Assembly (NCBI RefSeq): GCF_900218015.1
Contig: NZ_UFQQ01000009.1
Span: forward strand, 124,001 to 188,000
DNA length: 64,000 nucleotides
Source of the DNA: Rhodopseudomonas pentothenatexigens
GTDB taxonomy: Bacteria; Pseudomonadota; Alphaproteobacteria; Rhizobiales; Xanthobacteraceae
Reading direction: 5' to 3'
The notes beneath the pieces are model-generated. The model did not search any database. It was given only the letters and a program-made list of their open reading frames with translations, and had not been told where the DNA came from. Within the stretch, counting starts at the first letter, position 1. Each line of letters begins with the position of its first letter. Shown one piece after another: positions 1 through 64,000 of this stretch. The position numbers were made by a program, and so were the translations under genes.

Positions 1-373
1 CGCCCGCCAGCCCGCCCATCAGCAACACCAGCACCACCGAGGCGACCGCGATGAACAGATCGAGCCGTGTCGCCACCACGACGCGGCTGAAGATGTCGCG
101 GCCGAGCTGATCGGTGCCGAACCAGTTGGTCGCCGATGGCGGCTTCAGCGCCTGGGCGGTGTTGCTGGCGAGCGGGTCGTAAGGCACGAGGTACGGTCCG
201 AACAGCGCGGCGAACACGATCAGCACCAGCAGGCCGAATGCGAAGGCGGTGACCCGATTGCCGCCGAGCACGTAGCGCGCGTGGGAGATCGTCTCGGCGA
301 TGCCGGAACGGCGCGCGGTTGGCGCAGGTGCCGACGGCTCGTTGAGCGGATGGGAGATGCTGGTCATGGTCAT
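1..373 (-). CDS. Dipeptide/oligopeptide ABC transporter permease, DppC type (partial, runs off window start)
   Basis: The reverse strand from 373 reads a protein beginning MTMTSISHPLNEP. It continues into a first membrane helix and then the DppC-type segment NWFGTDQLGRDIFSRVV. That segment is the N-terminal signature of the second inner-membrane permease of peptide/nickel importers. Only about 124 codons are in the window; the core permease domain lies beyond position 1. It starts 4 bases after the stop of the upstream DppB-like gene, so the two are almost certainly co-transcribed and form a heterodimeric channel. A second in-frame ATG at 367 is a possible alternative start. The substrate class (peptide, nickel or opine) cannot be told from the sequence. 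Confidence 0.9.
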   Translation of the reverse strand, partial: MTMTSISHPLNEPSAPAPTARRSGIAETISHARYVLGGNRVTAFAFGLLVLIVFAALFGPYLVPYDPLASNTAQALKPPSATNWFGTDQLGRDIFSRVVVATRLDLFIAVASVVLVLLMGGLAG

Positions 374-377
374 GCTC

Positions 378-1391
378 CTAGCCTTCCAGCCGCACGCGCG
401 GGTCGATCACGCCGTAGAGGATGTCGATCGCCAGATTGAGCAGCACGTACATCACCGCCATGGTGAGCACGAAGCCCTGGACCGGCGCGAAGTCCGAGGC
501 GATCAGCGCCTCGACCGCGTAGGATCCGATGCCCGGCCAGGCGAACACCTTCTCGACCAGCACGTTGGCGCCGAGCAGGAACGAGAACACCATCGACAGC
601 GTGGTGACCACCGGCAGCATCGCGTTGCGGAACGCGTAGGTCATCGTCACCTTGCGTGGCGACAGGCCGCTCGCGCGTGCGGTGCGGACGAAGTCCGATG
701 CCAGGATCGCCAGCATCGAGGCCCGGGTCATGCGTGCGATCGGCGCCAGCGAGAAGATCGCCAGCGTCGCCGCGGGGAGCAGCAGCTGACTCAGCGCCGA
801 CCTGAAGGTTTCGAAGTCGCGCGCGATCAGGCTGTCGATCAGATAGAAACCGGTGACCGTCTCGGGCGCGCTGTAGAACACGTCGAGCCGCCCGAGCGGC
901 GCCGGCGACCAGCCGAGCTTGAAGTAGAACACGTAGACCAGCAGCAGGCCGGTGAAGAACACCGGCAGCGACACGCCGGCAGTGGTCGTCACCCGGCACA
1001 GATGATCGATCCACGAGCCCGGCCGCGTCGCCGCCATGATGCCGAGCGGAATCGCGATCACCACCGACAGCGCCAGCCCGAACAGTGTCAGCTCGGCGGA
1101 AGCGGGCAGGCGGTTCTTGATCTCGGTGACGACCGGCTGTCCGGTCGTCAGCGATTCGCCGAGATTGCCGCGAGCCAGATCGGCGGTGTAGCGGACGAAC
1201 TGCTCCGGCAGCGACTTGTCGAGCCCGAGCTTGTGGCGGATCTGCTCGATCGCCTCCTTGCTGGCGGCTGGTCCGGCGAAATACGCCGCCGGATCGCCGG
1301 GCAGTGCTCGCGTCAGCAGAAAGGTGACGATCACCACCCCGATCAGGCTCGGGATCGCGAACATCAGGCGTTTGCCGATCAGGGTGAGCAT
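378..1391 (-). CDS. Dipeptide/oligopeptide ABC transporter permease, DppB type
   Basis: A 337-residue inner-membrane permease of normal DppB length. It opens with the DppB-type helix (MLTLIGKRLMFAIPSLIGVV, then FLLTRALPGDPAAYFAG). The C-terminal half carries the permease loop that contacts the ATPase, around LAPIARMTRASMLAILASDFVRTARA (about residues 215-245), where an EAA-like turn is expected. It lies between a Tat-exported binding protein (upstream) and a DppC-type permease (4 bases downstream), the usual order of a peptide importer operon. No ATPase genes are in the window; they probably lie further left. Confidence 0.93.
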   Translation of the reverse strand: MLTLIGKRLMFAIPSLIGVVIVTFLLTRALPGDPAAYFAGPAASKEAIEQIRHKLGLDKSLPEQFVRYTADLARGNLGESLTTGQPVVTEIKNRLPASAELTLFGLALSVVIAIPLGIMAATRPGSWIDHLCRVTTTAGVSLPVFFTGLLLVYVFYFKLGWSPAPLGRLDVFYSAPETVTGFYLIDSLIARDFETFRSALSQLLLPAATLAIFSLAPIARMTRASMLAILASDFVRTARASGLSPRKVTMTYAFRNAMLPVVTTLSMVFSFLLGANVLVEKVFAWPGIGSYAVEALIASDFAPVQGFVLTMAVMYVLLNLAIDILYGVIDPRVRLEG

Positions 1392-1441
1392 GGGGTCATA
1401 CCCTTAAGTAATGGAGAGAGAGGGCATTGCATTGTCGCGCG

Positions 1442-1562
1442 CGGCGGCTTGCCCCCCTCCCCCTTGCGGGGAGGGGTCGGGGGTGGGGGGCCACAAGCAC
1501 AGTGCCCGCGTCGCCCTCACCCCGACCCTCTCCCGCAGGCGGGAGAGGGAGAAGAGGGGCGT
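1442..1562. repeat. GC-rich palindromic intergenic repeat (REP-like)
   Basis: Between the binding-protein gene and dppB sits an interrupted palindrome. A G/C block at 1453-1491 (CCCCTCCCCCTTGCGGGGAG and onward) is followed by a block at 1513-1560 (CCCTCACCCCGACCCTCTCC and onward) that can pair with it. The arms are low-complexity C and G runs separated by about 20 bases. Such elements are common between genes of alphaproteobacteria and can end up in operon mRNAs as stabilising hairpins. It would fold in the mRNA just after the binding-protein gene, which fits a need for more binding protein than permease. Confidence 0.6.
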
Positions 1563-1573
1563 CACGTGCATTC

Positions 1574-3193
1574 TCAGCCTTTCACCATCGTCCGGTAGTC
1601 GAGACGGCGATGGAACCAGTAGGCGAAGCCGGAGACGTTCTTCTGCATCGCGACGTTGAGGTAGGGCTGATACAGCGGCAGGCGCGGGATGTCGGTGAAG
1701 GCGAGGTCGACGAAGCCCTTGACGCTGGAATCGTAGGTCGCGGTGTCGTTGCCGGCCGCGGCGACGCGGGCGGCCTCGATCAGCTTGTCCATTTCCGGCG
1801 AGTTGTAGTTCATGGTGTTGAAGATCGAATTGCCGGAGCGGTAGCACCAGTAGAAGAAGTACTCCGGGTAATCGAGCCAGCCCGAGAAAATGTTGACGTA
1901 GAGCGGCAGCACTTTCTTATTCAGCTCGGTGCGCCAGTTGGCGCCCGGGATCTTGTTGATGGTACAGCGGATGCCGATCTGCGCCAGGCTTTCCTGGATC
2001 AGGATACACATCGGCTCGTTGACGCCGGCGAAGCCGAGGTCGAACGACAGCGTGGTGTCGAAGCCGTTCGCGTAGCCGGCTTCGGCCATCAGCGCCTTGG
2101 CCTTGGCGATGTCGGTGTTGAACTTGGTCGGCTGCGGCCACTTGACTTCGGTTTGCTTGTCCGCCGCCGCGCCGAACATCGGATTGGCCAGGCCGAACAT
2201 CACCGCGTCGATGATCTTCTGGTACGGCACGGCGTAAGCGACCGCCTCGCGCACCTTCGGGTTGTTGAACGGCGGTTGCGAGACGTTCATGCCGAGATAC
2301 TGGATGCCGTTGCTGATCGGCAGTGACACCACGTTGATCTTGCCGTCGCGCTTCATTTCGGCGAAGTCCTGGTTCGGCAGCTCGTAGGAGATGTCGGCGT
2401 CGCCGCGCTCCAGCAAGGCGCGGCGATTGCCGGCCTGCGGCACCATCCGCCAGATCACACGCTTGATTTTCGGCAGCGGGCCGCCGACCCACTTGTCGTT
2501 GCGCTCCATGATCACTTCGGTGCCGGCCGTCCACTTCACCACGCGGTACGCACCCGAGCCGGCGGTGTTCTGCTTGGTGTATTCGAGACCCCACGGGTCC
2601 TTCTCGGTGGCGTGCTTCTTCACCAGTTCGGAGTTGACGACGCAGGGCACGATCACCGCGAGATCCGGGATCGTCAGCCTGTCCTTCTTCAGGAAATCGA
2701 CCCGCACGGTGTGATCGTCGACGATGACGAACTGCTCGGGCTTGGTCAGCGAGCCGGCGCTCATCTGGAAGGTCGGGAAGCCGCCGACGCTGACCGAGCG
2801 ATCGAGCGACCATTTGACGTCCTTGGCGGTGACCGGGGTGCCGTCCTGGAAGGTGGCGTTCTTCTTCAGCTTGAAGGTCGCCGACATGTCGCCGACGTTC
2901 ATGTCCTCGGCGAGTTCGCCCTTGAACTTGTCCTTGTCATAGTAGGGAACGCCGCCGGGACCTTCCTTCATTTCGTGGGTGATCAGCCGGTCGTAGCAAT
3001 TCCACGACACCTCGTAGCCTGGCACGTTGGTACCGACGCCGTGGATGTCGAGATTGTTCGGCCCGCTCTCGGAGACGACCAGCAGGGTCTCGGACCGAGC
3101 GTCGGCCTTGGCGGCAGACCAGATCGCCGGTGCGGGCACCATCGCACCGGCGGCAAGGGCGGTTGCGGACTTGAGGAAATCACGACGCTTCAT
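1574..3193 (-). CDS. Peptide/nickel-type ABC transporter substrate-binding protein with Tat signal
   Basis: A 539-residue family 5 extracellular solute-binding protein. The N-terminus MKRRDFLKSATALAAGAM carries a twin-arginine (RRDFLK) export signal, so the protein should be folded before export to the periplasm. Family 5 features include FKLKKNATFQDGTPVTAKDVKWSLD near residue 100-125 and NPKVREAVAYAVPYQKI around 290. The ATG at 3193 is preceded by TTTGGAG; an upstream in-frame TTG at 3205 has no such site and is rejected. It heads the DppBC-type operon on the same strand. The ligand is unknown. Confidence 0.92.
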   Translation of the reverse strand: MKRRDFLKSATALAAGAMVPAPAIWSAAKADARSETLLVVSESGPNNLDIHGVGTNVPGYEVSWNCYDRLITHEMKEGPGGVPYYDKDKFKGELAEDMNVGDMSATFKLKKNATFQDGTPVTAKDVKWSLDRSVSVGGFPTFQMSAGSLTKPEQFVIVDDHTVRVDFLKKDRLTIPDLAVIVPCVVNSELVKKHATEKDPWGLEYTKQNTAGSGAYRVVKWTAGTEVIMERNDKWVGGPLPKIKRVIWRMVPQAGNRRALLERGDADISYELPNQDFAEMKRDGKINVVSLPISNGIQYLGMNVSQPPFNNPKVREAVAYAVPYQKIIDAVMFGLANPMFGAAADKQTEVKWPQPTKFNTDIAKAKALMAEAGYANGFDTTLSFDLGFAGVNEPMCILIQESLAQIGIRCTINKIPGANWRTELNKKVLPLYVNIFSGWLDYPEYFFYWCYRSGNSIFNTMNYNSPEMDKLIEAARVAAAGNDTATYDSSVKGFVDLAFTDIPRLPLYQPYLNVAMQKNVSGFAYWFHRRLDYRTMVKG

Positions 3194-3486
3194 GTGCGGC
3201 TCCAAAGAAACGAGGATGAGTAGCTACTGGAACTGGTTCGCAAACTTCGTGCCAAAGACGAGAATCGACATAAAGGATTGAAATATTGGGCTATTTTATC
3301 TGGTTGCGGCGAGACGAACGCCCTGCCGTTCCTAGAATTGCATACAAAGCGCAGATTTTGCCTAAATAAAGTGCAGCGTGCAGTGGATGTGTCGATGCTG
3401 AGCAGGCGGGCTTCGTGACGGGACGGCCCCTCTCGAGGAGCGACCGTCGCCGGACCCGCCTGAAGGCCGCTGACGGAGAGCCCTCA
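3194..3486. other. Intergenic region upstream of the peptide-importer operon
   Basis: No coding sequence is supported here. The part from about 3255 to 3385 is much richer in A and T than its surroundings (for example ATTGGGCTATTTTATCTGG). That is expected for the promoter of the minus-strand importer operon starting at 3193. I could not single out a convincing promoter pair or operator. Confidence 0.4.
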
Positions 3487-3519
3487 AAACAAAAGCGGCG
3501 GGGACAATCCCCGCCGCTT
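3487..3519 (-). terminator. Rho-independent terminator of the small membrane protein gene
   Basis: A perfect 11-bp stem (3493-3503 paired with 3509-3519) with a 5-base loop. Read on the minus strand it is followed by TTTTGTTTTG. It lies 38 bases after the stop of the minus-strand gene at 3557, so it terminates that gene. Confidence 0.85.
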
Positions 3520-3556
3520 GCGTTGTCGATGGCTCGAACGATCCCGCCGAAGGCGG

Positions 3557-4021
3557 TCAGTTCATCTTGGCAGTCTCGCTGCGCGCGGGCGCATAGATCA
3601 CGGTGTCGTTGGCCGGCTTGGCTTCAATCGCGGTCGTCGGGCGCACCAGCGGCCGATGGCTGCGATAGACTTCGAACGCGTACCACGCGGCGACCACGGC
3701 GGCGATCAGCGCGACCTGGCTCGGCGGCAGGATCAGCGACAGCGCGATCAGCGCGGTGGCAACGGTACCGGCCTTCACCACGCTCTCACCGTCGTGGAAC
3801 ATGGCGTTGAAGCGCTCCCAATTCTCGCCCTTCCAGAACGGAGCGGAGAAGCGGTCCAATGCGAACCGCGTCCAAGCGCCGGCGAAGCCGAGCTTGCGTG
3901 CCCACATCAGATACAGCGAGCCCGCGAAAGCGAGCAGCGAAACCACCGCGCCGACCGGACCGGCGGCGTAACCGATGACCACGACCAGCGCGGCCGTGAA
4001 TGCAATGATCCAGTATTGCAT
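3557..4021 (-). CDS. Small inner-membrane protein of unknown function
   Basis: A 154-residue protein with about four hydrophobic segments, two near residues 4-42 and two near 84-116. A charged amphipathic stretch around WTRFALDRFSAPFWKGENWERF separates the pairs, and the tail (about residues 120-154) is hydrophilic. I do not recognise the family. It is a single gene: it has its own intrinsic terminator downstream, and AT-rich sequence before its start at 4021 could hold a promoter. It could be a membrane-anchored scaffold or a stress-related small membrane protein, but nothing in the sequence decides this. Confidence 0.75.
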   Translation of the reverse strand: MQYWIIAFTAALVVVIGYAAGPVGAVVSLLAFAGSLYLMWARKLGFAGAWTRFALDRFSAPFWKGENWERFNAMFHDGESVVKAGTVATALIALSLILPPSQVALIAAVVAAWYAFEVYRSHRPLVRPTTAIEAKPANDTVIYAPARSETAKMN

Positions 4022-4272
4022 TGTGTGACCCTTTCACCCGCTTCGCGGGCGCCTTTCAAATTTGATTCGATGGCGGCGTTAGCCAGCCTATTATGGGCTG
4101 TTTTCCACAGCCGCGCCGCAAAAAATTGCCGCGTTAGTTATTCATCCGATTAGCACTTTGGTCAAAGGTAATTAGTTAGGGGATTTGGACGCGGAACGAT
4201 CGCCGGGTGCGACAGCCTGCCGCGACCCGTCGCTCAAATGCCAAATGATCGAGGATGATCGTACCGGACGCG

Positions 4273-4512
4273 TCAGCGTGCGAGGCGGCTTTCTGCTTCG
4301 GCGATCTTGGCGTTGCGAATGCGCTTGGCATCGCGGCTGGCCATGAACGGCATGCCGAGCTTGCGGGCCTTTACCTGCACGGACGAGCGCGCGCGCTTCA
4401 GGGCGGCTGCTGCGCGCACGGCAGACGCGCCACTGGCAATCAGCTCCTTCAGCCGTTCGACCTGTTCGTCGTCCCACGGCCTGCAGGCATTGCTCTTGGC
4501 GGACGTCGGCAT
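4273..4512 (-). CDS. Small helix-turn-helix (SANT/GcrA-like) DNA-binding protein
   Basis: A 79-residue basic protein. The region WDDEQVERLKELIASGASAV...AALKRARSSVQVKARKLG (about residues 13-52) fits a Myb/SANT or GcrA-type HTH: an acidic W-x-x-E helix, a short loop, then a recognition helix with S/R/K residues. The start at 4512 is chosen because AAAAGGAG precedes the ATG at good distance. A longer reading to 4839 has no signal and low-quality composition, so I treat its N-terminal part as non-coding. Proteins of this shape are common in Bradyrhizobiaceae and lack assigned roles. Confidence 0.75.
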   Translation of the reverse strand: MPTSAKSNACRPWDDEQVERLKELIASGASAVRAAAALKRARSSVQVKARKLGMPFMASRDAKRIRNAKIAEAESRLAR

Positions 4513-4849
4513 CAGCAGCTCCTTTTGCGATCGGCCCGTCGCCGATCGGCCGGCGTGCGGGCAGGGCATGTGAAGGTTCGTGCGCGAATCTCTGCGGCTG
4601 GCGTGTCGGTCATCGATGGTCGCAGCGCAGCTTCGGGCGATCACGCTGGCCTGGGGCGGTGAGCCCTCGTCGGAAGGCCGGGCGCAGTCGTTTGCGTCTA
4701 ATCGTTTGCAGAAGTGAAAGTTCCGAAAAAGAGCGGCCGGCACGGGATACCGGCACTGTCGCAAACCTGTCATCGGCGATCGATAGGGGGAGGGCGCGTA
4801 GCGGCGGACCGCCGCCCGATGCTGCGCTCCATCGAACACGAGGAAGCCG
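4513..4849. promoter_or_regulatory. Divergent intergenic region between the small HTH gene and an ABC importer operon
   Basis: This 337-base gap separates a minus-strand gene (start 4512) from the plus-strand operon starting at 4850, so both promoters must lie in it. No clear operator or terminator is visible. The closest thing to a signal is a purine-rich run (ATAGGGGGAGGGC) at 4783-4795, too far from the 4850 start to be its ribosome site. Confidence 0.35.
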
Positions 4850-5857
4850 ATGAAACTGGTCCGGTTGATGACGGCGCTGTTGGCGCTGGCCGCATTCGCA
4901 TCGCTGCAGCCGGCGAAGGCTGCGGACGTGATCTGCTACAATTGCCCGCCGCAGTGGGCCGATTGGGCGACGATGCTGAAGCAGGTCAAGGCCGACCTGG
5001 GCTACGACATCCCGTTCGACAACAAGAACTCCGGTCAGGCGTTGTCGCAGTTGATCGCGGAGAAGAGCAATCCAGTTGCCGACATAGGCTACTTCGGCGT
5101 CAATTTCGGCATGAAGGCGAAGGCGCAGGGCGTTACTCAGCCTTACAAGCCGGCGAAGTGGGACGAGGTGCCGGCCGGGCTGAAGGATCCGGACGGCAAC
5201 TGGACCGCGATCCATTCCGGCACGCTCGGACTGTTCGTCAACGTCGATGCGCTCGGCGGTAAGCCAATTCCGGCGTGCTGGAAGGATCTCGAGAAGCCGG
5301 ACTACAAGGGCATGGTCGGCTATCTCGATCCGCCCTCGGCGGCGGTCGGCTATGTCGGCGCGGTGGCGGTGAATCTCGCACTCGGCGGCAGCGATCAGGA
5401 TTTCTCGCCCGCGGTTTCGTTCTTCAAGAAGCTGCACGCCAACGACGCGATCGTGCCGAAGCAGACCTCCTACGCCCGGGTGGTGTCGGGCGAGATCCCG
5501 ATCCTGTTCGACTACGATTTCAACGCCTACCGCGCGAAGTACACCGAGAAGGGCAACTTCGCCTTCGTGATCCCGTGCGAAGGCTCGGTCGTGTTCCCCT
5601 ATGTCGTCAGCCTGACGAAGGGCGCGCCGAACGCCGACAAGGCCAGGAAGGTGATGGACTATCTGCTGTCCGACAAGGGGCAGGCGATCTGGACCAATGC
5701 GTATTTGCGTCCGGCGCGGCCGATCGAATTGCCGCCCGAGGTCAAGGCCAAGTTCCTCCCGGACAGCGACTACGCGCGCGCCAGGAGTGTCGATTGGGCC
5801 AAGATGGAAGCGGCGCAGAAGGCGTTCACCGACCGCTATCTGGCTGAAGTCCGCTGA
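4850..5857 (+). CDS. Extracellular solute-binding protein of an ABC importer (PBP2, iron/polyamine/phosphonate-like)
   Basis: A 335-residue periplasmic binding protein. A Sec signal peptide (KLVRLMTALLALAAFASLQPAKA) is cut after AKA near residue 24. The body resembles ThiB/FbpA/PotD-type binding proteins: NNKNSGQALSQLIAEKSNPVADIGYFG near the N-lobe, TLGLFVNVDALG at about 125-136, and LLSDKGQAIWTNAYLRPARP near 275-294. It heads an operon with two permeases, an ATPase and a phosphodiesterase. That last gene suggests a phosphorus-containing ligand such as a glycerophosphodiester or phosphonate. The ligand assignment is inference only. Confidence 0.85.
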   Translation: MKLVRLMTALLALAAFASLQPAKAADVICYNCPPQWADWATMLKQVKADLGYDIPFDNKNSGQALSQLIAEKSNPVADIGYFGVNFGMKAKAQGVTQPYKPAKWDEVPAGLKDPDGNWTAIHSGTLGLFVNVDALGGKPIPACWKDLEKPDYKGMVGYLDPPSAAVGYVGAVAVNLALGGSDQDFSPAVSFFKKLHANDAIVPKQTSYARVVSGEIPILFDYDFNAYRAKYTEKGNFAFVIPCEGSVVFPYVVSLTKGAPNADKARKVMDYLLSDKGQAIWTNAYLRPARPIELPPEVKAKFLPDSDYARARSVDWAKMEAAQKAFTDRYLAEVR

Positions 5858-5868
5858 GCCGGTCCATC

Positions 5869-5892
5869 GTCCCGGCCGGCGACGGCCGGGAC
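5869..5892 (+). other. Intercistronic hairpin after the binding-protein gene
   Basis: A perfect 10-bp GC stem (5869-5878 with 5883-5892) and a 4-base loop sit between the binding-protein stop and the permease start. There is no U-run, so it is more likely an mRNA-stabilising or partial-termination element. Such hairpins raise binding-protein levels relative to permeases in many ABC operons. Confidence 0.65.
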
Positions 5893-5903
5893 AGCTCGAA
5901 ATC

Positions 5904-6719
5904 ATGAAGCACCGACGTTTCCTGTTGATCTGTCTGGCGCCGCTAGCCGTGCTGACCGCAGCGTTCTTCCTGCTGCCGATGGCGCGGCTGGTGGTGGTCG
6001 GAGCCGAAGGGCCGCTGGGGATTGCCGGCTATCTGGCGATCCTGCTGGAGCCGCGCTACCGCGCCACGCTGATCAACACCGTGCTACTCGCCGTTGCTAC
6101 CACGATCGCGACGCTGATCATCGCCACCATCGCCGGGCTGTTCCTGCAGCGGCATCGCTTTCCCGGCCGCGCCGTTCTGATCGCGATGCTGACGTTCCCA
6201 CTGGCATTCCCCGGCGTGGTGATCGGCTTTCTGATCATCCTCCTCGCCGGACGGCAGGGCGTGATCGGCGATCTGACGCGGCTCGTCAGCGGAAGCAAAC
6301 TGGTGTTCGCCTATTCGATATGGGGCTTGTTCCTCGGCTATCTGTACTTCTCGATTCCGCGGGTCATCCTGACCATCATGGCGGCGGTGCAGAAGCTCGA
6401 TCCGGGGCTCGAAGAGGCCGCGCGCTCGCTCGGCGCCAGCCCCTGGGCGGTGCAGCGCGACGTGGTGCTGCCGGCGCTGGTGCCGGCGTTCGTGGCTTCC
6501 GGCGCGATCGCATTTGCGACCGCGATGGGCGCCTTCGGCACCGCCTTCACACTGGCGACCAACATCGATGTGCTGCCGATGCTGATCTATACCGAGTTCA
6601 CGCTGGCGGCGAACTTCGCCACCGCGGCCTCTCTGTCGGTCGGCCTCGGCCTGATCTCCTGGGCGATGCTGGCGCTGGCGCGGTCGCTGACCGGCGGCAC
6701 CGTGGCGGCGACGGGCTGA
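5904..6719 (+). CDS. ABC transporter permease (first of two)
   Basis: A 271-residue inner-membrane permease starting at the ATG of MKHRRFLLICLAPLAVL. A longer in-frame reading back to 5697 overlaps the upstream gene and its hairpin, so it is not used. About six helices are present. The cytoplasmic EAA loop is clear at LEEAARSLGASPWAVQRDVVLPAL (about residues 170-195). It belongs to the iron/spermidine/thiamine permease class and pairs with the next gene. The close spacing to that gene (4 bases) supports one transcript. Confidence 0.88.
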   Translation: MKHRRFLLICLAPLAVLTAAFFLLPMARLVVVGAEGPLGIAGYLAILLEPRYRATLINTVLLAVATTIATLIIATIAGLFLQRHRFPGRAVLIAMLTFPLAFPGVVIGFLIILLAGRQGVIGDLTRLVSGSKLVFAYSIWGLFLGYLYFSIPRVILTIMAAVQKLDPGLEEAARSLGASPWAVQRDVVLPALVPAFVASGAIAFATAMGAFGTAFTLATNIDVLPMLIYTEFTLAANFATAASLSVGLGLISWAMLALARSLTGGTVAATG

Positions 6720-6723
6720 TACG

Positions 6724-7509
6724 ATGCGCGACCGCCTGATCTTCGCCGGTCAATTGCTGTTCACACTGCTGGTTGCTGCCTTCCTGGTGGTGCCGGCGCT
6801 GCTGTCGATCGCCGCAGGCGTCACCGCGAATTACTTCCGCGGCATCTCCTCCGGCCTCACCCTGCAATGGGTGGGGCAGGTGTGGGCGCTGTATGCCGAC
6901 AGCATCGTGCTGTCTTTCGCGATTGCGCTTGCCACGCTCGCCGTGACGCTGGCGGTCGGCGTGCCGGCCGCCTACGCGCTGCACATCCGAGGCGGCGCCT
7001 GGTCGCGGTTGATCGAGGAGGTGATCACGCTGCCGCTGGCGATCCCGGGGCTGGCAATCGCTTTGGCGCTGCTGCTCACCTATGGCGGCTTCGGTGAGTT
7101 CCGCCGGTCCTGGCTGTTCATCCTGGTCGGCCATGTGGTGTTCACGATGCCGTTCATGGTTCGCGCAGTGATGGCGGTGTTCGCCACCATAGATATCCGC
7201 ACCCTCGACGAAGGCGCTGCCTCGCTCGGCGCTTCGCCGGGCCGGCGGTTCGTCGATGTCATCGTCCCGAATGCAATGCCGGGCATTCTGGCCGGCGCCT
7301 TGATGGTGGTGACGCTGTCGCTGGGTGAATTCAACCTGACCTGGATGCTGCACACGCCGCTGACCAAGACGCTGCCGGTCGGACTCGCCGACAGCTATGC
7401 GTCGATGCGGCTCGAAGTCGCCTCGGCCTACACGCTGATCTTCTTCATCATGATCGTCCCCTTGCTGGTGGCGATGCAATTGCTGGCGGAACGGGAGCCG
7501 AAATCATGA
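6724..7509 (+). CDS. ABC transporter permease (second of two)
   Basis: A 261-residue permease with about six helices. The EAA motif reads LDEGAASLGASPGRRFVDVIVPNA, near residues 160-183. It follows the first permease by 4 bases and overlaps the ATPase start by 4 bases (ATGA at 7506-7509), showing translational coupling. It forms the channel heterodimer with the preceding permease. Confidence 0.88.
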   Translation: MRDRLIFAGQLLFTLLVAAFLVVPALLSIAAGVTANYFRGISSGLTLQWVGQVWALYADSIVLSFAIALATLAVTLAVGVPAAYALHIRGGAWSRLIEEVITLPLAIPGLAIALALLLTYGGFGEFRRSWLFILVGHVVFTMPFMVRAVMAVFATIDIRTLDEGAASLGASPGRRFVDVIVPNAMPGILAGALMVVTLSLGEFNLTWMLHTPLTKTLPVGLADSYASMRLEVASAYTLIFFIMIVPLLVAMQLLAEREPKS

Positions 7510-8567
7510 AGGCGGATGCCGGGCGCGGCGCATCTGTGCGGATTGAGAACTGCGGCAAGACCTTCGCGGACGGCACGCGGGCGCTGCAGCCCGCGACGCT
7601 CGCCATCGCGCGCGGCGAGACCCTGGTCCTGCTCGGCCCCTCGGGCTGCGGCAAGACCACGATGCTGCGGATCATCGCCGGGCTGGAAGTGCCGGACAGC
7701 GGCGGGCGGGTGCTTTTCGACGGCGCCGATGTCACCGCGGTACCGATCGAGAAGCGTAACGTCGGCATGGTGTTCCAGTCCTACGCGTTGTTTCCCAACA
7801 TGACGGTCGCCGACAACATCGGTTACGGGCTCAAGATCCGCGGCGTTGCCAAGGCGGAGCGCGCCGCGCGGATCGCCGAACTGGTGGCATTGACCAATAT
7901 TGCCGGGCTGGAGCATCGGCGGATCGATCAACTCTCGGGCGGCCAGCGCCAGCGCGTCGCTCTGGCGCGCGCGGTGGCGATCCGTCCAGCGGTGCTGCTG
8001 CTCGATGAGCCGCTCACCGCGCTCGATGCGGCTTTGCGCGACAAGCTGCGCGGCGAGCTCGACCGGTTGCTGCGATCGCTCGGCATCACCACGATCTACG
8101 TGACCCACGACCAGGCCGAGGCGATGGCGCTCGGCGACCGCATCGTGGTGATGAGCAAGGGCGCGATCGCCCAGGTCGGCACGCCGCGCGAGATCTACTT
8201 CCAGCCCGTCTCCCGCTTCGTGGCCGAGTTCGTCGGCGCTGCCAACATCATCGAGGCGGAGATCGTCGACGGCGTCGTGCGATTGCCGGGAGGTCACTGG
8301 CGCATCGCCGGCGGCATCAACCGGACCCACGCGGTGGCGATGATCCGACCGGAGACGATCCGGATCGCCGACCCCGACACCGCGAGCCTGCACGGCATCG
8401 TCGAGAGCGTCAGCTTCGTAGGCGACCGCCAGCGCGTCGTCGTGTCCGGCGCTGCGACAGGGCCGCTATCGATCGACGCGCCAAATGCAGCGCCGATAGG
8501 GATCGGCGATCGGGTCGGCCTTGTCGTCGACGCCGAAGCCATCCGACTGCTGCCCGAACAGCTCTGA
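7506..8567 (+). CDS. ABC transporter ATP-binding protein with TOBE-like C-terminal domain
   Basis: A 353-residue nucleotide-binding subunit. Walker A is GPSGCGKTT (about residue 42), the signature is LSGGQRQRVALARA (about 142) and Walker B is VLLLDEPLTALD (about 162), followed by the H-loop YVTHDQAEAMAL. Residues after about 240 form the TOBE-like regulatory domain, containing MIRPETIRIAD. This length and layout match the PotA/UgpC/PhnT class of importer ATPases, consistent with its two permeases and binding protein. Confidence 0.92.
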   Translation: MKADAGRGASVRIENCGKTFADGTRALQPATLAIARGETLVLLGPSGCGKTTMLRIIAGLEVPDSGGRVLFDGADVTAVPIEKRNVGMVFQSYALFPNMTVADNIGYGLKIRGVAKAERAARIAELVALTNIAGLEHRRIDQLSGGQRQRVALARAVAIRPAVLLLDEPLTALDAALRDKLRGELDRLLRSLGITTIYVTHDQAEAMALGDRIVVMSKGAIAQVGTPREIYFQPVSRFVAEFVGAANIIEAEIVDGVVRLPGGHWRIAGGINRTHAVAMIRPETIRIADPDTASLHGIVESVSFVGDRQRVVVSGAATGPLSIDAPNAAPIGIGDRVGLVVDAEAIRLLPEQL

Positions 8568-8593
8568 GACTCGAAGCCAACCGAGAATGGACC

Positions 8594-9430
8594 ATGTCGC
8601 CGAAACCGATCCTGATTGCGCAGATTTCCGACCTCCACATCAAGGCGCCTGGGAGCCTCGCTTACGGCCGGGTCGACACGGCTGCGGCGTTGACGCGCTG
8701 CGTTGCGGCGCTCAACGCGCTGACGCCGCGGCCCGATCTGGTGGTGATCTCCGGCGATCTGGCGGACACTCCCACCGAGCAGGAATACGCCCACCTGTTC
8801 CAGTTGTTGGCGCCGTTGGAGATTCCCTTCGTTGCCGTTCCGGGAAATCACGATTCCCGCGAACTGATGCGGGCGGCGTTTCCGAATCCGGCGTTCCCGA
8901 CCGAAGGGCCGTTCAATCAGCTCCACCCGATCCGCGAGCTCGACGTCGTGCTGCTGGATTCCAGCGTGCCGGGCGAGCCGCATGGCGAGCTGGACGCTGG
9001 CTCTTTGCAGTGGCTCGAGGCGGTGCTGTCGGCGTCCGACCAGCGTCCGGCGCTTCTGTTCCTGCACCATCCGCCTTTCCGCACCGGAATCTGGCACATG
9101 GACCGGCAGAATCTCCGCAATGCCGCGGACTTCGCCACGGTCGTCGAGCGCTATCCCTGGGTTCGTCTGGTTGGCGCTGGCCACGTTCATCGCGCCACCA
9201 CGACAGCCTTCGCCGGCACCGTGGCGACAATCTGCCCTGCGCCCAACCACGCGGTGGCGCTGGACCTCTCCGAACAGTTCGCTCCCTCGTTCCGGATCGA
9301 GCCCCCAGCGTTTCATCTCCACGCCTGGTTCGAAGGTGGCGCATTCGGAGAGGTCGTCACCCATCTGGTGCCGATCGGCACGTTCGACGGGCCGCATCCG
9401 TTCTTCGGCATCGATGGCAGACTGCTCTGA
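8594..9430 (+). CDS. Metallophosphoesterase of the Icc/GpdQ phosphodiesterase group
   Basis: A 278-residue class III cyclic-nucleotide/glycerophosphodiesterase-like enzyme with all dinuclear metal motifs. These are ISDLHIKAPG (D-x-H, residues about 11-20), VISGDLAD (GD, about 51-58), VPGNHDSR (GNHD, about 80-87), FLHHPPF (about 157) and GAGHVHRA (GHxH, about 192). It is likely a soluble cytoplasmic metalloenzyme that cleaves a phosphodiester. Being the last gene of the ABC operon, it probably acts on the imported compound, for example a glycerophosphodiester. The link is inference from context. Confidence 0.88.
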   Translation: MSPKPILIAQISDLHIKAPGSLAYGRVDTAAALTRCVAALNALTPRPDLVVISGDLADTPTEQEYAHLFQLLAPLEIPFVAVPGNHDSRELMRAAFPNPAFPTEGPFNQLHPIRELDVVLLDSSVPGEPHGELDAGSLQWLEAVLSASDQRPALLFLHHPPFRTGIWHMDRQNLRNAADFATVVERYPWVRLVGAGHVHRATTTAFAGTVATICPAPNHAVALDLSEQFAPSFRIEPPAFHLHAWFEGGAFGEVVTHLVPIGTFDGPHPFFGIDGRLL

Positions 9431-9552
9431 GAGGACCAAACCACCCCGGCAGCGACGCCGGTAGAATAGGAACGATTTTACCTGGGGAAATTCCTCGTGC
9501 CCGGAACGATCGCGGGGCTAAGCCTTTGATGATCGGTCGGACGGGTAAGAGG

Positions 9553-9924
9553 ATGACCGAGGTGAGCAGGAGACCGGTAGTGCTGGTGGTCGAAGACGAG
9601 CCGCTCCTGCGTATGAACGCGGTCGACATGATCGAAGCTGCCGGCTTCCAGGTGCTGGAGGCCGGTTCTGCCGATGCGGCGATCTCGATCCTGGAGGTTC
9701 GCGAGGACATCCGGCTGGTGTTCACCGACATCCAGATTCCGGGCTCGATGGATGGGTTGAAGCTGGCACGGGCGGTGCGCGGCCGGTGGCCGCCGATCAA
9801 GATCGTCGCCACCTCGGGCCGGGTGACCGTCACCCCGGACGACCTGCCCGACGGGGGGCGGTTTGTACCAAAGCCGTACACCTCGGCGCAGATCACCGGC
9901 GTGCTGCGGGAAATGTTGGTCTGA
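9553..9924 (+). CDS. Single-domain CheY-like response regulator
   Basis: A 123-residue stand-alone receiver. The acidic pair is VVEDEPLL (about 11-18), the phospho-acceptor is the Asp of VFTDIQIPGSMDG (near residue 58) and the conserved Lys is in VPKPYTSAQ. No output domain follows. I chose the ATG at 9553, which has GTAAGAGG in front; an ATG at 9529 gives eight more residues but has no ribosome site. No partner kinase is adjacent. Such receivers in Rhizobiales often act in phosphorelays with hybrid kinases. Confidence 0.85.
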   Translation: MTEVSRRPVVLVVEDEPLLRMNAVDMIEAAGFQVLEAGSADAAISILEVREDIRLVFTDIQIPGSMDGLKLARAVRGRWPPIKIVATSGRVTVTPDDLPDGGRFVPKPYTSAQITGVLREMLV

Positions 9925-10058
9925 TTGGAGCTTCGCCGCGCCGATCTTCGATCGGACGCTTTCCAAAATTTAATCAGTGTTGTTCCAGAAACAGGCCTTT
10001 TCGAGCTATCTTACCGTCCCAGCTACAGATTATGGGAGCCGGTGGGTCTGGAACTTCG

Positions 10059-10904
10059 ATGAAGCGACCACTTATAATCTTTGTCCTGCTGAGCGCGGTG
10101 GCGGCTGCGGCGTATTTCTCGTTCAGCCATTGGGCGATCAAGCACGAGACCTTGACGTTCTTCGATGAGTCACGCGGTCGGCCGGTCGCGGTCGATCTGG
10201 CGGTGCGGCGCGACGCCGAAATGAAGGCCGAGGCCGGCATGGTGACGCTGCCCGTCGCCATTGTCAGCCACGGCAACACCGTCAAGAACACCGAATATTC
10301 TTTCCTGGCCAACGTGCTCGCGGCGCGGGGCTATCTGGTCGCCAGCATTCAGCACGATCTGCCCGACGACAAGCCGCTGATGACCGTCACCGGTTCGCTC
10401 TATGTCGGACGTCTGGCGGTCTACGAACGCGGCGAGAAGAACATCTTCTTCGCGATCAAGGAACTGAAGAAGATCGAGCCGAATGCCGACTATGATCATC
10501 TGACCCTGGTCGGCCATTCCAACGGCGGCGATATCTCGATGTTCTTCGCCCAGCAGCATCCGGAAATGGTCCGGCGCGTGGTGACGCTGGACAATCTGCG
10601 CGTGCCGTTCGTCACCTCCGGCTTCGCCAAGATCCTGTCGTTCCGCTCCAAGGATCCGCAGTTCAAGACCGATCCCGGCGTGCTGCCGGACCCGCACATC
10701 GCCAAGGAAGCCGGCATCGAGATCATCGATACCGGCGCCCAGCATACCGAAATGAGCGACCGCGGGCCGGACAGCGTAAAAGCGCGGATCCAGTCGACGC
10801 TCGACAAATTCCTGTCGGAAGAAGGCGGCAGTAACCTGAGGCCGCTCGACGTCCAGAAGGACATCAAGCGAATGTACAACGATCCACGCGCCATGGGACC
10901 GTAG
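10059..10904 (+). CDS. Exported or membrane-anchored alpha/beta hydrolase
   Basis: A 281-residue protein whose N-terminal MKRPLIIFVLLSAVAAAAYF is a signal anchor. The hydrolase core shows IVSHGNTVKNTEYSFLANVLAARGY (oxyanion region, about residues 69-93) and the nucleophile elbow LVGHSNGGDISM near residue 150. A candidate catalytic Asp lies in VTLDNLRVP and a His in GAQHTEMSDRG near 229. It resembles dienelactone-hydrolase-like or chlorophyllase-fold esterases, but the substrate cannot be told. An ATG at 10032 would add nine residues. Confidence 0.75.
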   Translation: MKRPLIIFVLLSAVAAAAYFSFSHWAIKHETLTFFDESRGRPVAVDLAVRRDAEMKAEAGMVTLPVAIVSHGNTVKNTEYSFLANVLAARGYLVASIQHDLPDDKPLMTVTGSLYVGRLAVYERGEKNIFFAIKELKKIEPNADYDHLTLVGHSNGGDISMFFAQQHPEMVRRVVTLDNLRVPFVTSGFAKILSFRSKDPQFKTDPGVLPDPHIAKEAGIEIIDTGAQHTEMSDRGPDSVKARIQSTLDKFLSEEGGSNLRPLDVQKDIKRMYNDPRAMGP

Positions 10905-10940
10905 GCTGCGGATCAAGCGCGCCGAGGATCGGGTGACGAC

Positions 10941-11000
10941 AAGATAAAGGGCCTCGCGAAGATAAAGGGCCTCGTGCCGTCGACACGGCCGAGACCCTTT
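10941..11000. terminator. Short tandem repeat and long hairpin, probable bidirectional terminator
   Basis: A 16-base unit (AAGATAAAGGGCCTCG) occurs twice in a row, at 10941-10956 and 10959-10974. The second copy forms the left arm of a long hairpin with CGAGACCCTTT at about 10990-11000 (one mismatch), extended inward by GCCGT/ACGGC. It lies between a plus-strand hydrolase gene and a minus-strand mini-gene, so it could terminate both. Confidence 0.6.
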
Positions 11001-11025
11001 CCAGGATGCCGCTCCTGCGCTCGGA

Positions 11026-11109
11026 TCAGCGCCAGAACAGCGCCAGCAGGATGATGATCGGCAGCGGGACGCCAATCAGCCACATCAACGCGCCTTTTCC
11101 GAAAGTCAT
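11026..11109 (-). CDS. 27-residue single-pass membrane peptide
   Basis: The minus strand encodes MTFGKGALMWLIGVPLPIII and then LLALFWR, followed by a stop. A strong ribosome site (GGAGGACGTGAG) lies just before the ATG at 11109. One hydrophobic helix (residues 7-26) is flanked by a Lys and an Arg, as in real mini membrane proteins. It is followed by the hairpin at 10963-11000. I recall near-identical peptides in other Rhizobiales but have not verified this. No function is known. Confidence 0.7.
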   Translation of the reverse strand: MTFGKGALMWLIGVPLPIIILLALFWR

Positions 11110-11269
11110 GTCTCACGTCCTCCAGTCATCGACTGGGCGATAACCGTGTCCGTCACGAACGGTTCCGGTGCCGGCGTTCGGTTAGGCGCAGCTCATCCGG
11201 ATGCCGTCTTGACGGCCGACACGCGCCGGGCGAGGGATCGGACCATGATCTGAAGTCATGGAGTGCGAG

Positions 11270-12922
<1,653 letters not shown>

Positions 12923-12990
12923 CGCGCAACAACGTTGGAACCGGCAAGCCGGGCGATGTCTGGCAGATAAATCGTCTTCGCTTCACTCCG

Positions 12991-13068
12991 TCATTGCGAG
13001 CGCAGCGAAGCAATCCAGACCTCTACGCAAGACGCTGGATTGCTTCGTCGCTTCGCTCCTCGCAATGG
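12991..13068. repeat. Dispersed palindromic repeat (CATTGCGAGC family)
   Basis: Left arm CATTGCGAGCGCAGCGAAGC (from 12992) pairs with a right arm ending CCTCGCAATG (to 13066). The central halves AATCCAG and CTGGATT are also complementary. It is a typical non-coding palindrome of Bradyrhizobiaceae genomes and lies between pgm and the NnrU gene. A single arm of the same family (TCATTGCGAGCGTAGCGAAG) recurs at 13807-13826. Confidence 0.75.
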
Positions 13069-13099
13069 CGGACTGCGCCGTCAACGTGTGAGGTCGACC

Positions 13100-13792
13100 T
13101 TGTCCGGCTGGACTGAATTCGTTGCCGCCTTTGCCGTGTTCCTGCTCAGCCATGCGATTCCGGCGCGGCCGGCGGTGAGGACGAGGCTGGTCGGTGCGCT
13201 CGGCGAGCGCGGCTTCCTGATCGCCTACAGCATCGAATCGCTGGTCGTGCTGACCTGGCTGATCGTCGCCACCGAGCGGGCGCCGTTCGTCGAGCTGTGG
13301 CCGTTCGAGACCTGGCAGATGTGGGTGCCGAATCTGGCGCTGCCGCTGGCCTGCCAGTTTACGGCGTTTGGCATCGGTGCCGCCAATCCGCTATCGTTCG
13401 GCGGCGATCCGCGCAAATCCTTCGATCCGCAGCACCCGGGCGTGCTCGGCATCGTCCGGCATCCGCTGCTGTGGGCGATCGGACTGTGGGCCGGTGCGCA
13501 TGCGGTGCCGAACGGCGACCTTGCCCACGTGCTGCTGTTCGGATTCTTCGCGCTGATCGCACTGCTCGGCATGACGATCATCGACCGCCGCAAGCGGCGC
13601 CAGCTCGGCGCCGAGCGCTGGGCGGAACTTGCGGCGCGGACCTCGTTCTGGCCGTTCGCGGCGCTGATCAGCGGCCGCTTCAGACCGCAGCGCTGGCGGA
13701 CCAGCCTTCTCCGATTTGGCATCGGCGTTGCGGCGTGGCTGTCGCTGTTGCTGCTGCATCCGCTGGTGATCGGCGTCTCGCCGCTGCCCTGA
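13100..13792 (+). CDS. NnrU family membrane protein
   Basis: A 230-residue integral membrane protein with about six helices. It matches the NnrU/methyltransferase-like membrane family: FLLSHAIPARPAVRTRLVGALGERGFLIAYS near the N-terminus, and PGVLGIVRHPLLWAIGLWAGAHAVPNGD (about residues 113-140), the region shared with isoprenylcysteine methyltransferases. I chose the TTG at 13100, with GAGG six bases upstream; the longer reading to 13040 runs into the palindromic repeat. NnrU genes accompany nitrite/nitric oxide metabolism, and here NnrS and DUF2249 genes follow. Confidence 0.8.
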   Translation: MSGWTEFVAAFAVFLLSHAIPARPAVRTRLVGALGERGFLIAYSIESLVVLTWLIVATERAPFVELWPFETWQMWVPNLALPLACQFTAFGIGAANPLSFGGDPRKSFDPQHPGVLGIVRHPLLWAIGLWAGAHAVPNGDLAHVLLFGFFALIALLGMTIIDRRKRRQLGAERWAELAARTSFWPFAALISGRFRPQRWRTSLLRFGIGVAAWLSLLLLHPLVIGVSPLP

Positions 13793-14007
13793 GACAAATC
13801 CCTCTGTCATTGCGAGCGTAGCGAAGCGATCCGGCTCCGTGCACTGAGCTGGACTGTTCCGACTGCTGCATCTCCTGGCAGTGACCGCAGATGCAGCTCC
13901 CTGCAAATCGTTCGCGAGTTTGTGCTGGCACAACCAGCGCTGGACGCCGCGCTCCTACACCGGACGAGCCGGCACATCACCGCCGGCGTCAGTTCCGGTG
14001 GACCGCG

Positions 14008-15234
14008 ATGAGCAGCACGACGATCGAATCTTCCGCAGCCGGCCCCGCCAAGCGCAAGCCGGTGCCGCGCTATCCGTTGCAGATCCGCCTGACCATCCTG
14101 TCGGCCGGGTTCCGGCCATTCTTTCTGCTCGGCGCCATCTTCGCCGCGGTCGCGGTGCTGCTGTGGCTGCCGGTGTATCACGGCGAGCTGACGCTGCAGA
14201 CCACGTTTGCGCCGCGCGACTGGCACGTCCACGAGATGCTGTACGGCTATCTGCCGGCGGTGATCACCGGCTTTCTGCTGACCGCGATCCCGAACTGGAC
14301 CGGTCGGCTGCCGCTGCAGGGCGCGCCGCTGGCGACGTTGGCGCTGGTCTGGCTGGCCGGACGGCTGGCGGTGACGTTCTCGGCCGACACCGGCTGGCTC
14401 GCCGCCCTGTTGATCGACGCCTGCTTCCTGCTGCTGGTGGCGCTCGCCGCGCTTCGGGAAATCCTCGCCGGCCGCAACTGGCGCAATCTCAACATCGTCG
14501 CGCTGCTGACCCTGCTGCTCGTCGGCAACGTCGCGTTCCACCTCGAAGCGCATCTCGGCGGCGCCGCCGACTACAGCATCCGCATCGGCATTGCGGTGGT
14601 GATCATGCTGATCTCGCTGATCGGCGGCCGCATCACTCCCAGCTTCACCCGCAACTGGCTGGTGCGCGCTAATCCCGGCCGGCTGCCGCAGCCGTTCAAC
14701 AAGCTCGACATGGTGATCGTCGCGTTCAGCGGCCTGACGCTGGGGCTGTGGGTTGCGATGCCGTTCAGCCCGATCAGCGGTTCGGCGTTGCTGATCGCCG
14801 GCGTGCTGCATCTCGTCCGGCTGGCGCGCTGGGCCGGCGACCGCACCGTCAAGGAGAAGCTGCTGCTCGTGCTGCACGTCGGTTATTTCTTCGTCCCGCT
14901 CGGCTTTCTGTTGACCTCGGCGGCGGCATTCGGGCTGATCCCGGCCAGCGCCGGCATCCACGCCTGGATGGTCGGCGGCGCCGGCGTGATGACGCTGGCG
15001 GTGATGACCCGCGCCTCGCTCGGCCACACCGGCCAGCAACTCACCGCCTCGCTGCCGACGCAAGGGATCTATCTGGCGGCGCTGTTCGCCGTCGCCGCGC
15101 GGATCGCGGCGGCGCTACTGCCGGCCTGGAGCGATCCGCTGCTGCATCTCGCCGCGATCGGCTGGGCGGTCGCCTTCCTCGGCTTCGCGCTGAGCTACGG
15201 CCCGACGCTGCTCGCCCGTGGCAAGCCGCACTGA
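14008..15234 (+). CDS. nnrS: NnrS family haem/copper membrane protein
   Basis: A 408-residue membrane protein with about 12 helices. The start of the fold, LSAGFRPFFLLGAIFA (about residues 31-46), and the conserved WHVHEMLYGYLPAVITGFLLTAIPNWTG (about 71-98) with its His residues identify NnrS. The GGRITPSFTRNWL loop lies at about 206 and MTRASLGHTGQ at about 334. NnrS proteins are induced by nitric oxide and help cells tolerate nitrosative stress. With NnrU upstream and DUF2249 42 bases downstream, this is a denitrification accessory group. No nitrite or nitric oxide reductase genes lie in the window. Confidence 0.9.
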   Translation: MSSTTIESSAAGPAKRKPVPRYPLQIRLTILSAGFRPFFLLGAIFAAVAVLLWLPVYHGELTLQTTFAPRDWHVHEMLYGYLPAVITGFLLTAIPNWTGRLPLQGAPLATLALVWLAGRLAVTFSADTGWLAALLIDACFLLLVALAALREILAGRNWRNLNIVALLTLLLVGNVAFHLEAHLGGAADYSIRIGIAVVIMLISLIGGRITPSFTRNWLVRANPGRLPQPFNKLDMVIVAFSGLTLGLWVAMPFSPISGSALLIAGVLHLVRLARWAGDRTVKEKLLLVLHVGYFFVPLGFLLTSAAAFGLIPASAGIHAWMVGGAGVMTLAVMTRASLGHTGQQLTASLPTQGIYLAALFAVAARIAAALLPAWSDPLLHLAAIGWAVAFLGFALSYGPTLLARGKPH

Positions 15235-15276
15235 TCCGCCCGCACCTTCACCCCACCTCGAGCCAGGACAAAGCCA

Positions 15277-15525
15277 ATGACCGAAGCCGCCACCCCCACC
15301 GAGCGCGTGCTGGACGTCCGCGAGATCCCGCCGTATCAGCGCCACGAGATCATTCCGCGGTTGTTCGATCAGCTTGGGGTCGGCGCGACGATGCAGATTG
15401 TGGTCGATCACGATCCGCGGCCGCTGCGGCAGTTCTTCGCCTCGGTGCACGGCGACGATTGCCAGTGGACCTATCTCGAGCAGGGGCCCGAGGTGTGGCG
15501 CGTGCAGCTGCGCCGCGCCGCATAG
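15277..15525 (+). CDS. DUF2249 domain protein
   Basis: An 82-residue protein with the DUF2249 layout: LDVREIPPYQRHEIIPRLFDQLGVG (about residues 12-36), then VVDHDPRPLRQFFASVHGD, and the closing EQGPEVWRVQLRR. Family members adopt a TusA-like fold and are repeatedly found beside nitric-oxide or denitrification genes. It follows nnrS by 42 bases on the same strand, with a purine-rich AGCCAGGACAAAGCC before the ATG. Confidence 0.85.
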   Translation: MTEAATPTERVLDVREIPPYQRHEIIPRLFDQLGVGATMQIVVDHDPRPLRQFFASVHGDDCQWTYLEQGPEVWRVQLRRAA

Positions 15526-15600
15526 GCATTCCGCACAGCGTCCGGTGGTGCGGTCCGCCGCGCCGCGCTAACCTTCCCGCAAAACAGTGGGAGGCGCAGC

Positions 15601-16095
15601 ATGGACGGCGGGCAGCAGGCGGGCGGATTCGACAAGGCGGCGCATCGCGTCGTCGCGCCGCGGCCGTTTTCGGACCTTCACATCGGCGAACGCTTCGTGC
15701 TGCCGAGCCGCACCGTGACGGACGCAAACTTCGCCGCGTTCCAGGTCGTCTCCGGCGACAATCACCCGATCCATTACGACGTCGAATATTGCCGTGCGCA
15801 GGGCCATCCCGGGTTGCTCGCGCACGGGCTGCAGGTGCTGTGCTTCACCGCATCCGGCGCCGGGCTGTTTCCGCACGTGCTCGGCGAGGCGCTGCTCGCC
15901 TTCATCGAGCAGTCGTCGCAATTCCACAAGCCGGTCTATGCCGGCGACACGCTGTATCCGGCGCTCACCATCACGGAGCTGCAGCCGCAGCGCACCACCG
16001 GCATCGTCACCGTGCAGTCGACGGTGCACAATCAGCGCGGCGAGTTGGTGCTGAGCGGCGAGCAGAAGTACCTGGTGCGAATGGCCAGGCTTTGA
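15601..16095 (+). CDS. MaoC-like acyl dehydratase
   Basis: A 164-residue hot-dog-fold hydratase. The hydratase-2 motif is visible as FQVVSGDNHPIHYDVEYCRAQGHPGLLAHGL (about residues 47-77), supplying the Asp and His that hydrate trans-2-enoyl-CoA. The fold continues with FHKPVYAGDTLYPALTITEL. It probably acts in the cytoplasm on an acyl-CoA intermediate. It converges on a CaiB-family CoA transferase three bases away (16099), and the pair may serve one acyl-CoA pathway. The substrate is unknown. Confidence 0.85.
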   Translation: MDGGQQAGGFDKAAHRVVAPRPFSDLHIGERFVLPSRTVTDANFAAFQVVSGDNHPIHYDVEYCRAQGHPGLLAHGLQVLCFTASGAGLFPHVLGEALLAFIEQSSQFHKPVYAGDTLYPALTITELQPQRTTGIVTVQSTVHNQRGELVLSGEQKYLVRMARL

Positions 16096-16098
16096 GGA

Positions 16099-17304
16099 CT
16101 ATCCCGCGCCGAAGCGCGCGATCTCGTCGTCGGAATAGCCGGCCTGCTGCAGCACCGCCTTGGTGTGCTCGCCGAGCCGTGCCACCCGCGGGTTCGGTGA
16201 CGGATTGGCCGCGGACATCCGGAACGGCAGGTTGAGCACCTGAAAACTGCCGGCGCCGTCGTGCACTTCGGCGAGCGCCTGACGATGCGCGGTCTGTGGA
16301 TCGGCCATCGCCTCGGCGACGGTGCGATAGGCCGAGCAGGGCACGCCGAACTTGTCGAGCGCCGCGAGGCATTGCTTGGAGGTCAGCTTGCGCGACCAGC
16401 TCGTCTCGATCGTGTCCATCAGTTCGCCCCAGTTCAGGCGACGGTCGGCATACTTCTCGAACCGCGGATCGGTGATCAGGTCGGGACGCTCTGCCGCCAG
16501 CATGAAGCTGCGGAACGACTTTTCGCTGGCGACGGCGATCATCACGTAGCCGTCGGAGGTTTCGACCGGGCCGAATTGCGGCCGCGCCGGCAGCGTCACC
16601 GGAAACTGCGACCACTGCACTTCGTTCAGCGTCAGCGTCAGCATCGCCTCCAACATCGAGACGTCGATGTGCTGCCCTTCGCCGGTGCGCACGCGCTGAT
16701 ACAGCGCCGAAGTAATCGCCCCATAGGCGTAAATGCCGCTGACCACGTCGGCGAGATAGATGCCGCAGTAATCCGGGCGCTCGCGCCCGGGCTGATAGGC
16801 GAGATGCGCCATGTCGTAGCCGGAGGCGGCGTGGATCGCTGGCGCGTAGGCCGGCAGTTCGGCCGAGGGGCCGGTCTGGCCGTAGCCGGAGATCGAGCAG
16901 TAGATCAGTTCGGGATTGAAGCTGCGCAGCGAGGCGTAGTCCATCTGCAGCCGCTGCATTACGCCGGGGCGGAAGTTCTCGACCAGCACGTCGGCGGTGG
17001 CGACCAGCCGCTGCACCGCCTCGAGGCCGGCCGGCGACTTCAGGTCGAGCACGATGCTCTTCTTGCCGACGTTGAGCTGGCCGAACGCAGTACTGCAGGC
17101 GCCGCGCACCGGCGGCCGGTTGCGCATGGTGTCGCCGTCGGCGGCTTCGATCTTGATCACCTCGGCGCCCATGTCCGACAGCATCCGGGTGCAGTGCGGG
17201 CCGGCGATGGTGGTGGAGAAATCGAGCACGCGGAGCCCGTCGAGGGCCTTGGCATCGGGAGCGGTGGTGGCCTGCGGTTTCTGCGTCCGCGTTTCGACGG
17301 TCAT
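16099..17304 (-). CDS. CaiB/BaiF family CoA transferase
   Basis: A 401-residue class III CoA transferase. The N-terminal Rossmann segment reads LDGLRVLDFSTTIAGPHCTRMLSDMGAEVIKIE, followed by LNVGKKSIVLDLKSPAG. The catalytic Asp lies in GQHIDVSMLEAMLT (about residue 178). It moves CoA between carboxylic acids; the exact pair is unknown. The ATG at 17304 is preceded by GGGGAGA, so the reading that starts eight codons earlier is not used. It converges with the MaoC-like gene. Confidence 0.92.
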   Translation of the reverse strand: MTVETRTQKPQATTAPDAKALDGLRVLDFSTTIAGPHCTRMLSDMGAEVIKIEAADGDTMRNRPPVRGACSTAFGQLNVGKKSIVLDLKSPAGLEAVQRLVATADVLVENFRPGVMQRLQMDYASLRSFNPELIYCSISGYGQTGPSAELPAYAPAIHAASGYDMAHLAYQPGRERPDYCGIYLADVVSGIYAYGAITSALYQRVRTGEGQHIDVSMLEAMLTLTLNEVQWSQFPVTLPARPQFGPVETSDGYVMIAVASEKSFRSFMLAAERPDLITDPRFEKYADRRLNWGELMDTIETSWSRKLTSKQCLAALDKFGVPCSAYRTVAEAMADPQTAHRQALAEVHDGAGSFQVLNLPFRMSAANPSPNPRVARLGEHTKAVLQQAGYSDDEIARFGAG

Positions 17305-17437
17305 TCGGTCTCCCCTGATGCGTCCCATTCTTGGTGCGGCGCAAAGCGGACGCCGCGCCCGTGGGAAGCTGCTTGCTCGATCACGGCAAACTAGCGGGTC
17401 GATCGGACCGGATCAACGGTCTGCGGTTCGATCGAGG

Positions 17438-18124
17438 CTAGGGGTCCGACAGCCAGCCCATGCTGAGCGCAAACCGCACCACTTCGACGCGGTTGTGGAA
17501 GCCGAGCTTGGCCATCCCGCGCGCCTTGTAGGTTTCCACGCTCTTGGCGCCGATCTGCAGCTTGGCGGCGATGGTCTTGTTGCTGTGGCCGATCGCGGCG
17601 AGCCGCAGCACTTCGATTTCGCGGGTCGACAGTTCCGACACCGCATTGTGCTCGTCGCCGTTGTGCAGGTGCGGCGCGGTCCGCCCGATCGCCCGGCCGG
17701 CGATCGCCGGATCGAGATAGATGCCGCCGCTGCCGACGGCATGGATGCCGCGGATCAGCTCCTCGGTGGCGGAGCGCTTCAGCACATAGCCGGCGACGCC
17801 GAGGTCGAGCAATTGCCGCAAGTAAGCGCCGTCCTCGTGCACGGTCAGCACCAGCACCCGGCACTCCGGGCAGGCGGCGAGAAATTTCCGTGCCACCTCG
17901 ATGCCGTTGAGGCCGGGCATCGACAGATCGAGCACGGCGACGTCGGGCTTGAGTTCGGTGGCGCGGCGCAGCGCGTTGGGGCCGTCATTGGCTTCACCGA
18001 CCACCTCCAGGCCCGGATCGCCGTCGAGCAGAGCCTTCATGCCGCTGAGCACGACCGGATGATCGTCGGCGAGAAACACGCGCAGTCGGGAAGACGCTTG
18101 CTGATCCATCACGGTCACGTCCAT
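17438..18124 (-). CDS. NarL/FixJ-family response regulator paired with a bacteriophytochrome-like kinase
   Basis: A 228-residue two-domain regulator. The receiver (about residues 13-130) has FLADDHPVVLSG, the phospho-acceptor Asp in VAVLDLSMPGLNG (about 63) and the Lys in GYVLKRSATEE. A LuxR-type HTH (about 160-222) has LSTREIEVLRLAAIGHSNKTIAAKL and VETYKARGMAKLGFHNRVEVV. It starts 3 bases after the kinase gene stop on the same strand, so it is the cognate regulator. In R. palustris a regulator beside the BphP4 kinase and an LH2 operon has been linked to pucBA control. Calling this gene its orthologue is inference from neighbourhood. Confidence 0.93.
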   Translation of the reverse strand: MDVTVMDQQASSRLRVFLADDHPVVLSGMKALLDGDPGLEVVGEANDGPNALRRATELKPDVAVLDLSMPGLNGIEVARKFLAACPECRVLVLTVHEDGAYLRQLLDLGVAGYVLKRSATEELIRGIHAVGSGGIYLDPAIAGRAIGRTAPHLHNGDEHNAVSELSTREIEVLRLAAIGHSNKTIAAKLQIGAKSVETYKARGMAKLGFHNRVEVVRFALSMGWLSDP

Positions 18125-18127
18125 CGG

Positions 18128-20446
18128 TCACAACGGAATTCGGGCGTAGAGCGTGGTGCCCTTGCCCGGCGCAGTTTCGAGTTCGAGCGAGCCGCCGACC
18201 AGCGACAATCGCTCCCGGATGCCGAGCAGGCCGAGCCGGCTGGTCGGCTGTTTCGGACCGGTGGTGGAGAAGCCCCGGCCATCGTCTTCGACGATCATCG
18301 TCACCTCGTCGCCGCTCAGCCGCAGGATCACGCCGACCTGACGGGCGGCGGCATGGCGGACTACGTTGGTCAGCGCTTCCTGCAATACCCGGTACAGCGT
18401 GGTCTCGACCGCTGACGGCAGCCGGCGCGTGCCGAGCGTCATATGCAGATCGAACTGGATGTTGGATGTCTCGCTCCACGAATCCAGCAGGTTCTGAATC
18501 GCGGTTTGGATGCCGAGATCGTCGAGCACGCTCGGACGGATCTCCCAGGCGAGCCGGCCGGTCTGACGGCCGAGATCCGCGGTCAGACTTCGCATCTCGG
18601 CGATGCGCTGCTGCAGTTCCGGCCGGTCGCCGGCGGCTTGGCCGAGCTTGTCGAAGCCGAGCTGCAGCAGGGTCAGCGACTGCCCGAGCGTGTCGTGCAG
18701 CTCGCGGGCAATACGAAGGCGTTCGGCCTCCTGATCCTCGACGGTCCGGCGCAACACCTGCGAGAGGTCGGCCTCCACCAGCACGCGGCGATCCTTCTCT
18801 TCCTGCAGGCTCTGAGCGACATCTTTGGACCGGTTCAGGCCAACTTCGAGCTGCCGCATCAGTTGTTGTTGGAGAAGTTGCGCCGACCTCCGTTCGCGCG
18901 CGATGCCGTCGATCCGGCGTCGTACGACCTCGATCAGGGAATCGCGCAGCCGGTGAGCGGCGTCGATCTCGGCTTCGCACCAAGGGTCGCTGTGCAGCCG
19001 GACCGACTCCCGCCAATGTGCGGCGCCGCCGCTGCCCGACGCCCGCGTGCCGTCCCTGTCGACGCCCACCGGCCTGTTCGGCGCGCCGGCCCAGGTGACG
19101 TGGCGGACGACTTCGGGACGGAACCACAGCACGTAATCGCGCGGTGTGTTCGACAGCGACAGTGCGATCAGCCCGCAGGCTTGGGCTGCGAATGCTCTGG
19201 CCGGCGGAAACACCAGCGGCAGGCATTCGGTATGGAAAACGCCGTCCTGCGCCACGCCATGCAGCCAGCCGATCAAGGATGCGATCTGCGCCGCGTCCGG
19301 GGTCTGGCCGGTCCCGGTGAATTGACCGTCGATCCACAACCCGACCCCTGCCGCCGGGATGAAGCCGAGCAGGCTCGGATAGAACCGGATCAACCCCTCC
19401 GCGAGGTCGGACTCCTGGCTCATCCGCGTCACCAGTTCCTCATGAATGCGGCCGCTGTGCAGCCGCGCAGTGAGCTGCTCCGCGGCGAGCCGCGTCTCGA
19501 TCTGTGACGACGCCATCTCGCTGAACAGCGCGCATGTCTCGCGCATGCGGTAGGGCAGAAACCGCGGCGTGCGGTGGTGGCAGACCAGCAGTCCCCAGAG
19601 CTCGCCGTCGACCACGAGCGACAGCGACAACGAGGCCGCGACGCCGAGTCGAGCCAGATATTGTCTGTGGTCGGGGGAGGCACTGCGGATCGAGCTCTGG
19701 GAAAGCTCCAGCGCTGCGCCGCTGCGCGGATTGACCTCCGGCACGATGGGCGCGGCGATCGCCCGGGTGTCGGGCTGCATACTGATCCGGTTGCAGATCC
19801 CTGGCCGCTTCGGAATGTCGGGCTGCGGATCGCGCAGCCCGAGAAACGAGCCGACCTCCGGTGCCCGGCATTCTGCGATCACGTCGCAGCAGCCATCGGA
19901 AGCAAAGCGGTACACCATCACCCGGTCGAAGCCGGTCACGCGGCGTAGTTCGGTCGCCATCGCCTCGCAGAATCCCTGCACCGAAGACGCCGGCTGCACC
20001 CGCCGGATCATCGATTGCACCAGCGCGAGCGAATCGTCGGGCGGCGGCTCGCGCCGCGGATCGAATTCGGCCACCAGCAGGCCGGAGGCGTGATGGACGA
20101 TCACGTCGGTGGGGGGGGCATCCGGTGCGTTCAACGTGAATGCGTGGAGCGGCCGCTCGATTGGCCGCTCAGCCATCGCCAGGGTTCGGAGTCTGGCGAT
20201 CTGGTCGGAGGAGAATGCGGTGCTGGCTGCAGTCCCGGGCAGCAGAACCGCGGCGGTTCCCAACAGCTCCTCGGTCGCGCCTCCGGCTTGAACGATCGTC
20301 AGATCGTCCGGCGCCAATGCCAGCAATGCCGCATGGGGATGGATCGAGTCGGACGGGAATGCTCCAAGGCGCGGGCCACCAAAGTGGTCGGACTCGGGGC
20401 AGCTCGCGGGTCTGGACTCGGCCGAATTGTCAAGACCAGAGTACAT
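18128..20446 (-). CDS. Bacteriophytochrome-like sensor histidine kinase lacking the usual chromophore cysteine (BphP4 type)
   Basis: A 772-residue PAS-GAF-PHY photosensory module followed by a HisKA_3 kinase. The PAS part shows [20 protein letters not shown] (about residues 34-53), and the GAF domain [16 protein letters not shown] (the usual PASDIP appears as PQPDIP with Asp kept). The PHY-proximal core is [20 protein letters not shown]...[11 protein letters not shown]. The phosphorylated His is in [12 protein letters not shown] at about 584, and the ATP domain has DDGRGF and LLGIRERL. The residue aligned with the biliverdin-binding Cys is Gly24; the only nearby Cys is Cys16. A GTG 22 codons upstream (20512) could extend it but falls in a dyad-rich control region. 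It lies divergent from pucBA. Confidence 0.9.
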
Positions 20447-20466
20447 TTCGATCAACTCAATTTTCC

Positions 20467-20518
20467 GTGTCCGGGACACGTCGGACCGGTTTGAGGCTGT
20501 CCGGTATGACACGGACAG
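20467..20518. promoter_or_regulatory. Two inverted repeats upstream of the phytochrome-like kinase gene
   Basis: Two perfect 7-bp dyads lie next to each other: CGTGTCC-G-GGACACG at 20466-20480, and CTGTCCG, 8 bases, CGGACAG at 20498-20519. Both share TGTCC/GGACA half-sites. They lie within 75 bases upstream of the kinase ATG (20446) and beside the PpsR-like pair serving pucBA. They look like operators for a dimeric regulator, possibly the adjacent LuxR-type protein. Confidence 0.55.
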
Positions 20519-20525
20519 TCTCTTG

Positions 20526-20569
20526 TGTCATGTTAAATTGACAAAGATGTGTGTCAGGATACTCTTACA
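20526..20569 (+). promoter_or_regulatory. pucBA promoter with paired PpsR/CrtJ-type palindromes
   Basis: Two TGT-N12-ACA palindromes, at 20526-20543 and 20552-20569, are separated by 8 bases. The last six bases of the first site read TTGACA (20538-20543), a good -35. The weak -10 TACTCT (20560-20565) falls inside the second site after a 16-base spacer. Binding would therefore cover both promoter elements. The layout is the same as at bchC. Confidence 0.75.
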
Positions 20570-20789
20570 ATCACTCGGATGTGATCAGGGCGTGAGCGTT
20601 GATCGGCCGAGGGCTGGAAGCATCCGCATCGGCCGCACCAACGCGAGACGTCTCGTCGTTGGCGGCGGTCGATCGGGGCGAACAGGAAATGCTGAGACCA
20701 AGCGAACGAATGTTCGGCGTAGCAGCGAAAATCAACCTACGTGCAGGTTCAGCACGGCACTGATCGTAAGTCTCTCAGGAGGATTTACT

Positions 20790-20945
20790 ATGGCAGACGA
20801 TCCGAACAAGGTCTGGCCGACCGGTCTGACGATCGCGGAATCGGAAGAGCTCCACAAGCATGTGATCGACGGCACGCGCATCTTCGGTGCGATCGCCATC
20901 GTCGCTCACTTCCTGGCGTATGTTTACTCGCCCTGGCTGCACTAA
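20790..20945 (+). CDS. pucB: Light-harvesting LH2 beta apoprotein
   Basis: A 51-residue single-pass antenna protein of the inner membrane. The cytoplasmic part has [15 protein letters not shown] with His22, placed near the B800 site. The helix has AIVAHFLAY with His40, the expected ligand of B850 bacteriochlorophyll, and the C-terminus is SPWLH. AGGAGG lies 10 bases before the ATG. Length and motifs match B800-850 beta chains. It is followed after 12 bases by pucA. Upstream is a leader of over 200 bases with the PpsR-type pair. Confidence 0.96.
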
Positions 20946-20957
20946 GGAGTCACTAAG

Positions 20958-21137
20958 ATGAATCAAGGTCGTATTTGGACTGTGGTGAAGCCGACCGTTG
21001 GTCTTCCGCTGCTGCTCGGCAGCGTCACCGTGATCGCGATCCTGGTGCACTTCGCTCTCCTGAGCAACACCACCTGGTTCCCGAAGTACTGGAACGGTAA
21101 GACCGCGGCGATCGAGAGCTCGGTCTCCATCGGCTGA
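20958..21137 (+). CDS. pucA: Light-harvesting LH2 alpha apoprotein
   Basis: A 59-residue LH2 alpha chain starting [20 protein letters not shown]. The B850 ligand is His31 in AILVHFALL. Tyr44 and Trp45 in WFPKYWNG are kept; these donate hydrogen bonds to the B850 acetyl groups in 850-nm-absorbing LH2. That predicts a normal B800-850 spectrum rather than the blue-shifted LH3/LH4 type. AAGGAG precedes the ATG, 12 bases after pucB. A terminator-like hairpin follows at 21167. Confidence 0.96.
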
Positions 21138-21166
21138 TTCAGCTTCGTTTGAAGCTGTCGTGGCTG

Positions 21167-21190
21167 GACCGGGATCCAAGGGTCCCGGTC
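21167..21190 (+). terminator. Hairpin between pucA and pucC
   Basis: An 8-bp stem, GACCGGGA (21167-21174) with TCCCGGTC (21183-21190), and an 8-base loop, followed by GCTTGCTTTG. The T-run is weak, so it likely gives partial termination and stabilises the pucBA message, allowing lower expression of pucC and the genes after it. Confidence 0.65.
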
Positions 21191-21318
21191 GCTTGCTTTG
21201 TAGCCGGCGTACGGAGATTTGATCTGCCGCAGTTCATCTTCGGTCGCAAAGTGGTGCTGTTCGTTCGGACGCCGGCGGTCGTAGTCGCCGGGCTCACGCA
21301 AGCTGGAATTGCTGCACG

Positions 21319-22755
21319 ATGAACACAGTCAGCCAGAAGATGATGAAAGTCTGGGGTTCGCTCGGGCCCCGCTTTCTGCCTTTCGCGGATGCGGCCACGC
21401 CGGATCTGCCATTGACGCGATTGTTGCGCCTGTCGCTGTTTCAGGTGGCGGTTGGTATGTCGCTGGTGCTGCTGGTCGGCACCCTCAACCGAGTGATGAT
21501 CGTCGAGCTCAACGTGCCGGCGTCCATCGTCGGCATCATGGTTTCGCTACCACTGATTTTTGCGCCGTTCCGCGCCTTGATCGGCTTCAAGTCCGACATT
21601 CACAAATCTGCGCTGGGCTGGCGCCGGGTGCCGTTCCTTTACAAGGGCACCATGGTGCAGTTCGGCGGCTTGGCCATTCTGCCGTTCGCGCTGCTGGTGC
21701 TGTCCGGTGGCGGCGACGCGGGCCAGGCGCCGGTGTGGGTCGGGCAGGTTGCGGCGGCCGCGGCGTTCCTGCTGATCGGCGCCGGTGTGCACACTACTCA
21801 GACCGTCGGACTGGCGCTGGCGACCGATTTGGCGCCGCCGGAGTCGCGGCCGAAGGTCGTCGGCCTGATGTACACCATGCTGATGTTCGGCATGATCGCC
21901 AGCGCGATCATCTTCGGCATGCTGCTCGCCGACTTCTCGCCTGGGCGCCTGATTCAGGTGATCCAGGGTTCCGCCGTGGTCACCATCGTCCTCAACGGCA
22001 TCGCGTCGTGGAAGATGGAAGCACGGCGCCGTGACAATCCCAATCAGGCGACCGCGCATCCCGATGCGCCGAGTGGCGGCTTCCGGGAGTCGTGGGAGGC
22101 GTTCATCCATGGCCCGAATGCGATGCGCCGGCTGATTGCGGTCGGTTTCGGCACCATGGCGTTCAGCATGGAAGACGTGTTGCTCGAACCGTATGGCGGA
22201 CAGATCCTGAATCTGAGCGTCGGCGATACCACCAAGCTCACGGCAGCTTTGGCGGTCGGTGGCCTGTTGGGCTTCGGCTACGCGTCGCGCGTGCTCAGCC
22301 GTGGCGCCGATCCGTTCCGGATGGCGAGCTTCGGGGCGCTGGTTGGTATTCCTGCCTTCCTTGCGGTGATCTTCTCCGCGAGCCTGTCTTCGACAATGGC
22401 CTCGGCACTGGTGTTCGGCTTCGGGACGCTGATGATCGGCTTCGGTGCTGGTCTGTTCGGCCACGGCACGCTGACGGCGACGATGAATGCGGCCCCGAAG
22501 GATCAGGTCGGACTCGCGCTCGGTGCATGGGGCGCGGTGCAGGCTTCTGCTGCCGGTGTCGCGATCGCGCTGGGCGGTATTTTGCGCGATCTGGTAACCG
22601 CTTATGCCCCGCAGGGGTGGGGCGGCGCCGCGGCGGGTTATCACTTTGTCTATTACCTCGAACTAGTGTTGCTCATTGCGACGCTGGTGACGATGTTCCC
22701 TCTGACGCGGCGGCGCGAGACGATTCTGATGCAGGGCCAGCTGACCGGTTCCTGA
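21319..22755 (+). CDS. pucC: PucC-family light-harvesting complex assembly protein (MFS fold)
   Basis: A 478-residue membrane protein with about 12 helices, of the BCD (bacteriochlorophyll delivery) family. Markers are LFQVAVGMSLVLLVGTLNRVMIVEL (first helix), SDIHKSALGWRRVPFLYKGTMVQFGG (about residues 92-117), GVHTTQTVGLALATDLAPPESRPKVV (about 155-180) and GMIASAIIFG. These proteins are needed to assemble LH2 and may deliver pigment or shepherd subunits. It lies 181 bases after pucA and is followed by the two repeat-protein genes on the same strand. Confidence 0.93.
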   Translation: MNTVSQKMMKVWGSLGPRFLPFADAATPDLPLTRLLRLSLFQVAVGMSLVLLVGTLNRVMIVELNVPASIVGIMVSLPLIFAPFRALIGFKSDIHKSALGWRRVPFLYKGTMVQFGGLAILPFALLVLSGGGDAGQAPVWVGQVAAAAAFLLIGAGVHTTQTVGLALATDLAPPESRPKVVGLMYTMLMFGMIASAIIFGMLLADFSPGRLIQVIQGSAVVTIVLNGIASWKMEARRRDNPNQATAHPDAPSGGFRESWEAFIHGPNAMRRLIAVGFGTMAFSMEDVLLEPYGGQILNLSVGDTTKLTAALAVGGLLGFGYASRVLSRGADPFRMASFGALVGIPAFLAVIFSASLSSTMASALVFGFGTLMIGFGAGLFGHGTLTATMNAAPKDQVGLALGAWGAVQASAAGVAIALGGILRDLVTAYAPQGWGGAAAGYHFVYYLELVLLIATLVTMFPLTRRRETILMQGQLTGS

Positions 22756-22773
22756 AAGTGAGACGGAGTAACC

Positions 22774-23421
22774 ATGACGCAAATCATCGCCCGCTTGTAT
22801 GATTCCAGCAGCCGCCTGTCGGCGCTGGAAAGCGATCTGAAAAGCAACAACCTGAAATATACGGTCGTCACCTCCGGCCGTTCATCGGTCGAGGAGATCA
22901 CCGCAGCGCTGGCCAAGGCCGGCGTGTCGCGGTCCGAAGCGGCGACCTACGCCGATTACGTCCGGAAGGGCGGGGTCGTCGTCGCAGCGCAGGCCGAGTT
23001 CGGCTTCGGCGCCAAGGCGACCAAGATTCTCGACAGCTACGGGCCGAACCCGATCAGCCTGAAATCGTCGTCTTCGCGCGCCGCCGAACTGAGCGATGCC
23101 GCGCCGTTCTCGAACATGATCCACGCGCCGGTCCTGCTCGGCACCTCCGGTCCGTACAAATCCTATTCCGGTGACTTGCTGCTGGTCGACAGCGACAAGA
23201 CCTTCTCTGGTACGCCGCTGGTTATCAGCAGCGATGGCCCGTATCAGTCGTTCTCCGGAACACCGTTGTTGCTCGACAGCAGCGGCCCATACAAGTCCTT
23301 CTCCGGGACTCCTCTGTTGCTGGACACCAGCGGTCCGTACAAGTCCTACTCGGGCGAGCCGCTGTTGATCAACAACGCCACACCCTTCTCCTCCTGGCTG
23401 GGCCTGCCAGTGCTACTCTAA
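22774..23421 (+). CDS. Protein with stress-protein-like N-terminal domain and seven 16-residue repeats
   Basis: A 215-residue soluble protein of unknown function starting 18 bases after pucC, with ACGGAG before the ATG. Residues 1-95 resemble the YflT/DUF1269-type general stress fold (IARLYDSSSRLSALESDLKS and YADYVRKGGVVVAAQAEF). From about residue 110 come seven repeats of consensus GPYKS[YF]SGTPLLLDSS. The third unit is three residues short. The first and last units differ from the middle ones but resemble each other (xPFSxxxxxPVLL), as capping repeats would. No signal peptide or helix is seen. Position suggests a role with LH2; that is inference. Confidence 0.8.
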   Translation: MTQIIARLYDSSSRLSALESDLKSNNLKYTVVTSGRSSVEEITAALAKAGVSRSEAATYADYVRKGGVVVAAQAEFGFGAKATKILDSYGPNPISLKSSSSRAAELSDAAPFSNMIHAPVLLGTSGPYKSYSGDLLLVDSDKTFSGTPLVISSDGPYQSFSGTPLLLDSSGPYKSFSGTPLLLDTSGPYKSYSGEPLLINNATPFSSWLGLPVLL

Positions 23422-23436
23422 GTAAAGGAATCGACC

Positions 23437-23730
23437 ATGAGCGAAGAATACAAAGGACACTCTGGACATCCGCTGATCCTCAAGCAGGAAGGCGAATACA
23501 AGAGCTATTCCGGTGAACCGCTGATCCTGAAGCAGGAAGGCGAGTACAAGGGTTATTCCGGTACGCCGCTGATCCTCGAACAGAAGGGCGAGTATCAGAG
23601 CTTCTCCGGCACCCCGCTGGTTCTGAAGCAGGACGGTGAATACCGGGGCTTCTCCGGCATGCCGCTGATCCTGAAGCAGGACGGCGAGTACAAGTCGTTC
23701 TCCGGCTACCCGCTGCTGCTCGATATCTGA
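23437..23730 (+). CDS. Small protein made entirely of six 16-residue repeats
   Basis: A 97-residue protein. After MSE it is five full units and one 14-residue final unit of consensus EYKSYSG[ETY]PLILKQ[ED]G. It is a stripped-down paralogue of the repeat domain in the preceding gene, 15 bases upstream, but more charged (Lys, Glu and Gln instead of Asp and Ser). AAAGGAA precedes the ATG. No signal, helix or catalytic motif is present. Regular [YF]SG-x-PL-x-L units suggest a short beta-strand and turn per repeat, as in a beta-solenoid or a closed beta ring. I know of no assigned function. Confidence 0.8.
   Translation: MSEEYKGHSGHPLILKQEGEYKSYSGEPLILKQEGEYKGYSGTPLILEQKGEYQSFSGTPLVLKQDGEYRGFSGMPLILKQDGEYKSFSGYPLLLDI
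23446..23727 (+). repeat. Tandem 48-base coding repeats
   Basis: Five full 48-base units and a partial sixth lie in frame and encode the 16-residue repeats of the small repeat protein. Units differ mostly at third codon positions (for example CCGCTGATCCTGAAGCAGGA recurring nearly unchanged). This indicates duplication with protein-level conservation rather than a CRISPR array or recent slippage. Confidence 0.8.
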
Positions 23731-23756
23731 GTCGGCAAGCATCACAGGTCCCATGA

Positions 23757-23782
23757 CGCCGCGGGCAGCAATGTCCGCGGCG
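23757..23782 (+). terminator. Hairpin after the repeat-protein genes
   Basis: CGCCGCGG (23757-23764) pairs with CCGCGGCG (23775-23782) over a 10-base loop, followed by CCGTGCGTTTGGG. It has little U-run, so termination is probable but not certain. It suggests the pucC-repeat unit ends before the flavin monooxygenase gene. Confidence 0.5.
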
Positions 23783-23870
23783 CCGTGCGTTTGGGTCGCA
23801 AGAAAATGCTGGGCAAACGCGCGCCCAGCGGTCAATCTGTTTCCAACGACACAAGAAAAGTCGAGGAAAC

Positions 23871-25412
23871 ATGACCCAAGCTGCCTCCGCTGCGCCCCGC
23901 AGCGCCGCGGCGTCCGCGCCGTTCAGCGGTCCCGCTCCCCAAACCGACTGCGAACATGTCGACGTCCTGATCGTCGGCGCCGGAATTTCCGGCATCGGTG
24001 CAGCCTATCACCTGACGACGCAGTGCCCCGGCACACGTTTTGCGGTGCTCGAAGCCCAGGATGGCTTCGGCGGCACCTGGCGGACCCATCGCTATCCAGG
24101 TATCCGCTCCGACAGCGATCTCTACACGTTCGGCTATCGCTTCAAGCCGTGGACCGGCAAGCCGATCGCGACGGCTGCCGAGATCCGCGACTATCTCGGT
24201 GAAGTGATCGCCGAGCACGATCTTGCCGGCCATATCCGCTACCGCCACCGCATCGTGTCGGCGAGCTGGTCGAGCGAGGACGCCTGCTGGACGATCGAGG
24301 CGCTGCGCGGCGAGGGCGGGGAGGTGGTGCGCTTCACCGCCAACTTCCTGTGGATGTGTCAGGGCTACTATCGCCACAGCGAAGGCTACACCCCGGAGTG
24401 GCCGGGCATGGCCGAGTTCGAGGGACGGATCGTCCACCCACAGACCTGGCCGGATGACCTCGACATTTCCGGCAAGCGGGTGATCGTGATCGGGTCCGGC
24501 GCGACGGCCGCGACTCTGGTGCCGTCGATCGCCCCTGCGGCTGAACACGTCACGGTCCTGCAGCGCTCGCCGACCTATTTCATTCCCGGCCGCAACAAGA
24601 TCGAGATCGCCGACACGCTGCGCGAGCTCGGCATCTCCGAGGATTGGATCCACGAGATCGTCCGTCGCAAGATCCTGTTCGATCAGGCGACCTTCACCCG
24701 CCGCTCGATGACCGAGCCCGAGGTGGTGAAACAGGAGCTGCTGGCGGGCGTGCGCGCGCATCTCGGGCCCGATGCCGACCTCGATCCGCATTTCATGCCG
24801 AGCTACCGGCCGTGGCGGCAGCGCATCGCCTTCGTTCCGGATGGCGATCTGTTCAAGGCGATTGCGTCGGGCAAGGCCTCGGTGGTCACCGACGAGATCG
24901 AGCGCTTCACCGCGACCGGGATCAGGCTGAAGTCCGGTGAGACGCTGGAGGCCGATATCGTCGTCACCGCTACCGGCTTCAACCTCAATGTGCTCGGCGA
25001 CATCGCGTTTTCGATCGACGGCGAGCCGCTGGATTTCGCCGAGACCGTCACCTATCGCGGCATGATGTTCACCGGGGTGCCGAACATGGCCTGGGTGTTC
25101 GGCTATTTCCGTGCGAGCTGGACGCTGCGCGCCGACCTGGTTGCGGACTTCGTCTGCCGGCTGCTGAGCCATATGAAGGCCCAGGGCTATCGCAGCGTGG
25201 TCCCGGCGCTGCGGCCGGAGGACCGCGACATGCCGCTGCTGCCATGGATCGATCCGGAAAACTTCAATCCGGGGTACCTGATGCGCGGCATGCACCTGTT
25301 GCCAAGGCGCGGTGACAAGCCGGAGTGGCAGCACAGCCAAGATTATTGGACCGAGAAGGACCAGTTCCCGGCGATCGATCTCACCGATCCCGCCTTCGTG
25401 TACGCGGCCTGA
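23871..25412 (+). CDS. Flavin-containing monooxygenase (Baeyer-Villiger type)
   Basis: A 513-residue FAD/NADPH enzyme. The FAD-binding fold is VLIVGAGISGIGAAYHL (about residues 32-48), with FGGTWRTHRYPGIRSDSD following. The NADPH fold is VIVIGSGATAATLVPS (about 204-219), and the ATG-type motif is VVTATGFNLNVLG (about 364-376). The FMO/BVMO fingerprint between the nucleotide folds appears as FEGRIVHPQTWPD. GAGGAAAC precedes the ATG. It is the last plus-strand gene of the puc region but sits behind a hairpin and a 140-base gap, so it may be independent. The substrate is unknown. Confidence 0.88.
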   Translation: MTQAASAAPRSAAASAPFSGPAPQTDCEHVDVLIVGAGISGIGAAYHLTTQCPGTRFAVLEAQDGFGGTWRTHRYPGIRSDSDLYTFGYRFKPWTGKPIATAAEIRDYLGEVIAEHDLAGHIRYRHRIVSASWSSEDACWTIEALRGEGGEVVRFTANFLWMCQGYYRHSEGYTPEWPGMAEFEGRIVHPQTWPDDLDISGKRVIVIGSGATAATLVPSIAPAAEHVTVLQRSPTYFIPGRNKIEIADTLRELGISEDWIHEIVRRKILFDQATFTRRSMTEPEVVKQELLAGVRAHLGPDADLDPHFMPSYRPWRQRIAFVPDGDLFKAIASGKASVVTDEIERFTATGIRLKSGETLEADIVVTATGFNLNVLGDIAFSIDGEPLDFAETVTYRGMMFTGVPNMAWVFGYFRASWTLRADLVADFVCRLLSHMKAQGYRSVVPALRPEDRDMPLLPWIDPENFNPGYLMRGMHLLPRRGDKPEWQHSQDYWTEKDQFPAIDLTDPAFVYAA

Positions 25413-25771
25413 AGCCGCGAGCCTTTGTCACAAATCCTGCGCGGACGGTTGTCGCCAAACCGACAGCCGATTCGGCGGGGGATGGCGAGTTAATCATCGG
25501 TTAATTGCGCAGCAGTCCATTAACCTGCGGCGTTTGTTCGCATTTTTCCAGATTCACGGAGGTGTGACACGGCGAAAGCCGAGGCGGATCAGGCGGTTCC
25601 CCGTCGTGTGACATTGCGCCGCCACCACCCCATGTTGTGCTGCACAAATTAGCGATTAACATCTGTTCATCAGTCGCTTCCACGATCGAGGACGGCTGTC
25701 GGCGGTCTGTGGTCGCTGATGGTCCGGGCCTTGCTTTGATCGGGGCGAGGCGAACGGAATGAGGTTTTCCA
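25413..25771. other. Intergenic region upstream of the RND efflux operon
   Basis: No gene is supported in these 359 bases. Around 25490-25510 the motif GGTTAATTGC and the nearby AGTTAATCATC are short AT-rich repeats of GTTAAT, of the kind often bound by TetR-type repressors of efflux pumps. No regulator gene is adjacent, so this is only a hint. The promoter for the pump genes must lie here. Confidence 0.35.
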
Positions 25772-26971
25772 ATGCGGGGATGGACTAGGTTTGCATTGAC
25801 GGGGCTGGCGCTCGCCTTCCTGGCGCCGGCGCTTGCCGGCTGCGACGAGCCGTCCGTTGCCAATGCGTCGGCCGCCGAGAAGCCGGAGGTCAGCATCGTT
25901 ACGGTGAAGCCGCAGCCGCGCTCGATCGTGCGTGAGCTGCCGGGGCGGATCGCGCCGATCCGGGTGGCGGACGTTCGCCCCCGGGTGTCCGGAATTATCC
26001 TGCGCCGGACGTTCCAGCAGGGCAGCGAGGTCAACGCCGGCGATCCGCTGTATCACATCGACCCGCGTCCCTTCGAGGTCGAGCTGCAGGCTGCCGAAGC
26101 CGCGCTCGCCAAGGCGACGGCTGCGCGCGATCAGGCCGACATGCACGCCAAGCGCGTGTCGACGCTCGCCAGCGAGCAGGCGGCGTCGCGTGCCGCAAGC
26201 GAGGCTGCGACCAGCAATCTGCGCCAGGCGGTGGCCGAGGTCGCGGTCCGTGAGGCCGAGGTCGCCCGCGCCAAGCTGAATCTGGAATACGCCACCATCC
26301 GGGCGCCGATCAGCGGCCGGATCGGCGCCGCGCTGGTCAGCGAGGGCGCGCTGGTGGTGCAGAACGACTCCACCAGTCTGGCCACCATCCAGCAGCTCGA
26401 TCACGTCTACGCCGACTTCACCCAGCCGGTATCGGAGATGGCGCGGCTGCGCCGCGCGTTCGATTCCGGCGAGCTCGACCAGATCGCGCCGGACGCGGTG
26501 CGTGCCCACCTCGTGCTCGACGACGGCACCCAATATCCGGTGCACGGCAAGCTGCTGTTCTCGGATGCCAAGGTCGACGCCTATACTGGCCAGGTGACGC
26601 TGCGCGCCGAGTTCGACAATCCGAAGCGCGAGCTGCTGCCGGGTATGTATGTCCGGGTCCGGATCGAGCAGGGCATCGACGCCGACGCGATCGCGGTGCC
26701 GGAGCAGGCGGTGCAGCGCAACACCGGCGGCGGCAGCGAGGTGTTCGTGGTCAAGCCTGACAACCGGATCGCCGTGCAGGCGGTGCGTCTCGGCCCGCAG
26801 CAGGACGGCCAGTGGCTGGTGCTCGACGGCCTCAAGCCGGGAGAACGCGTGGTGGTCGAAGGGTTTCAGAAGTTCGCCGCAGGCGACACAGTAACCCCGG
26901 TGAGCGTCGGCGAACGTCGCTCGGCATCCGCGCTGCCGGAGACCACGGGTTCCGTCAGCGCGGTGCGATAG
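25772..26971 (+). CDS. RND efflux periplasmic adaptor lipoprotein (AcrA/MexA family)
   Basis: A 399-residue membrane-fusion protein. The N-terminal signal ends in a lipobox, ALAG-C24, so it is a lipoprotein anchored in the inner membrane. HlyD-type motifs are present: IRVADVRPRVSGIILRRTFQQGSEVNAGDPLYHIDPRPFEVEL (barrel-sandwich, about residues 66-110), a coiled-coil hairpin rich in Ala and Glu (about 110-165), then LEYATIRAPISGRIGAALVSEGALV. It links the RND pump 10 bases downstream to an outer-membrane channel that is not encoded here. Confidence 0.94.
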   Translation: MRGWTRFALTGLALAFLAPALAGCDEPSVANASAAEKPEVSIVTVKPQPRSIVRELPGRIAPIRVADVRPRVSGIILRRTFQQGSEVNAGDPLYHIDPRPFEVELQAAEAALAKATAARDQADMHAKRVSTLASEQAASRAASEAATSNLRQAVAEVAVREAEVARAKLNLEYATIRAPISGRIGAALVSEGALVVQNDSTSLATIQQLDHVYADFTQPVSEMARLRRAFDSGELDQIAPDAVRAHLVLDDGTQYPVHGKLLFSDAKVDAYTGQVTLRAEFDNPKRELLPGMYVRVRIEQGIDADAIAVPEQAVQRNTGGGSEVFVVKPDNRIAVQAVRLGPQQDGQWLVLDGLKPGERVVVEGFQKFAAGDTVTPVSVGERRSASALPETTGSVSAVR

Positions 26972-26980
26972 GCGCCGCGG

Positions 26981-29900
26981 ATGCCTTCATTCTTTATCGA
27001 CAGGCCGATCTTCGCCTGGGTCGTCGCGCTGTTCATCTGCCTGATCGGCGCGATCTCGATCCCGTTTCTTCCGGTCGCGCAGTATCCGATCATCGCGCCG
27101 CCGTCGATCGCGATCGCCACCGCCTATCCGGGCGCCTCGCCGGAGAATCTCTACAACAGCGTCACCCGGCTGATCGAAGAAGAGCTGAACGGCGCCAACG
27201 GCATCCTCAACTTCGAATCGACCTCGGACTCGCTCGGCCAGGTCGAAATCCTCGCCAATTTCGTACCCGGCACCGACACCGAACTGGCCTCGGTGGACGT
27301 GCAGAACCGCATCAAGCGGATCGAGGCGCGGTTGCCGCGCGCCGTGCTGCAGCAGGGCATCCTGGTCGAGGAAGCCTCCAGCGCGGTGCTGCAGATCATC
27401 ACGCTGAGCTCGACCGACGGCTCGCTCGACGAAGTCGGCCTCGGCGACTTCATGATCCGCAACGTGCTCGGCGAAATCCGCCGTATCCCCGGCGTCGGCC
27501 GCGCCACGTTGTATTCGACCGAGCGCGCGCTGCGGATCTGGATCGATCCGGACAGGCTGGTCGGCTACAACCTGACCGCCGACGACGTCACCAAGGCGAT
27601 CGAGGCGCAGAACGCCCAGGTCGCATCCGGCAGCATCGGCGCCGAGCCCTCGCCGAAGGACAAGAAGACGTCGGCGCTGGTGCTCGTGAAAGGCCAGCTA
27701 TCCTCGGCCGACGAGTTCGGCGCGATCGTGCTGCGCGCGAATCCGGACGGCTCGACGGTGCGGCTGCGCGACGTCGCACGGATCGAGGTCGGCGGCTTCA
27801 GCTACCAGTTCAACACCCGTCTCAACGGCAAGCCGACCGCCGGCCTGTCGGTGCTGATGTCGCCGACCGGCAATGCGCTGGCGACCGCGAGTGCGGTCGA
27901 AGCCAAGATGCAGGAGCTGTCGCGGTTCTTCCCGGCGAACATCAAATACGAAATCCCGTACAACATCACGCCCGTCGTCGAAGCCTCGATCACCAAGGTG
28001 CTGCACACCCTGATCGAAGCGGTTGTGCTGGTGTTCGTGGTGATGTTCCTGTTCCTGCAGAACATCCGTTACACCATCATCCCGACCATCGTGGTGCCGG
28101 TCGCCCTGCTCGGGACCTGCGCGTCGCTGCTGTTGTTCGGCTATTCGATCAACATGCTGTCGATGTTCGGCATGGTGCTGGCGATCGGCATCCTGGTCGA
28201 CGACGCCATCGTGGTGGTCGAGAACGTCGAACGCATCATGTCCGAGGAAGGGCTGCCGCCGAAGGAGGCGACGCGCAAGGCGATGTCGCAGATCACTTCG
28301 GCGATCATCGGCATCACCCTGGTGCTGATCGCGGTGTTCCTGCCGATGGCGTTCTTCCCCGGCTCGGTCGGTATCATCTATCGGCAGTTCTCGGTAACCA
28401 TGGTGTCGGCGATCGCGTTCTCGGCGCTGATGGCGCTGTCGCTGACGCCGGCGCTGTGCGCGACGCTGCTGAAGCCGGTGACCAAGGGCCATGCCCATGC
28501 CGAGCGCGGCGTGTTCGGCTGGTTCAACCGCGGGCTGGACGCCGTTCGCGAGCGCTACTCCAGCGTGGTGCGCTGGAATCTCGGCCGCACCGGTCGTCTG
28601 ATGGTGATCTATGCGGTGCTGGTCGGCGTGCTCGGCTGGGCAATGGTGCGGATGCCGGGCGGATTCCTGCCGATCGACGACCAGGGCTTCATCACCGTCG
28701 ACGTGCAGACGCCGGCGGATTCGTCCTACAACCGCACCTACGACGTGGTGAAGCAGGTCGAGGACTATCTGCTGAAGCGCGACGGGGTCGAGAACGTCAC
28801 CTTCCTGACCGGCTTCAGCTTCCTCGGCCAGGGCATGAACGCCGCGCAGGCGTTCGTGACGCTGAAGGATTGGGGCGAGCGCGACGACAATTCGTCGGCC
28901 GCCGCAATCGTCGACGACGCCAACCGCAAACTCGGCGGCATTCGCGACGCGCGGGTGTCGGCGCTGCAGCCGCCGCCGGTCGACAATCTCGGCAATTCGT
29001 CGGGCTTCAGCTTCCGGCTGCAGGATCGCGGCCAGAAGGGCTACGAAGCGTTGGTGAAGGCCAGCGAGCAACTCGTCGCCGCAGCCAATGCCAGCCCGGT
29101 GCTGCAAAAGGTCTATGTCGAAGGCTTGCCGCCGGCCCCGGTGCTGAACCTGGTGATCGACCGCGAAAAGGCCGGCGCGTTCGGCGTGACCTTCGAGGAT
29201 ATCAATTCCACGGTCTCGACCAACCTCGGATCGGCGTACGTCAACGACTTCCCCAACCGCGGCCGAATGCAGCGCGTCATCGTGCAGGCGGACGCCGCCG
29301 GGCGGATGAAAGGCGACGACATTCTCGCCTACACGGTGAAGAACAGCCGTGGCCAGCTCGTGCCGTTCTCCTCCTTCGCGACGGTGGAATGGGCCAAAGG
29401 TCCGACCCAGATCGTCGGCTTCAACTACTATCCGGCGATCCGCATCAGCGGCGAGGCGCGGCCGGGCTTCACCTCGGGCGACGCGATCGCCGAGATGGAG
29501 CGGCTCGCCGATCAGTTGCCGCGCGGCTTCGGTTACGATTGGACCGGCCAGTCGCTGCAGGAGAAATTGTCCGGCTCGCAGGCACCGATCATTCTGGCGC
29601 TGTCGGCGTTGGTGGTGTTCCTGGTGTTGGCGGCGCTGTACGAGAGCTGGACGATTCCGCTGTCGGTGCTGCTGACCGTTCCGCTCGGCATCGCCGGTGC
29701 GGTGATCGCGGCGTCGATGCGGTCGCTGCCGAATGACGTGTACTTCACGGTCGGCTTGATCACCATCATCGGGCTCGCCGCCAAGGACGCGATCCTGATC
29801 GTCGAGTTCGCCAAGGATCTCCGCAAGGAAGGCAAGACGCTGCGCGAGGCGACGATGGAAGCGTGTCACCTGCGCTTCCGGCCGATCTTGATGACCGGTC

Positions 29901-30148
29901 TGGCGTTCTGTTCCGGCGTGTTGCCGATGGTGATCGCGCATGGCGCGGGCGGTAAGAGCCAGCAGGCGCTGGGCACCGGCGTGATGGGCGGCATGATCGC
30001 GGTGGTGATCCTGGCGCTGCTGATGGTGCCGGTGTTCTTCGTCGTGGTGCAGCGGTTGTTTGCCGGCGATCGTTCCGACGATCCTGTCGGGAAAACCGTG
30101 ACACACGAGGTTCCGCTGCACCCGCAACTGCCGCACAATCAGGCATAA
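26981..30148 (+). CDS. RND multidrug efflux transporter (HAE1/AcrB type)
   Basis: A 1055-residue proton-driven pump of full AcrB length. It begins MPSFFIDRPIFAWVVALFI. The TM4 proton-relay aspartates are in AIGILVDDAIVVVENVERIM (about residues 400-419), and the second repeat has DAILIVEFAKDLRKEG (about 930-945). Periplasmic porter regions show the usual AYPGASPE and QNRIKRIEARLP. With the adaptor upstream it would export amphiphilic drugs or metabolites from the periplasm and inner membrane. No TolC-like gene follows, so it probably uses a channel encoded elsewhere. Confidence 0.96.
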   Translation: MPSFFIDRPIFAWVVALFICLIGAISIPFLPVAQYPIIAPPSIAIATAYPGASPENLYNSVTRLIEEELNGANGILNFESTSDSLGQVEILANFVPGTDTELASVDVQNRIKRIEARLPRAVLQQGILVEEASSAVLQIITLSSTDGSLDEVGLGDFMIRNVLGEIRRIPGVGRATLYSTERALRIWIDPDRLVGYNLTADDVTKAIEAQNAQVASGSIGAEPSPKDKKTSALVLVKGQLSSADEFGAIVLRANPDGSTVRLRDVARIEVGGFSYQFNTRLNGKPTAGLSVLMSPTGNALATASAVEAKMQELSRFFPANIKYEIPYNITPVVEASITKVLHTLIEAVVLVFVVMFLFLQNIRYTIIPTIVVPVALLGTCASLLLFGYSINMLSMFGMVLAIGILVDDAIVVVENVERIMSEEGLPPKEATRKAMSQITSAIIGITLVLIAVFLPMAFFPGSVGIIYRQFSVTMVSAIAFSALMALSLTPALCATLLKPVTKGHAHAERGVFGWFNRGLDAVRERYSSVVRWNLGRTGRLMVIYAVLVGVLGWAMVRMPGGFLPIDDQGFITVDVQTPADSSYNRTYDVVKQVEDYLLKRDGVENVTFLTGFSFLGQGMNAAQAFVTLKDWGERDDNSSAAAIVDDANRKLGGIRDARVSALQPPPVDNLGNSSGFSFRLQDRGQKGYEALVKASEQLVAAANASPVLQKVYVEGLPPAPVLNLVIDREKAGAFGVTFEDINSTVSTNLGSAYVNDFPNRGRMQRVIVQADAAGRMKGDDILAYTVKNSRGQLVPFSSFATVEWAKGPTQIVGFNYYPAIRISGEARPGFTSGDAIAEMERLADQLPRGFGYDWTGQSLQEKLSGSQAPIILALSALVVFLVLAALYESWTIPLSVLLTVPLGIAGAVIAASMRSLPNDVYFTVGLITIIGLAAKDAILIVEFAKDLRKEGKTLREATMEACHLRFRPILMTGLAFCSGVLPMVIAHGAGGKSQQALGTGVMGGMIAVVILALLMVPVFFVVVQRLFAGDRSDDPVGKTVTHEVPLHPQLPHNQA

Positions 30149-30214
30149 TTTTCGAATCCGAGAGGCAATCGACTGGCGATTCCCGCCCGCGGAAAGCCGG
30201 AACCAATCGAATTG

Positions 30215-30267
30215 CCTCCAGTTGTCCGTCGACAGGTGAACAACTCGACCCCGTCGACAACTGGAGG
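30215..30267 (+). promoter_or_regulatory. Inverted repeat that can mask the ribosome binding site of the next gene
   Basis: A perfect 12-bp inverted repeat: CCTCCAGTTGTC at 30215-30226 and GACAACTGGAGG at 30256-30267. GTCGAC on the inner sides extends it. The right arm contains GGAGG, the ribosome site for the ATG at 30274. Pairing in the mRNA would block translation, so this looks like a translational switch or a binding site at a leader. Confidence 0.65.
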
Positions 30268-30273
30268 AATTTC

Positions 30274-30756
30274 ATGAACGGAGACCAACCGATTAGCTGG
30301 CTGATGTTCTTCACGCTCGCCGCGGGCGTCGTGATCGTCGGTCTCGCCTTCATCAACTTCATTCGCTCGCGCTCCAACCGTGCGATCGCTGCCGATACTC
30401 TCGAAGGCAATGGTTCCGGCCGCGGCGCCGCGGCTGATGGCGCTCTGCCCGAACTCGCCGGCATCGCGGCGTTCGCGTTCATCGCCATGGGTCTGCTGGC
30501 GGCGGGCGCCAACTACGCGTCTGGCGATCGCGCCACCGTTCAGGTGAGCGGCCCGGCGTCGCAGTCCGGCACCACCGGTCAGGCCGGCACGACCGGCCAG
30601 TCGGGTACCACCGGCATGGCGCAGCCCGAGGGGATTCAGAACGAGCCCAAGCGCTACCAGCCGAGCAATCCGGGCACCGATACTCGTGTCGCGCCGACCG
30701 CGTCCGACACCGGCGTCGGAAATTCGCCGGGCTCGACCGGCACGGTGACGAAGTAA
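30274..30756 (+). CDS. Two-helix membrane protein with Gly/Thr/Gln-rich tail
   Basis: A 160-residue protein. One helix is at about residues 9-28 (WLMFFTLAAGVVIVGLAFI) and a second at about 61-82 (IAAFAFIAMGLLAAGANYA). The C-terminal half (about 90-160) is hydrophilic and repetitive, with SGTTGQAGTTGQSGTTG, and looks disordered. It is not a family I recognise. The gene sits 125 bases after the RND pump, behind an inverted repeat that can mask its ribosome site, and ends in its own intrinsic terminator. It may be a stress-controlled membrane protein; the function is unknown. Confidence 0.75.
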   Translation: MNGDQPISWLMFFTLAAGVVIVGLAFINFIRSRSNRAIAADTLEGNGSGRGAAADGALPELAGIAAFAFIAMGLLAAGANYASGDRATVQVSGPASQSGTTGQAGTTGQSGTTGMAQPEGIQNEPKRYQPSNPGTDTRVAPTASDTGVGNSPGSTGTVTK

Positions 30757-30779
30757 CCACAGCGTATCGGACGATTTTG

Positions 30780-30810
30780 AAAGGCCTCGGTCGACAGACC
30801 GGGGCCTTTG
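30780..30810 (+). terminator. Rho-independent terminator after the Gly/Thr-rich membrane protein gene
   Basis: AAAGGCCTCGGTC pairs with GACCGGGGCCTTT (one mismatch) around a 3-base loop, followed by GCTTGG. It is the expected intrinsic terminator position, 24 bases after the stop. Confidence 0.75.
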
Positions 30811-30896
30811 CTTGGTCCGCAGCCAGACTCTGAGGAGCCCGGCGAAGCCACGCCAATGTCAGAGTGCCTTGTCCGGGTTCTTCGATGGGGCGGGCA

Positions 30897-30919
30897 CAAA
30901 AATGGGGGCCGTGGCCCCC
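30897..30919 (-). terminator. Rho-independent terminator of the DUF2383 gene
   Basis: GGGGGCC (30904-30910) pairs with GGCCCCC (30913-30919). Read on the minus strand the stem is followed by ATTTTTG. It lies 31 bases after the stop of the minus-strand gene at 30951. Confidence 0.8.
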
Positions 30920-30950
30920 GTAGTCAGCCCTGTTTGCAGCAGCATGCCGA

Positions 30951-31412
30951 TCAATGGGTTGCTTCGTATGCGGCCTTCTCTTGCTCCATCAGCGCGACCT
31001 TTTCGCCGATCTTGCCGCGCTGTGCGGTGAGCGTGGAGGCGACAGCCGGAGCCGCAGCAGCAGCTTTCAAGGCCTCGTCGTACTTCGACAGATTGCGCTT
31101 TTCGCCATCGATCAGGCCCGGCAGCACGCTGCCGTCCAGCCCGTCGAACAGCGATCGCACGTTCATGATCGTGCGATGAACCACGCTCATGAACGAGCCG
31201 GAATCGTCGGCGGTTTCGCCGGCGTTGATCAGCAGGCCGGCCAATTCTTCGGCGTTGCCGTGATGCAGCGCGATCATGTCGCGAAACAGCGGCGTCATCC
31301 CCTTGCCTTCGGCGTCTTCCAGCGCCTCCTCGTAGCCGTTGCGAGCGTCGATCTCGCTGGTGTGAAGCGTCTTCAGATGGTCGATAATATCTTTGTCCAC
31401 GTCAGCCTCCAT
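30951..31412 (-). CDS. PA2169/DUF2383 ferritin-like four-helix-bundle protein
   Basis: A 153-residue helical protein. The first helix pair has DIIDHLKTLHTSEIDARNGYEEALEDA (about residues 8-34) and then FRDMIALHHGNAEELAGLLINAG (about 43-65), with Glu and His spaced as in ferritin-like folds. Next come a linker around DDSGSFMSVVHRTIMNVRSL and two C-terminal helices. Family members are small stress-associated four-helix proteins. A GTG at 31400, with GGAGG five bases before it, is an alternative start. The gene is monocistronic, with a terminator at 30897. Confidence 0.85.
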   Translation of the reverse strand: MEADVDKDIIDHLKTLHTSEIDARNGYEEALEDAEGKGMTPLFRDMIALHHGNAEELAGLLINAGETADDSGSFMSVVHRTIMNVRSLFDGLDGSVLPGLIDGEKRNLSKYDEALKAAAAAPAVASTLTAQRGKIGEKVALMEQEKAAYEATH

Positions 31413-31515
31413 GCTCGGTTAGCGGTGCGCGAGAGACAAACGCTCGGGCACCTGCCGCGCAATAACCGGGAGCAGGAAACTCGGTTCCGGGCAGGAACCA
31501 CGGCACGGAAAGTTG

Positions 31516-32745
31516 TTAGTTGCGACGTTCGCCGTCGTGCGGCTCGAGCCCGTAGGGCTTCACCAGGGCCCAGACGTGAGATGGTATCATGTTCTTCATT
31601 TTGTGTTTGTAGTGCCGCCGCAGATGCAGAACGGTTTCGACCGCCTTCATCTCGACCCGGGCGCGGGCGAATTCGATGCCGCGCGGGCCGACTTTCGGCA
31701 TCAGCCATCCCATCAACGGCCGCAGCCAGTTCGGCATGCCGCGCACCGGCAGGCCGCCGGCGGCGAGCTCGGTGTTCTTGAGGAAGCCCTTCACCGGGGC
31801 AACCCGGTTGCCGGCGCTGGTCGGCTCGCTGAGCTTGACGTCGTCGCCGAGCAGATTCAGCAGTTCCTCGCCGCGCTCATTGCGCACCAGCAGCCATTGC
31901 TCGCCGCGTCCGCCCATATAGCCGACGGTGATGTCGGCCAGCGTGTTGGTGTAGTCGACGCAGGTGCGGCAGGTGATCGGGAAGAAGTCCGGCGGCAGCT
32001 TCGAGATCGGCAGCAGCAGGAACGGCACCCGCTTCACCTTGCCGTCGTCGAACCGCATCTCGACATGATAGTCGGCGCAGAATTCCAGATAGGTGATGGT
32101 CTCGGGCTTGTCGGACAGCAGATCCAGAAAGCCGTGAAAAGCTTCGGTCGTGGTGTTGTCCGAGCACGGCGTGCCGATCACATACAGCTTTTCGAGGCCG
32201 AGCTGATCCTGCAGCCGGCGCAGTGCGTAGATCTGGCAGGGCACGCCGATCACCGCGAGCCGCTTGTAGCCGGCGGCGATCGCCGGTTCGAGCAGCGCCA
32301 GCGACGGCGCGTAACCCATCCGCATGCCGCGGCACTGCGCCATGCCTTCCGGCCTGGTCACCAGCACCGGCATCGGCTTCCATTTATCGGACGGATCCGG
32401 CGCCATCGCGATCACCGCGTCGACCGCGCCGGTCTCCAGCAGCCGCTGCGCGATCGTGGTGGTGATGCCGGTCCACTGCGCGCCGTCGCGCGGCTGCTTC
32501 ATCGCTGCCTGCAGCATCCGGCGATACGGGCCGAAGAACGCTTCGTCGCCGGAGGCGCTGTCGCGGGTGCGGCCGTGCACCCGCCGTTCCATCGCCGGAT
32601 AGTCCGGCTTGATGAACTGGCAGGCCTGACCACACTGCTTCGGATCGCTCATCCGCGACACGCCGCAATCGGTGCACAGCTCGCGCTCCGCCGGCTGGTT
32701 CAGCGGCGGTGTCCACAGTGCAGACGGGATGTTGCTGTCGTGCAT
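31516..32745 (-). CDS. bciB: Probable 3,8-divinyl (proto)chlorophyllide 8-vinyl reductase (BciB/FrhB family)
   Basis: A 409-residue flavo-iron-sulfur protein of the coenzyme F420 hydrogenase beta-subunit family. Cluster ligands are seen in LCTDCGVSRMSDPKQCGQACQF (about residues 24-45) and CRTCVDYTNTLADITVGYMGG (about 270-290). The flavin/catalytic core includes GVPCQIYALRRLQDQLGLEKLYVIGTPCSDN. The ferredoxin-linked reductase BciB is the family member expected beside bacteriochlorophyll genes, where it reduces the C8 vinyl group. A TTG at 32817 could extend it by 24 residues but lacks a ribosome site. An alternative is another FrhB paralogue. The assignment is from family and context. Confidence 0.72.
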   Translation of the reverse strand: MHDSNIPSALWTPPLNQPAERELCTDCGVSRMSDPKQCGQACQFIKPDYPAMERRVHGRTRDSASGDEAFFGPYRRMLQAAMKQPRDGAQWTGITTTIAQRLLETGAVDAVIAMAPDPSDKWKPMPVLVTRPEGMAQCRGMRMGYAPSLALLEPAIAAGYKRLAVIGVPCQIYALRRLQDQLGLEKLYVIGTPCSDNTTTEAFHGFLDLLSDKPETITYLEFCADYHVEMRFDDGKVKRVPFLLLPISKLPPDFFPITCRTCVDYTNTLADITVGYMGGRGEQWLLVRNERGEELLNLLGDDVKLSEPTSAGNRVAPVKGFLKNTELAAGGLPVRGMPNWLRPLMGWLMPKVGPRGIEFARARVEMKAVETVLHLRRHYKHKMKNMIPSHVWALVKPYGLEPHDGERRN

Positions 32746-32804
32746 GGGCGCGTCTTGTAGGAACCGGCCGATGGCCTCGCCATTCGCCTTAAGTTGCTCT
32801 CCGA

Positions 32805-33290
32805 TCAATAGAGCCAAAGCCGGGCGACCGATAGATCTGCGTCAAACTCGCGGCCGATCGCCACCAGCCCGACCCGCCGCAGCCGCCGAGGATCGAACGG
32901 CACTTCGGTGCGGTGCGGCGTGAAGTCGGCGAACGGAAATTGGACCACCTGCCAGCGCGTCGGCGCCCGGAACGGGTGGCGATAGGATTGCTGCGGCCGC
33001 GTCAGATCGGTGGTGCGCAAATGAAGACTGTAGCTCTCGCCGTTGCCGAGCAGCTCTGCGGCAATACCGCGAAAGTCGCCGGCGTCGAAGGCGCCGCCAT
33101 CCGCCGACAAATCCATTGCGATCTGGATGAAGCCACCGTTGTTCTCGGTCGAGACCGCGCCGCGCATTCTCGCCGCCATCCGGCCCTCGATCTCGACAAG
33201 CTGCAGCGTGCCTTGCGAGACGCCGCCCATCACGGTGTCAGTGATCACCCGCCAGTGCCGCTGCCCTGCCGGCCACAGCTCGTGTTGCAT
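32805..33290 (-). CDS. CIA30-family (NADH:ubiquinone oxidoreductase intermediate-associated) protein
   Basis: A 161-residue beta-rich protein with CIA30/galactose-binding-like motifs: WRVITDTVMGGVSQGTLQLV (about residues 13-32), AVSTENNGGFIQIAMDLS (about 44-61), FRGIAAELLGNGESYSLHLRTTD and RTEVPFDPRRLRRVGLVAIGR near the end. In mitochondria the family is a complex I assembly factor; bacterial relatives are uncharacterised. Its ATG overlaps the upstream stop by 1 base (TGATG at 33289-33292), showing translational coupling. Next downstream is the probable bciB. Confidence 0.8.
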   Translation of the reverse strand: MQHELWPAGQRHWRVITDTVMGGVSQGTLQLVEIEGRMAARMRGAVSTENNGGFIQIAMDLSADGGAFDAGDFRGIAAELLGNGESYSLHLRTTDLTRPQQSYRHPFRAPTRWQVVQFPFADFTPHRTEVPFDPRRLRRVGLVAIGREFDADLSVARLWLY

Positions 33291-34894
33291 CAGCGGATCA
33301 CCATCGGGAACGTCACCGCGATTGCCCATGCGAACAGCACCGCGTTGGCCAGTGCGCCGGGCAGCGGGTGATTGGTCGCCTTGTAGGTCCAGTTGCTGAT
33401 CAGGCCGAAGGCGAGGAACAGTAGCAGGATCGCCGGCACGATGATGATCAGGAAGAACAGCTTCTGCAGATTGAGCGCCACCGCGGTGGCAAGCGACGCG
33501 AGAAAGCAGAATTTTGCCAGCGCATAGGCGCCGCGCTTGGCGCCCTGGCCATGCGCCATCCACTCGGCGGTGAGGAAATACGGGATCGTGCCGCACGCCA
33601 CGGCAGCGATCAGAGGGATGCGCGGTTCGATCGGCATGAACGAGAACAGATAGCTGTCCAGCGCGAAGCCGAAGCCGAGGATGTTGTAGCCGATCGCCGC
33701 TATGGCCGCGACGACCAGCGCCCCGATCGCGACGCGTGGATGGGCGGGATCCGGCAGGGCGCCGAGCGCTGCCAGCTCCTGCGGGTGAGACCTTGCGGGA
33801 TGTTGCGCCGCACGACGGCTGCGCAGCCGGATCAGCACCAGGATCGCCGCGGTCAACAGGCCGTACAGCAGGAAGTGCAGCGTCAGGTAATCGCCGAGCA
33901 GAATGACGAGAAAGTCGGTCGGTGCCTTCCACAGGATCAAGGGGGTGAGGACGGCGGGAACGATCGCCGCGAGCAGCAGCGGCTTCCACGCCAAACTCGC
34001 TCCCATGGGCACCGCCGCGGCCCGCGGCAGAAGCGCCGACAGGGGCCACGCCAGCGCGATCAGGCCGCCGAACAGTAGCGCGAGCCAGATCGGGCGGCGG
34101 TCGATCCAGCCGGAGCCGGTGCGGGCGAACGCGTCGTTCATCCAGTGCAGCGTCTCGCGCATCGAGTCCTGGCCGTACAGCACGCCGATGTGTTCGACCC
34201 CCGAGGACAACACGAAGCGGCGCGCGGTGCCGTCGGCAAAGCTGCCGTAGGTCCGCCCCGCCACAGCGTTGCCGCCGGCGACCTGATTGACAATGCGCAG
34301 ACCCTCGTCCTTCAGCATCTGCGGCTCGAGCGCCCCGACGATCACCAGCAGATTGTGCGGCAGGGTCGGGGTCGATTTGCGGGTGAACACCGACACCGCG
34401 ACCGTTGCGACGATCTCCGGATGCGCTACCGCGTAGGCGACAACGATGTCGGACGCCATCGAATGACCGAGTACGGCGGCGCGGCCGTCGTTCTCCGGCA
34501 GCTTGCGGGCGTAGTCGGTGACCCGGCCGAGTTCATCGACCAGCACGCCGGTGATCTTGGTCGGCTCGTCGACGTCGCCGACCATCGTCACCGGATTGCG
34601 GCCGTGGCCGGTGAAGTCGAAGGTGACGGCGATATAGCCGTTGCGCGCCAGCGTCTGGGCGAACGGCTGCATCAATTGCTGCGAGCCGGCGAAGCCGTGG
34701 GCAATCACCACCACCGGCGCGTTGGTGGCGGAGGGCAGTCGGAACACCGTGACGGGCGTTTCCCCGACTGTCGCGTGACTGATGATCAGCCCGTCCTTGC
34801 CGAGCTGCAATTGCCACAGCGCCACGGCAATTGCGACCAGGGCGGCGAGGGCGACGACGATTCGGAGTGGCGTCAGCCGGCGGCGCGTGCCCAT
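33290..34894 (-). CDS. Membrane protein with alpha/beta hydrolase domain and polytopic C-terminus
   Basis: A 534-residue fusion-like protein. An N-terminal anchor helix (about residues 12-30) precedes a hydrolase domain with VVVIAHGFAGSQQLMQPFAQTLARNGY (about 60-86), DFTGHGRN and the nucleophile VLGHSMASD (about 144). The C-terminal half (about 275-534) has about eight membrane helices. I do not recognise the combined architecture. Its ATG overlaps the upstream DUF3422 stop by one base (TGATG), and its stop overlaps the CIA30 ATG, so three genes are translationally linked. The active site faces the periplasm if the anchor is simple; topology is inference. Confidence 0.75.
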   Translation of the reverse strand: MGTRRRLTPLRIVVALAALVAIAVALWQLQLGKDGLIISHATVGETPVTVFRLPSATNAPVVVIAHGFAGSQQLMQPFAQTLARNGYIAVTFDFTGHGRNPVTMVGDVDEPTKITGVLVDELGRVTDYARKLPENDGRAAVLGHSMASDIVVAYAVAHPEIVATVAVSVFTRKSTPTLPHNLLVIVGALEPQMLKDEGLRIVNQVAGGNAVAGRTYGSFADGTARRFVLSSGVEHIGVLYGQDSMRETLHWMNDAFARTGSGWIDRRPIWLALLFGGLIALAWPLSALLPRAAAVPMGASLAWKPLLLAAIVPAVLTPLILWKAPTDFLVILLGDYLTLHFLLYGLLTAAILVLIRLRSRRAAQHPARSHPQELAALGALPDPAHPRVAIGALVVAAIAAIGYNILGFGFALDSYLFSFMPIEPRIPLIAAVACGTIPYFLTAEWMAHGQGAKRGAYALAKFCFLASLATAVALNLQKLFFLIIIVPAILLLFLAFGLISNWTYKATNHPLPGALANAVLFAWAIAVTFPMVIR

Positions 34895-36207
34895 CAATCG
34901 ACGTCCGGGATGTGCTTCTTGCGGATGCGGCGGATCGTCCACCAGATCGACAGCGCGGCGATCGGGACGAAGATCGCCGTCAGCAGATTCGGATCGACCT
35001 TGAGCCGTCCGGATTCCGCGGCGCCCTTCACCATGTAGCCGAACAGCCCGACCACATAATAGGTGATCGCCGCGGTCGACAGGCCTTCGACCGTGGTCTG
35101 CAGCCGAAGCTGCAGCCGGGTGCGGGCATTCATCGATTTCAGCAGTTCCTGATTCTGCTGTTCGAGCTCGACGTCGACGCGGGTGCGCAGCAGGTTGGCG
35201 GCACGGGCGAGCTTGAGGGACAGGTCCGACTGCCGCGCCTCGGTGGTGGCACAGGTGCGCATCGCCGGCTTCATGCGTCGGGCAAGGAACGAAGACCAGG
35301 TCGGCAGGCCGCCGACCTTGCGTTCGCCGAGCGTGGCGAGCCGGCCGTTCATGATCTCATCGTAAGCGCGGCTGGCGCCGAACCGATACAGGCTGGCGGC
35401 GGCGCCGGCCTCGACCTCGGCGGCGAGTTCGGTGAGCTCCTGCAGCAGCTTGTTGTTGTTGGCGAGGTCGCCGACGCGGCGCATTTCGGCGGTGACTTCG
35501 GCGAGGCGCTTCTCGCTCGCGGCGATCGATGGCGCGAGCCGCTGCGCTTCGGGCAGGCCGAGCAGCGCCAGCGTCCGATAGGTCTCGACTTCCAGCACGC
35601 GCTGCACCAGGGCGCCGGCGCGCTCCGGAGACATGCCGCGATCGATCACCAGCACCCGGACGAAGCCCGATGGTCCGGGCTGGAAGTCGGTGGCGAACAC
35701 CGCCATGCCGTCGGAGTTCTCCGCGACCGCGAGGCTGGTGCGATCGAACAGGCGCTCGGGGGAGGTGCGCGGTGGATCTTCCGGCATCGCGTGCAGGTCG
35801 ACCGCGACCAGCAGAGGGCCGGGCTGCGGCAGCAGCCGCATCGGCGAAGCCAGCGAGGACGCTTCCGGGTGGAACGGCGTTGCGGCCGGGTCGGCCGGAA
35901 TCTCCCAGGTGTAGGTGGTGAATTCCGAATGCTGCTCCCAACGCAGCATGGTGGTGCCGAAGCGGGCGCGGTGATGCTTCTCGCCGGGTGGCGGCGGCTG
36001 CAGTCCGCGCGACTCACAGAAGCTGATCATTGCGGCGCGGTCGGCGGCGGCGCGCGGGCCGGAGGTCTCGAACGCGAAGTGGAGGACGCGCGCCGGCAGG
36101 TTGAGCGCAGTGAACGGACGTGCGTGAACTTCGCCGAGAACGATCGCGCGCAATGGATGCGGCGAAAGTCGAACGTCGCCGTCTCCGATCAGAACTTCAG
36201 CCGTCAT
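34894..36207 (-). CDS. DUF3422 family membrane-associated protein
   Basis: A 437-residue protein with DUF3422 features: LSPHPLRAIVLGEVHARPFTAL near the N-terminus (about residues 14-35), HHRARFGTTMLRWEQHSEFTTYTWE (about 79-103) and a long coiled-coil region (about 230-370). Two C-terminal helices (around ITYYVVGLFGYMV and LTAIFVPIAALSIWWTI) are followed by a basic tail. Proteins of this family are widespread in proteobacteria and have no assigned role. I use the ATG at 36207 (MTAEVLIGDGDV). An ATG at 36261 would add 18 poorly conserved-looking residues. It is divergent from hemC. Confidence 0.8.
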   Translation of the reverse strand: MTAEVLIGDGDVRLSPHPLRAIVLGEVHARPFTALNLPARVLHFAFETSGPRAAADRAAMISFCESRGLQPPPPGEKHHRARFGTTMLRWEQHSEFTTYTWEIPADPAATPFHPEASSLASPMRLLPQPGPLLVAVDLHAMPEDPPRTSPERLFDRTSLAVAENSDGMAVFATDFQPGPSGFVRVLVIDRGMSPERAGALVQRVLEVETYRTLALLGLPEAQRLAPSIAASEKRLAEVTAEMRRVGDLANNNKLLQELTELAAEVEAGAAASLYRFGASRAYDEIMNGRLATLGERKVGGLPTWSSFLARRMKPAMRTCATTEARQSDLSLKLARAANLLRTRVDVELEQQNQELLKSMNARTRLQLRLQTTVEGLSTAAITYYVVGLFGYMVKGAAESGRLKVDPNLLTAIFVPIAALSIWWTIRRIRKKHIPDVD

Positions 36208-36444
36208 TTCGCTTTTGACCTTGCTCAATATTGCGCCTGGTTGACTTGAGTACCATTGCATGGCGATAGACAGAAGCTGAAAGGTTCCGCGAAAGGCTGT
36301 CGCAGGCGCCGGAATTGTCCGAGATCAACGACCCCGGTCCCCCGCCGGGCTTCTACGAGACTTCGGTGTCATCCGTTTGCAATCTGGCTCGGGCTGGTCA
36401 TAAGGTTCGGCCGAACTTCGCCGCGGGCCCTTCGCGGTTGTCGA

Positions 36445-37437
36445 ATGGAGCGTGTGGTGAAATTTCCCGTCCGTATTGGTACGCGCAAGAGCGTGATGGC
36501 GCTTGCCCAGACTGAGGACATCGCCAAGCAGCTACGCGCGGCTGCGAGTGAGCTCGATCCTCACATCATCAAATTCGAGACGGTCGGCGACAGCGATCAG
36601 ATCAGCAAGCTGCTGCCGCACGGCGGCAAGGGCGGTGCCTTCGTGGCCGAGATCCGCGCCGCGATGCTGCGTGGCGAACTGCATTGCGCGATGCACTCGC
36701 TGAAGGACATGCCGGCCAACGAAGAGACGCCCGGGCTGATCGTCGCCGCCACGCTGGCGCGCGATCCGGCCTGCGACTCGCTGGTGCTGCGCAAGGGACT
36801 CACCCTCGAAGAGCTGAAGAAGTCTCGCGGCAAGGGCTACACCATCGGCACCAACGCGGTGCGGCGCGCGGCCTATGCCAAGCGGCTGTTCCCGGAAGTC
36901 CAGGTGATTCACTTCCGCGGCGCCGCCGACACCCGGATGCGCAAGCTCGACAATGGCGAGAAGCAGCGGATGCCGGACGGCAGCGAGGTCGGTCCCGCCG
37001 ACGCGCTGATCATGGCCCGTGCCGGCATCGAGCGGGTCGGCTTCGTCGACCGCATCGCTCACGACTTCACGCCGGAAGAAATGCTGCCCGCGGCCGGCCA
37101 GGGTATCGTCGCGGTGGAATGCCCCGTGCACGAGTGGAAGACGCGTGAGTATCTGGCGCTGATCGACAATCATCAGTCGCGGCTGTGCTGCGATGCCGAA
37201 CGCGAAGTGCTGTGGGTGCTCAACGGCCACTGCAACTCGCCGATCGCGGCGCATTCGGTGATCACCGGCGACGCCATGACGCTGCGCGCCTCGGTTCTCG
37301 ACCTGGAGGGCGGGATGTTCATCGAGGCGGTGAGCACCGGCCCGGCCAATCGGCCCCGCGAACTCGGCCGCACGGTCGGACTCGAACTGCTCGATAAGGG
37401 CGCAGCCGCGGTGATCGAAAAGACCCGGCCGGAGTAA
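36445..37437 (+). CDS. hemC: Hydroxymethylbilane synthase (porphobilinogen deaminase)
   Basis: A 330-residue cytoplasmic enzyme joining four porphobilinogens to hydroxymethylbilane. The fold opens with VRIGTRKSVMALAQTEDIAKQL. The catalytic Asp is in HSLKDMPANEE (about residue 87), substrate-binding Arg residues are in IGTNAVRRAAYAKRLFP, and the dipyrromethane-cofactor Cys is in LNGHCNSPIAAHS (about 258). The start is uncertain: ATG at 36445, or GTG at 36457 with GGAG six bases ahead. It is 5 bases from bchI, so it feeds tetrapyrrole into the bacteriochlorophyll operon. Confidence 0.93.
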   Translation: MERVVKFPVRIGTRKSVMALAQTEDIAKQLRAAASELDPHIIKFETVGDSDQISKLLPHGGKGGAFVAEIRAAMLRGELHCAMHSLKDMPANEETPGLIVAATLARDPACDSLVLRKGLTLEELKKSRGKGYTIGTNAVRRAAYAKRLFPEVQVIHFRGAADTRMRKLDNGEKQRMPDGSEVGPADALIMARAGIERVGFVDRIAHDFTPEEMLPAAGQGIVAVECPVHEWKTREYLALIDNHQSRLCCDAEREVLWVLNGHCNSPIAAHSVITGDAMTLRASVLDLEGGMFIEAVSTGPANRPRELGRTVGLELLDKGAAAVIEKTRPE

Positions 37438-37442
37438 TCGCA

Positions 37443-38465
37443 ATGGCCACAGTGTTTCCGTTCTCCGCAATCGTCGGCCAGGACGAGATGAAGCTGGCGC
37501 TGCTGATCGCCGCGGTCGATCAGAAGGTCGGCGGCGTGCTGGCGTTCGGCGATCGCGGCGCCGGCAAGTCCACCGCGGTGCGCGCGCTCGCGGCGCTGCT
37601 GCCGAAGATGAAGACCGTGGTCGGCTGCCGCTACAATTGCGATCCCGACCAGCCCGAGCGCTACTGCGAAGAGTGCAAGGAGAAGGTCAAGCACGGCAAG
37701 CTCAAAACCGCGCAGGTGCCTGTGCCTGTGGTCGATCTGCCGCTCGGCGCCACCGAGGATCGCGTCGTCGGCGCGCTCGATCTCGAACGCGCACTGGCCA
37801 AGGGTGAGAAGGCGTTCGAGCCTGGCCTGTTGGCGCGAGCCCATCGCGGCTTCCTCTACATCGACGAAGCCAACCTGCTCGAAGACCACCTCGTCGACCT
37901 GCTGCTCGACGTCGCCGCCTCCGGCGAGAACGTGGTCGAGCGCGAAGGCCTCAGCATCCGCCATCCGGCCCGCTTCGTGCTGGTCGGCACCGGCAACCCG
38001 GAAGAAGGCGAGCTGCGTCCGCAATTGCTCGACCGTTTCGGCATGTCGGTCGAGGTGAAGACCCCGGACACGCTGCCGGAGCGCATCGAAGTGGTGCGCC
38101 GCCGCGACGCGTTCGAGAACGATCCGGAAGGCTTCGTCGCCGCATGGTCGAAGGAAGAAGCCAAGCTGCGCCGCAAGATTTCGCAGGCCAAGGAGCGGCT
38201 GCCCGACGTCACCGTCAGCGATGCGGCGCTGGAACGCGCCGCCAAGCTGTGCATGACGCTCGGCACCGATGGCCTTCGCGGCGAACTCACCTTGATGCGT
38301 GCCGCGCGGGCGCTCGCCGCTCTCGAGCACGACAAGACGGTCACCGATGAACACCTGAAGCGGATCGCGCCCTCTGCCTTGCGGCACCGGCTGCGCCGCA
38401 ATCCGCTCGACGACGCCGGCTCCAGCGTGCGGGTCGACCGCGCGCTCGCCGAAATCTTCGGATGA
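37443..38465 (+). CDS. bchI: Magnesium chelatase ATPase subunit I
   Basis: A 340-residue AAA+ ATPase that powers Mg insertion into protoporphyrin IX. Walker A is GDRGAGKST (about residue 36), Walker B FLYIDEANLLEDH (about 139) and the sensor 1 region LVGTGNPEEGELRPQLLDRFG (about 180). The I-subunit insertion around CDPDQPERYCEEC is present. It overlaps bchD by 4 bases (ATGA at 38462-38465). BchH, the porphyrin-binding subunit, is not in the window. Confidence 0.97.
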   Translation: MATVFPFSAIVGQDEMKLALLIAAVDQKVGGVLAFGDRGAGKSTAVRALAALLPKMKTVVGCRYNCDPDQPERYCEECKEKVKHGKLKTAQVPVPVVDLPLGATEDRVVGALDLERALAKGEKAFEPGLLARAHRGFLYIDEANLLEDHLVDLLLDVAASGENVVEREGLSIRHPARFVLVGTGNPEEGELRPQLLDRFGMSVEVKTPDTLPERIEVVRRRDAFENDPEGFVAAWSKEEAKLRRKISQAKERLPDVTVSDAALERAAKLCMTLGTDGLRGELTLMRAARALAALEHDKTVTDEHLKRIAPSALRHRLRRNPLDDAGSSVRVDRALAEIFG

Positions 38466-40234
38466 GCATCGCGCTCGCATGGTCCGATGCGGTGACCGCG
38501 GCGCAGTTGTTCGCGGTCGATCCGGTCGGGACCGGCGGTGTGTTGCTGCGCTCGCGCGCCGGCCCGGTGCGCGACCGCTGGCTCGCGATGCTGCGCGCCG
38601 CGCTGCCTCCCGAACAACCCTATAAGCATCTGCCGCTGCATATCGCCGACGGCCGGCTGCTCGGCGGGCTCGATCTGTCGGCGACGCTGCTCGCCGGCCG
38701 CCCGGTCGCCGAGCGCGGCCTGCTGTCGGAAGCCGACGGCGGCGTGCTGGTGGTGGCGATGGCCGAGCGGCTGCAGTCCTCGACCAACGTGTATCTGACC
38801 GCCGCGATGGATGCGCACGAGACTGCGGTGGAGCGCGACGGCCTGTCGCTGCGGATGCCGGCGCGGTTCGGCGTGGTCGCGCTCGACGAAGGCCTCGAGG
38901 ACGAGTTCGCGCCGGCCGGTCTGCGCGACCGGCTCGGCTTTCATCTCGACCTCGATCAGTTCGCCTGGCGCGAGACCGACGATTTCCCGATTTCGCTCGA
39001 CGACATCCGCGCGGCGCGTGCGCGACTCGCCGATATCAAGGTCGAGAGCGAGCAGATCGAGGCGGTGTGCACCGCCGCGGCTGCGCTCGGCATCATCTCG
39101 CTGCGCGCGCCGCTGCTGGCAATCCGCGCCGCCAAGGCGAGCGCAGCGTTGTTCGATCGCACCAAGATCGAACAAGACGACATCACGCTCGCCGCGCGCC
39201 TGGTGCTGGCGCCGCGCGCCACGATCTTCCCGCAGCCCGAGCAGCCGGACCAGGCCGATGAGCCGCCGCCGCCCGAGCCCCCGCCGCCGGAAGACGACAA
39301 TCAGGATAATAACGATCAAGAGCAGCAGACACCCGACATCGACAAAGCGCTGGACGAGGTGATCCTCGCCGCCGTCAAGGCGGCGATGCCGCCCGGCGTG
39401 CTGGAGGCGATGCGCGCCTCGGCCGGACGCGCGCGCGCCCGCTCCGCCGGCAAGGCCGGCGAGCTGCAGAAGTCGAAGAAGCGCGGCCGTCCGGCCGGCA
39501 GCATCCGCGGCGAACTGCGCGACGGGTCCAAGCTCAACGTGATCGAGACGCTGCGCGCCGCGGCACCGTGGCAGCCGCTGCGGCGGCGCCAGGCCGAGGG
39601 GCGGAGCGGCAGCGCGCCGCGCATCCTGGTCGAGAAGGACGATTTCCGGATCGCGCGCTTCAAGCAGCGCACCGAAACCATCACAATCTTCGTGGTCGAT
39701 GCTTCCGGTTCCGCGGCGCTGCACCGACTCGCCGAAGCCAAGGGCGCGGTCGAACTGTTACTTGCTGATTGCTACGTGCGCCGCGACCAGGTGGCGATGA
39801 TCTCGTTCCGCGGCACCATCGCCGAGATCCTGCTGCCGCCGACTCGGTCGCTGGCGCGCGCCAAGCGCAGCCTCGCCGGCCTGCCGGGCGGCGGCGGCAC
39901 GCCGCTGTCGGCCGGGCTCGACTGCGCCTTCATGCTGGCGGATTCGATCAAGCGCAAAGGCCAGACCCCGACGGTGATCGTGCTCACCGACGGCCGCGCC
40001 AACATCGCACGCGACGGCGCGCCGGGACGACCGCAGGCCGAGGAAGACGCCAAGGCGTCGGCGCGCCAGTTCCGCGTCGCCGGAATCAGCTCGGTGGTGA
40101 TCGACATGTCGCCGCGCCCGGGGCCGCAGGCGGAAGCTTTCGCCAAGGAAATGGACGCGCGCTATCTGCCGTTGCCGCATGCCGACGCCACCGTGCTGGC
40201 GCAGGCGGTCACCGCAGCGACCCGGCAGGACTGA
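38462..40234 (+). CDS. bchD: Magnesium chelatase subunit D
   Basis: A 590-residue partner of BchI. A degenerate AAA+ half (about residues 1-230) is followed by a Pro/Asp/Gln linker (PPPPEPPPPEDDNQDNNDQ, near 265-285). A C-terminal integrin-I/von Willebrand domain has the MIDAS motif VVDASGSAALHR (about 410-421), with TPLSAGLDC and the LTDGRANIA strand. It organises the chelatase hexamers. It overlaps bchI by 4 bases and is the last gene of hemC-bchI-bchD. A minus-strand PilZ gene converges 35 bases away. Confidence 0.96.
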   Translation: MSIALAWSDAVTAAQLFAVDPVGTGGVLLRSRAGPVRDRWLAMLRAALPPEQPYKHLPLHIADGRLLGGLDLSATLLAGRPVAERGLLSEADGGVLVVAMAERLQSSTNVYLTAAMDAHETAVERDGLSLRMPARFGVVALDEGLEDEFAPAGLRDRLGFHLDLDQFAWRETDDFPISLDDIRAARARLADIKVESEQIEAVCTAAAALGIISLRAPLLAIRAAKASAALFDRTKIEQDDITLAARLVLAPRATIFPQPEQPDQADEPPPPEPPPPEDDNQDNNDQEQQTPDIDKALDEVILAAVKAAMPPGVLEAMRASAGRARARSAGKAGELQKSKKRGRPAGSIRGELRDGSKLNVIETLRAAAPWQPLRRRQAEGRSGSAPRILVEKDDFRIARFKQRTETITIFVVDASGSAALHRLAEAKGAVELLLADCYVRRDQVAMISFRGTIAEILLPPTRSLARAKRSLAGLPGGGGTPLSAGLDCAFMLADSIKRKGQTPTVIVLTDGRANIARDGAPGRPQAEEDAKASARQFRVAGISSVVIDMSPRPGPQAEAFAKEMDARYLPLPHADATVLAQAVTAATRQD

Positions 40235-40269
40235 CGCCCGAACAGCGTGTCGGTGAAGGCGCGGCGCGT

Positions 40270-41001
40270 TCAGGCGTCGAGCACGAAGGCGTCGTCGCCG
40301 TCGGCGGTCCGACGCGCGGGGGCTGCGGGTGCCGGCGCCTCGACGGACGTGGCGAGCCGTTCGACCCGCGCCTCCACGGTCGAGTTCCGTTGCGGCGGCC
40401 GGGCGATCCGCCACTCCAGTTCGCTACGGTTCTGCAACTCGGTGAACTTGACCGCGAAGCCGTCCGGGCGATGCCGGACCACACGGCCGACGCAGCCGCC
40501 GACGGCCAGCGGCGTGCCGATCTCCGGTTGCAGGTCGGCAGACACCGCGACACCCGAGATCGACATGTCGATGACGAAGCAGGTGTACGTACTGCCGTCG
40601 GCGAGGATCAGGGTAGAATGCGGGCAGGCGGGAACGATCCGTGCCTGTTCCCGCGCGTCCTTGATCTCCGGGTCCAGCATCTTGCGTTCCAGCCAGCTCA
40701 GCTGATTGGACAGCCGCTCCCGCATCGCGCGGGTCACCGCCAGTTCCAGCAGGAATCCGCCCGGCAGGGTGTCGCTGATGTGGCCTTCGAGCTTGCCGAA
40801 TTCGCTGAAGTAGGACGAGATGTGGTCACCGACGCGGCCGATCACCGGAACGTCGACGATCATCCGGAACGGCGAAACCCGGCTGGTGCGGCAGGCGAAT
40901 TGCCGCAGCTTGCCGTTCTGATCGTACCAGTTCGCGAGCGAGTAGTTCCCGCCGACCGTGACGTTGACGGCACGCTGCTTGAGAAATCGCTGGACTGACA
41001 C
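40270..41001 (-). CDS. PilZ domain protein (possible c-di-GMP receptor)
   Basis: A 243-residue protein with two PilZ-like halves. The second half has DMSISGVAVSADLQPEIGTPLAVGGCVGRVVRHRPDGFAVKF (about residues 142-183), matching the D-x-S-x-x-G strand of PilZ. The usual upstream RxxxR motif is not obvious; only REQAR in a different setting is seen, so c-di-GMP binding is uncertain. I take the GTG at 41001, with GAGGGG upstream; the longer reading begins with a TTG. The tail is Ala/Pro-rich. Nothing ties it to photosynthesis beyond location. Confidence 0.75.
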   Translation of the reverse strand: MSVQRFLKQRAVNVTVGGNYSLANWYDQNGKLRQFACRTSRVSPFRMIVDVPVIGRVGDHISSYFSEFGKLEGHISDTLPGGFLLELAVTRAMRERLSNQLSWLERKMLDPEIKDAREQARIVPACPHSTLILADGSTYTCFVIDMSISGVAVSADLQPEIGTPLAVGGCVGRVVRHRPDGFAVKFTELQNRSELEWRIARPPQRNSTVEARVERLATSVEAPAPAAPARRTADGDDAFVLDA

Positions 41002-41254
41002 GGCGTTCTGCCCCTCGGGTAAATACCTGTCGAGTAGTAACCTACTCGCCGCCTCCAAGGTCTTCAGGATTGCTCATTTCACGCCAATGATTCCAAGCTT
41101 GGTTATCGAAATCTTGTTGCTGCGCCGGTGTTTGTTCCGAAACGTGGAACTTCGCGCCGCGCGCTGCTGCGCCGAACTAACTAACCCGTGTTGAAAGCGT
41201 GCGCTGTGCGCCCAAACGCCCGAGAGTTGCAGCCGGTGCTGGCCGCAATCTTCG
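41002..41254. other. Intergenic region between the PilZ gene and the hemE terminator
   Basis: No gene is supported. The part from 41070 to 41130 is AT-richer than the flanks (TTCCAAGCTTGGTTATCG contains the palindrome CCAAGCTTGG at 41093-41102) and probably holds the PilZ promoter on the minus strand. Confidence 0.4.
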
Positions 41255-41292
41255 AAAACGAAAAGGACCGGCGCGGGGTGCTCCGGTCCTTT
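41255..41292 (-). terminator. Rho-independent terminator of hemE
   Basis: AAAGGACCGG (41262-41271) pairs with CCGGTCCTTT (41283-41292). Read on the minus strand the stem runs into CTTTTCGTTTTC. It lies about 40 bases after the hemE stop. Confidence 0.85.
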
Positions 41293-41329
41293 CGACGTCG
41301 CCGGATCGTAGAAGACGGGAAAGCGCGCC

Positions 41330-42376
41330 TCAGACCTTGTAGTCGCGGACGCGCTTGATCATCTGCTCGACATGCGCGATCGATGCGTCGGGCGTGATGC
41401 CGTGGCCGAGATTGAAGATGTGACGTCCGGCCGAGAAATTGTGCAGCACGTCGTCGACCGCCTGATCGAGCGCCGAGCCGCCGGCGATCAGCAACAGCGG
41501 ATCGAGATTGCCCTGCACCGCGACCTTGGTCTGCACTTTCTCACGCACGAAAGCGGGCTCGGCGGTCCAGTCGATACTGACGGCGTCGACCCCGGTGCGC
41601 TCGACGAAGGCCGGCAGCAGCGCGCCGGCGCCGCGCGGGAAGCCGATGATCTTGGTGCCCGGCTTGACCTTGCGGATGCCCTCGACGATCCGGCGGGTCG
41701 GCTCGATGCACCACTTCTCGAATTCGCGCGGCGGCAGGATGCCGGCCCAGGTGTCGAAGATCTGCAGCACGTCGGCGCCGGCCTCGAGCTGCTTCAGCAG
41801 ATAGGCAATCGAGCTCTCGACCAGTACGTCGATGATCTTGGCGAACGCGCCGGGGTGCTGATACGCCATCAGCCGTGCCGGATGCTGATCCGAGGTGCCC
41901 TGGCCGGCCACCATGTAGGTCGCCACCGTGAACGGCGAGCCGCAGAAGCCGATCAGCGTGGTCTCCGGCTTCAGCTCGCGGCGGACGATGCGCAGCGCCT
42001 CGAACACCGGCTCGAGCTTGGACAGATCGATCGCGTTGTTCAGCGTGCCGACCAGATCGGGCGAGTTCAGCGGGTCGAGCCGCGGGCCTTCGCCGACCTC
42101 GAACCGCACCGAGCGGCCGAGCGCATAAGGCACCACCAGAATGTCGGAGAAGATGATCGCGGCATCGAAGCCGAATCGCCGGATCGGCTGTAGCGTCACC
42201 TCGGCGGCGAGCTCCGCGTTGAAGCACAGATCGAGGAAACTACCGGCTTGCGCCCGCGTTGCGCGGTATTCCGGCAGGTAACGTCCGGCCTGCCGCATCA
42301 TCCACATCGGAGGAGAGGCCTGCCGGTTGCCGGAAAGCACTTCCATGAACGGTTTGGTCACCAGATTCTGTGTCAA
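41330..42376 (-). CDS. hemE: Uroporphyrinogen III decarboxylase
   Basis: A 348-residue enzyme that decarboxylates the four acetates of uroporphyrinogen III. The signature [15 protein letters not shown] (about residues 24-38) carries the substrate Arg, and the catalytic Asp is in [14 protein letters not shown] (about 79). [19 protein letters not shown] (about 146) and the [15 protein letters not shown] end are also diagnostic. I favour the TTG at 42376 ([14 protein letters not shown]), which matches the usual family N-terminus; the longer reading to 42514 overlaps the divergent gene. A terminator follows at 41255. It is divergent from the hydrolase-bchO pair. Confidence 0.94.
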
Positions 42377-42486
42377 GAGAGCTACCCACTGTTGTACGAC
42401 AAGTCTTCTTGACGGTCTGATACACTGCGCGCACCGTCTTGACCACGCCGACCTGCGGCGGAGATGCCGCGAATAGGAATTTCGAG

Positions 42487-43440
42487 ATGAATGCAACCGC
42501 ACCCACCCCCGCATCGTCCGAGACGCTCAGCGGAAATCCGGCGCTGCCGCCGCCGGTCCCGGGCGAGCGTCACGACATCGACAGTTTCGGCGGTCGGCTG
42601 ACCTACTGGTCCGCGGCGCCGGCGGAGCCGACGTCGCAGCCGCCGTTGCTGCTGATCCACAGCGTCAACGCCGCAGGCTCGGCCTACGAGGTCCGGCCGA
42701 TCTTCGAGCACTACGCGCGGAGCCGGCCGGTTTATGCGCTCGAATTGCCGGGCTTTGGTCATTCGTCGCGCGCAAAGCGTCAATACACCATTCGGATGAT
42801 GACGGATGCGGTGCATTCCGTCGTCGCCGAGATTCAGAAGGCGCACGCCGACACGCCGATCGACGCGCTGGCGCTGTCGCTCGGCAGCGAATTCCTCGCC
42901 CGCGCCGCGAGCGAAACGCCGCAGGCGTTCCGCAGCCTGGCGCTGGTGGCGCCGACCGGATTCGACAAGAAGAACCAGCGCTGGACCCAGGGATCGCGGG
43001 CGATTCCGTGGCTGCATGCCTTCTTCGAAAATCCAGTGTGGAGCGAGGGCATCTTCAAGTTGCTGACGATGAAACCGGTGATCGCCTGGTTCCTGAAGAA
43101 GGCGTTCGGCTCGCCCAGCATCGATCAGGGCATGCTCGACTACGACTATCTGACGACGCATCAGCCCGGAGCCCAGCACGCGCCGTATTATTTCGTCGCA
43201 GGCTATCTGTTCAGCCAGGACATCCTGCGGATCTATCAGGACCTGCCGATGCCGGTGTGGTTCAGCCACGGCGTGCGCGGCGACTTCGTCGACTACACCC
43301 TGAAGACCACGGTGGAGGGCCGGCCGAACTGGACCGTCACGGTGTTTCAGACCGGTGCGATGCCGCATTTCGAGGTGCCGGGCGAATTCATGCGGGCCTA
43401 TGACGAGTTTCTCGGCCGGGTGACCAAGACCGGGACCTGA
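42487..43440 (+). CDS. Alpha/beta hydrolase of the bacteriochlorophyll cluster
   Basis: A 317-residue alpha/beta hydrolase with [40 protein letters not shown] (about residues 56-95). The elbow is LALSLGSEF (about 135), where the first Gly of GxSxG is Ala, and a candidate His lies in [10 protein letters not shown] near the end. It sits 10 bases upstream of bchO, another hydrolase-fold protein, so the two may derive from duplication or work together. The ATG at 42487 follows TTTCGAG. The substrate is unknown. Its promoter lies in the gap shared with hemE. Confidence 0.8.
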
Positions 43441-43450
43441 GGCTGCCGCG

Positions 43451-44338
43451 ATGTCCGACCTGGTCTGGAGTCGCGACGGCCTGGATTGGCCTCATCGCGA
43501 GGCCAGCCGCTTCGTCGAAGCCGGCGGCTTCCGCTGGCATGTGCAGCGCATGGGATCGCCGGCCGCTCCGGCGATCCTGCTGATCCACGGCACCGGTGCG
43601 GCCTCGCACTCCTGGCGCGGCCTGGCGCCGCTGCTGGCGCGGCATTACCACGTCGTCGCGCCGGATCTGCCCGGGCACGGCTTCACCCAGGCGCCGCGCG
43701 GCCATCGGATGTCGCTGCCCGGCATGGCATCCGACCTCGCCGCGCTGTTGCGCGTGCTCCAGGTCGCGCCGCAATGGGTCGTTGGACATTCGGCGGGCGC
43801 GGCGATCGGCGCGCGAATCTGCCTCGACGGCGCGATCGATCCGAAAATCCTGTTCAGCCTTAACGGCGCGTTCCTGCCCTATGGCGGCCCGGCGGCGAGT
43901 TTCTTCTCGCCGCTCGCCAAGATGCTGGTGCTGAATCCGTTCGTGCCGAGCCTGTTCGCCTGGCAGGCCGGGCACCGCGGCGCGGTCGAACGGCTGATCG
44001 GCAACACCGGCTCCACCATCGATCCGGCCGGCATCAAGCTCTACGGCAGGCTGGTCTCCAGCCCGCATCACGTTGCCGCAGCGCTGCGGATGATGGCGAA
44101 CTGGGATCTCGAACCGCTGTTGAAAGCGTTACCCCATCTGAAGCCGCTCCTGGTGCTGGTGGCGGCCGAGGGGGACCGCGCGATCCCACCGTCGGTGGCG
44201 GTCAAGGTCCGGGAAATCCTGCCGAAAGCCGTAATCGAACGGATTCCGGCGCTCGGCCATCTGGCCCACGAAGAGCGTCCGGCGCTGATCGCCGCCCTGA
44301 TCGAACGCTACGCGGAAAAACCGGAGAATATCGAATAG
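43451..44338 (+). CDS. bchO: Magnesium chelatase accessory hydrolase-fold protein BchO
   Basis: A 295-residue alpha/beta hydrolase-like protein. It starts with MSDLVWSRDGLDWPHREASRFV, typical of BchO. The oxyanion loop is LLIHGTGAASHSWRGLAPLLARHYHVVAPDLPGHGFT, and the elbow VVGHSAGAAIG (about residue 114). The His is in GHLAHEERP near 275. BchO is needed for efficient Mg-protoporphyrin formation, but its biochemical role is not settled. It is the last gene before the crtIB promoter. Confidence 0.93.
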   Translation: MSDLVWSRDGLDWPHREASRFVEAGGFRWHVQRMGSPAAPAILLIHGTGAASHSWRGLAPLLARHYHVVAPDLPGHGFTQAPRGHRMSLPGMASDLAALLRVLQVAPQWVVGHSAGAAIGARICLDGAIDPKILFSLNGAFLPYGGPAASFFSPLAKMLVLNPFVPSLFAWQAGHRGAVERLIGNTGSTIDPAGIKLYGRLVSSPHHVAAALRMMANWDLEPLLKALPHLKPLLVLVAAEGDRAIPPSVAVKVREILPKAVIERIPALGHLAHEERPALIAALIERYAEKPENIE

Positions 44339-44351
44339 ATCAAAGACGGCT

Positions 44352-44404
44352 TGTCAGGATCTGCTTACAGATTGCCGCTAGCCCTCTGTCAATTTTTTGT
44401 TACA
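44352..44404 (+). promoter_or_regulatory. crtIB promoter region with two PpsR/CrtJ-type palindromes
   Basis: Two TGT-N12-ACA sites, at 44352-44369 and 44387-44404, have a 17-base gap (35 bases start to start) rather than the 8-base gap seen at the other promoters. They end 9 bases before the crtI ATG. I could not place a convincing -35/-10 pair. The sites overlap any longer N-terminal reading of crtI, which supports the ATG at 44414. Confidence 0.65.
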
Positions 44405-44413
44405 GTGGTACCC

Positions 44414-45949
44414 ATGCTCGATCCTGGCCCCAATCCTGCTCCCCGTCTTCCTCGCGATCATGCCCCGCATGCGGTGGTGATCGGCTCTGGCTTCGGCGGC
44501 TTGGCCGCGGCGGTGCGGCTCGGCGCCAAGGGGTATCGAGTAACCGTCCTGGAAAAGCTCGATAAGGCCGGCGGCCGCGCTTACGTTCATAAGCAGGACG
44601 GCTTCTCGTTCGACGCCGGGCCGACCATCGTCACCGCGCCGTATCTGTTCGAAGAACTGTGGAAGCTGTGCGGCAAGCGGATGTCGGACGACATCACCTT
44701 GAAGCCGATGTCGCCGTTCTATCGCATCCGCTTCGACGACGGCACGCATTTCGATTACTCCGACGATCGCGACGCGGTGCTCGATCAGATCGCGAAGTTC
44801 TGTCCGGACGACGTGCCCGCCTACGACCGCTTCATGGCGGCCTCGCACGAGATCTTCAAAGTCGGCTTCGAGCAGCTTGGCGATCAGCCGTTCAGCCATT
44901 TCACCGACATGCTCAAGATCGCGCCGGCGATGATCAAGCTGGAGAGCTATCGCAGCGTCTACGGCCTGGTTGCCAAGCACTTCAAGGATCCGAAGCTGCG
45001 GCAGGTGTTCAGCTTCCATCCGCTCTTGATCGGCGGCAACCCCTTCATGTCGAGCTCGGTGTACTGCCTGATCACCTATCTCGAAAAGCAGTGGGGCGTG
45101 CATTCGGCGATGGGCGGCACCGGCGCGCTGGTCGCCGGGCTCGTCAAGCTGATCGAAGGCCAGGGCAACGAGATCCGCTATCATCAGGACGTCCGCCAGA
45201 TCCTCGTCGAGAACGGCACCGCCTGCGGCGTCAAGCTCGCCGACGGCGAAGTCATCAAGGCCGATATCGTGGTGTCGAACGCCGATTCGGCCTCGACCTA
45301 TCGCTATCTGCTGCCGCCGGAGACGCGCAAGCGCTGGACCGACGCCAAGATCGAGAAGTCGCGCTACTCGATGAGCCTGTTCGTCTGGTACTTCGGCACC
45401 AAGCGCCGCTACGACGACGTCAAGCACCACACCATTCTGCTCGGGCCGCGCTACAAGGAGCTGATCAGCGACATCTTCAGCCGCAAGGTGGTCGCCGACG
45501 ATTTCAGCCTGTATCTGCATCGCCCGACCGCGACCGATCCGTCGCTCGCGCCTCCCGGTTGCGATACGTTCTACGTGCTGTCACCGGTGCCGAATCTGCT
45601 CGGCGACACCGATTGGCACACGAAGGCCGAGACCTACCGCGCCTCGATCGCCAAGATGCTCGGCGCGACGGTTCTCCCGGATTTGGAAAACCAGATCGCG
45701 ACCTCCAAGATCACGACGCCGCTCGATTTCCAGGACCGCCTGTCGTCGTTTCGCGGCGCGGCTTTCGGTCTGGAGCCTGTGCTGTGGCAGAGCGCCTGGT
45801 TCAGGCCGCACAATCAGAGCGAAGACGTCAAGCGGCTTTATCTCGTCGGTGCCGGAACGCATCCCGGTGCCGGCCTGCCCGGGGTGCTGTCCTCGGCGCG
45901 GGTGCTCGATGCGCTGGTCCCTCCGGCCGACAGTCTGGTGACATCATGA
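44414..45949 (+). CDS. crtI: Phytoene desaturase
   Basis: A 511-residue FAD enzyme that makes neurosporene or lycopene from phytoene at the membrane. The FAD fold is VVIGSGFGGLAAAVRLGAKGYRVTVLEK (about residues 22-49), followed by AGGRAYVHKQDGFSFDAGPTI. The C-terminal bacterial desaturase signature is RLYLVGAGTHPGAGLPGVLSSARV (about 475-498). A start upstream at 44351 is rejected because it lies within the operator sites. It overlaps crtB by four bases (ATGA at 45946-45949). Confidence 0.97.
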   Translation: MLDPGPNPAPRLPRDHAPHAVVIGSGFGGLAAAVRLGAKGYRVTVLEKLDKAGGRAYVHKQDGFSFDAGPTIVTAPYLFEELWKLCGKRMSDDITLKPMSPFYRIRFDDGTHFDYSDDRDAVLDQIAKFCPDDVPAYDRFMAASHEIFKVGFEQLGDQPFSHFTDMLKIAPAMIKLESYRSVYGLVAKHFKDPKLRQVFSFHPLLIGGNPFMSSSVYCLITYLEKQWGVHSAMGGTGALVAGLVKLIEGQGNEIRYHQDVRQILVENGTACGVKLADGEVIKADIVVSNADSASTYRYLLPPETRKRWTDAKIEKSRYSMSLFVWYFGTKRRYDDVKHHTILLGPRYKELISDIFSRKVVADDFSLYLHRPTATDPSLAPPGCDTFYVLSPVPNLLGDTDWHTKAETYRASIAKMLGATVLPDLENQIATSKITTPLDFQDRLSSFRGAAFGLEPVLWQSAWFRPHNQSEDVKRLYLVGAGTHPGAGLPGVLSSARVLDALVPPADSLVTS

Positions 45950-47013
45950 GTCTGCAATCCGATATGTTGGCCCAATCCGACATGCTGGCCTGCCGCGAGA
46001 TGATCAAGGAAGGCTCGCACACCTTCCACGCGGCCTCCAAGGTGCTGCCGCGGAGGATCAGCGATCCGGCAATCGCGCTGTACGCGTTCTGCCGCGTTGC
46101 CGACGATGCGGTCGATCTCGGCCTCGATCGCGCCGCCGCCGTCGAAGTGCTGAAGGACCGGCTCGATCGCGCCTGCCGTGGCGTGCCGCGCGCCTATCCG
46201 TCCGACCGCGCCTTCGCTGATGTGGTGGCGCGGTTTTCGATTCCGCCGGCGATTCCCGAGGCGCTGATCGAGGGCCTGGAGTGGGACGCGCAGGGCCGTC
46301 GCTTCGAAACGCTGTCGGACCTGTATTCGTATTGCGCGCGCGTCGCCGGCACCGTCGGCGTGATGATGACGCTGGTGATGGGTCAGCGCAAACCCGACAT
46401 CGTGGCGCGTGCCTGCGATCTCGGCTGCGCGATGCAGCTCACCAACATCGCCCGCGATATCGGCGAGGATGCGCGCAACGGCCGTATCTACATGCCGCTG
46501 TCGTGGATGCGAGAAGCCGGGCTCGATCCGGAAACCTGGCTCGCCAATCCGCAATTCACGCCGGAGATCGCCGGCATCGTCAAGCGGCTGATCGACACCG
46601 CGGACGCGCTGTACGATCGCGCCACGCTCGGCATCGCCAACCTGCCGCGGTCCTGCCGTCCCGGCATCTTCGCGGCGCGCGCACTGTATGCCGAGATCGG
46701 CCGCGAGGTCGAACGCTCCGGCCTCGACTCGGTGTCGAGCCGCGCGGTGGTCTCGACCGGCCGCAAGCTCGCCGTGCTGGCGCGGCTGCTGGCGTTCCAG
46801 GAAACCGAATGGGCGCCGGCGAAGTATCTCCCGGCCAAGTTCGGCGACATGGAAGAGACCAAGTTTCTGGTCGACGCGGTGATCGCGCATCCGGTGCGCG
46901 AACTGCCGCCGCGCCAGAAGGTCAAGCCGATCGAGCAGAAGGTCGCCTGGCTGGTCGACCTGTTCACCCGCCTCGAACGCCGTGATCAGATGCTGCAACG
47001 CAGTAGGGTGTAG
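45946..47013 (+). CDS. crtB: Phytoene synthase
   Basis: A 355-residue enzyme condensing two geranylgeranyl diphosphates to phytoene. Aspartate-rich motifs are YAFCRVADDAVD (about residues 41-52) and NIARDIGEDARNGRIYMPLSW (about 167-187). The squalene/phytoene synthase signature YCARVAGTVGVMM (about 130) is also present. It is translationally coupled to crtI through the ATGA overlap. A palindromic repeat lies in the gap before hemF. Confidence 0.97.
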   Translation: MSLQSDMLAQSDMLACREMIKEGSHTFHAASKVLPRRISDPAIALYAFCRVADDAVDLGLDRAAAVEVLKDRLDRACRGVPRAYPSDRAFADVVARFSIPPAIPEALIEGLEWDAQGRRFETLSDLYSYCARVAGTVGVMMTLVMGQRKPDIVARACDLGCAMQLTNIARDIGEDARNGRIYMPLSWMREAGLDPETWLANPQFTPEIAGIVKRLIDTADALYDRATLGIANLPRSCRPGIFAARALYAEIGREVERSGLDSVSSRAVVSTGRKLAVLARLLAFQETEWAPAKYLPAKFGDMEETKFLVDAVIAHPVRELPPRQKVKPIEQKVAWLVDLFTRLERRDQMLQRSRV

Positions 47014-47088
47014 TTAGCGGATCTCCGTCTCAATTTCGTCATGGCCGGGCCTGTCCCGGCCATCCGCGGTTGCGCCGACATTTGTGGC

Positions 47089-47228
47089 GCATGGTTCGAG
47101 ACGGCGCTGCGCGCCTCCTCACCATGAGGACATCGCGCGTAGCGACACTCCACGAATCTCAATTGGGCCATCCTCTCGCTTCGACCTCATCCTGAGGAGG
47201 CCGCGTAGCGGCCGTCTCGAAGGATGAG
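47089..47228. repeat. Two palindromic repeats of the CTCATCCTGAGGAG family
   Basis: Two copies in opposite orientation fill the crtB-hemF gap. 47186-47228 is a palindrome from CTCATCCTGAGGAG to CTCGAAGGATGAG with centre CCGCGTAGCGG. 47089-47129 is the variant with CATGGT/ACCATG arms. The same family recurs at 48994, 49097 and 49161. They are intergenic, and no gene is seen in this region apart from the hemF start. Confidence 0.75.
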
Positions 47229-47342
47229 CCGCGCGCTCCCTGAGCGGGCTGCTCCGCTCAAACGCAACTGATTTGCAAAAACTCTCGAAGCCGCCACACT
47301 GGCGTGATACCGATGCTGACCTTCGCGCAACGGATCACGGCC

Positions 47343-48254
47343 ATGACCATCGACACCGACCTCGATCTCACCCCCGCTGCTTCTACTGACAATCCCGTCG
47401 AGGCCCGCCGGGCCCAGGCGCGGGCCTGGTTCGAGGGACTGCGCGACCGAATCTGCGCCGAGATCGAAACGCTGGAGCGAGAGGCGCCGGCCGAGCTGTT
47501 TCCCGGCGAGCCGGCGACGTTCAGCTACAAGCCGTGGCAGCGGAAGACCGGCGCCGGCGGCGGGATCGGCGGCTTTCTGTCGAATGGGCGGTTGTTCGAG
47601 AAGATCGGCATCCACACCTCGTCGGCGAACGGCAAGCTCACGCCGGAGATGGCCAGGAACGTCCCCGGCGACGGCAGCCTCGACTACGTCTCCACCAGCA
47701 TCAGCCTGATCATCCACCCGCGAAGCCCGCGGGTGCCGACCGTGCATATGAACACGCGATTTCTGTCGACGTCGAAAGGCTGGTTCGGCGGCGGCGCCGA
47801 TCTGACGCCGATGCTGCCGGAGCAGCGCAGCCAGGATGCCGAAGACGCGGTGACCTTCCACGCCGCGATGAAGCATGCGTGCGACACGCACGATCCGGCC
47901 TATTACGAGAAGTTCAAGCCCTGGGCGGACACCTACTTCTTCCTGCCGCATCGCGGCGTGGCGCGCGGGGTCGGCGGAATCTTTTTCGACTATCTCAACA
48001 GCGGTGATTTCGATCGCGACTTTGCCTTCACCCGCGATGTCGGCTCGGCGCTGCTCGACGTCTATCCCAGGATCGTGCGCAAGCGCATGATCGAGCCGTG
48101 GACCGACGAGGAGCGGGCGCAGCAACTCGCCTGCCGCGGGCTCTATGTCGAATTCAACCTGCTGTACGATCGCGGCACGATGTTCGGTCTGCAGACCGGC
48201 GGCAACACCGAGACGATCATGAGCTCGATGCCGCCATTGGTGAGCTGGAGCTGA
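47343..48254 (+). CDS. hemF: Oxygen-dependent coproporphyrinogen III oxidase
   Basis: A 303-residue enzyme converting coproporphyrinogen III to protoporphyrinogen IX with O2. HemF hallmarks include HTSSANGKLTPEMARNVPGD (about residues 94-113), PTVHMNTRFLSTSKGWFGGGADLTPMLP (about 132-160), GVGGIFFDYLNSGD and ELFPG near the start. The ATG at 47343 is one of several possible starts (ATG at 47313, GTG at 47304); none has a clear ribosome site. An oxygen-dependent enzyme inside a photosynthesis cluster suits semiaerobic pigment synthesis, with an anaerobic HemN expected elsewhere. Confidence 0.95.
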   Translation: MTIDTDLDLTPAASTDNPVEARRAQARAWFEGLRDRICAEIETLEREAPAELFPGEPATFSYKPWQRKTGAGGGIGGFLSNGRLFEKIGIHTSSANGKLTPEMARNVPGDGSLDYVSTSISLIIHPRSPRVPTVHMNTRFLSTSKGWFGGGADLTPMLPEQRSQDAEDAVTFHAAMKHACDTHDPAYYEKFKPWADTYFFLPHRGVARGVGGIFFDYLNSGDFDRDFAFTRDVGSALLDVYPRIVRKRMIEPWTDEERAQQLACRGLYVEFNLLYDRGTMFGLQTGGNTETIMSSMPPLVSWS

Positions 48255-48312
48255 TCAGGGCCGCGACTGCACGGCCCTGAGCCGGCAGCAGGCGGTTTGG
48301 CGGAGATTGGCG

Positions 48313-48447
48313 ATGGAACAGTACTACGGACTGATCGAACTGGTCGCGGTGTTCGCCTGCCTGGTCGTCGGCTGGCTGGTGCTGGAGCGTCAAGGCAAAC
48401 GCCTCGACCGCGCTCGCGCCGACCGCGACAAGACCGACCCGCGATGA
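48313..48447 (+). CDS. 44-residue single-pass membrane protein (first of an overlapping pair)
   Basis: A small protein MEQYYGLIELVAVFACLVVG followed by WLVLERQGKRLDRARAD and a basic end. One helix (about residues 7-25) is followed by a positively charged cytoplasmic tail, and a GGAGATTGGCG purine run precedes the ATG. Its stop overlaps the next start (ATGA at 48444-48447). The two proteins share the pattern W-x-VLE-x-QG-[KR]-RLDR, so they are paralogues from a tandem duplication. The function is unknown; it follows hemF by 58 bases. Confidence 0.75.
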   Translation: MEQYYGLIELVAVFACLVVGWLVLERQGKRLDRARADRDKTDPR

Positions 48448-48587
48448 ACAGCGACAGCGCCTTCAACTATTTCGAAATCCTGATGCTCGGCATGTTCGTC
48501 GCCGGCTGGGCCGTGCTGGAGTGGCAGGGTAGGCGGCTGGACCGGAAGCGGGAGGCGGAGAAGGGGAAGCAGGAGGAGAGAAGATAA
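48444..48587 (+). CDS. 47-residue single-pass membrane protein (second of an overlapping pair)
   Basis: MNSDSAFNYFEILMLGMFVA then GWAVLEWQGRRLDRKREAEK and a Lys/Glu/Arg-rich end. One helix (about residues 9-25) is followed by a juxtamembrane motif (VLEWQGRRLDR) almost the same as in the preceding protein. The shared bases ATGA couple its translation to the first gene. The tail is more charged and probably helical. The preceding gene follows hemF, so a link to late haem or bacteriochlorophyll enzymes is possible but unproven. Confidence 0.75.
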   Translation: MNSDSAFNYFEILMLGMFVAGWAVLEWQGRRLDRKREAEKGKQEERR

Positions 48588-48666
48588 GGTTTGCGAATGC
48601 GACGATTTTCGTCTCTCATCGCAGGCAGGCTGTAAGGTAGCCGTCATCGAAGGATGAGGCCTGACG

Positions 48667-48969
48667 ATGTCCGAGGGCGCCTTTCTCTACATCGTCCGCT
48701 GCGCCGACAGCAGCCTTTATACCGGCACGACGCGCGGTTCGCTCGACATGAGGATCGCTCAACACAACGACGGGACCTTCGAGGGGTACACTTCGACTCG
48801 GCGTCCCGTGGTACTCGTCTATTCGGAATGGTTCGAACGCATCACCGATGCAATTGCCTGCGAACGCAAGCTGAAGAAGTGGTCGCGTGCCAAGAAGGAG
48901 GCGCTGATCCAGGGGGATATGGATGCCTTGCACGTTCTGTCGAAGCGACGAACGCCTTTCGGCGCATGA
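48667..48969 (+). CDS. GIY-YIG domain protein (UPF0213-like)
   Basis: A 100-residue single-domain GIY-YIG nuclease-like protein. The domain core is FLYIVRCADSSLYTGTTRGSLDMRIAQHNDG, where YIV and YTG replace GIY and YIG and the catalytic Arg is in DMRIAQHN. YTSTRRPVVLVYSEWF and the Glu of AIACERKLKKWSRAKKEALI follow. Such stand-alone domains are widespread and have no clear cellular role. It lies between palindromic repeats in the photosynthesis cluster and is probably unrelated to pigment synthesis. Confidence 0.85.
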   Translation: MSEGAFLYIVRCADSSLYTGTTRGSLDMRIAQHNDGTFEGYTSTRRPVVLVYSEWFERITDAIACERKLKKWSRAKKEALIQGDMDALHVLSKRRTPFGA

Positions 48970-48993
48970 ACATCGCCGACAACAGCCTATGAC

Positions 48994-49202
48994 CTCATCC
49001 TGAGGAGGTCGCGAAGCGACCGTCTCGAAGGATGAGATATGGAGCGCTTCATCGCTTCATTGAAGTGGATTTGGCGGTTTTCAAGGGCAGTGAGTCCTCA
49101 TCCTGAGGAGCCCGGCGAAGCCGGGCGTCTCGAAGGATGAGGGGACGTAAGAGGCTGCGGCGCATGGTTCGAGACGGCGCTACGCGCCTCCTCACCATGA
49201 GG
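48994..49202. repeat. Three more palindromic repeats of the CTCATCCTGAGGAG family
   Basis: Copies at 48994-49036 (centre TCGCGAAGCGA), 49097-49141 (centre CCCGGCGAAGCCGGG) and a variant on the other strand at 49161-49202 (CATGGT/ACCATG arms). They fill most of the gap between the GIY-YIG gene and crtC, and I see no gene there. Arms differ between copies in a way that keeps base pairing. Confidence 0.8.
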
Positions 49203-49296
49203 TCTTGCCTGGGGTGAGTTTCCAGAGGCGCCTTTGATTCCATCAGAATCAGAAGCGCTCCAGGAAACGCATGTGACAATGAGCATCCAGCGCTTA

Positions 49297-50250
49297 CTAC
49301 CTCCGCCGCGGCATCCGGAACGGCAGCATGGCCTGCACCACCGGCATGCGGAAGCGGTCGAGCGACAGGCTTTCGTGCACCAGCGTCACCTTCTCGCCGA
49401 GCAGCGTCGTCTCGACCATCGAGCGGGCATAGAACGGGGTGTCTTCGAGGGTGCGGACCAGCTTGGCGCCGGCCTCGCTACGGGCGCTGCGGTCGACCTT
49501 CCAGCCCGAGCGCGGCAGCGGCAATAGCTGCGGAGGGGTGAATTCCTGCTTGTTGCCGTCGGCGTCGAAGGTGACGGCGAGGTCGACCCGGCTGCCGTCG
49601 CGGCGTTCGGCTTCGTACAGGATCACGGTCTTGTCGCGCATCGCGCCGCGCGCCCATTCCCAATGCCGGAAACCGGTCTCGATCGGCTCGTCGCCGGCGT
49701 TGCTGTCGAGATAGCCTTCGCCCTGCCAGGAGAGATTCGGCCGCCGCAGATCGACTTCGACCCGCGCGCGCGGCGCGATCGGCCACCAGCGGTGATTGCC
49801 CTGCGGGTTGAGGACGAAGAAATCCTTGGTGATCGCGAGCGGCGTCACCCGGACCCGACCTTCAATCCGCCCCGGCACCGGCGCGCCGGTCTCGCGGATG
49901 TTGATCGTCAGCGTCTTGCCGTCCCAGCCGAGATCGCTCGGGCCGATCAGGAACGCGTTGACGTTGCGCGCGACGCGTCCGCGGCCGCGCTCGGTCATGG
50001 TCCAGCGTTTGCCGGCCTCGTGATACAGCGCGACGTTGATGGCGCAATGGTCGAGCGGATCGGCGGGCGTGCGGCGTCGGGCGAACGCGTAGTACGGCGA
50101 GAACACGCTGCCGATGAAGGCGATAATTGTCAGCCCCTCGCGGCCGTCGTCGCTGATCGCGTCGACGTACCACCAGGCGTAGCCGTTGCGCGGAACGTCG
50201 GCGTTGAATCCGGCGCGGCGTTCGTCGGTTTCGTTAGGCCAGGCAATCAT
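49297..50250 (-). CDS. crtC: Hydroxyneurosporene synthase / carotenoid 1,2-hydratase
   Basis: A 317-residue cofactor-independent hydratase adding water to the end of acyclic carotenes such as lycopene. It begins MIAWPNETDERRAGFNADVP, with YAWWYVDAISDDGREGLTIIAFIGSVFSPYYAFA (about residues 26-59) and HCAINVALYHEAGKRWTMTERG. The C-terminal part has the lipocalin-like beta pattern of the family (WQGEGYLDSNAGDEPIETGF). It starts 4 bases after the crtD stop and is co-transcribed from the crtD promoter. A start upstream at 50478 would overlap crtD and is rejected. Confidence 0.94.
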   Translation of the reverse strand: MIAWPNETDERRAGFNADVPRNGYAWWYVDAISDDGREGLTIIAFIGSVFSPYYAFARRRTPADPLDHCAINVALYHEAGKRWTMTERGRGRVARNVNAFLIGPSDLGWDGKTLTINIRETGAPVPGRIEGRVRVTPLAITKDFFVLNPQGNHRWWPIAPRARVEVDLRRPNLSWQGEGYLDSNAGDEPIETGFRHWEWARGAMRDKTVILYEAERRDGSRVDLAVTFDADGNKQEFTPPQLLPLPRSGWKVDRSARSEAGAKLVRTLEDTPFYARSMVETTLLGEKVTLVHESLSLDRFRMPVVQAMLPFRMPRRR

Positions 50251-50254
50251 AGGC

Positions 50255-51814
50255 TCACGTCGTCTTGGATGAGGCGGGGCGAAGCGCAGGCTTCGGCCCT
50301 GCAGGGTTGGAGTCGAGGTCGGCGAGCAGGGTCGCCGCCGCGGCGCGGCCCGACAAAGCGGCCATCGGCACGCCGGGACCCGGATGGGTGCTGCCGCCCG
50401 CCAGATACAGACCGGGGATCTTCGTACGCGCTCCGGGACGTTCGAACGAGGCACTCCAGCCGTGCGAGGTGCGACCATACAGCGCGCCGCCGGTCGCCGG
50501 GAACAGCCGGTCGAAATCCGCCGGGGTCGTCACCTGTGCCTTGCGCGGATCGACGTCGATCCGCAGCCCGCAGCGCTGCAGCACGCCGAACGCGCGCGCG
50601 GCAGCGCTGGCGATTTCGTCCTGACCGAAAGCCTTCTTGTCGCCGACCGGCGGCGCGTTGATCAGCACCAGCAATTCTTCCTCGCCGGTTGCGCCGAGAC
50701 GAGCCTCGTCGTCGATGCGGTCCTGCGCGCAGACATACACCGTCGGTTCGCTCGGCACCTCGCCGCGGCCGAAGATCTCGGCGAACTCCCGTGGATAATC
50801 CCGCGAGAAGAACACCGAATGCCGGCTCAGCGGAAACCCTTCGGTCTTGGCCACCATGCTCCAGGTGATCGCCGACAGCGAACGCAGCCGGGGTGCCAGC
50901 GGCGCCGCCGCCGTGCGCACCGCCTCGCCGAACAGTCCGGCCGGCAGTGCACCGACGTCGGCGTTGACGATCACCGAGTGCGCTTCGATCCGCTCGCCGT
51001 TCTCCAGAATCACGCCGGCGGCGCGTCCGCCGGAGACCATCACCTCGCGCACGCTTTGATCGTAGCGAATCGTCGCGCCGAACGTCGTTGCGCAATCGGC
51101 GAGGGCCCGCGCCAGCGCGTGCATGCCGCCTTCGATGATCCAGACGCCCTCGTGTTCGACATGCGCGACCAGCATCAGGGTGGCTGGCGCATCGAATGGC
51201 GACGAGCCGCAATAGGTCGCATAGCGGCCGAACAGTTGCCGCATCCGGGGATCGTGGAAGTAATCGCCGAGCGCCTTCCACATCGTGGTGAACGGGCGGA
51301 TCTTGCGAAGTTCGAGCAGCCCGCCGAGACCGCCGGCGGTCGCGAGCCTCGGCAGGCTCGGGGCGGTGACGCGGAGGAACGGCTTTTCCAGGATCTCGTA
51401 GATCCGCCGGCTGTCGGCGCAGAATTGCCGGTAGCGCTTCGCTTCCGCCGCGCCGGCGAACGCGCCGATCGCGTCAGCCGATCGCGCCTCGTCGGCAAAC
51501 AGATCGAGGTGCTGGGTGTCATCCCAGGCGTGGCGGGCCAGCACCGACAAAGGTCGTAGGCGCACATATTCGGAGAAGTTCAGGCCGATGCCCGAGAACA
51601 GCTCTTCGAACACCCAGCGCATCGTGAACACGGTCGGGCCGCTGTCGATCCGCGACGAGCCGATCGCGACTTCGCGCATTTTGCCGCCAGGGGCGGATGC
51701 GCGTTCGAGCACCGTCACGTCGAAACCGCGGGCGGCCAGCGACAGCGCAGACGTCAGTCCCGCGACGCCTGCGCCGATCACCACGACGCGATTCCTCGCG
51801 GTCTGATCCCGCAT
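50255..51814 (-). CDS. crtD: Methoxyneurosporene/hydroxycarotenoid dehydrogenase (C-3,4 desaturase)
   Basis: A 519-residue FAD desaturase related to CrtI. The FAD fold is VVVIGAGVAGLTSALSLAARGFDVTVLER (about residues 10-38), followed by PGGKMREV. The C-terminal signature is GLYLAGGSTHPGPGVPMAALSGR (about 473-495). It introduces the C-3,4 double bond in hydroxylated or methoxylated carotenoids. The ATG at 51814 is preferred to a GTG at 51826. Its promoter is the divergent region with crtE, where a minus-strand TATTAT (51869-51874) lies inside a PpsR-type site. Confidence 0.95.
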   Translation of the reverse strand: MRDQTARNRVVVIGAGVAGLTSALSLAARGFDVTVLERASAPGGKMREVAIGSSRIDSGPTVFTMRWVFEELFSGIGLNFSEYVRLRPLSVLARHAWDDTQHLDLFADEARSADAIGAFAGAAEAKRYRQFCADSRRIYEILEKPFLRVTAPSLPRLATAGGLGGLLELRKIRPFTTMWKALGDYFHDPRMRQLFGRYATYCGSSPFDAPATLMLVAHVEHEGVWIIEGGMHALARALADCATTFGATIRYDQSVREVMVSGGRAAGVILENGERIEAHSVIVNADVGALPAGLFGEAVRTAAAPLAPRLRSLSAITWSMVAKTEGFPLSRHSVFFSRDYPREFAEIFGRGEVPSEPTVYVCAQDRIDDEARLGATGEEELLVLINAPPVGDKKAFGQDEIASAAARAFGVLQRCGLRIDVDPRKAQVTTPADFDRLFPATGGALYGRTSHGWSASFERPGARTKIPGLYLAGGSTHPGPGVPMAALSGRAAAATLLADLDSNPAGPKPALRPASSKTT

Positions 51815-51863
51815 CCGTTTTCTCACTCCGGCCTAGCTGTCTTTGAGCCATATCATTGACAGG

Positions 51864-51907
51864 TGTCCATAATAACTTACAGTTTCGCATGACAAGTTAA
51901 ATTGACA
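51864..51907. promoter_or_regulatory. Divergent crtD/crtE promoter with paired PpsR/CrtJ-type palindromes
   Basis: Site 1, TGT-N12-ACA, is at 51864-51881. Site 2, TGA-N12-ACA (one mismatch), is at 51890-51907, 8 bases on. For crtE a TTGACA (51856-51861) and TACAGT (51878-51883) with 16-base spacing flank site 1. For crtD, TATTAT (51869-51874, minus) is in site 1 and TTGTCA overlaps site 2. One bound complex could silence both directions. Confidence 0.72.
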
Positions 51908-51934
51908 CTTGTGCCTCAGCGCGGGAGTGTGGCC

Positions 51935-52801
51935 ATGGATGTGACCAATCGGATCGAGCGTGCTTTGACGGATGCGCTCAATCAGGCCGACATGGCCGGA
52001 TGCCCGCCGCGGCTGGCAGTGGCGATGCGCAGCGCGGTGTTCCCGCGCGGGGCGCGCGTTCGTCCGCGACTGTGCCACAGCGTGGCCCTTGCCTGCGGCG
52101 AAGACAATCCGGGCATTACCGAAGCTGCCGGCGCTGCGCTCGAACTGATGCATTGTGCTTCGCTGATCCATGACGACCTGCCGTGCTTCGACGGTGCCGA
52201 CCTGCGCCGTGGTCGCCCCTCGGTGCACAAGGCGTTCGGCGAACCGCTCGCGGTTCTCGCCGGTGACGCCATGATCGTGCTGGCGTTCCAGACCATCGCC
52301 CGGGCCGAAGGTCCAGCGGACCGCCTGTTGAAGCTGACACAGCTGATCGGCAGCGCGGTCGGCGTGCCGTTCGGCATCGTTGCGGGCCAAGCCTGGGAAT
52401 GCGAGTCGGAGATCAATCTCGCGCATTATCACCGCTCCAAGACCGGCGCGCTGTTCGTCGCCGCCACCGCGATGGGCGCGGCTTCCGCCGGCGCCGATCC
52501 GGAGCCCTGGCGGATGGTGGGCGAGAAGATCGGCGAGGCTTATCAGGTTGCCGACGACCTGCGTGACGCCGCTGCCGACGTCGAAGAGATCGGCAAGCCG
52601 GTGGGCCAGGACATCGCCCACGATCGCCCCAGTGCGGTGCGCGAGATGGGCATCGACGGCGCGATTTACCACTTGAAGTCGCTGGTGCGCGGCGCCGTCG
52701 AAGCGATGCCGGACTGCACCAACGGCAACGAGCTGCGGTCGCTGATCATGTCGGAAGCGACCCGCCTGGTGCCGGCGAAGCTGGCCGCGACCGCGGCCTG
52801 A
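51935..52801 (+). CDS. crtE: Geranylgeranyl diphosphate synthase
   Basis: A 288-residue trans-prenyltransferase making the C20 precursor of carotenoids and of the bacteriochlorophyll tail. The first Asp-rich motif is LIHDDLPCFDGADLRRGRPSVH (about residues 75-96) and the second YQVADDLRDAAAD (about 200-212). KTGALFVAATAMGA lies between them. The ATG at 51935, with GGGAG upstream, is used. The reading from a TTG at 51902 starts inside the operator. crtF follows after about 48 bases. Confidence 0.95.
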   Translation: MDVTNRIERALTDALNQADMAGCPPRLAVAMRSAVFPRGARVRPRLCHSVALACGEDNPGITEAAGAALELMHCASLIHDDLPCFDGADLRRGRPSVHKAFGEPLAVLAGDAMIVLAFQTIARAEGPADRLLKLTQLIGSAVGVPFGIVAGQAWECESEINLAHYHRSKTGALFVAATAMGAASAGADPEPWRMVGEKIGEAYQVADDLRDAAADVEEIGKPVGQDIAHDRPSAVREMGIDGAIYHLKSLVRGAVEAMPDCTNGNELRSLIMSEATRLVPAKLAATAA

Positions 52802-52849
52802 TGCGGTTGCCGGCGTGGCCTTCACGGCCAGCCGGTGCTAGCAGAACAT

Positions 52850-53971
52850 ATGGTCTCCTTGAGCCTGCGTGACCGGCTGCTCGGCTGGCGCGATTCGATC
52901 CTGTCGAATCCGCGGTTTCAGCGCTTTGCCGCGGTGTTTCCGCTGATGCGGCCGGTGGCGCGCCGCCGCGCGGTGGCGATGTTCGATCTGCTCGCCGGCT
53001 TCGTCTATTCGCAGATCCTGCTGGCCTGCGTGCAGCTTCGGCTGTTCGACATCGTCGCCGAACGTCCGGCGTCGGCCGAAGAGCTCGCTGTGCGTCTGTC
53101 GCTGCCAGTCGAGTCGATGCGGATGCTGCTCGACGGCGCAGTCGCGCTCCAGTTGCTGCAGATGCGCAGCCAATCCCGCTACGGCCTCGGCCAGCTCGGC
53201 GCCGAGCTGCGCGGCAATCCCGGTGTGCTCGCGCTCGTCGAGCATCACGCGATGCTGTATCGGGATCTCGCCGATCCTGTGGCGCTGCTGCGCGGGGCGC
53301 GCGGTGGGGGCGAGCTGGCGGCGTATTGGGCGTATGTGCGGGGCGAGCGGCCGGGCGAGCTGCCGGGCGATGCGATTGCGTCCTATACCGAACTGATGGC
53401 GGCGTCGCAGCCGATGATCGCCCGCGAGGTGCTGCACGTCTATCCGTTCCGCCACCACCGCTGCCTGCTCGACGTCGGCGGCGGCGACGGCTCGTTCCTG
53501 TCGGCGGTCGCCGCCCAGGCCCCGCAGCTCCGCTGCATGCTGTTCGACCTGCCGGCGGTCGCCGAGAAGGCGGCGGCACGGTTCGCGGCGAATGGACTGG
53601 CGGGCCGGGCGACCGCCGTGGGCGGCAGCTTCACCACCGACCCGCTTCCCGAAGGCGCCGACATCGTCTCGCTGGTCCGGGTGATTCACGATCACGACGA
53701 CGAGGTCGTCGAGGCGCTGCTGCGCGCCGTCCACAACGCCTTGCCTGACAACGGAAAACTGCTGATCGCGGAGCCGATCGCGGGGCTGCCCGGCACCGCC
53801 GCGATCTCCGACGCCTATTTCGCTTTCTACTTTTACGCCATGGGCTCCGGGAAAGCCCGGAGCTTCCCTCGCCTGCGGGCGATGCTGGAGAATGCGGGCT
53901 TCTCCCAGGTCACCCTGCACCCGGTTCCGATGCCGCTGGTTGCCTCCGTAATTACCGCATCCAAACGGTAG
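52850..53971 (+). CDS. crtF: Hydroxycarotenoid O-methyltransferase
   Basis: A 373-residue S-adenosylmethionine-dependent methyltransferase. An N-terminal dimerisation region (FVYSQILLACVQLRLFDIVAERPASAEELAVRL) precedes the SAM-binding motif CLLDVGGGDGSFLSAVAA (about residues 204-221). LFDLPAVAEKA and a catalytic His region, VRVIHDHDDEVVEALL, follow. It methylates the 1-hydroxy group of carotenoids, leading to spirilloxanthin-type products. A GTG at 52835 would add five residues. It ends 3 bases before the first operator of bchC. Confidence 0.94.
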   Translation: MVSLSLRDRLLGWRDSILSNPRFQRFAAVFPLMRPVARRRAVAMFDLLAGFVYSQILLACVQLRLFDIVAERPASAEELAVRLSLPVESMRMLLDGAVALQLLQMRSQSRYGLGQLGAELRGNPGVLALVEHHAMLYRDLADPVALLRGARGGGELAAYWAYVRGERPGELPGDAIASYTELMAASQPMIAREVLHVYPFRHHRCLLDVGGGDGSFLSAVAAQAPQLRCMLFDLPAVAEKAAARFAANGLAGRATAVGGSFTTDPLPEGADIVSLVRVIHDHDDEVVEALLRAVHNALPDNGKLLIAEPIAGLPGTAAISDAYFAFYFYAMGSGKARSFPRLRAMLENAGFSQVTLHPVPMPLVASVITASKR

Positions 53972-53974
53972 TTG

Positions 53975-54018
53975 TGTTAATCTGGCTTGACACTGTGATC
54001 CGTCAGTTTAGCATGACA
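53975..54018 (+). promoter_or_regulatory. bchC promoter with paired PpsR/CrtJ-type palindromes
   Basis: Site 1, TGT-N12-ACA, is at 53975-53992. Site 2, CGT-N12-ACA (one mismatch), is at 54001-54018, an 8-base gap. The last six bases of site 1 read TTGACA (-35). TAGCAT (54009-54014) inside site 2 is the -10, with a 16-base spacer. This is the classic CrtJ/PpsR layout reported for bchC promoters, and it likely drives bchCXYZ and puf read-through. Confidence 0.78.
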
Positions 54019-54059
54019 GTCGGCGGCAGAGCTCTGCCGTCCGGAATTTGGAGTAGGCG

Positions 54060-54998
54060 ATGGACACCATCGCGGTCGTACTCAAGCAGCCACAACAGGT
54101 CGAACTCAGTCGCTTGAGCCTTACGGCGCCGACTGACGACGACATTGTTGTCGATGTTGCCTGGAGTGGCGTCAGCACCGGGACGGAACGGCTGTTGTGG
54201 TCGGGCCGGATGCCGCAATTCCCCGGAATGGGTTACCCGCTGGTCCCCGGCTACGAGTCGGTCGGCGAGGTCGTCGAGGCCGGATCGGCCACCGACCTGA
54301 AGCCGGGCCAGATGGTGTTCGTGCCCGGCGCGAAGTGCTTCGGCGAAGTACGCGGCCTGTTCGGCGCCTCGGCGTCGCGGCTGGTGGTGCCGGCCAAGCG
54401 CGTGGTGCCGCTGGATTCGCAGCTCGGCGAGCGCGGCATTCTGATCGCGCTGGCTGCGACCGCCTATCATGCGATCGCCGCGCGCGGCGCGACGCCGCCC
54501 GACTGCATCGTCGGTCACGGCGTGCTCGGCCGGCTGCTGGCACGGATTTCGATCGCGCTCGGCAATCCGCCGCCGGTGGTGTGGGAGAAGAACCCGATCC
54601 GCAGCGGCGGCGCCGAAGGCTATGCGGTGATCGATCCCGCATCCGACGAACGTCGCGACTATCGCAGCATCTACGACGTCAGCGGCGATCCGAAATTGCT
54701 CGACACTTTGATCTCGCGCATCGCGGCCACCGGCGAGATCGTGCTCGCTGGATTTTACAGCGAGCCGCTGTCGTTCTCGTTCCCGCCCGCTTTCATGCGT
54801 GAAGCACGCATTCGGGTCGCGGCGGAATGGCAGCCGCCGGACATCGGCGCCACCAAGGCGCTGATCGAAAGCGGCAAGCTCTCGCTCGACGGACTGATCA
54901 CACACCACCAGGAGGCGGCGTCGGCTCCCGACGCCTATCGGATCGCTTTCGAAGACCCCGCTTGCCTCAAAATGGTTCTGAATTGGAGACCGAGCTGA
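54060..54998 (+). CDS. bchC: Bacteriochlorophyllide a dehydrogenase
   Basis: A 312-residue zinc-type alcohol dehydrogenase-like protein that oxidises the C3 hydroxyethyl group to acetyl. Motifs are WSGVSTGTERLLWSGRMPQFPGMGYPLVPGYESVGEVVEAG (about residues 34-75), GAKCFGEVRGLFGASASRLVVPAKRV and the NAD fold region CIVGHGVLGRLLARI (about 149-163). It is the first gene of bchCXYZ and overlaps bchX by one base (TGATG). Confidence 0.95.
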   Translation: MDTIAVVLKQPQQVELSRLSLTAPTDDDIVVDVAWSGVSTGTERLLWSGRMPQFPGMGYPLVPGYESVGEVVEAGSATDLKPGQMVFVPGAKCFGEVRGLFGASASRLVVPAKRVVPLDSQLGERGILIALAATAYHAIAARGATPPDCIVGHGVLGRLLARISIALGNPPPVVWEKNPIRSGGAEGYAVIDPASDERRDYRSIYDVSGDPKLLDTLISRIAATGEIVLAGFYSEPLSFSFPPAFMREARIRVAAEWQPPDIGATKALIESGKLSLDGLITHHQEAASAPDAYRIAFEDPACLKMVLNWRPS

Positions 54999-55996
54999 TG
55001 AACGTCGTTCCGCAGATCAGCCTGCAAGACGCACAACTCCGGGCCGAGGCGTCGGTTGAACCCGATGCCCCGGTGACGACTCCCGTCACCAAGGAAACCC
55101 AGATCATTGCGATCTACGGCAAAGGCGGCATCGGCAAGAGCTTCACGCTCGCCAACCTCAGCTACATGATGGCGCAGCAGGGCAAGAAGGTACTGCTGAT
55201 CGGCTGCGATCCGAAGAGCGACACCACCTCGCTGCTGTTCGGCGGCAAGGCGACTCCGACCATCATCGAGACCTCGTCGAAGAAGAAGCTCGCCGGCGAG
55301 GAAGTCACCATCAGCGACGTCTGCTTCAAGCGCGACGGCGTGTTCGCGATGGAGCTCGGCGGCCCCGAAGTCGGCCGCGGCTGCGGCGGCCGCGGCATCA
55401 TTCACGGCTTCGAGACGCTGGAGAAGCTCGGCTTCCACGAATGGGGCTTCGACTACGTGCTGCTCGACTTCCTCGGCGACGTGGTGTGCGGCGGCTTCGG
55501 TCTGCCGATCGCCCGCGACATGTGCCAGAAGGTGATCATCGTCGGCTCCAACGATCTGCAGTCGCTGTACGTCGCCAACAACGTCTGCTCGGCGGTCGAG
55601 TATTTCCGCAAGCTCGGCGGCAATGTCGGCGTCGCCGGCATGGTGATCAACAAGGACGACGGCACCGGCGAAGCCCAGGCGTTCGCCAAGGCGGCCGGGA
55701 TTCCGGTGCTGTCGGCGATTCCCGCCGACGAAGGCATCCGCCGCAAGAGCGCCAACTACGAGATCGTCGCTTTGCCGGACGGACAGTGGGGCCCGCTGTT
55801 CTCGACGCTCGCCGAGAACGTCGCCACCGCGCCGCCGGTGCGGCCGAAGCCGCTGTCTCAGGACGGGCTGCTCGGCCTGTTCTCCAGCGACGTCACCGGG
55901 CGCGATGTCGTGCTCGAGCCGGCGACGATGGAAGACATGTGCGGCGCCGCGGTGCTGAACAAGCCGTCGCTCGAAGTGATCTACGACGAGGTCTGA
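54998..55996 (+). CDS. bchX: Chlorophyllide a oxidoreductase iron protein subunit X
   Basis: A 332-residue NifH-like ATPase that donates electrons to BchYZ. The P-loop is IYGKGGIGKSFTLANLSYMM (about residues 38-57). Switch motifs are LLIGCDPKSDTTSLLF and the cluster Cys GRGCGGRGIIHGFE (about 128); the second Cys is in GDVVCGGFGLPIARDMCQK (about 163). Length and motifs match BchX rather than BchL. It shares one base with the bchC stop. Confidence 0.96.
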   Translation: MNVVPQISLQDAQLRAEASVEPDAPVTTPVTKETQIIAIYGKGGIGKSFTLANLSYMMAQQGKKVLLIGCDPKSDTTSLLFGGKATPTIIETSSKKKLAGEEVTISDVCFKRDGVFAMELGGPEVGRGCGGRGIIHGFETLEKLGFHEWGFDYVLLDFLGDVVCGGFGLPIARDMCQKVIIVGSNDLQSLYVANNVCSAVEYFRKLGGNVGVAGMVINKDDGTGEAQAFAKAAGIPVLSAIPADEGIRRKSANYEIVALPDGQWGPLFSTLAENVATAPPVRPKPLSQDGLLGLFSSDVTGRDVVLEPATMEDMCGAAVLNKPSLEVIYDEV

Positions 55997-56019
55997 GATC
56001 GGGTGATCGGGAGTTCGTC

Positions 56020-57609
56020 ATGAACGTCATGTCTCGCTATTCCGGCCCTATCGCCGGATCGATCGCCGATGATGCGGCCGATGTCGCCGCCGGCGAAGCC
56101 GCGCCCGCGATCAACGAAGCGGCGACCAAGACCGATGGGCTCGGCTGCCACGCCGGCGCTGCCGAGATGAAGGCGGCGGCGCAGGCTGCAGGCAAGAGCG
56201 AAGTGCTCGAACGCTACGCCGCGGACTATCCGAAGGGTCCGCACGACCAGCCGCAGAGCATGTGCCCGGCGTTCGGCTCCTTGCGCGTCGGTCTGCGGAT
56301 GCGCCGCACCGCGACGGTGCTGTCCGGCTCGGCCTGCTGCGTCTACGGCCTGACCTTCGTGTCGCACTTCTACGGCGCGCGCCGCACCGTCGGCTACGTG
56401 CCGTTCAGTTCGGAAACGCTGGTCACCGGCAAGCTGTTCGAAGACATTCGCGAGGCGGTCTACAAGCTCGCCGATCCGGCGCAGTACGACACCATCATCA
56501 TCACCAATCTCTGCGTGCCGACCGCGTCGGGCGTGCCGCTCGATCTGCTGCCGAACGAGATCAACGGCGTGCGCATCATCGGCATCGACGTCCCGGGCTT
56601 CGGCGTGCCGACTCACGCCGAGGCCAAGGACGTATTGGCCGGCGCGATGCTGGAATATGCCCGCAAGGAAGCGGAGCAGGGCCCGGTGCAGGCGCCGCGC
56701 GGCGGCCGCAGCGAACGCCCGACCGTGACGCTGCTCGGCGAGATGTTTCCGGCGGATCCGGTTGGTATCAATCTGATGCTGGATCCGCTCGGCCTCGCCG
56801 TGGGTCCGGTGGTGCCGACCCGCGAGTGGCGCGAGCTCTATGCCGCGCTCGACTGCCAGGTCGTCGCGGCGATTCACCCGTTCTACAAGTCGTGTATCCG
56901 CCAGTTCGAGCTCGCCGGCCGCAAGGTCGTGGGCTCGGCGCCGGTCGGGCACGACGGCACCGAAGCGTGGCTGGAAGCGATCGGCACCGCCTGCAATGTC
57001 GAGCGTGCCAAGATCGACGCCGCCAAGAACCGCTTCCTGCCGGCGATCAAGGCGGCGCTCGCCGCCAAGCCGATCAACGCCCGCATCACCGTGTCCGGCT
57101 ACGAAGGCTCGGAGCTGCTGGTGGCGCGGCTGCTGATCGAAAGCGGCGCGACCGTGCCTTATGTCGGCACCGCGGTGCCGCGAACCCCGTGGTCGGATCC
57201 GGATCGCGAATGGCTCGAGGCCAAGGGCGTGCGGGTGCAGTACCGCGCCTCGCTCGAACAGGACTTCGCGGCGGTCGACGAATTCATGCCGGATCTCGCC
57301 ATCGGCACCACCCCGGTGGTGCAGAAGGCCAAGACGATGTCGATCCCGGCCTTGTACTTCACCAACCTGATCTCGGCCCGTCCGCTGTTCGGGCCCGCCG
57401 GCGCCGGTTCGCTGGCGCAGGTGATCAACGCCGCGCTCGGCAACAAGGCGCGATTCGACGAGATGAAGGAGTTCTTCGGCGAAGTCGGCCAGGGCTACGC
57501 GGCCGGCGTCTGGGAAGACACGCCGAAGGACGTTCCGGCCTATCGCGAGAAGTACAAGAAGCAGATCGAAGCCGCAGCCAAGAAGCGCAAGGCGGAGGAG
57601 ATGATCTGA
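56020..57609 (+). CDS. bchY: Chlorophyllide a oxidoreductase subunit Y
   Basis: A 529-residue NifD-like subunit that, with BchZ, reduces ring B of chlorophyllide. Cysteines for the shared cluster appear in [16 protein letters not shown] (about residue 83), [16 protein letters not shown] (about 107) and [15 protein letters not shown] (about 164). The C-terminal part ends in a Lys-rich tail. The ATG at 56020 is preceded by GGGAG. The stop overlaps the bchZ ATG by one base (TGATG). Confidence 0.96.
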
Positions 57610-59057
57610 TGCTCGTCCTCGATCACGATCGCGCCGGCGGCTATTGGGGCGCCGTGTACGCCTTCACCGCGGTGAAGGGCCTGCAGGTCATCATCGACGG
57701 TCCGGTCGGCTGCGAGAATCTGCCGGTGACCTCGGTGCTGCACTACACCGACGCGCTGCCGCCGCACGAACTGCCGATCGTCGTCACCGGCCTCGGCGAA
57801 GAGGAGCTCGGCAAGCTCGGCACCGAAGGCGCGATGAAGCGCGCCCATCAGGCGCTCGATCCTTATCTGCCCGCCGTCGTGGTGACCGGCTCGATCGCCG
57901 AGATGATCGGCGGCGGCGTCACCCCCGAAGGCACCGGCATCAAGCGCTTCCTGCCGCGCACCATCGACGAGGACCAGTGGCAGAGCGCCGATCGCGCGAT
58001 CTCCTGGCTGTGGAAGGAATACGGCCCGAAGAAGATTCCCGAGCGCAAGCGCAAGGACGGCGAGAAGCCGCGGGTCAACATCATCGGACCGATCTACGGC
58101 ACCTTCAACATGCCGTCCGATCTCGCCGAGATCCGCCGCCTGATCGAAGGCATCGGCGCCGAAGTCAACATGGTGTTTCCGCTCGGCACGCACCTGTCCG
58201 ACATTCCCAAGCTGGTGAATGCCGACGTCAACGTCTGCATGTATCGCGAGTTCGGCCGGCTGCTGTGCGAATCGCTGGAACGGCCGTACCTGCAGGCGCC
58301 GATCGGGCTGCATTCGACCACGCGCTTCCTGCGCAAGCTCGGCGAGCTCACCGGCCTCGACCCGGAGCCGTTCATCGAGCGCGAGAAGAACACCACGATC
58401 AAGCCGCTGTGGGATCTGTGGCGGTCGGTGACCCAGGATTTCTTCGGCACCGCCAGCTTCGCGATCGTCGCGACCGATACCTATGCCCGCGGCGTGCGGC
58501 ATTTCCTCGAAGACGAGATGGGGCTGCCGTGCAGCTTCGCGATCTCGCGCTGCGTCGGCAAAAAGACCGACAACGAAGCGGTGCGCGCGGCGATTCGCCA
58601 GACTCCGCCGCTGATCATGTTCGGCAGCTACAACGAGAGAATGTACTTGGCCGAGACCGGTGGTCGCGCCGTGTACATCCCGGCGTCGTTCCCCGGCGCC
58701 GTGATCCGGCGCCACACCGGCACGCCGTTCATGGGGTATTCCGGCGCCACCTACCTGGTGCAGGAAGTCTGTAACGCGCTGTTCGACGCGCTTTTCAACA
58801 TTCTTCCGCTCGGCAGCGATCTCGATCGCGTCGATCCGACGCCGGCGCGCCGGCACGAAGAACTGCTGTGGAGCGACGAAGCCAAGGCGCTGCTCGACGA
58901 AGTGCTCGAAGCGCATCCGGTATTGGTGCGGATTTCGGCCGCCAAGCGCCTGCGTGACGCCGCTGAAAACAGCGCGCGCCGTGCCGGGCAGGAAAAAGTC
59001 ACGACCGAATTCGTCAGTAAAGCGCGTGCCGCGCTGCTCGACGGGCAATCGGTGTAA
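57609..59057 (+). CDS. bchZ: Chlorophyllide a oxidoreductase subunit Z
   Basis: A 482-residue NifK-like subunit. The cluster Cys is in [45 protein letters not shown] (about residues 27-71), with [15 protein letters not shown] following. The C-terminal part, [24 protein letters not shown] (about 377-400), is typical of BchZ. It ends 76 bases before the pufQ-like gene, so the puf transcripts can begin within or upstream of bchZ, a known super-operonal arrangement. Confidence 0.96.
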
Positions 59058-59133
59058 CGGTGATTTGAGCTAGAACAATGCGCATCACAATGTCGCGACC
59101 AAATATGAGCAATCCAAGAGTGAGGAGATGACG

Positions 59134-59358
59134 ATGTCCGACTATGTCCACACCGGCCGTCGCTCGAGGGTTCTACCGGATAGTGCCGCGCTCGAATGTC
59201 GGGCGATGTTCGGTGCGTGCTACGCGCTGTTTCTGATCCGCGCGATCGTGGTGCGTGCCATGCCGTGGCGCAAGAAATCCGGCTCCCAGGAATCGGTATT
59301 CAGCGAGGCTCACAACGCCGCGAGCGTGCTGGTGACGTCGTCGTTCATGGGAATGTAA
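59134..59358 (+). CDS. pufQ: Probable PufQ, bacteriochlorophyll synthesis regulator
   Basis: A 74-residue single-pass protein, the same length as Rhodobacter PufQ, between bchZ and pufB where pufQ is expected. It has a polar N-terminus, one helix around MFGACYALFLIRAIVVRAM (about residues 26-44), a basic loop WRKKSGSQES, and an Ala-rich end, FSEAHNAASVLVTSSFMGM. That end resembles the A-x-x-E-A-x-x-x-x-x-x-x-F end of PufQ. The ATG at 59134 has GAGGAG seven bases before it; an ATG at 59128 is too close. Sequence divergence is high, so the call rests mostly on position and layout. Confidence 0.65.
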   Translation: MSDYVHTGRRSRVLPDSAALECRAMFGACYALFLIRAIVVRAMPWRKKSGSQESVFSEAHNAASVLVTSSFMGM

Positions 59359-59370
59359 TTCGGGGATTTC

Positions 59371-59492
59371 GTCCGGCCTCCGCCGGACGGAAGGCTGCCG
59401 TTTTGGAGACGAAACGGTAAATCGCTGTCGTTTCGGAAACGATACGGCAATCGTTGCCGCCCTCGCTCGGGCGGCGTGTCGGCCGAAAGGCC
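59371..59492 (+). other. Run of five hairpins upstream of pufB
   Basis: Five consecutive stems: 59371-59388 (GTCCGGC/GCCGGAC), 59398-59417 (CCGTTT/AAACGG), 59428-59442 (TCGTTT/AAACGA), 59456-59475 (GCCGCCC/GGGCGGC) and 59481-59492 (GGCC-GAAA-GGCC, a GNRA tetraloop). The last ends about 8 bases before the AGGAGG of pufB. Such structures at the 5' side of pufBA would stabilise the mRNA for antenna proteins or set the processing end. Confidence 0.7.
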
Positions 59493-59511
59493 ATCACTAG
59501 GAGGTGACCAA

Positions 59512-59709
59512 ATGAGTGACGGTTCCATCTCGGGACTTTCCGAAGCGGAAGCCAAGGAATTCCACTCGATCTTCGTGACCAGCTTCTTCCTCTTCATCGT
59601 CGTTGCGGTTGTCGCTCACATCCTCGCCTGGATGTGGCGTCCGTGGCTGCCCAAAGCGACCGGCTACGCGATGGACAGCGTTCATCAACTGACCTCGTTC
59701 CTGTGCTAA
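59512..59709 (+). CDS. pufB: Light-harvesting LH1 beta apoprotein
   Basis: A 65-residue antenna protein. The cytoplasmic part has [19 protein letters not shown]. The helix carries [16 protein letters not shown] with the bacteriochlorophyll-ligating His (about 37). The C-terminus is longer than usual ([19 protein letters not shown]). AGGAGG precedes the ATG. pufA follows after 15 bases. Confidence 0.96.
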
Positions 59710-59724
59710 GGGGAGACGACTACT

Positions 59725-59916
59725 ATGTGGCGAATTTGGCTTCTGTTTGATCCGCGTCGCGCGCTGGTCCTGCTGTTCGTGTTCCTGTTCGGCCTGGCCA
59801 TCATCATCCACTTCATCCTGCTGAGCACCAGCCGGTTCAACTGGCTCGATGGTCCGCGTGCGGCGAAGGCGGCGTCGATCTCGCTGCCGTTCACTCCGCC
59901 GAGCATGCCGGTCTAA
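59725..59916 (+). CDS. pufA: Light-harvesting LH1 alpha apoprotein
   Basis: A 63-residue LH1 alpha chain. [20 protein letters not shown] matches the conserved N-terminus, and the ligand His lies in [19 protein letters not shown] (about residue 28). The Pro-rich tail ([11 protein letters not shown]) is typical. The ring of alpha/beta pairs surrounds the reaction centre and passes energy to it. A hairpin follows before pufL. Confidence 0.96.
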
Positions 59917-59932
59917 TGGCGTGACTCACTGC

Positions 59933-59987
59933 TTGCCGGAAGGGAAGGGAAACGGACCGATCTGCCGGGCCCGAACCCTTCCGGGAA
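59933..59987 (+). other. Intercistronic hairpin between pufA and pufL
   Basis: CGGAAGGG (59937-59944) pairs with CCCTTCCG (59976-59983), extended outward by TTG-C and GGGAA with one mismatch. It lies where other purple bacteria have the stem-loop that slows decay of the pufBA segment. That gives more LH1 than reaction-centre protein. Confidence 0.65.
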
Positions 59988-60047
59988 GCGACATGGACTG
60001 GACGACGACGATGGATTTTCCCTGGCTCGCACGCGGAGGAACGATCG

Positions 60048-60881
60048 ATGGCAATGCTCAGCTTTGAGAAGAAATACCGCGTTCGTGGCGGAACGCTAAT
60101 CGGGGGCGACCTGTTCGATTTTTGGGTTGGCCCGTTCTACGTTGGGATCTTCGGGGTCATGACCGTGTTCTTCACGCTGATCGGCGTCGCGCTGATCATG
60201 TGGAACACCGCGCTCGGCCCCACCTGGAATCTCTGGCAGATCAGCGTCAACCCGCCGGACGCAAAGTACGGTCTGGGATTTGCGCCGCTCGCCGAGGGCG
60301 GCATTTGGCAGTGGGTGAGCATCTGCGCGACCGGCGCGTTCGTCACCTGGGCGCTGCGTGAGGTCGAAATCTGCCGCAAGCTCGGCATTGGCTTTCACGT
60401 CCCGTTCGCCTTCAGCTTCGCTATCTTCGCTTACGTCACGCTGGTGGTGATCCGTCCGGTCCTGATGGGCTCCTGGAGCTACGGCTTCCCCTACGGCATC
60501 TTCACGCATCTCGATTGGGTGTCGAACACCGGCTACGCCTACGGCCAGTTCCACTACAATCCCGCGCACATGATCGCGATCACGTTCTTCTTCACCACCT
60601 GTCTGGCGCTCGCGCTGCACGGCGGCTTGGTGCTGTCGGCGCTGAATCCCGACCGTGGCGAACCCGTGAAGTCTCCGGAACACGAGAACACCGTGTTTCG
60701 TGATCTCGTCGGCTACTCGATTGGTACCATCGGCATTCACCGCCTCGGTCTGTTCCTGGCGTTGTCGGCCGTGTTCTTCAGCGCGGTCTGCATGATCATC
60801 AGCGGTCCGGTGCTGGCGGAAGGTGGTTCGTGGCCCGATTGGTGGAATTGGTGGCGCAACCTGCCGATCTGGAATCCGTAA
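60048..60881 (+). CDS. pufL: Photosynthetic reaction centre L subunit
   Basis: A 277-residue membrane protein with five helices. It begins [33 protein letters not shown]. Pigment and iron ligands are recognisable as the His residues in FTHLDWV (about 154), NPAHMIAIT (about 174), ALALHGGLV (about 191) and [10 protein letters not shown] (about 231). It binds half of the special pair and the QB site. pufM follows after 27 bases. Confidence 0.98.
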
Positions 60882-60908
60882 TTCAACCGGTCACAAGAGA
60901 GTCTTGTC

Positions 60909-61832
60909 ATGGCCCAATACCAGAACATCTTCACGCAGGTCCAGGTTGAAGGACCTGCCTATGCGGGGGTGCCGCTACGTCCCGGCAGCTCACCCCGCGA
61001 GACCCAGACGACGTTCAACTACTGGCTCGGCAAAATCGGCGACGCGCAGGTCGGCCCCGTCTATCTCGGCTTCACCGGTGTCTGCTCGCTGCTGTGCGGC
61101 TTCGTTGCGATCGAGATCATCGGTCTCAACATGCTGGCGTCGGTGGACTGGAGCCCGATCGAGTTTCTCCGCCAGTTCTGCTGGCTGGCGCTCGAGCCGC
61201 CGAAGCCCGAATACGGTCTGACCATTCCGCCGCTCAAGGAAGGCGGCTGGTGGCTGATGGCCGGCTTCTTCCTGACCGTGTCGATCCTGCTGTGGTGGGT
61301 CCGCACCTATCGCCGCTCGCGGGCGCTCGGCATGGGCACTCACGTGTCGTGGGCGTTCGCCTCGGCCATTCTGCTCTATCTGGCGATCGGCTTCATTCAG
61401 CCGCTGCTGATGGGCACCTGGAGCGAAGCGCCGCCGTTCGGCATCTTCCCGCACCTGGACTGGACCAACAACTTCTCGATCAAGTACGGCAACCTGTACT
61501 ACAACCCCTTCCACTGTCTCTCGATCGCCTTCCTGTATGGCTCGGCCCTGCTGTTCGCCATGCACGGCGCGACCATCCTGGCCGTGAGCCGCTACGGCGG
61601 CGAGCGCGAGATCGAGCAGATGCTGGATCGCGGTACCGCACTTGAACGCGCTGCTCTGTTCTGGCGCTGGACGATGGGCTTCAACGCCACGGCCGAATCG
61701 ATCCATCGCTGGGCTTGGTGGTTCGCAGTGCTCTGCCCGCTGACCGGTGCCATCGGCATCATCCTGACCGGTCCGGTGGTCGACAACTGGTTCGATTGGG
61801 GCGTGAAGCACGGTCTGGCGCCGCCGCGGTAA
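60909..61832 (+). CDS. pufM: Photosynthetic reaction centre M subunit
   Basis: A 307-residue membrane protein with five helices starting [20 protein letters not shown]. Ligands lie in [37 protein letters not shown] (about residues 181-217) and [10 protein letters not shown] (about 266). It pairs with PufL and holds QA. The residue after the His in NPFHCLSI is Cys where Ala is common; this is probably neutral. No pufC (cytochrome) or pufX gene follows. The next feature is a hairpin. Confidence 0.98.
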
Positions 61833-61863
61833 ACACAACCGCACGTCTATCCGAGCGAATGAT

Positions 61864-61901
61864 GCGCGCGCCTGATGGTACAAATCCAATCAGGCGCGCG
61901 C
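61864..61901 (+). terminator. Hairpin at the end of the puf operon
   Basis: A perfect 13-bp stem, 61864-61876 with 61889-61901, and a 12-base loop, followed by TGCTGCTTTC. It lies 31 bases after pufM and is the likely 3' end or stabilising structure of puf mRNA. The U-run is weak. The rest of the gap to 62120 holds no gene I can support. Confidence 0.72.
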
Positions 61902-62120
61902 TGCTGCTTTCAGCTTCCGAAAAAGGTTCTGGCGAACGGTGATTTCGTACCGTTGGCTGGTGACGAGGGAAGCGACCTGCTGTAAACGAAGCGCCTCCAA
62001 CTCCGCCTGAGAGGCCAACAAACAAGCCTGAGAAGACGTTCAAAACAAAACAAGGCTCGACTTGTAAGGACGCCGACGTCGGAGTGGAGGACGAGTTCTT
62101 GCTGGAGGATATTTGCCCTG

Positions 62121-63554
62121 GTGCAAGTGTTCAAATCTCCGAAGGAGTCGCTGGGGGAACTCGGTGCTCAATCCGCTGCGAAGCTGATCGCCGCCGCGAC
62201 CGATGTCGCGCTGGTGGTCGATGCGCAGGGTATGATCCGGGACGTGGCGTTCAATAAGGACGAACTGGCGCAGGAACTCGACCGCCAGGGACGCTGGCTC
62301 GGGTCGCGACTGGTCGACATCGTCACGTCCGACACCCAGCCGAAGATCCGCGAATTGCTGCTCGACGCCACCGTGCGCGACGCACCGACCTGGCGACAGG
62401 TCAACCACCCTTCGCCGAACGGCGAGGACATTCCGGTGCTGTATTCCGCGATCAATTTCGGGCGAGACGATCGCCTGCTGGTGGTCGGTCGTGATCTGCG
62501 TCAACTCGCGACGATGCAGCAGCGGCTAATCAACGCCCAGCAATCGATGGAGCGCGACTACATCAGGCTGCGGCACGCCGAGACGCGCTACCGGCTGCTG
62601 TTCCAGGTGTCGTCGGAAGCGGTGATGATCGTGGATGCGGCGAGTGAACTGATCGTGGACGCCAACCCGGCGACGCTGGCGTTGTTCGACACCAGCGCAC
62701 CGCAGGCGTTGAACGCGCCGGTGACCGGCTTCGTCGACGGCGCCGATCAGCAGACGGTGCTCAACCTGTTCGCCGACGTGCGTTCCACCGGCCGCGACGG
62801 TCGGGCGCGGATCAAGCTGGCCGACGGTGTGCGCGCGTGCGAGTTGTCGGCATCGCTGTTTCGTCAGGAGAACGCGTCGCTGTTCCTGGTGCGGCTCGCG
62901 GCGCACGGCGCGCCGCACGAAGCCGGCAGCGCCAAGACCAATTCGTTGCTGCTGAAGTATTTCGAAGCCGCCGCCGATGCGCTGGTGATCACCCAGTACG
63001 ACGGCCGCGTCGCCCGCGCCAATCTGGCGTTCCTGGAAATGGCCCAGCTCGGCAGCGCCGAGCAGGCGCGCGGCGAACTGCTCGACCGCTGGCTCGGCCG
63101 CACCGGGGTCGACCTGTCGGTGGCGCTCGCCAATCTGCGCCAGAGCGGCGCGATCAAGCTGTTCGCAACCGTGCTGCGCGGCGAATACGGCGCGGTCGCG
63201 GAGGTCGAAGTGTCGGCGGTCTCGCTCAAGGACGCCGACGACAAGCCGTGCTTCGGCTTCGCGATCCGCAACGTCGAGAAGCGGCTGACCACCGCGGCGA
63301 CGTCGAAACGCGAGCTGCCGCGCTCGGTGGCGCAACTGACCGAACTGATCGGCCGGGTGCCGCTGCGCGATCTGGTGCGCGAAACCACCGACGTGATCGA
63401 GAAGCTGTCGATCGAGGCGGCGCTGGAATTGACCGGCGACAATCGCGCCTCGGCCGCCGACATGCTCGGATTGAGTCGCCAGAGCCTGTACGTCAAACTA
63501 CGCCGCTACGGTCTGGCGGAACACGCGCCGGAAGGAGACGGAGCCGATGAGTAA
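62121..63554 (+). CDS. ppsR: PpsR/CrtJ-family photosynthesis gene repressor
   Basis: A 477-residue regulator with three PAS-type regions (about residues 20-130, 155-260 and 275-385) joined by a coiled-coil-like Q-linker (TMQQRLINAQQSMERDYIRLRHAE). A C-terminal Fis-type HTH, ALELTGDNRASAADMLGLSRQSLYVKLRRYGL, lies at about 434-465. It should bind the TGT-N12-ACA sites described here. Its only cysteines are near 240 and 377, with none in the HTH. It starts at a GTG (62121). Its stop is 8 bases inside bchG, so it is translationally coupled to it. Confidence 0.94.
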   Translation: MQVFKSPKESLGELGAQSAAKLIAAATDVALVVDAQGMIRDVAFNKDELAQELDRQGRWLGSRLVDIVTSDTQPKIRELLLDATVRDAPTWRQVNHPSPNGEDIPVLYSAINFGRDDRLLVVGRDLRQLATMQQRLINAQQSMERDYIRLRHAETRYRLLFQVSSEAVMIVDAASELIVDANPATLALFDTSAPQALNAPVTGFVDGADQQTVLNLFADVRSTGRDGRARIKLADGVRACELSASLFRQENASLFLVRLAAHGAPHEAGSAKTNSLLLKYFEAAADALVITQYDGRVARANLAFLEMAQLGSAEQARGELLDRWLGRTGVDLSVALANLRQSGAIKLFATVLRGEYGAVAEVEVSAVSLKDADDKPCFGFAIRNVEKRLTTAATSKRELPRSVAQLTELIGRVPLRDLVRETTDVIEKLSIEAALELTGDNRASAADMLGLSRQSLYVKLRRYGLAEHAPEGDGADE

Positions 63555-64000
63555 CAGCGTGGCCGTGCGTCCGGCGCCTTCTGCGGTGCTCGAGGTGCTG
63601 CACCCGATCACCTGGTTTCCGCCGATGTGGGCGTTCGGCTGCGGCGTGGTGTCCGCCGGGGTTCCGATCTCGAGCCGCTGGCTGGAAGTGATCGCCGGCA
63701 TCGTGCTGTGCGGTCCGCTGCTGGTCGCGACCAGCCAGGTCGTCAACGACTGGTTCGACCGCGACGTCGACGCCATCAACGAGCCGAACCGGCCGATTCC
63801 GTCCGGCCGGATTCCGGGGCGCTGGGGCCTGTATCTGTCGTTCCTGTGGACCGCGGCCTCGCTGCTGCTGGCGAGCATGCTCGGCGCCTGGGTGTTCGGC
63901 GCCGCCGCGCTCGGGCTGGTGCTGGCCTGGATGTATTCGATGCCGCCGTTCCGGCTGAAGCAGAACGGCTGGCTCGGCAACGCGGCCTGCGCCATCACCT
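63547..64000 (+). CDS. bchG: Bacteriochlorophyll synthase (partial, runs off window end)
   Basis: A UbiA-family prenyltransferase that attaches the geranylgeranyl or phytyl tail to bacteriochlorophyllide. The visible 151 codons include the first Asp-rich motif SQVVNDWFDRDVDAINEPNRPIPSGRIP (about residues 71-98), which is diagnostic, and several helices. The ATG at 63547 overlaps the ppsR stop by 8 bases. The second Asp-rich motif lies past the window edge. Confidence 0.93.
   Translation, partial: MSNSVAVRPAPSAVLEVLHPITWFPPMWAFGCGVVSAGVPISSRWLEVIAGIVLCGPLLVATSQVVNDWFDRDVDAINEPNRPIPSGRIPGRWGLYLSFLWTAASLLLASMLGAWVFGAAALGLVLAWMYSMPPFRLKQNGWLGNAACAIT

Follow-up and report, generated by a model that had tools for sequence, protein, structure and literature searches.

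A repeat protein encoded next to pucC in Rhodopseudomonas pentothenatexigens, a candidate LH2 assembly partner related to LH2-gamma

The window, a stretch of 64,000 nucleotides of the Rhodopseudomonas pentothenatexigens genome, contains an LH2 operon in which the two genes on the 3′ side of pucC (open reading frames 22774-23421 and 23437-23730) encode proteins built from a common 16-residue unit, as the earlier note had observed. Beyond two minus-strand genes, one for a bacteriophytochrome-like kinase and one for a response regulator, the plus strand carries in order pucB, pucA, pucC, a gene for a 215-residue protein that is here called gamma-L, a gene for the 97-residue LH2-gamma, and a monooxygenase-like gene; the names of the flanking genes (kinase, response regulator, monooxygenase-like) were read off the sequence without a family search. 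The spacings reported previously are correct: 18 bases separate the stop codon of pucC from the gamma-L gene, and 15 bases separate gamma-L from gamma. The features of the locus, in window coordinates, are:

20428..20569, plus strand: three TGT-N12-ACA sites (at 20428, 20526 and 20552) 5′ of pucB, from a motif scan
20790..20945, plus strand: pucB (LH2 beta, 51 aa), from sequence and motif
20958..21137, plus strand: pucA (LH2 alpha, 59 aa), from sequence and motif
21319..22755, plus strand: pucC (478 aa), named from its position, its sequence and its relatives in genomes of the family
22774..23421, plus strand: gamma-L gene (215 aa), an N-domain and a seven-unit ribbon, from the ORF list, the sequence and an alignment of homologues
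22774..23046, plus strand: gamma-L N-domain, residues 1-91, with a ferredoxin-like alpha/beta fold in the predicted structure
23098..23418, plus strand: gamma-L array, residues 109-215, consisting of a Ser-less unit, five S-G units and a Ser-less unit, from the sequence
23167, 23206, 23254, 23302 and 23350, plus strand: Ser codons of the gamma-L array, from the sequence
23437..23730, plus strand: LH2-gamma gene (97 aa), six units with Ser codons at 23461, 23509, 23557, 23605, 23653 and 23701, from the match to PDB 7zcu_S (E 1.7e-57)
23757..23782, plus strand: hairpin 3′ of gamma with an 11-pair G+C-rich core and no T run, from folding

TGT-N12-ACA sites, a motif of the PpsR/CrtJ type, number 10 in the window where 4.9 are expected, and three shuffles also reach 10; three of the sites fall within one 142-base stretch. 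The hairpin 3′ of gamma is a possible transcript end, in a 79-base stretch that folds with a z-score of -2.1 and is equalled by 7 of 200 shuffles. Between pucA and pucC there is a terminator-like hairpin of 10 pairs (window 21167-21190), which could make expression of pucBA and of the distal genes uneven; it is among four terminator-like sites in the searched stretch, where 2.5 are expected.

The 97-residue protein is, by sequence comparison, the orthologue of LH2-gamma (RPA1495, UniProt Q6N9P5; PDB 7zcu, 7zdi, 7ze3 and 7ze8, chain S): in a phmmer search of PDB sequences its residues 1-97 matched residues 1-97 of PucA-LH2-gamma with an E value of 1.7e-57. It consists of exactly six units, with serines at positions 9, 25, 41, 57, 73 and 89 and a spacing of 16 throughout, and thus has the same length and number of units as the gamma of Rhodopseudomonas palustris. 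The latter protein, the product of the gene named RPA1495, forms an extended ribbon that has no regular secondary structure and runs round six of the nine alpha-beta pairs in the headgroup region on the cytoplasmic side. Each Y/F-S-G repeat contributes a serine as ligand to the Mg of a single bacteriochlorophyll a, so that gamma is bound to LH2 with six bacteriochlorophylls (PMC9618040). It was also detected by mass spectrometry with low-light LH2 (PMC9897067). The authors of the structure know gamma from Rhodopseudomonas only and find it unclear why its length covers just part of the ring (PMC9618040). The association with LH2 proposed in the earlier note is therefore right and, for the small protein, known from experiment, so that the part of the finding that concerns this protein is not new. 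Pfam offers no useful family for either protein, DUF3823 and Crystall matching the 97-residue one under their cut-offs, and NCBIfam gives only chance-level matches for both proteins.

The units of gamma-L match those of gamma, whose PDB chain it hits with an E value of 1.4e-27, and the repetition is visible in the DNA too as a 48-nucleotide spacing. Counting the units gives seven, as had been claimed, of which five have the form Y/F-S-G, with serines at 132, 145, 161, 177 and 193 (spacings 13, 16, 16 and 16); the 16-residue spacing ascribed to both proteins thus holds throughout gamma but is broken once in gamma-L. The first and last units had been described as differing from the inner ones and resembling each other, and both indeed lack the ligand serine: read from the sequence in exact register, its place is taken by Ile116 in PFSNMIHAPVLL and by Leu209 in PFSSWLGLPVLL. 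If gamma is defined as six ligand units and nothing else, gamma-L departs from it in having five ligand-type serines rather than six, Ser-less units at both ends and an extra N-domain, and because of these sequence features it is filed as a gamma paralogue and not as LH2-gamma. Nearly all of its repeat part has a pLDDT below 50 in the AlphaFold single-chain model, and this, with the extended ribbon of gamma (PMC9618040), gives no support to the closed or stacked beta structure that had been suggested.

Profile searches of the PDB found no chain related to gamma-L except gamma; alignment A5 gave two chance matches (E at least 0.64) and alignment A4 four (E at least 0.44). Searches by locus tag and by subject in open-licence PMC papers, supplementary files not included, found no paper on gamma-L and no experiments on it, and RPA1491, RPA1492 and RPA1495 were the only locus tags named in the available parts of the literature found. 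The earlier description of both proteins as undescribed is consequently wrong for the small one and holds for the large one within that literature, where gamma-L and the wider puc-linked family look undescribed, with the caveat that Rhodobacter PucD and PucE could belong to it as distant members.

The occurrence of gamma-L next to pucC was surveyed in 391 genomes of the family, in each of which up to four candidates (pucC relatives with E ≤ 1e-90) were scored. Among the candidates scored there are two classes of pucC relative, one of 23 genes in 20 genomes with at least 74% identity, which are of LH2 type, and one of 50 genes with 57-62% identity, which are presumably LhaA-like. By coordinates, gamma-L lies directly downstream on the same strand at 23 of the 23 LH2-type genes scored, and a gamma-L match (E ≤ 1e-5) adjoins none of the 50 others. 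Full-length gamma-L matches in the family number 25, comprising these 23 and two that adjoin pucBA pairs without pucC (G006 and G014); the gamma-L profile includes these sequences, and a separate single-sequence search also recovered them.

Outside the family, order- and class-level searches that ran from the gamma-L side only gave strong matches in 24 genomes, and in every one of these the match lies in a puc locus. In the order sample (387 genomes), all 15 genomes with E ≤ 1.1e-10, the genome of the window excluded, have the homologue at such a locus: immediately 3′ of pucC in 12 of them, between pucC and either pucA or pucB in two, and divergent from pucB in one. In the class sample (337 genomes), the nine genomes with E ≤ 8.7e-12, likewise with its own excluded, all have it within about 1 kb of pucA or pucB; in seven it lies between pucBA and pucC, two of these having a second pucBA pair before pucC. 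By the family codes in the N-domain tree, puc-linked homologues occur in 14 other families. A puc-linked gamma-L family can be defined here by a shared N-domain, units of about 16 residues and linkage to puc genes, all of which were found.

Weaker matches align mainly at about residues 40-115, and the ones whose whole sequence was read proved to be Gly-zipper proteins that match YflT (PF11181); no pucC, pucA or pucB was found within 1.5 kb of five such class-level matches (L160-L164, E 4e-9 to 1e-7). There is also a divergent side branch in which the N-domain is joined to other short repeats away from puc, with no pucA, pucB or pucC at eight of its loci (6-13 kb each), two of them in this genome. 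Homologues located mostly away from pucC and in non-phototrophs, the pattern that the earlier note had held to speak against its idea, were thus sought and are not what the close family displays, although the side branch exists.

Several further observations were made at these loci. Neither of the two paralogues of this genome (L091:6307-6837 on contig C44 and L092:6217-6714 on contig C30) has a puc gene in the surrounding 6 kb or so, and L091 carries PxSSL repeats that are short, about 10 residues each. The two matches without pucC (L079:6025-6660 in G006 and L080:6099-6734 in G014) are gamma-L paralogues situated between two pucBA pairs; they have five ligand serines and no C-terminal Ser-less unit, and there is no pucC in the stretch searched. 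In R. pseudopalustris (G012), where contig ends break the operon, the searches recovered no complete gamma-L and no LH2-type pucC, and its two truncated gamma pieces do not enter the count of 21 gamma copies. Ten plasmid records have pucC relatives, all below 60% identity, and three overlap bchM. A putative peptide-deformylase-like gene, so named from its ILEYPDPRL-type start, is found 3′ of pucC in six of the nine class-level puc loci (L175, L177, L178, L179, L180 and L181). In LH2 alpha it is the N-terminal Met, in modified form, that serves as ligand to B800 (PMC9618040), so this operon-borne deformylase-like enzyme may act on that Met; no paper with the word "deformylase" was among those that a literature search gave. 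RPA3011, a low-light-induced hypothetical gene adjoining pucBAd in strain CGA009 (PMC6879726), was considered as an LH4-linked gamma-L. Gamma-L-like genes occupy the place between two pucBA pairs in L079 and L080, but in the genome of the window that place has a response-regulator-like ORF, with no gamma-L remnant by tblastn, and no identity is claimed for RPA3011.

The gamma-L and gamma genes are both under purifying selection, with dN/dS of 0.17-0.37 for gamma-L when the window copy is set against 19 others (the second L076 copy, L079 and L080 being omitted) and 0.08-0.75 for gamma in 19 comparisons, where the three highest values belong to forms with 13-residue spacings. Gamma-L has no known phenotype and LH2 structures contain gamma alone, as would be so if it were in decay, or a neutral side product of the gamma gene, with no role of its own, but dN/dS in that range in 19 comparisons, its presence at all 23 LH2-type pucC genes and its puc-linked homologues in 14 other families make such an explanation highly improbable. 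A separate feature of these genes is that four-fold degenerate sites are little diverged from five close relatives (L061-L064 and L075) in the repeats: 28 of 308 differ in the repeat half of gamma-L (23095-23418) and 24 of 214 in gamma (23437-23727), versus 487 of 1472 in pucC. Recombination, gene conversion and mRNA-level selection are candidate causes. Relative to four more distant genomes, the low four-fold divergence of the gamma-L repeat half is absent (0.30-0.55).

The N-domain is modelled by AlphaFold as a mixed alpha/beta structure, with 10-residue blocks of residues 1-90 at pLDDT 79-89, and a second model gives blocks at 75-94 over the same residues. Foldseek finds only generic ferredoxin-like folds (NDK and PII) and nothing below E 0.001 with either model; the likeness to PII/GlnK is weak, with probabilities up to 1.0 but E at least 0.05. 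From a domain so well folded in two models and faintly reminiscent of PII/GlnK, one might suppose that gamma-L is a regulator or membrane anchor, whose N-domain would respond to a ligand or associate with PucC or with pigment enzymes while the repeats just tether it to LH2. The N-domain, however, has a higher dN than the repeat part in 19 of 19 comparisons, so the constraint sits on the ribbon, and we judge a regulator or anchor improbable.

The N-domain had also been called stress-protein-like. Gamma-L gives no match to the YflT Pfam model even at E 10, and of 12 distant puc-linked homologues two match it at E ≤ 0.1 (best 0.0014) and 10 do not. Support for the claim is indirect, from a profile alignment by hhalign of the N-domain to Gly-zipper members that pass the YflT cut-off (probability 97, 51 columns); it is located at their residues 116-166, whereas the YflT model itself covers their residues 7-45. 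When ten relatives and alignment A6 were scanned with Pfam and NCBIfam, and alignment A4 with Pfam, no common family other than YflT was found, and YflT was above its cut-off in two Gly-zipper proteins, at chance level (E 0.14) in L091, and present in two of 12 members of A6.

No S-G unit arrays were found in 26 puc-linked homologues outside Rhodopseudomonas and two related genera (g6 and g46). In 79 pattern-matched units from 25 homologues without arrays, the ligand position is hydrophobic in 71 (mostly Leu or Phe, otherwise Ile, Trp, Met or Val), Thr in three, Ser in two and another residue in three. The C-parts of 25 homologues without arrays nevertheless have a pooled autocorrelation at lag 16 with a z-score of 19.8 (19.1 for 16 sequences from 15 families), values that overstate the signal because the sequences are related. 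Taken singly, 11 of the 16 have at most one of 300 shuffles as high, and L145, L166, L177, L179 and L182 have 6 to 53. No such period was found in the N-domains (z -0.1) or in the eight paralogues that lie outside puc loci (z -0.3), where lag 10 gives the strongest signal (z 6.9). The 16-residue period therefore tracks linkage to puc and not rows of pigment ligands, which fits one unit docked per alpha-beta pair.

In family f20, four of the five homologues (L147, L148, L149 and L165) carry one lone S-G, placed where the ligand would be in one of their units (V/L/F/I-S-G-I); they may be an independent variant that would hold one pigment. With Ser in two of the 79 units and this single S-G in four of five homologues, the change to Ser may have occurred more than once.

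In four genomes a third protein, repeat-only and of 145 residues, is encoded 3′ of gamma:

L066:6076-6510, third repeat-only protein
L070:3077-3511, third repeat-only protein
L071:225-659, third repeat-only protein
L076:10168-10602, third repeat-only protein

It has eight ligand-type serines and closes with a Ser-less unit that keeps the register exactly, which brings its units to nine; R. pseudopalustris is among the species that have it. Ligand serines number five in 23 of 23 copies of gamma-L, six in 20 of 21 copies of gamma and eight in four of four copies of the third protein, the exception being a gamma with four serines that adjoins an eight-serine protein in L066. Unit spacings are 13, 15 or 16 across the three proteins, and in L058, L060 and L078 most gamma spacings are 13 with the count still six. 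Since the serine count is kept as length changes, the number of ring positions seems to be what matters.

The N-domain tree, built on 53 rows and 107 columns without the repeats, requires one change to account for the S-G-array state, on a branch with support of 92/91 that adjoins the non-puc side branch, the tree being midpoint-rooted. Because the array-less form is distributed more widely, the direction of change was probably from Ser-less to Ser. We infer from the shared units and the adjacency of the genes that gamma arose from the repeats of gamma-L; the ligand position of the array would have gone from Leu or Phe to Ser, and gamma would have arisen afterwards.

The function that we propose for gamma-L, with an even chance of being right, is that of an old girdle that docks on the LH2 ring during its assembly, one unit per alpha-beta pair, and whose repeats later acquired pigment ligands and became the source of gamma. 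Of the functions suggested in the earlier note, scaffolding of LH2 assembly is thus the one favoured as a hypothesis for the large protein. Its seven units would dock in the register of gamma, as the shared units and period suggest, while the folded N-domain would stay in the cytoplasm. The protein would act as the ring is built, next to PucC, and keep the alpha-beta pairs in order; in Rhodopseudomonas five of its units could each hold a bacteriochlorophyll, so that the girdle would also offer pigment. The timing is suggested by the linkage to pucC and by ring arithmetic: because six gamma units and seven gamma-L units exceed the nine sites of a nonamer, both ribbons should not be fully docked on one ring, and gamma-L would be on other rings than gamma or be present at another time. 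Against a girdle are the absence of structure in the repeats in the single-chain model and the fact that some members of the family lie outside puc loci, this genome having two.

A different explanation is that gamma-L is a stable alternative gamma subunit on a minor LH2 population (PucE rings, for example, or those made under certain light), to which it would add up to five bacteriochlorophylls and whose packing its cytoplasmic knob may set. The conservation of five ligand-type serines in 23 of 23 copies would be accounted for, as would a repeat part more conserved than the N-domain and the paralogues of two genomes (L079 and L080), which adjoin pucBA pairs that lack a pucC. In the available parts of two reports, however, the one extra band described for purified LH2 is at about 10 kDa (PMC9618040) and the 10-kDa protein is likewise the only one named with LH2 (PMC9897067), so gamma-L is not likely to be an abundant stable subunit there, and the retention of array-less homologues in puc loci makes rows of pigments an unlikely ancestral job. 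A stable subunit is rather unlikely on balance.

The assembly-phase girdle may be extended to a broader reading: LH2 operons across Alphaproteobacteria would encode an unrecognised docking protein, with one 16-residue unit for each alpha-beta pair, that girdles or measures the growing ring, changes from Leu or Phe to Ser in the Rhodopseudomonas lineage would have made it a bacteriochlorophyll carrier, a repeat-only copy would have become gamma, and the nine-unit third protein of four genomes would encircle the whole nonamer. This broader reading is offered tentatively, as possible and somewhat short of probable. From the results presented here gamma gains a likely origin, in the wider puc-operon family, along with named relatives that have five and eight ligand serines, and its count of six is seen to persist even where unit spacing varies. 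Gamma-L becomes a candidate LH2 assembly partner of PucC, and the family offers a traceable case of a scaffold repeat acquiring a pigment ligand.

Among known systems, PucE of Rhodobacter is a 14-kDa LH2-associated protein. PucD and PucE (pucBACDE) are encoded 3′ of pucC as gamma-L is (PMC9231093), a likeness in gene position, and they could be distant members of the gamma-L family. The light-harvesting assembly proteins PucC and LhaA (BCD family) share an operon with gamma-L in the case of PucC, whose reported function in Rhodobacter is assembly (PMC4949548), but are unrelated to it in size and sequence, gamma-L not being transporter-like. General-stress-type proteins of the YflT group have Gly-zipper members that align with the N-domain, whereas gamma-L has no YflT match, no Gly-zipper part and a repeat ribbon instead. 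The LH1-gamma of Blastochloris viridis, likened here by description, is also an extra outer polypeptide of a light-harvesting ring (PMC10214105), but it is present as sixteen separate polypeptides per ring against the beta ring, in contrast to one ribbon of many units.
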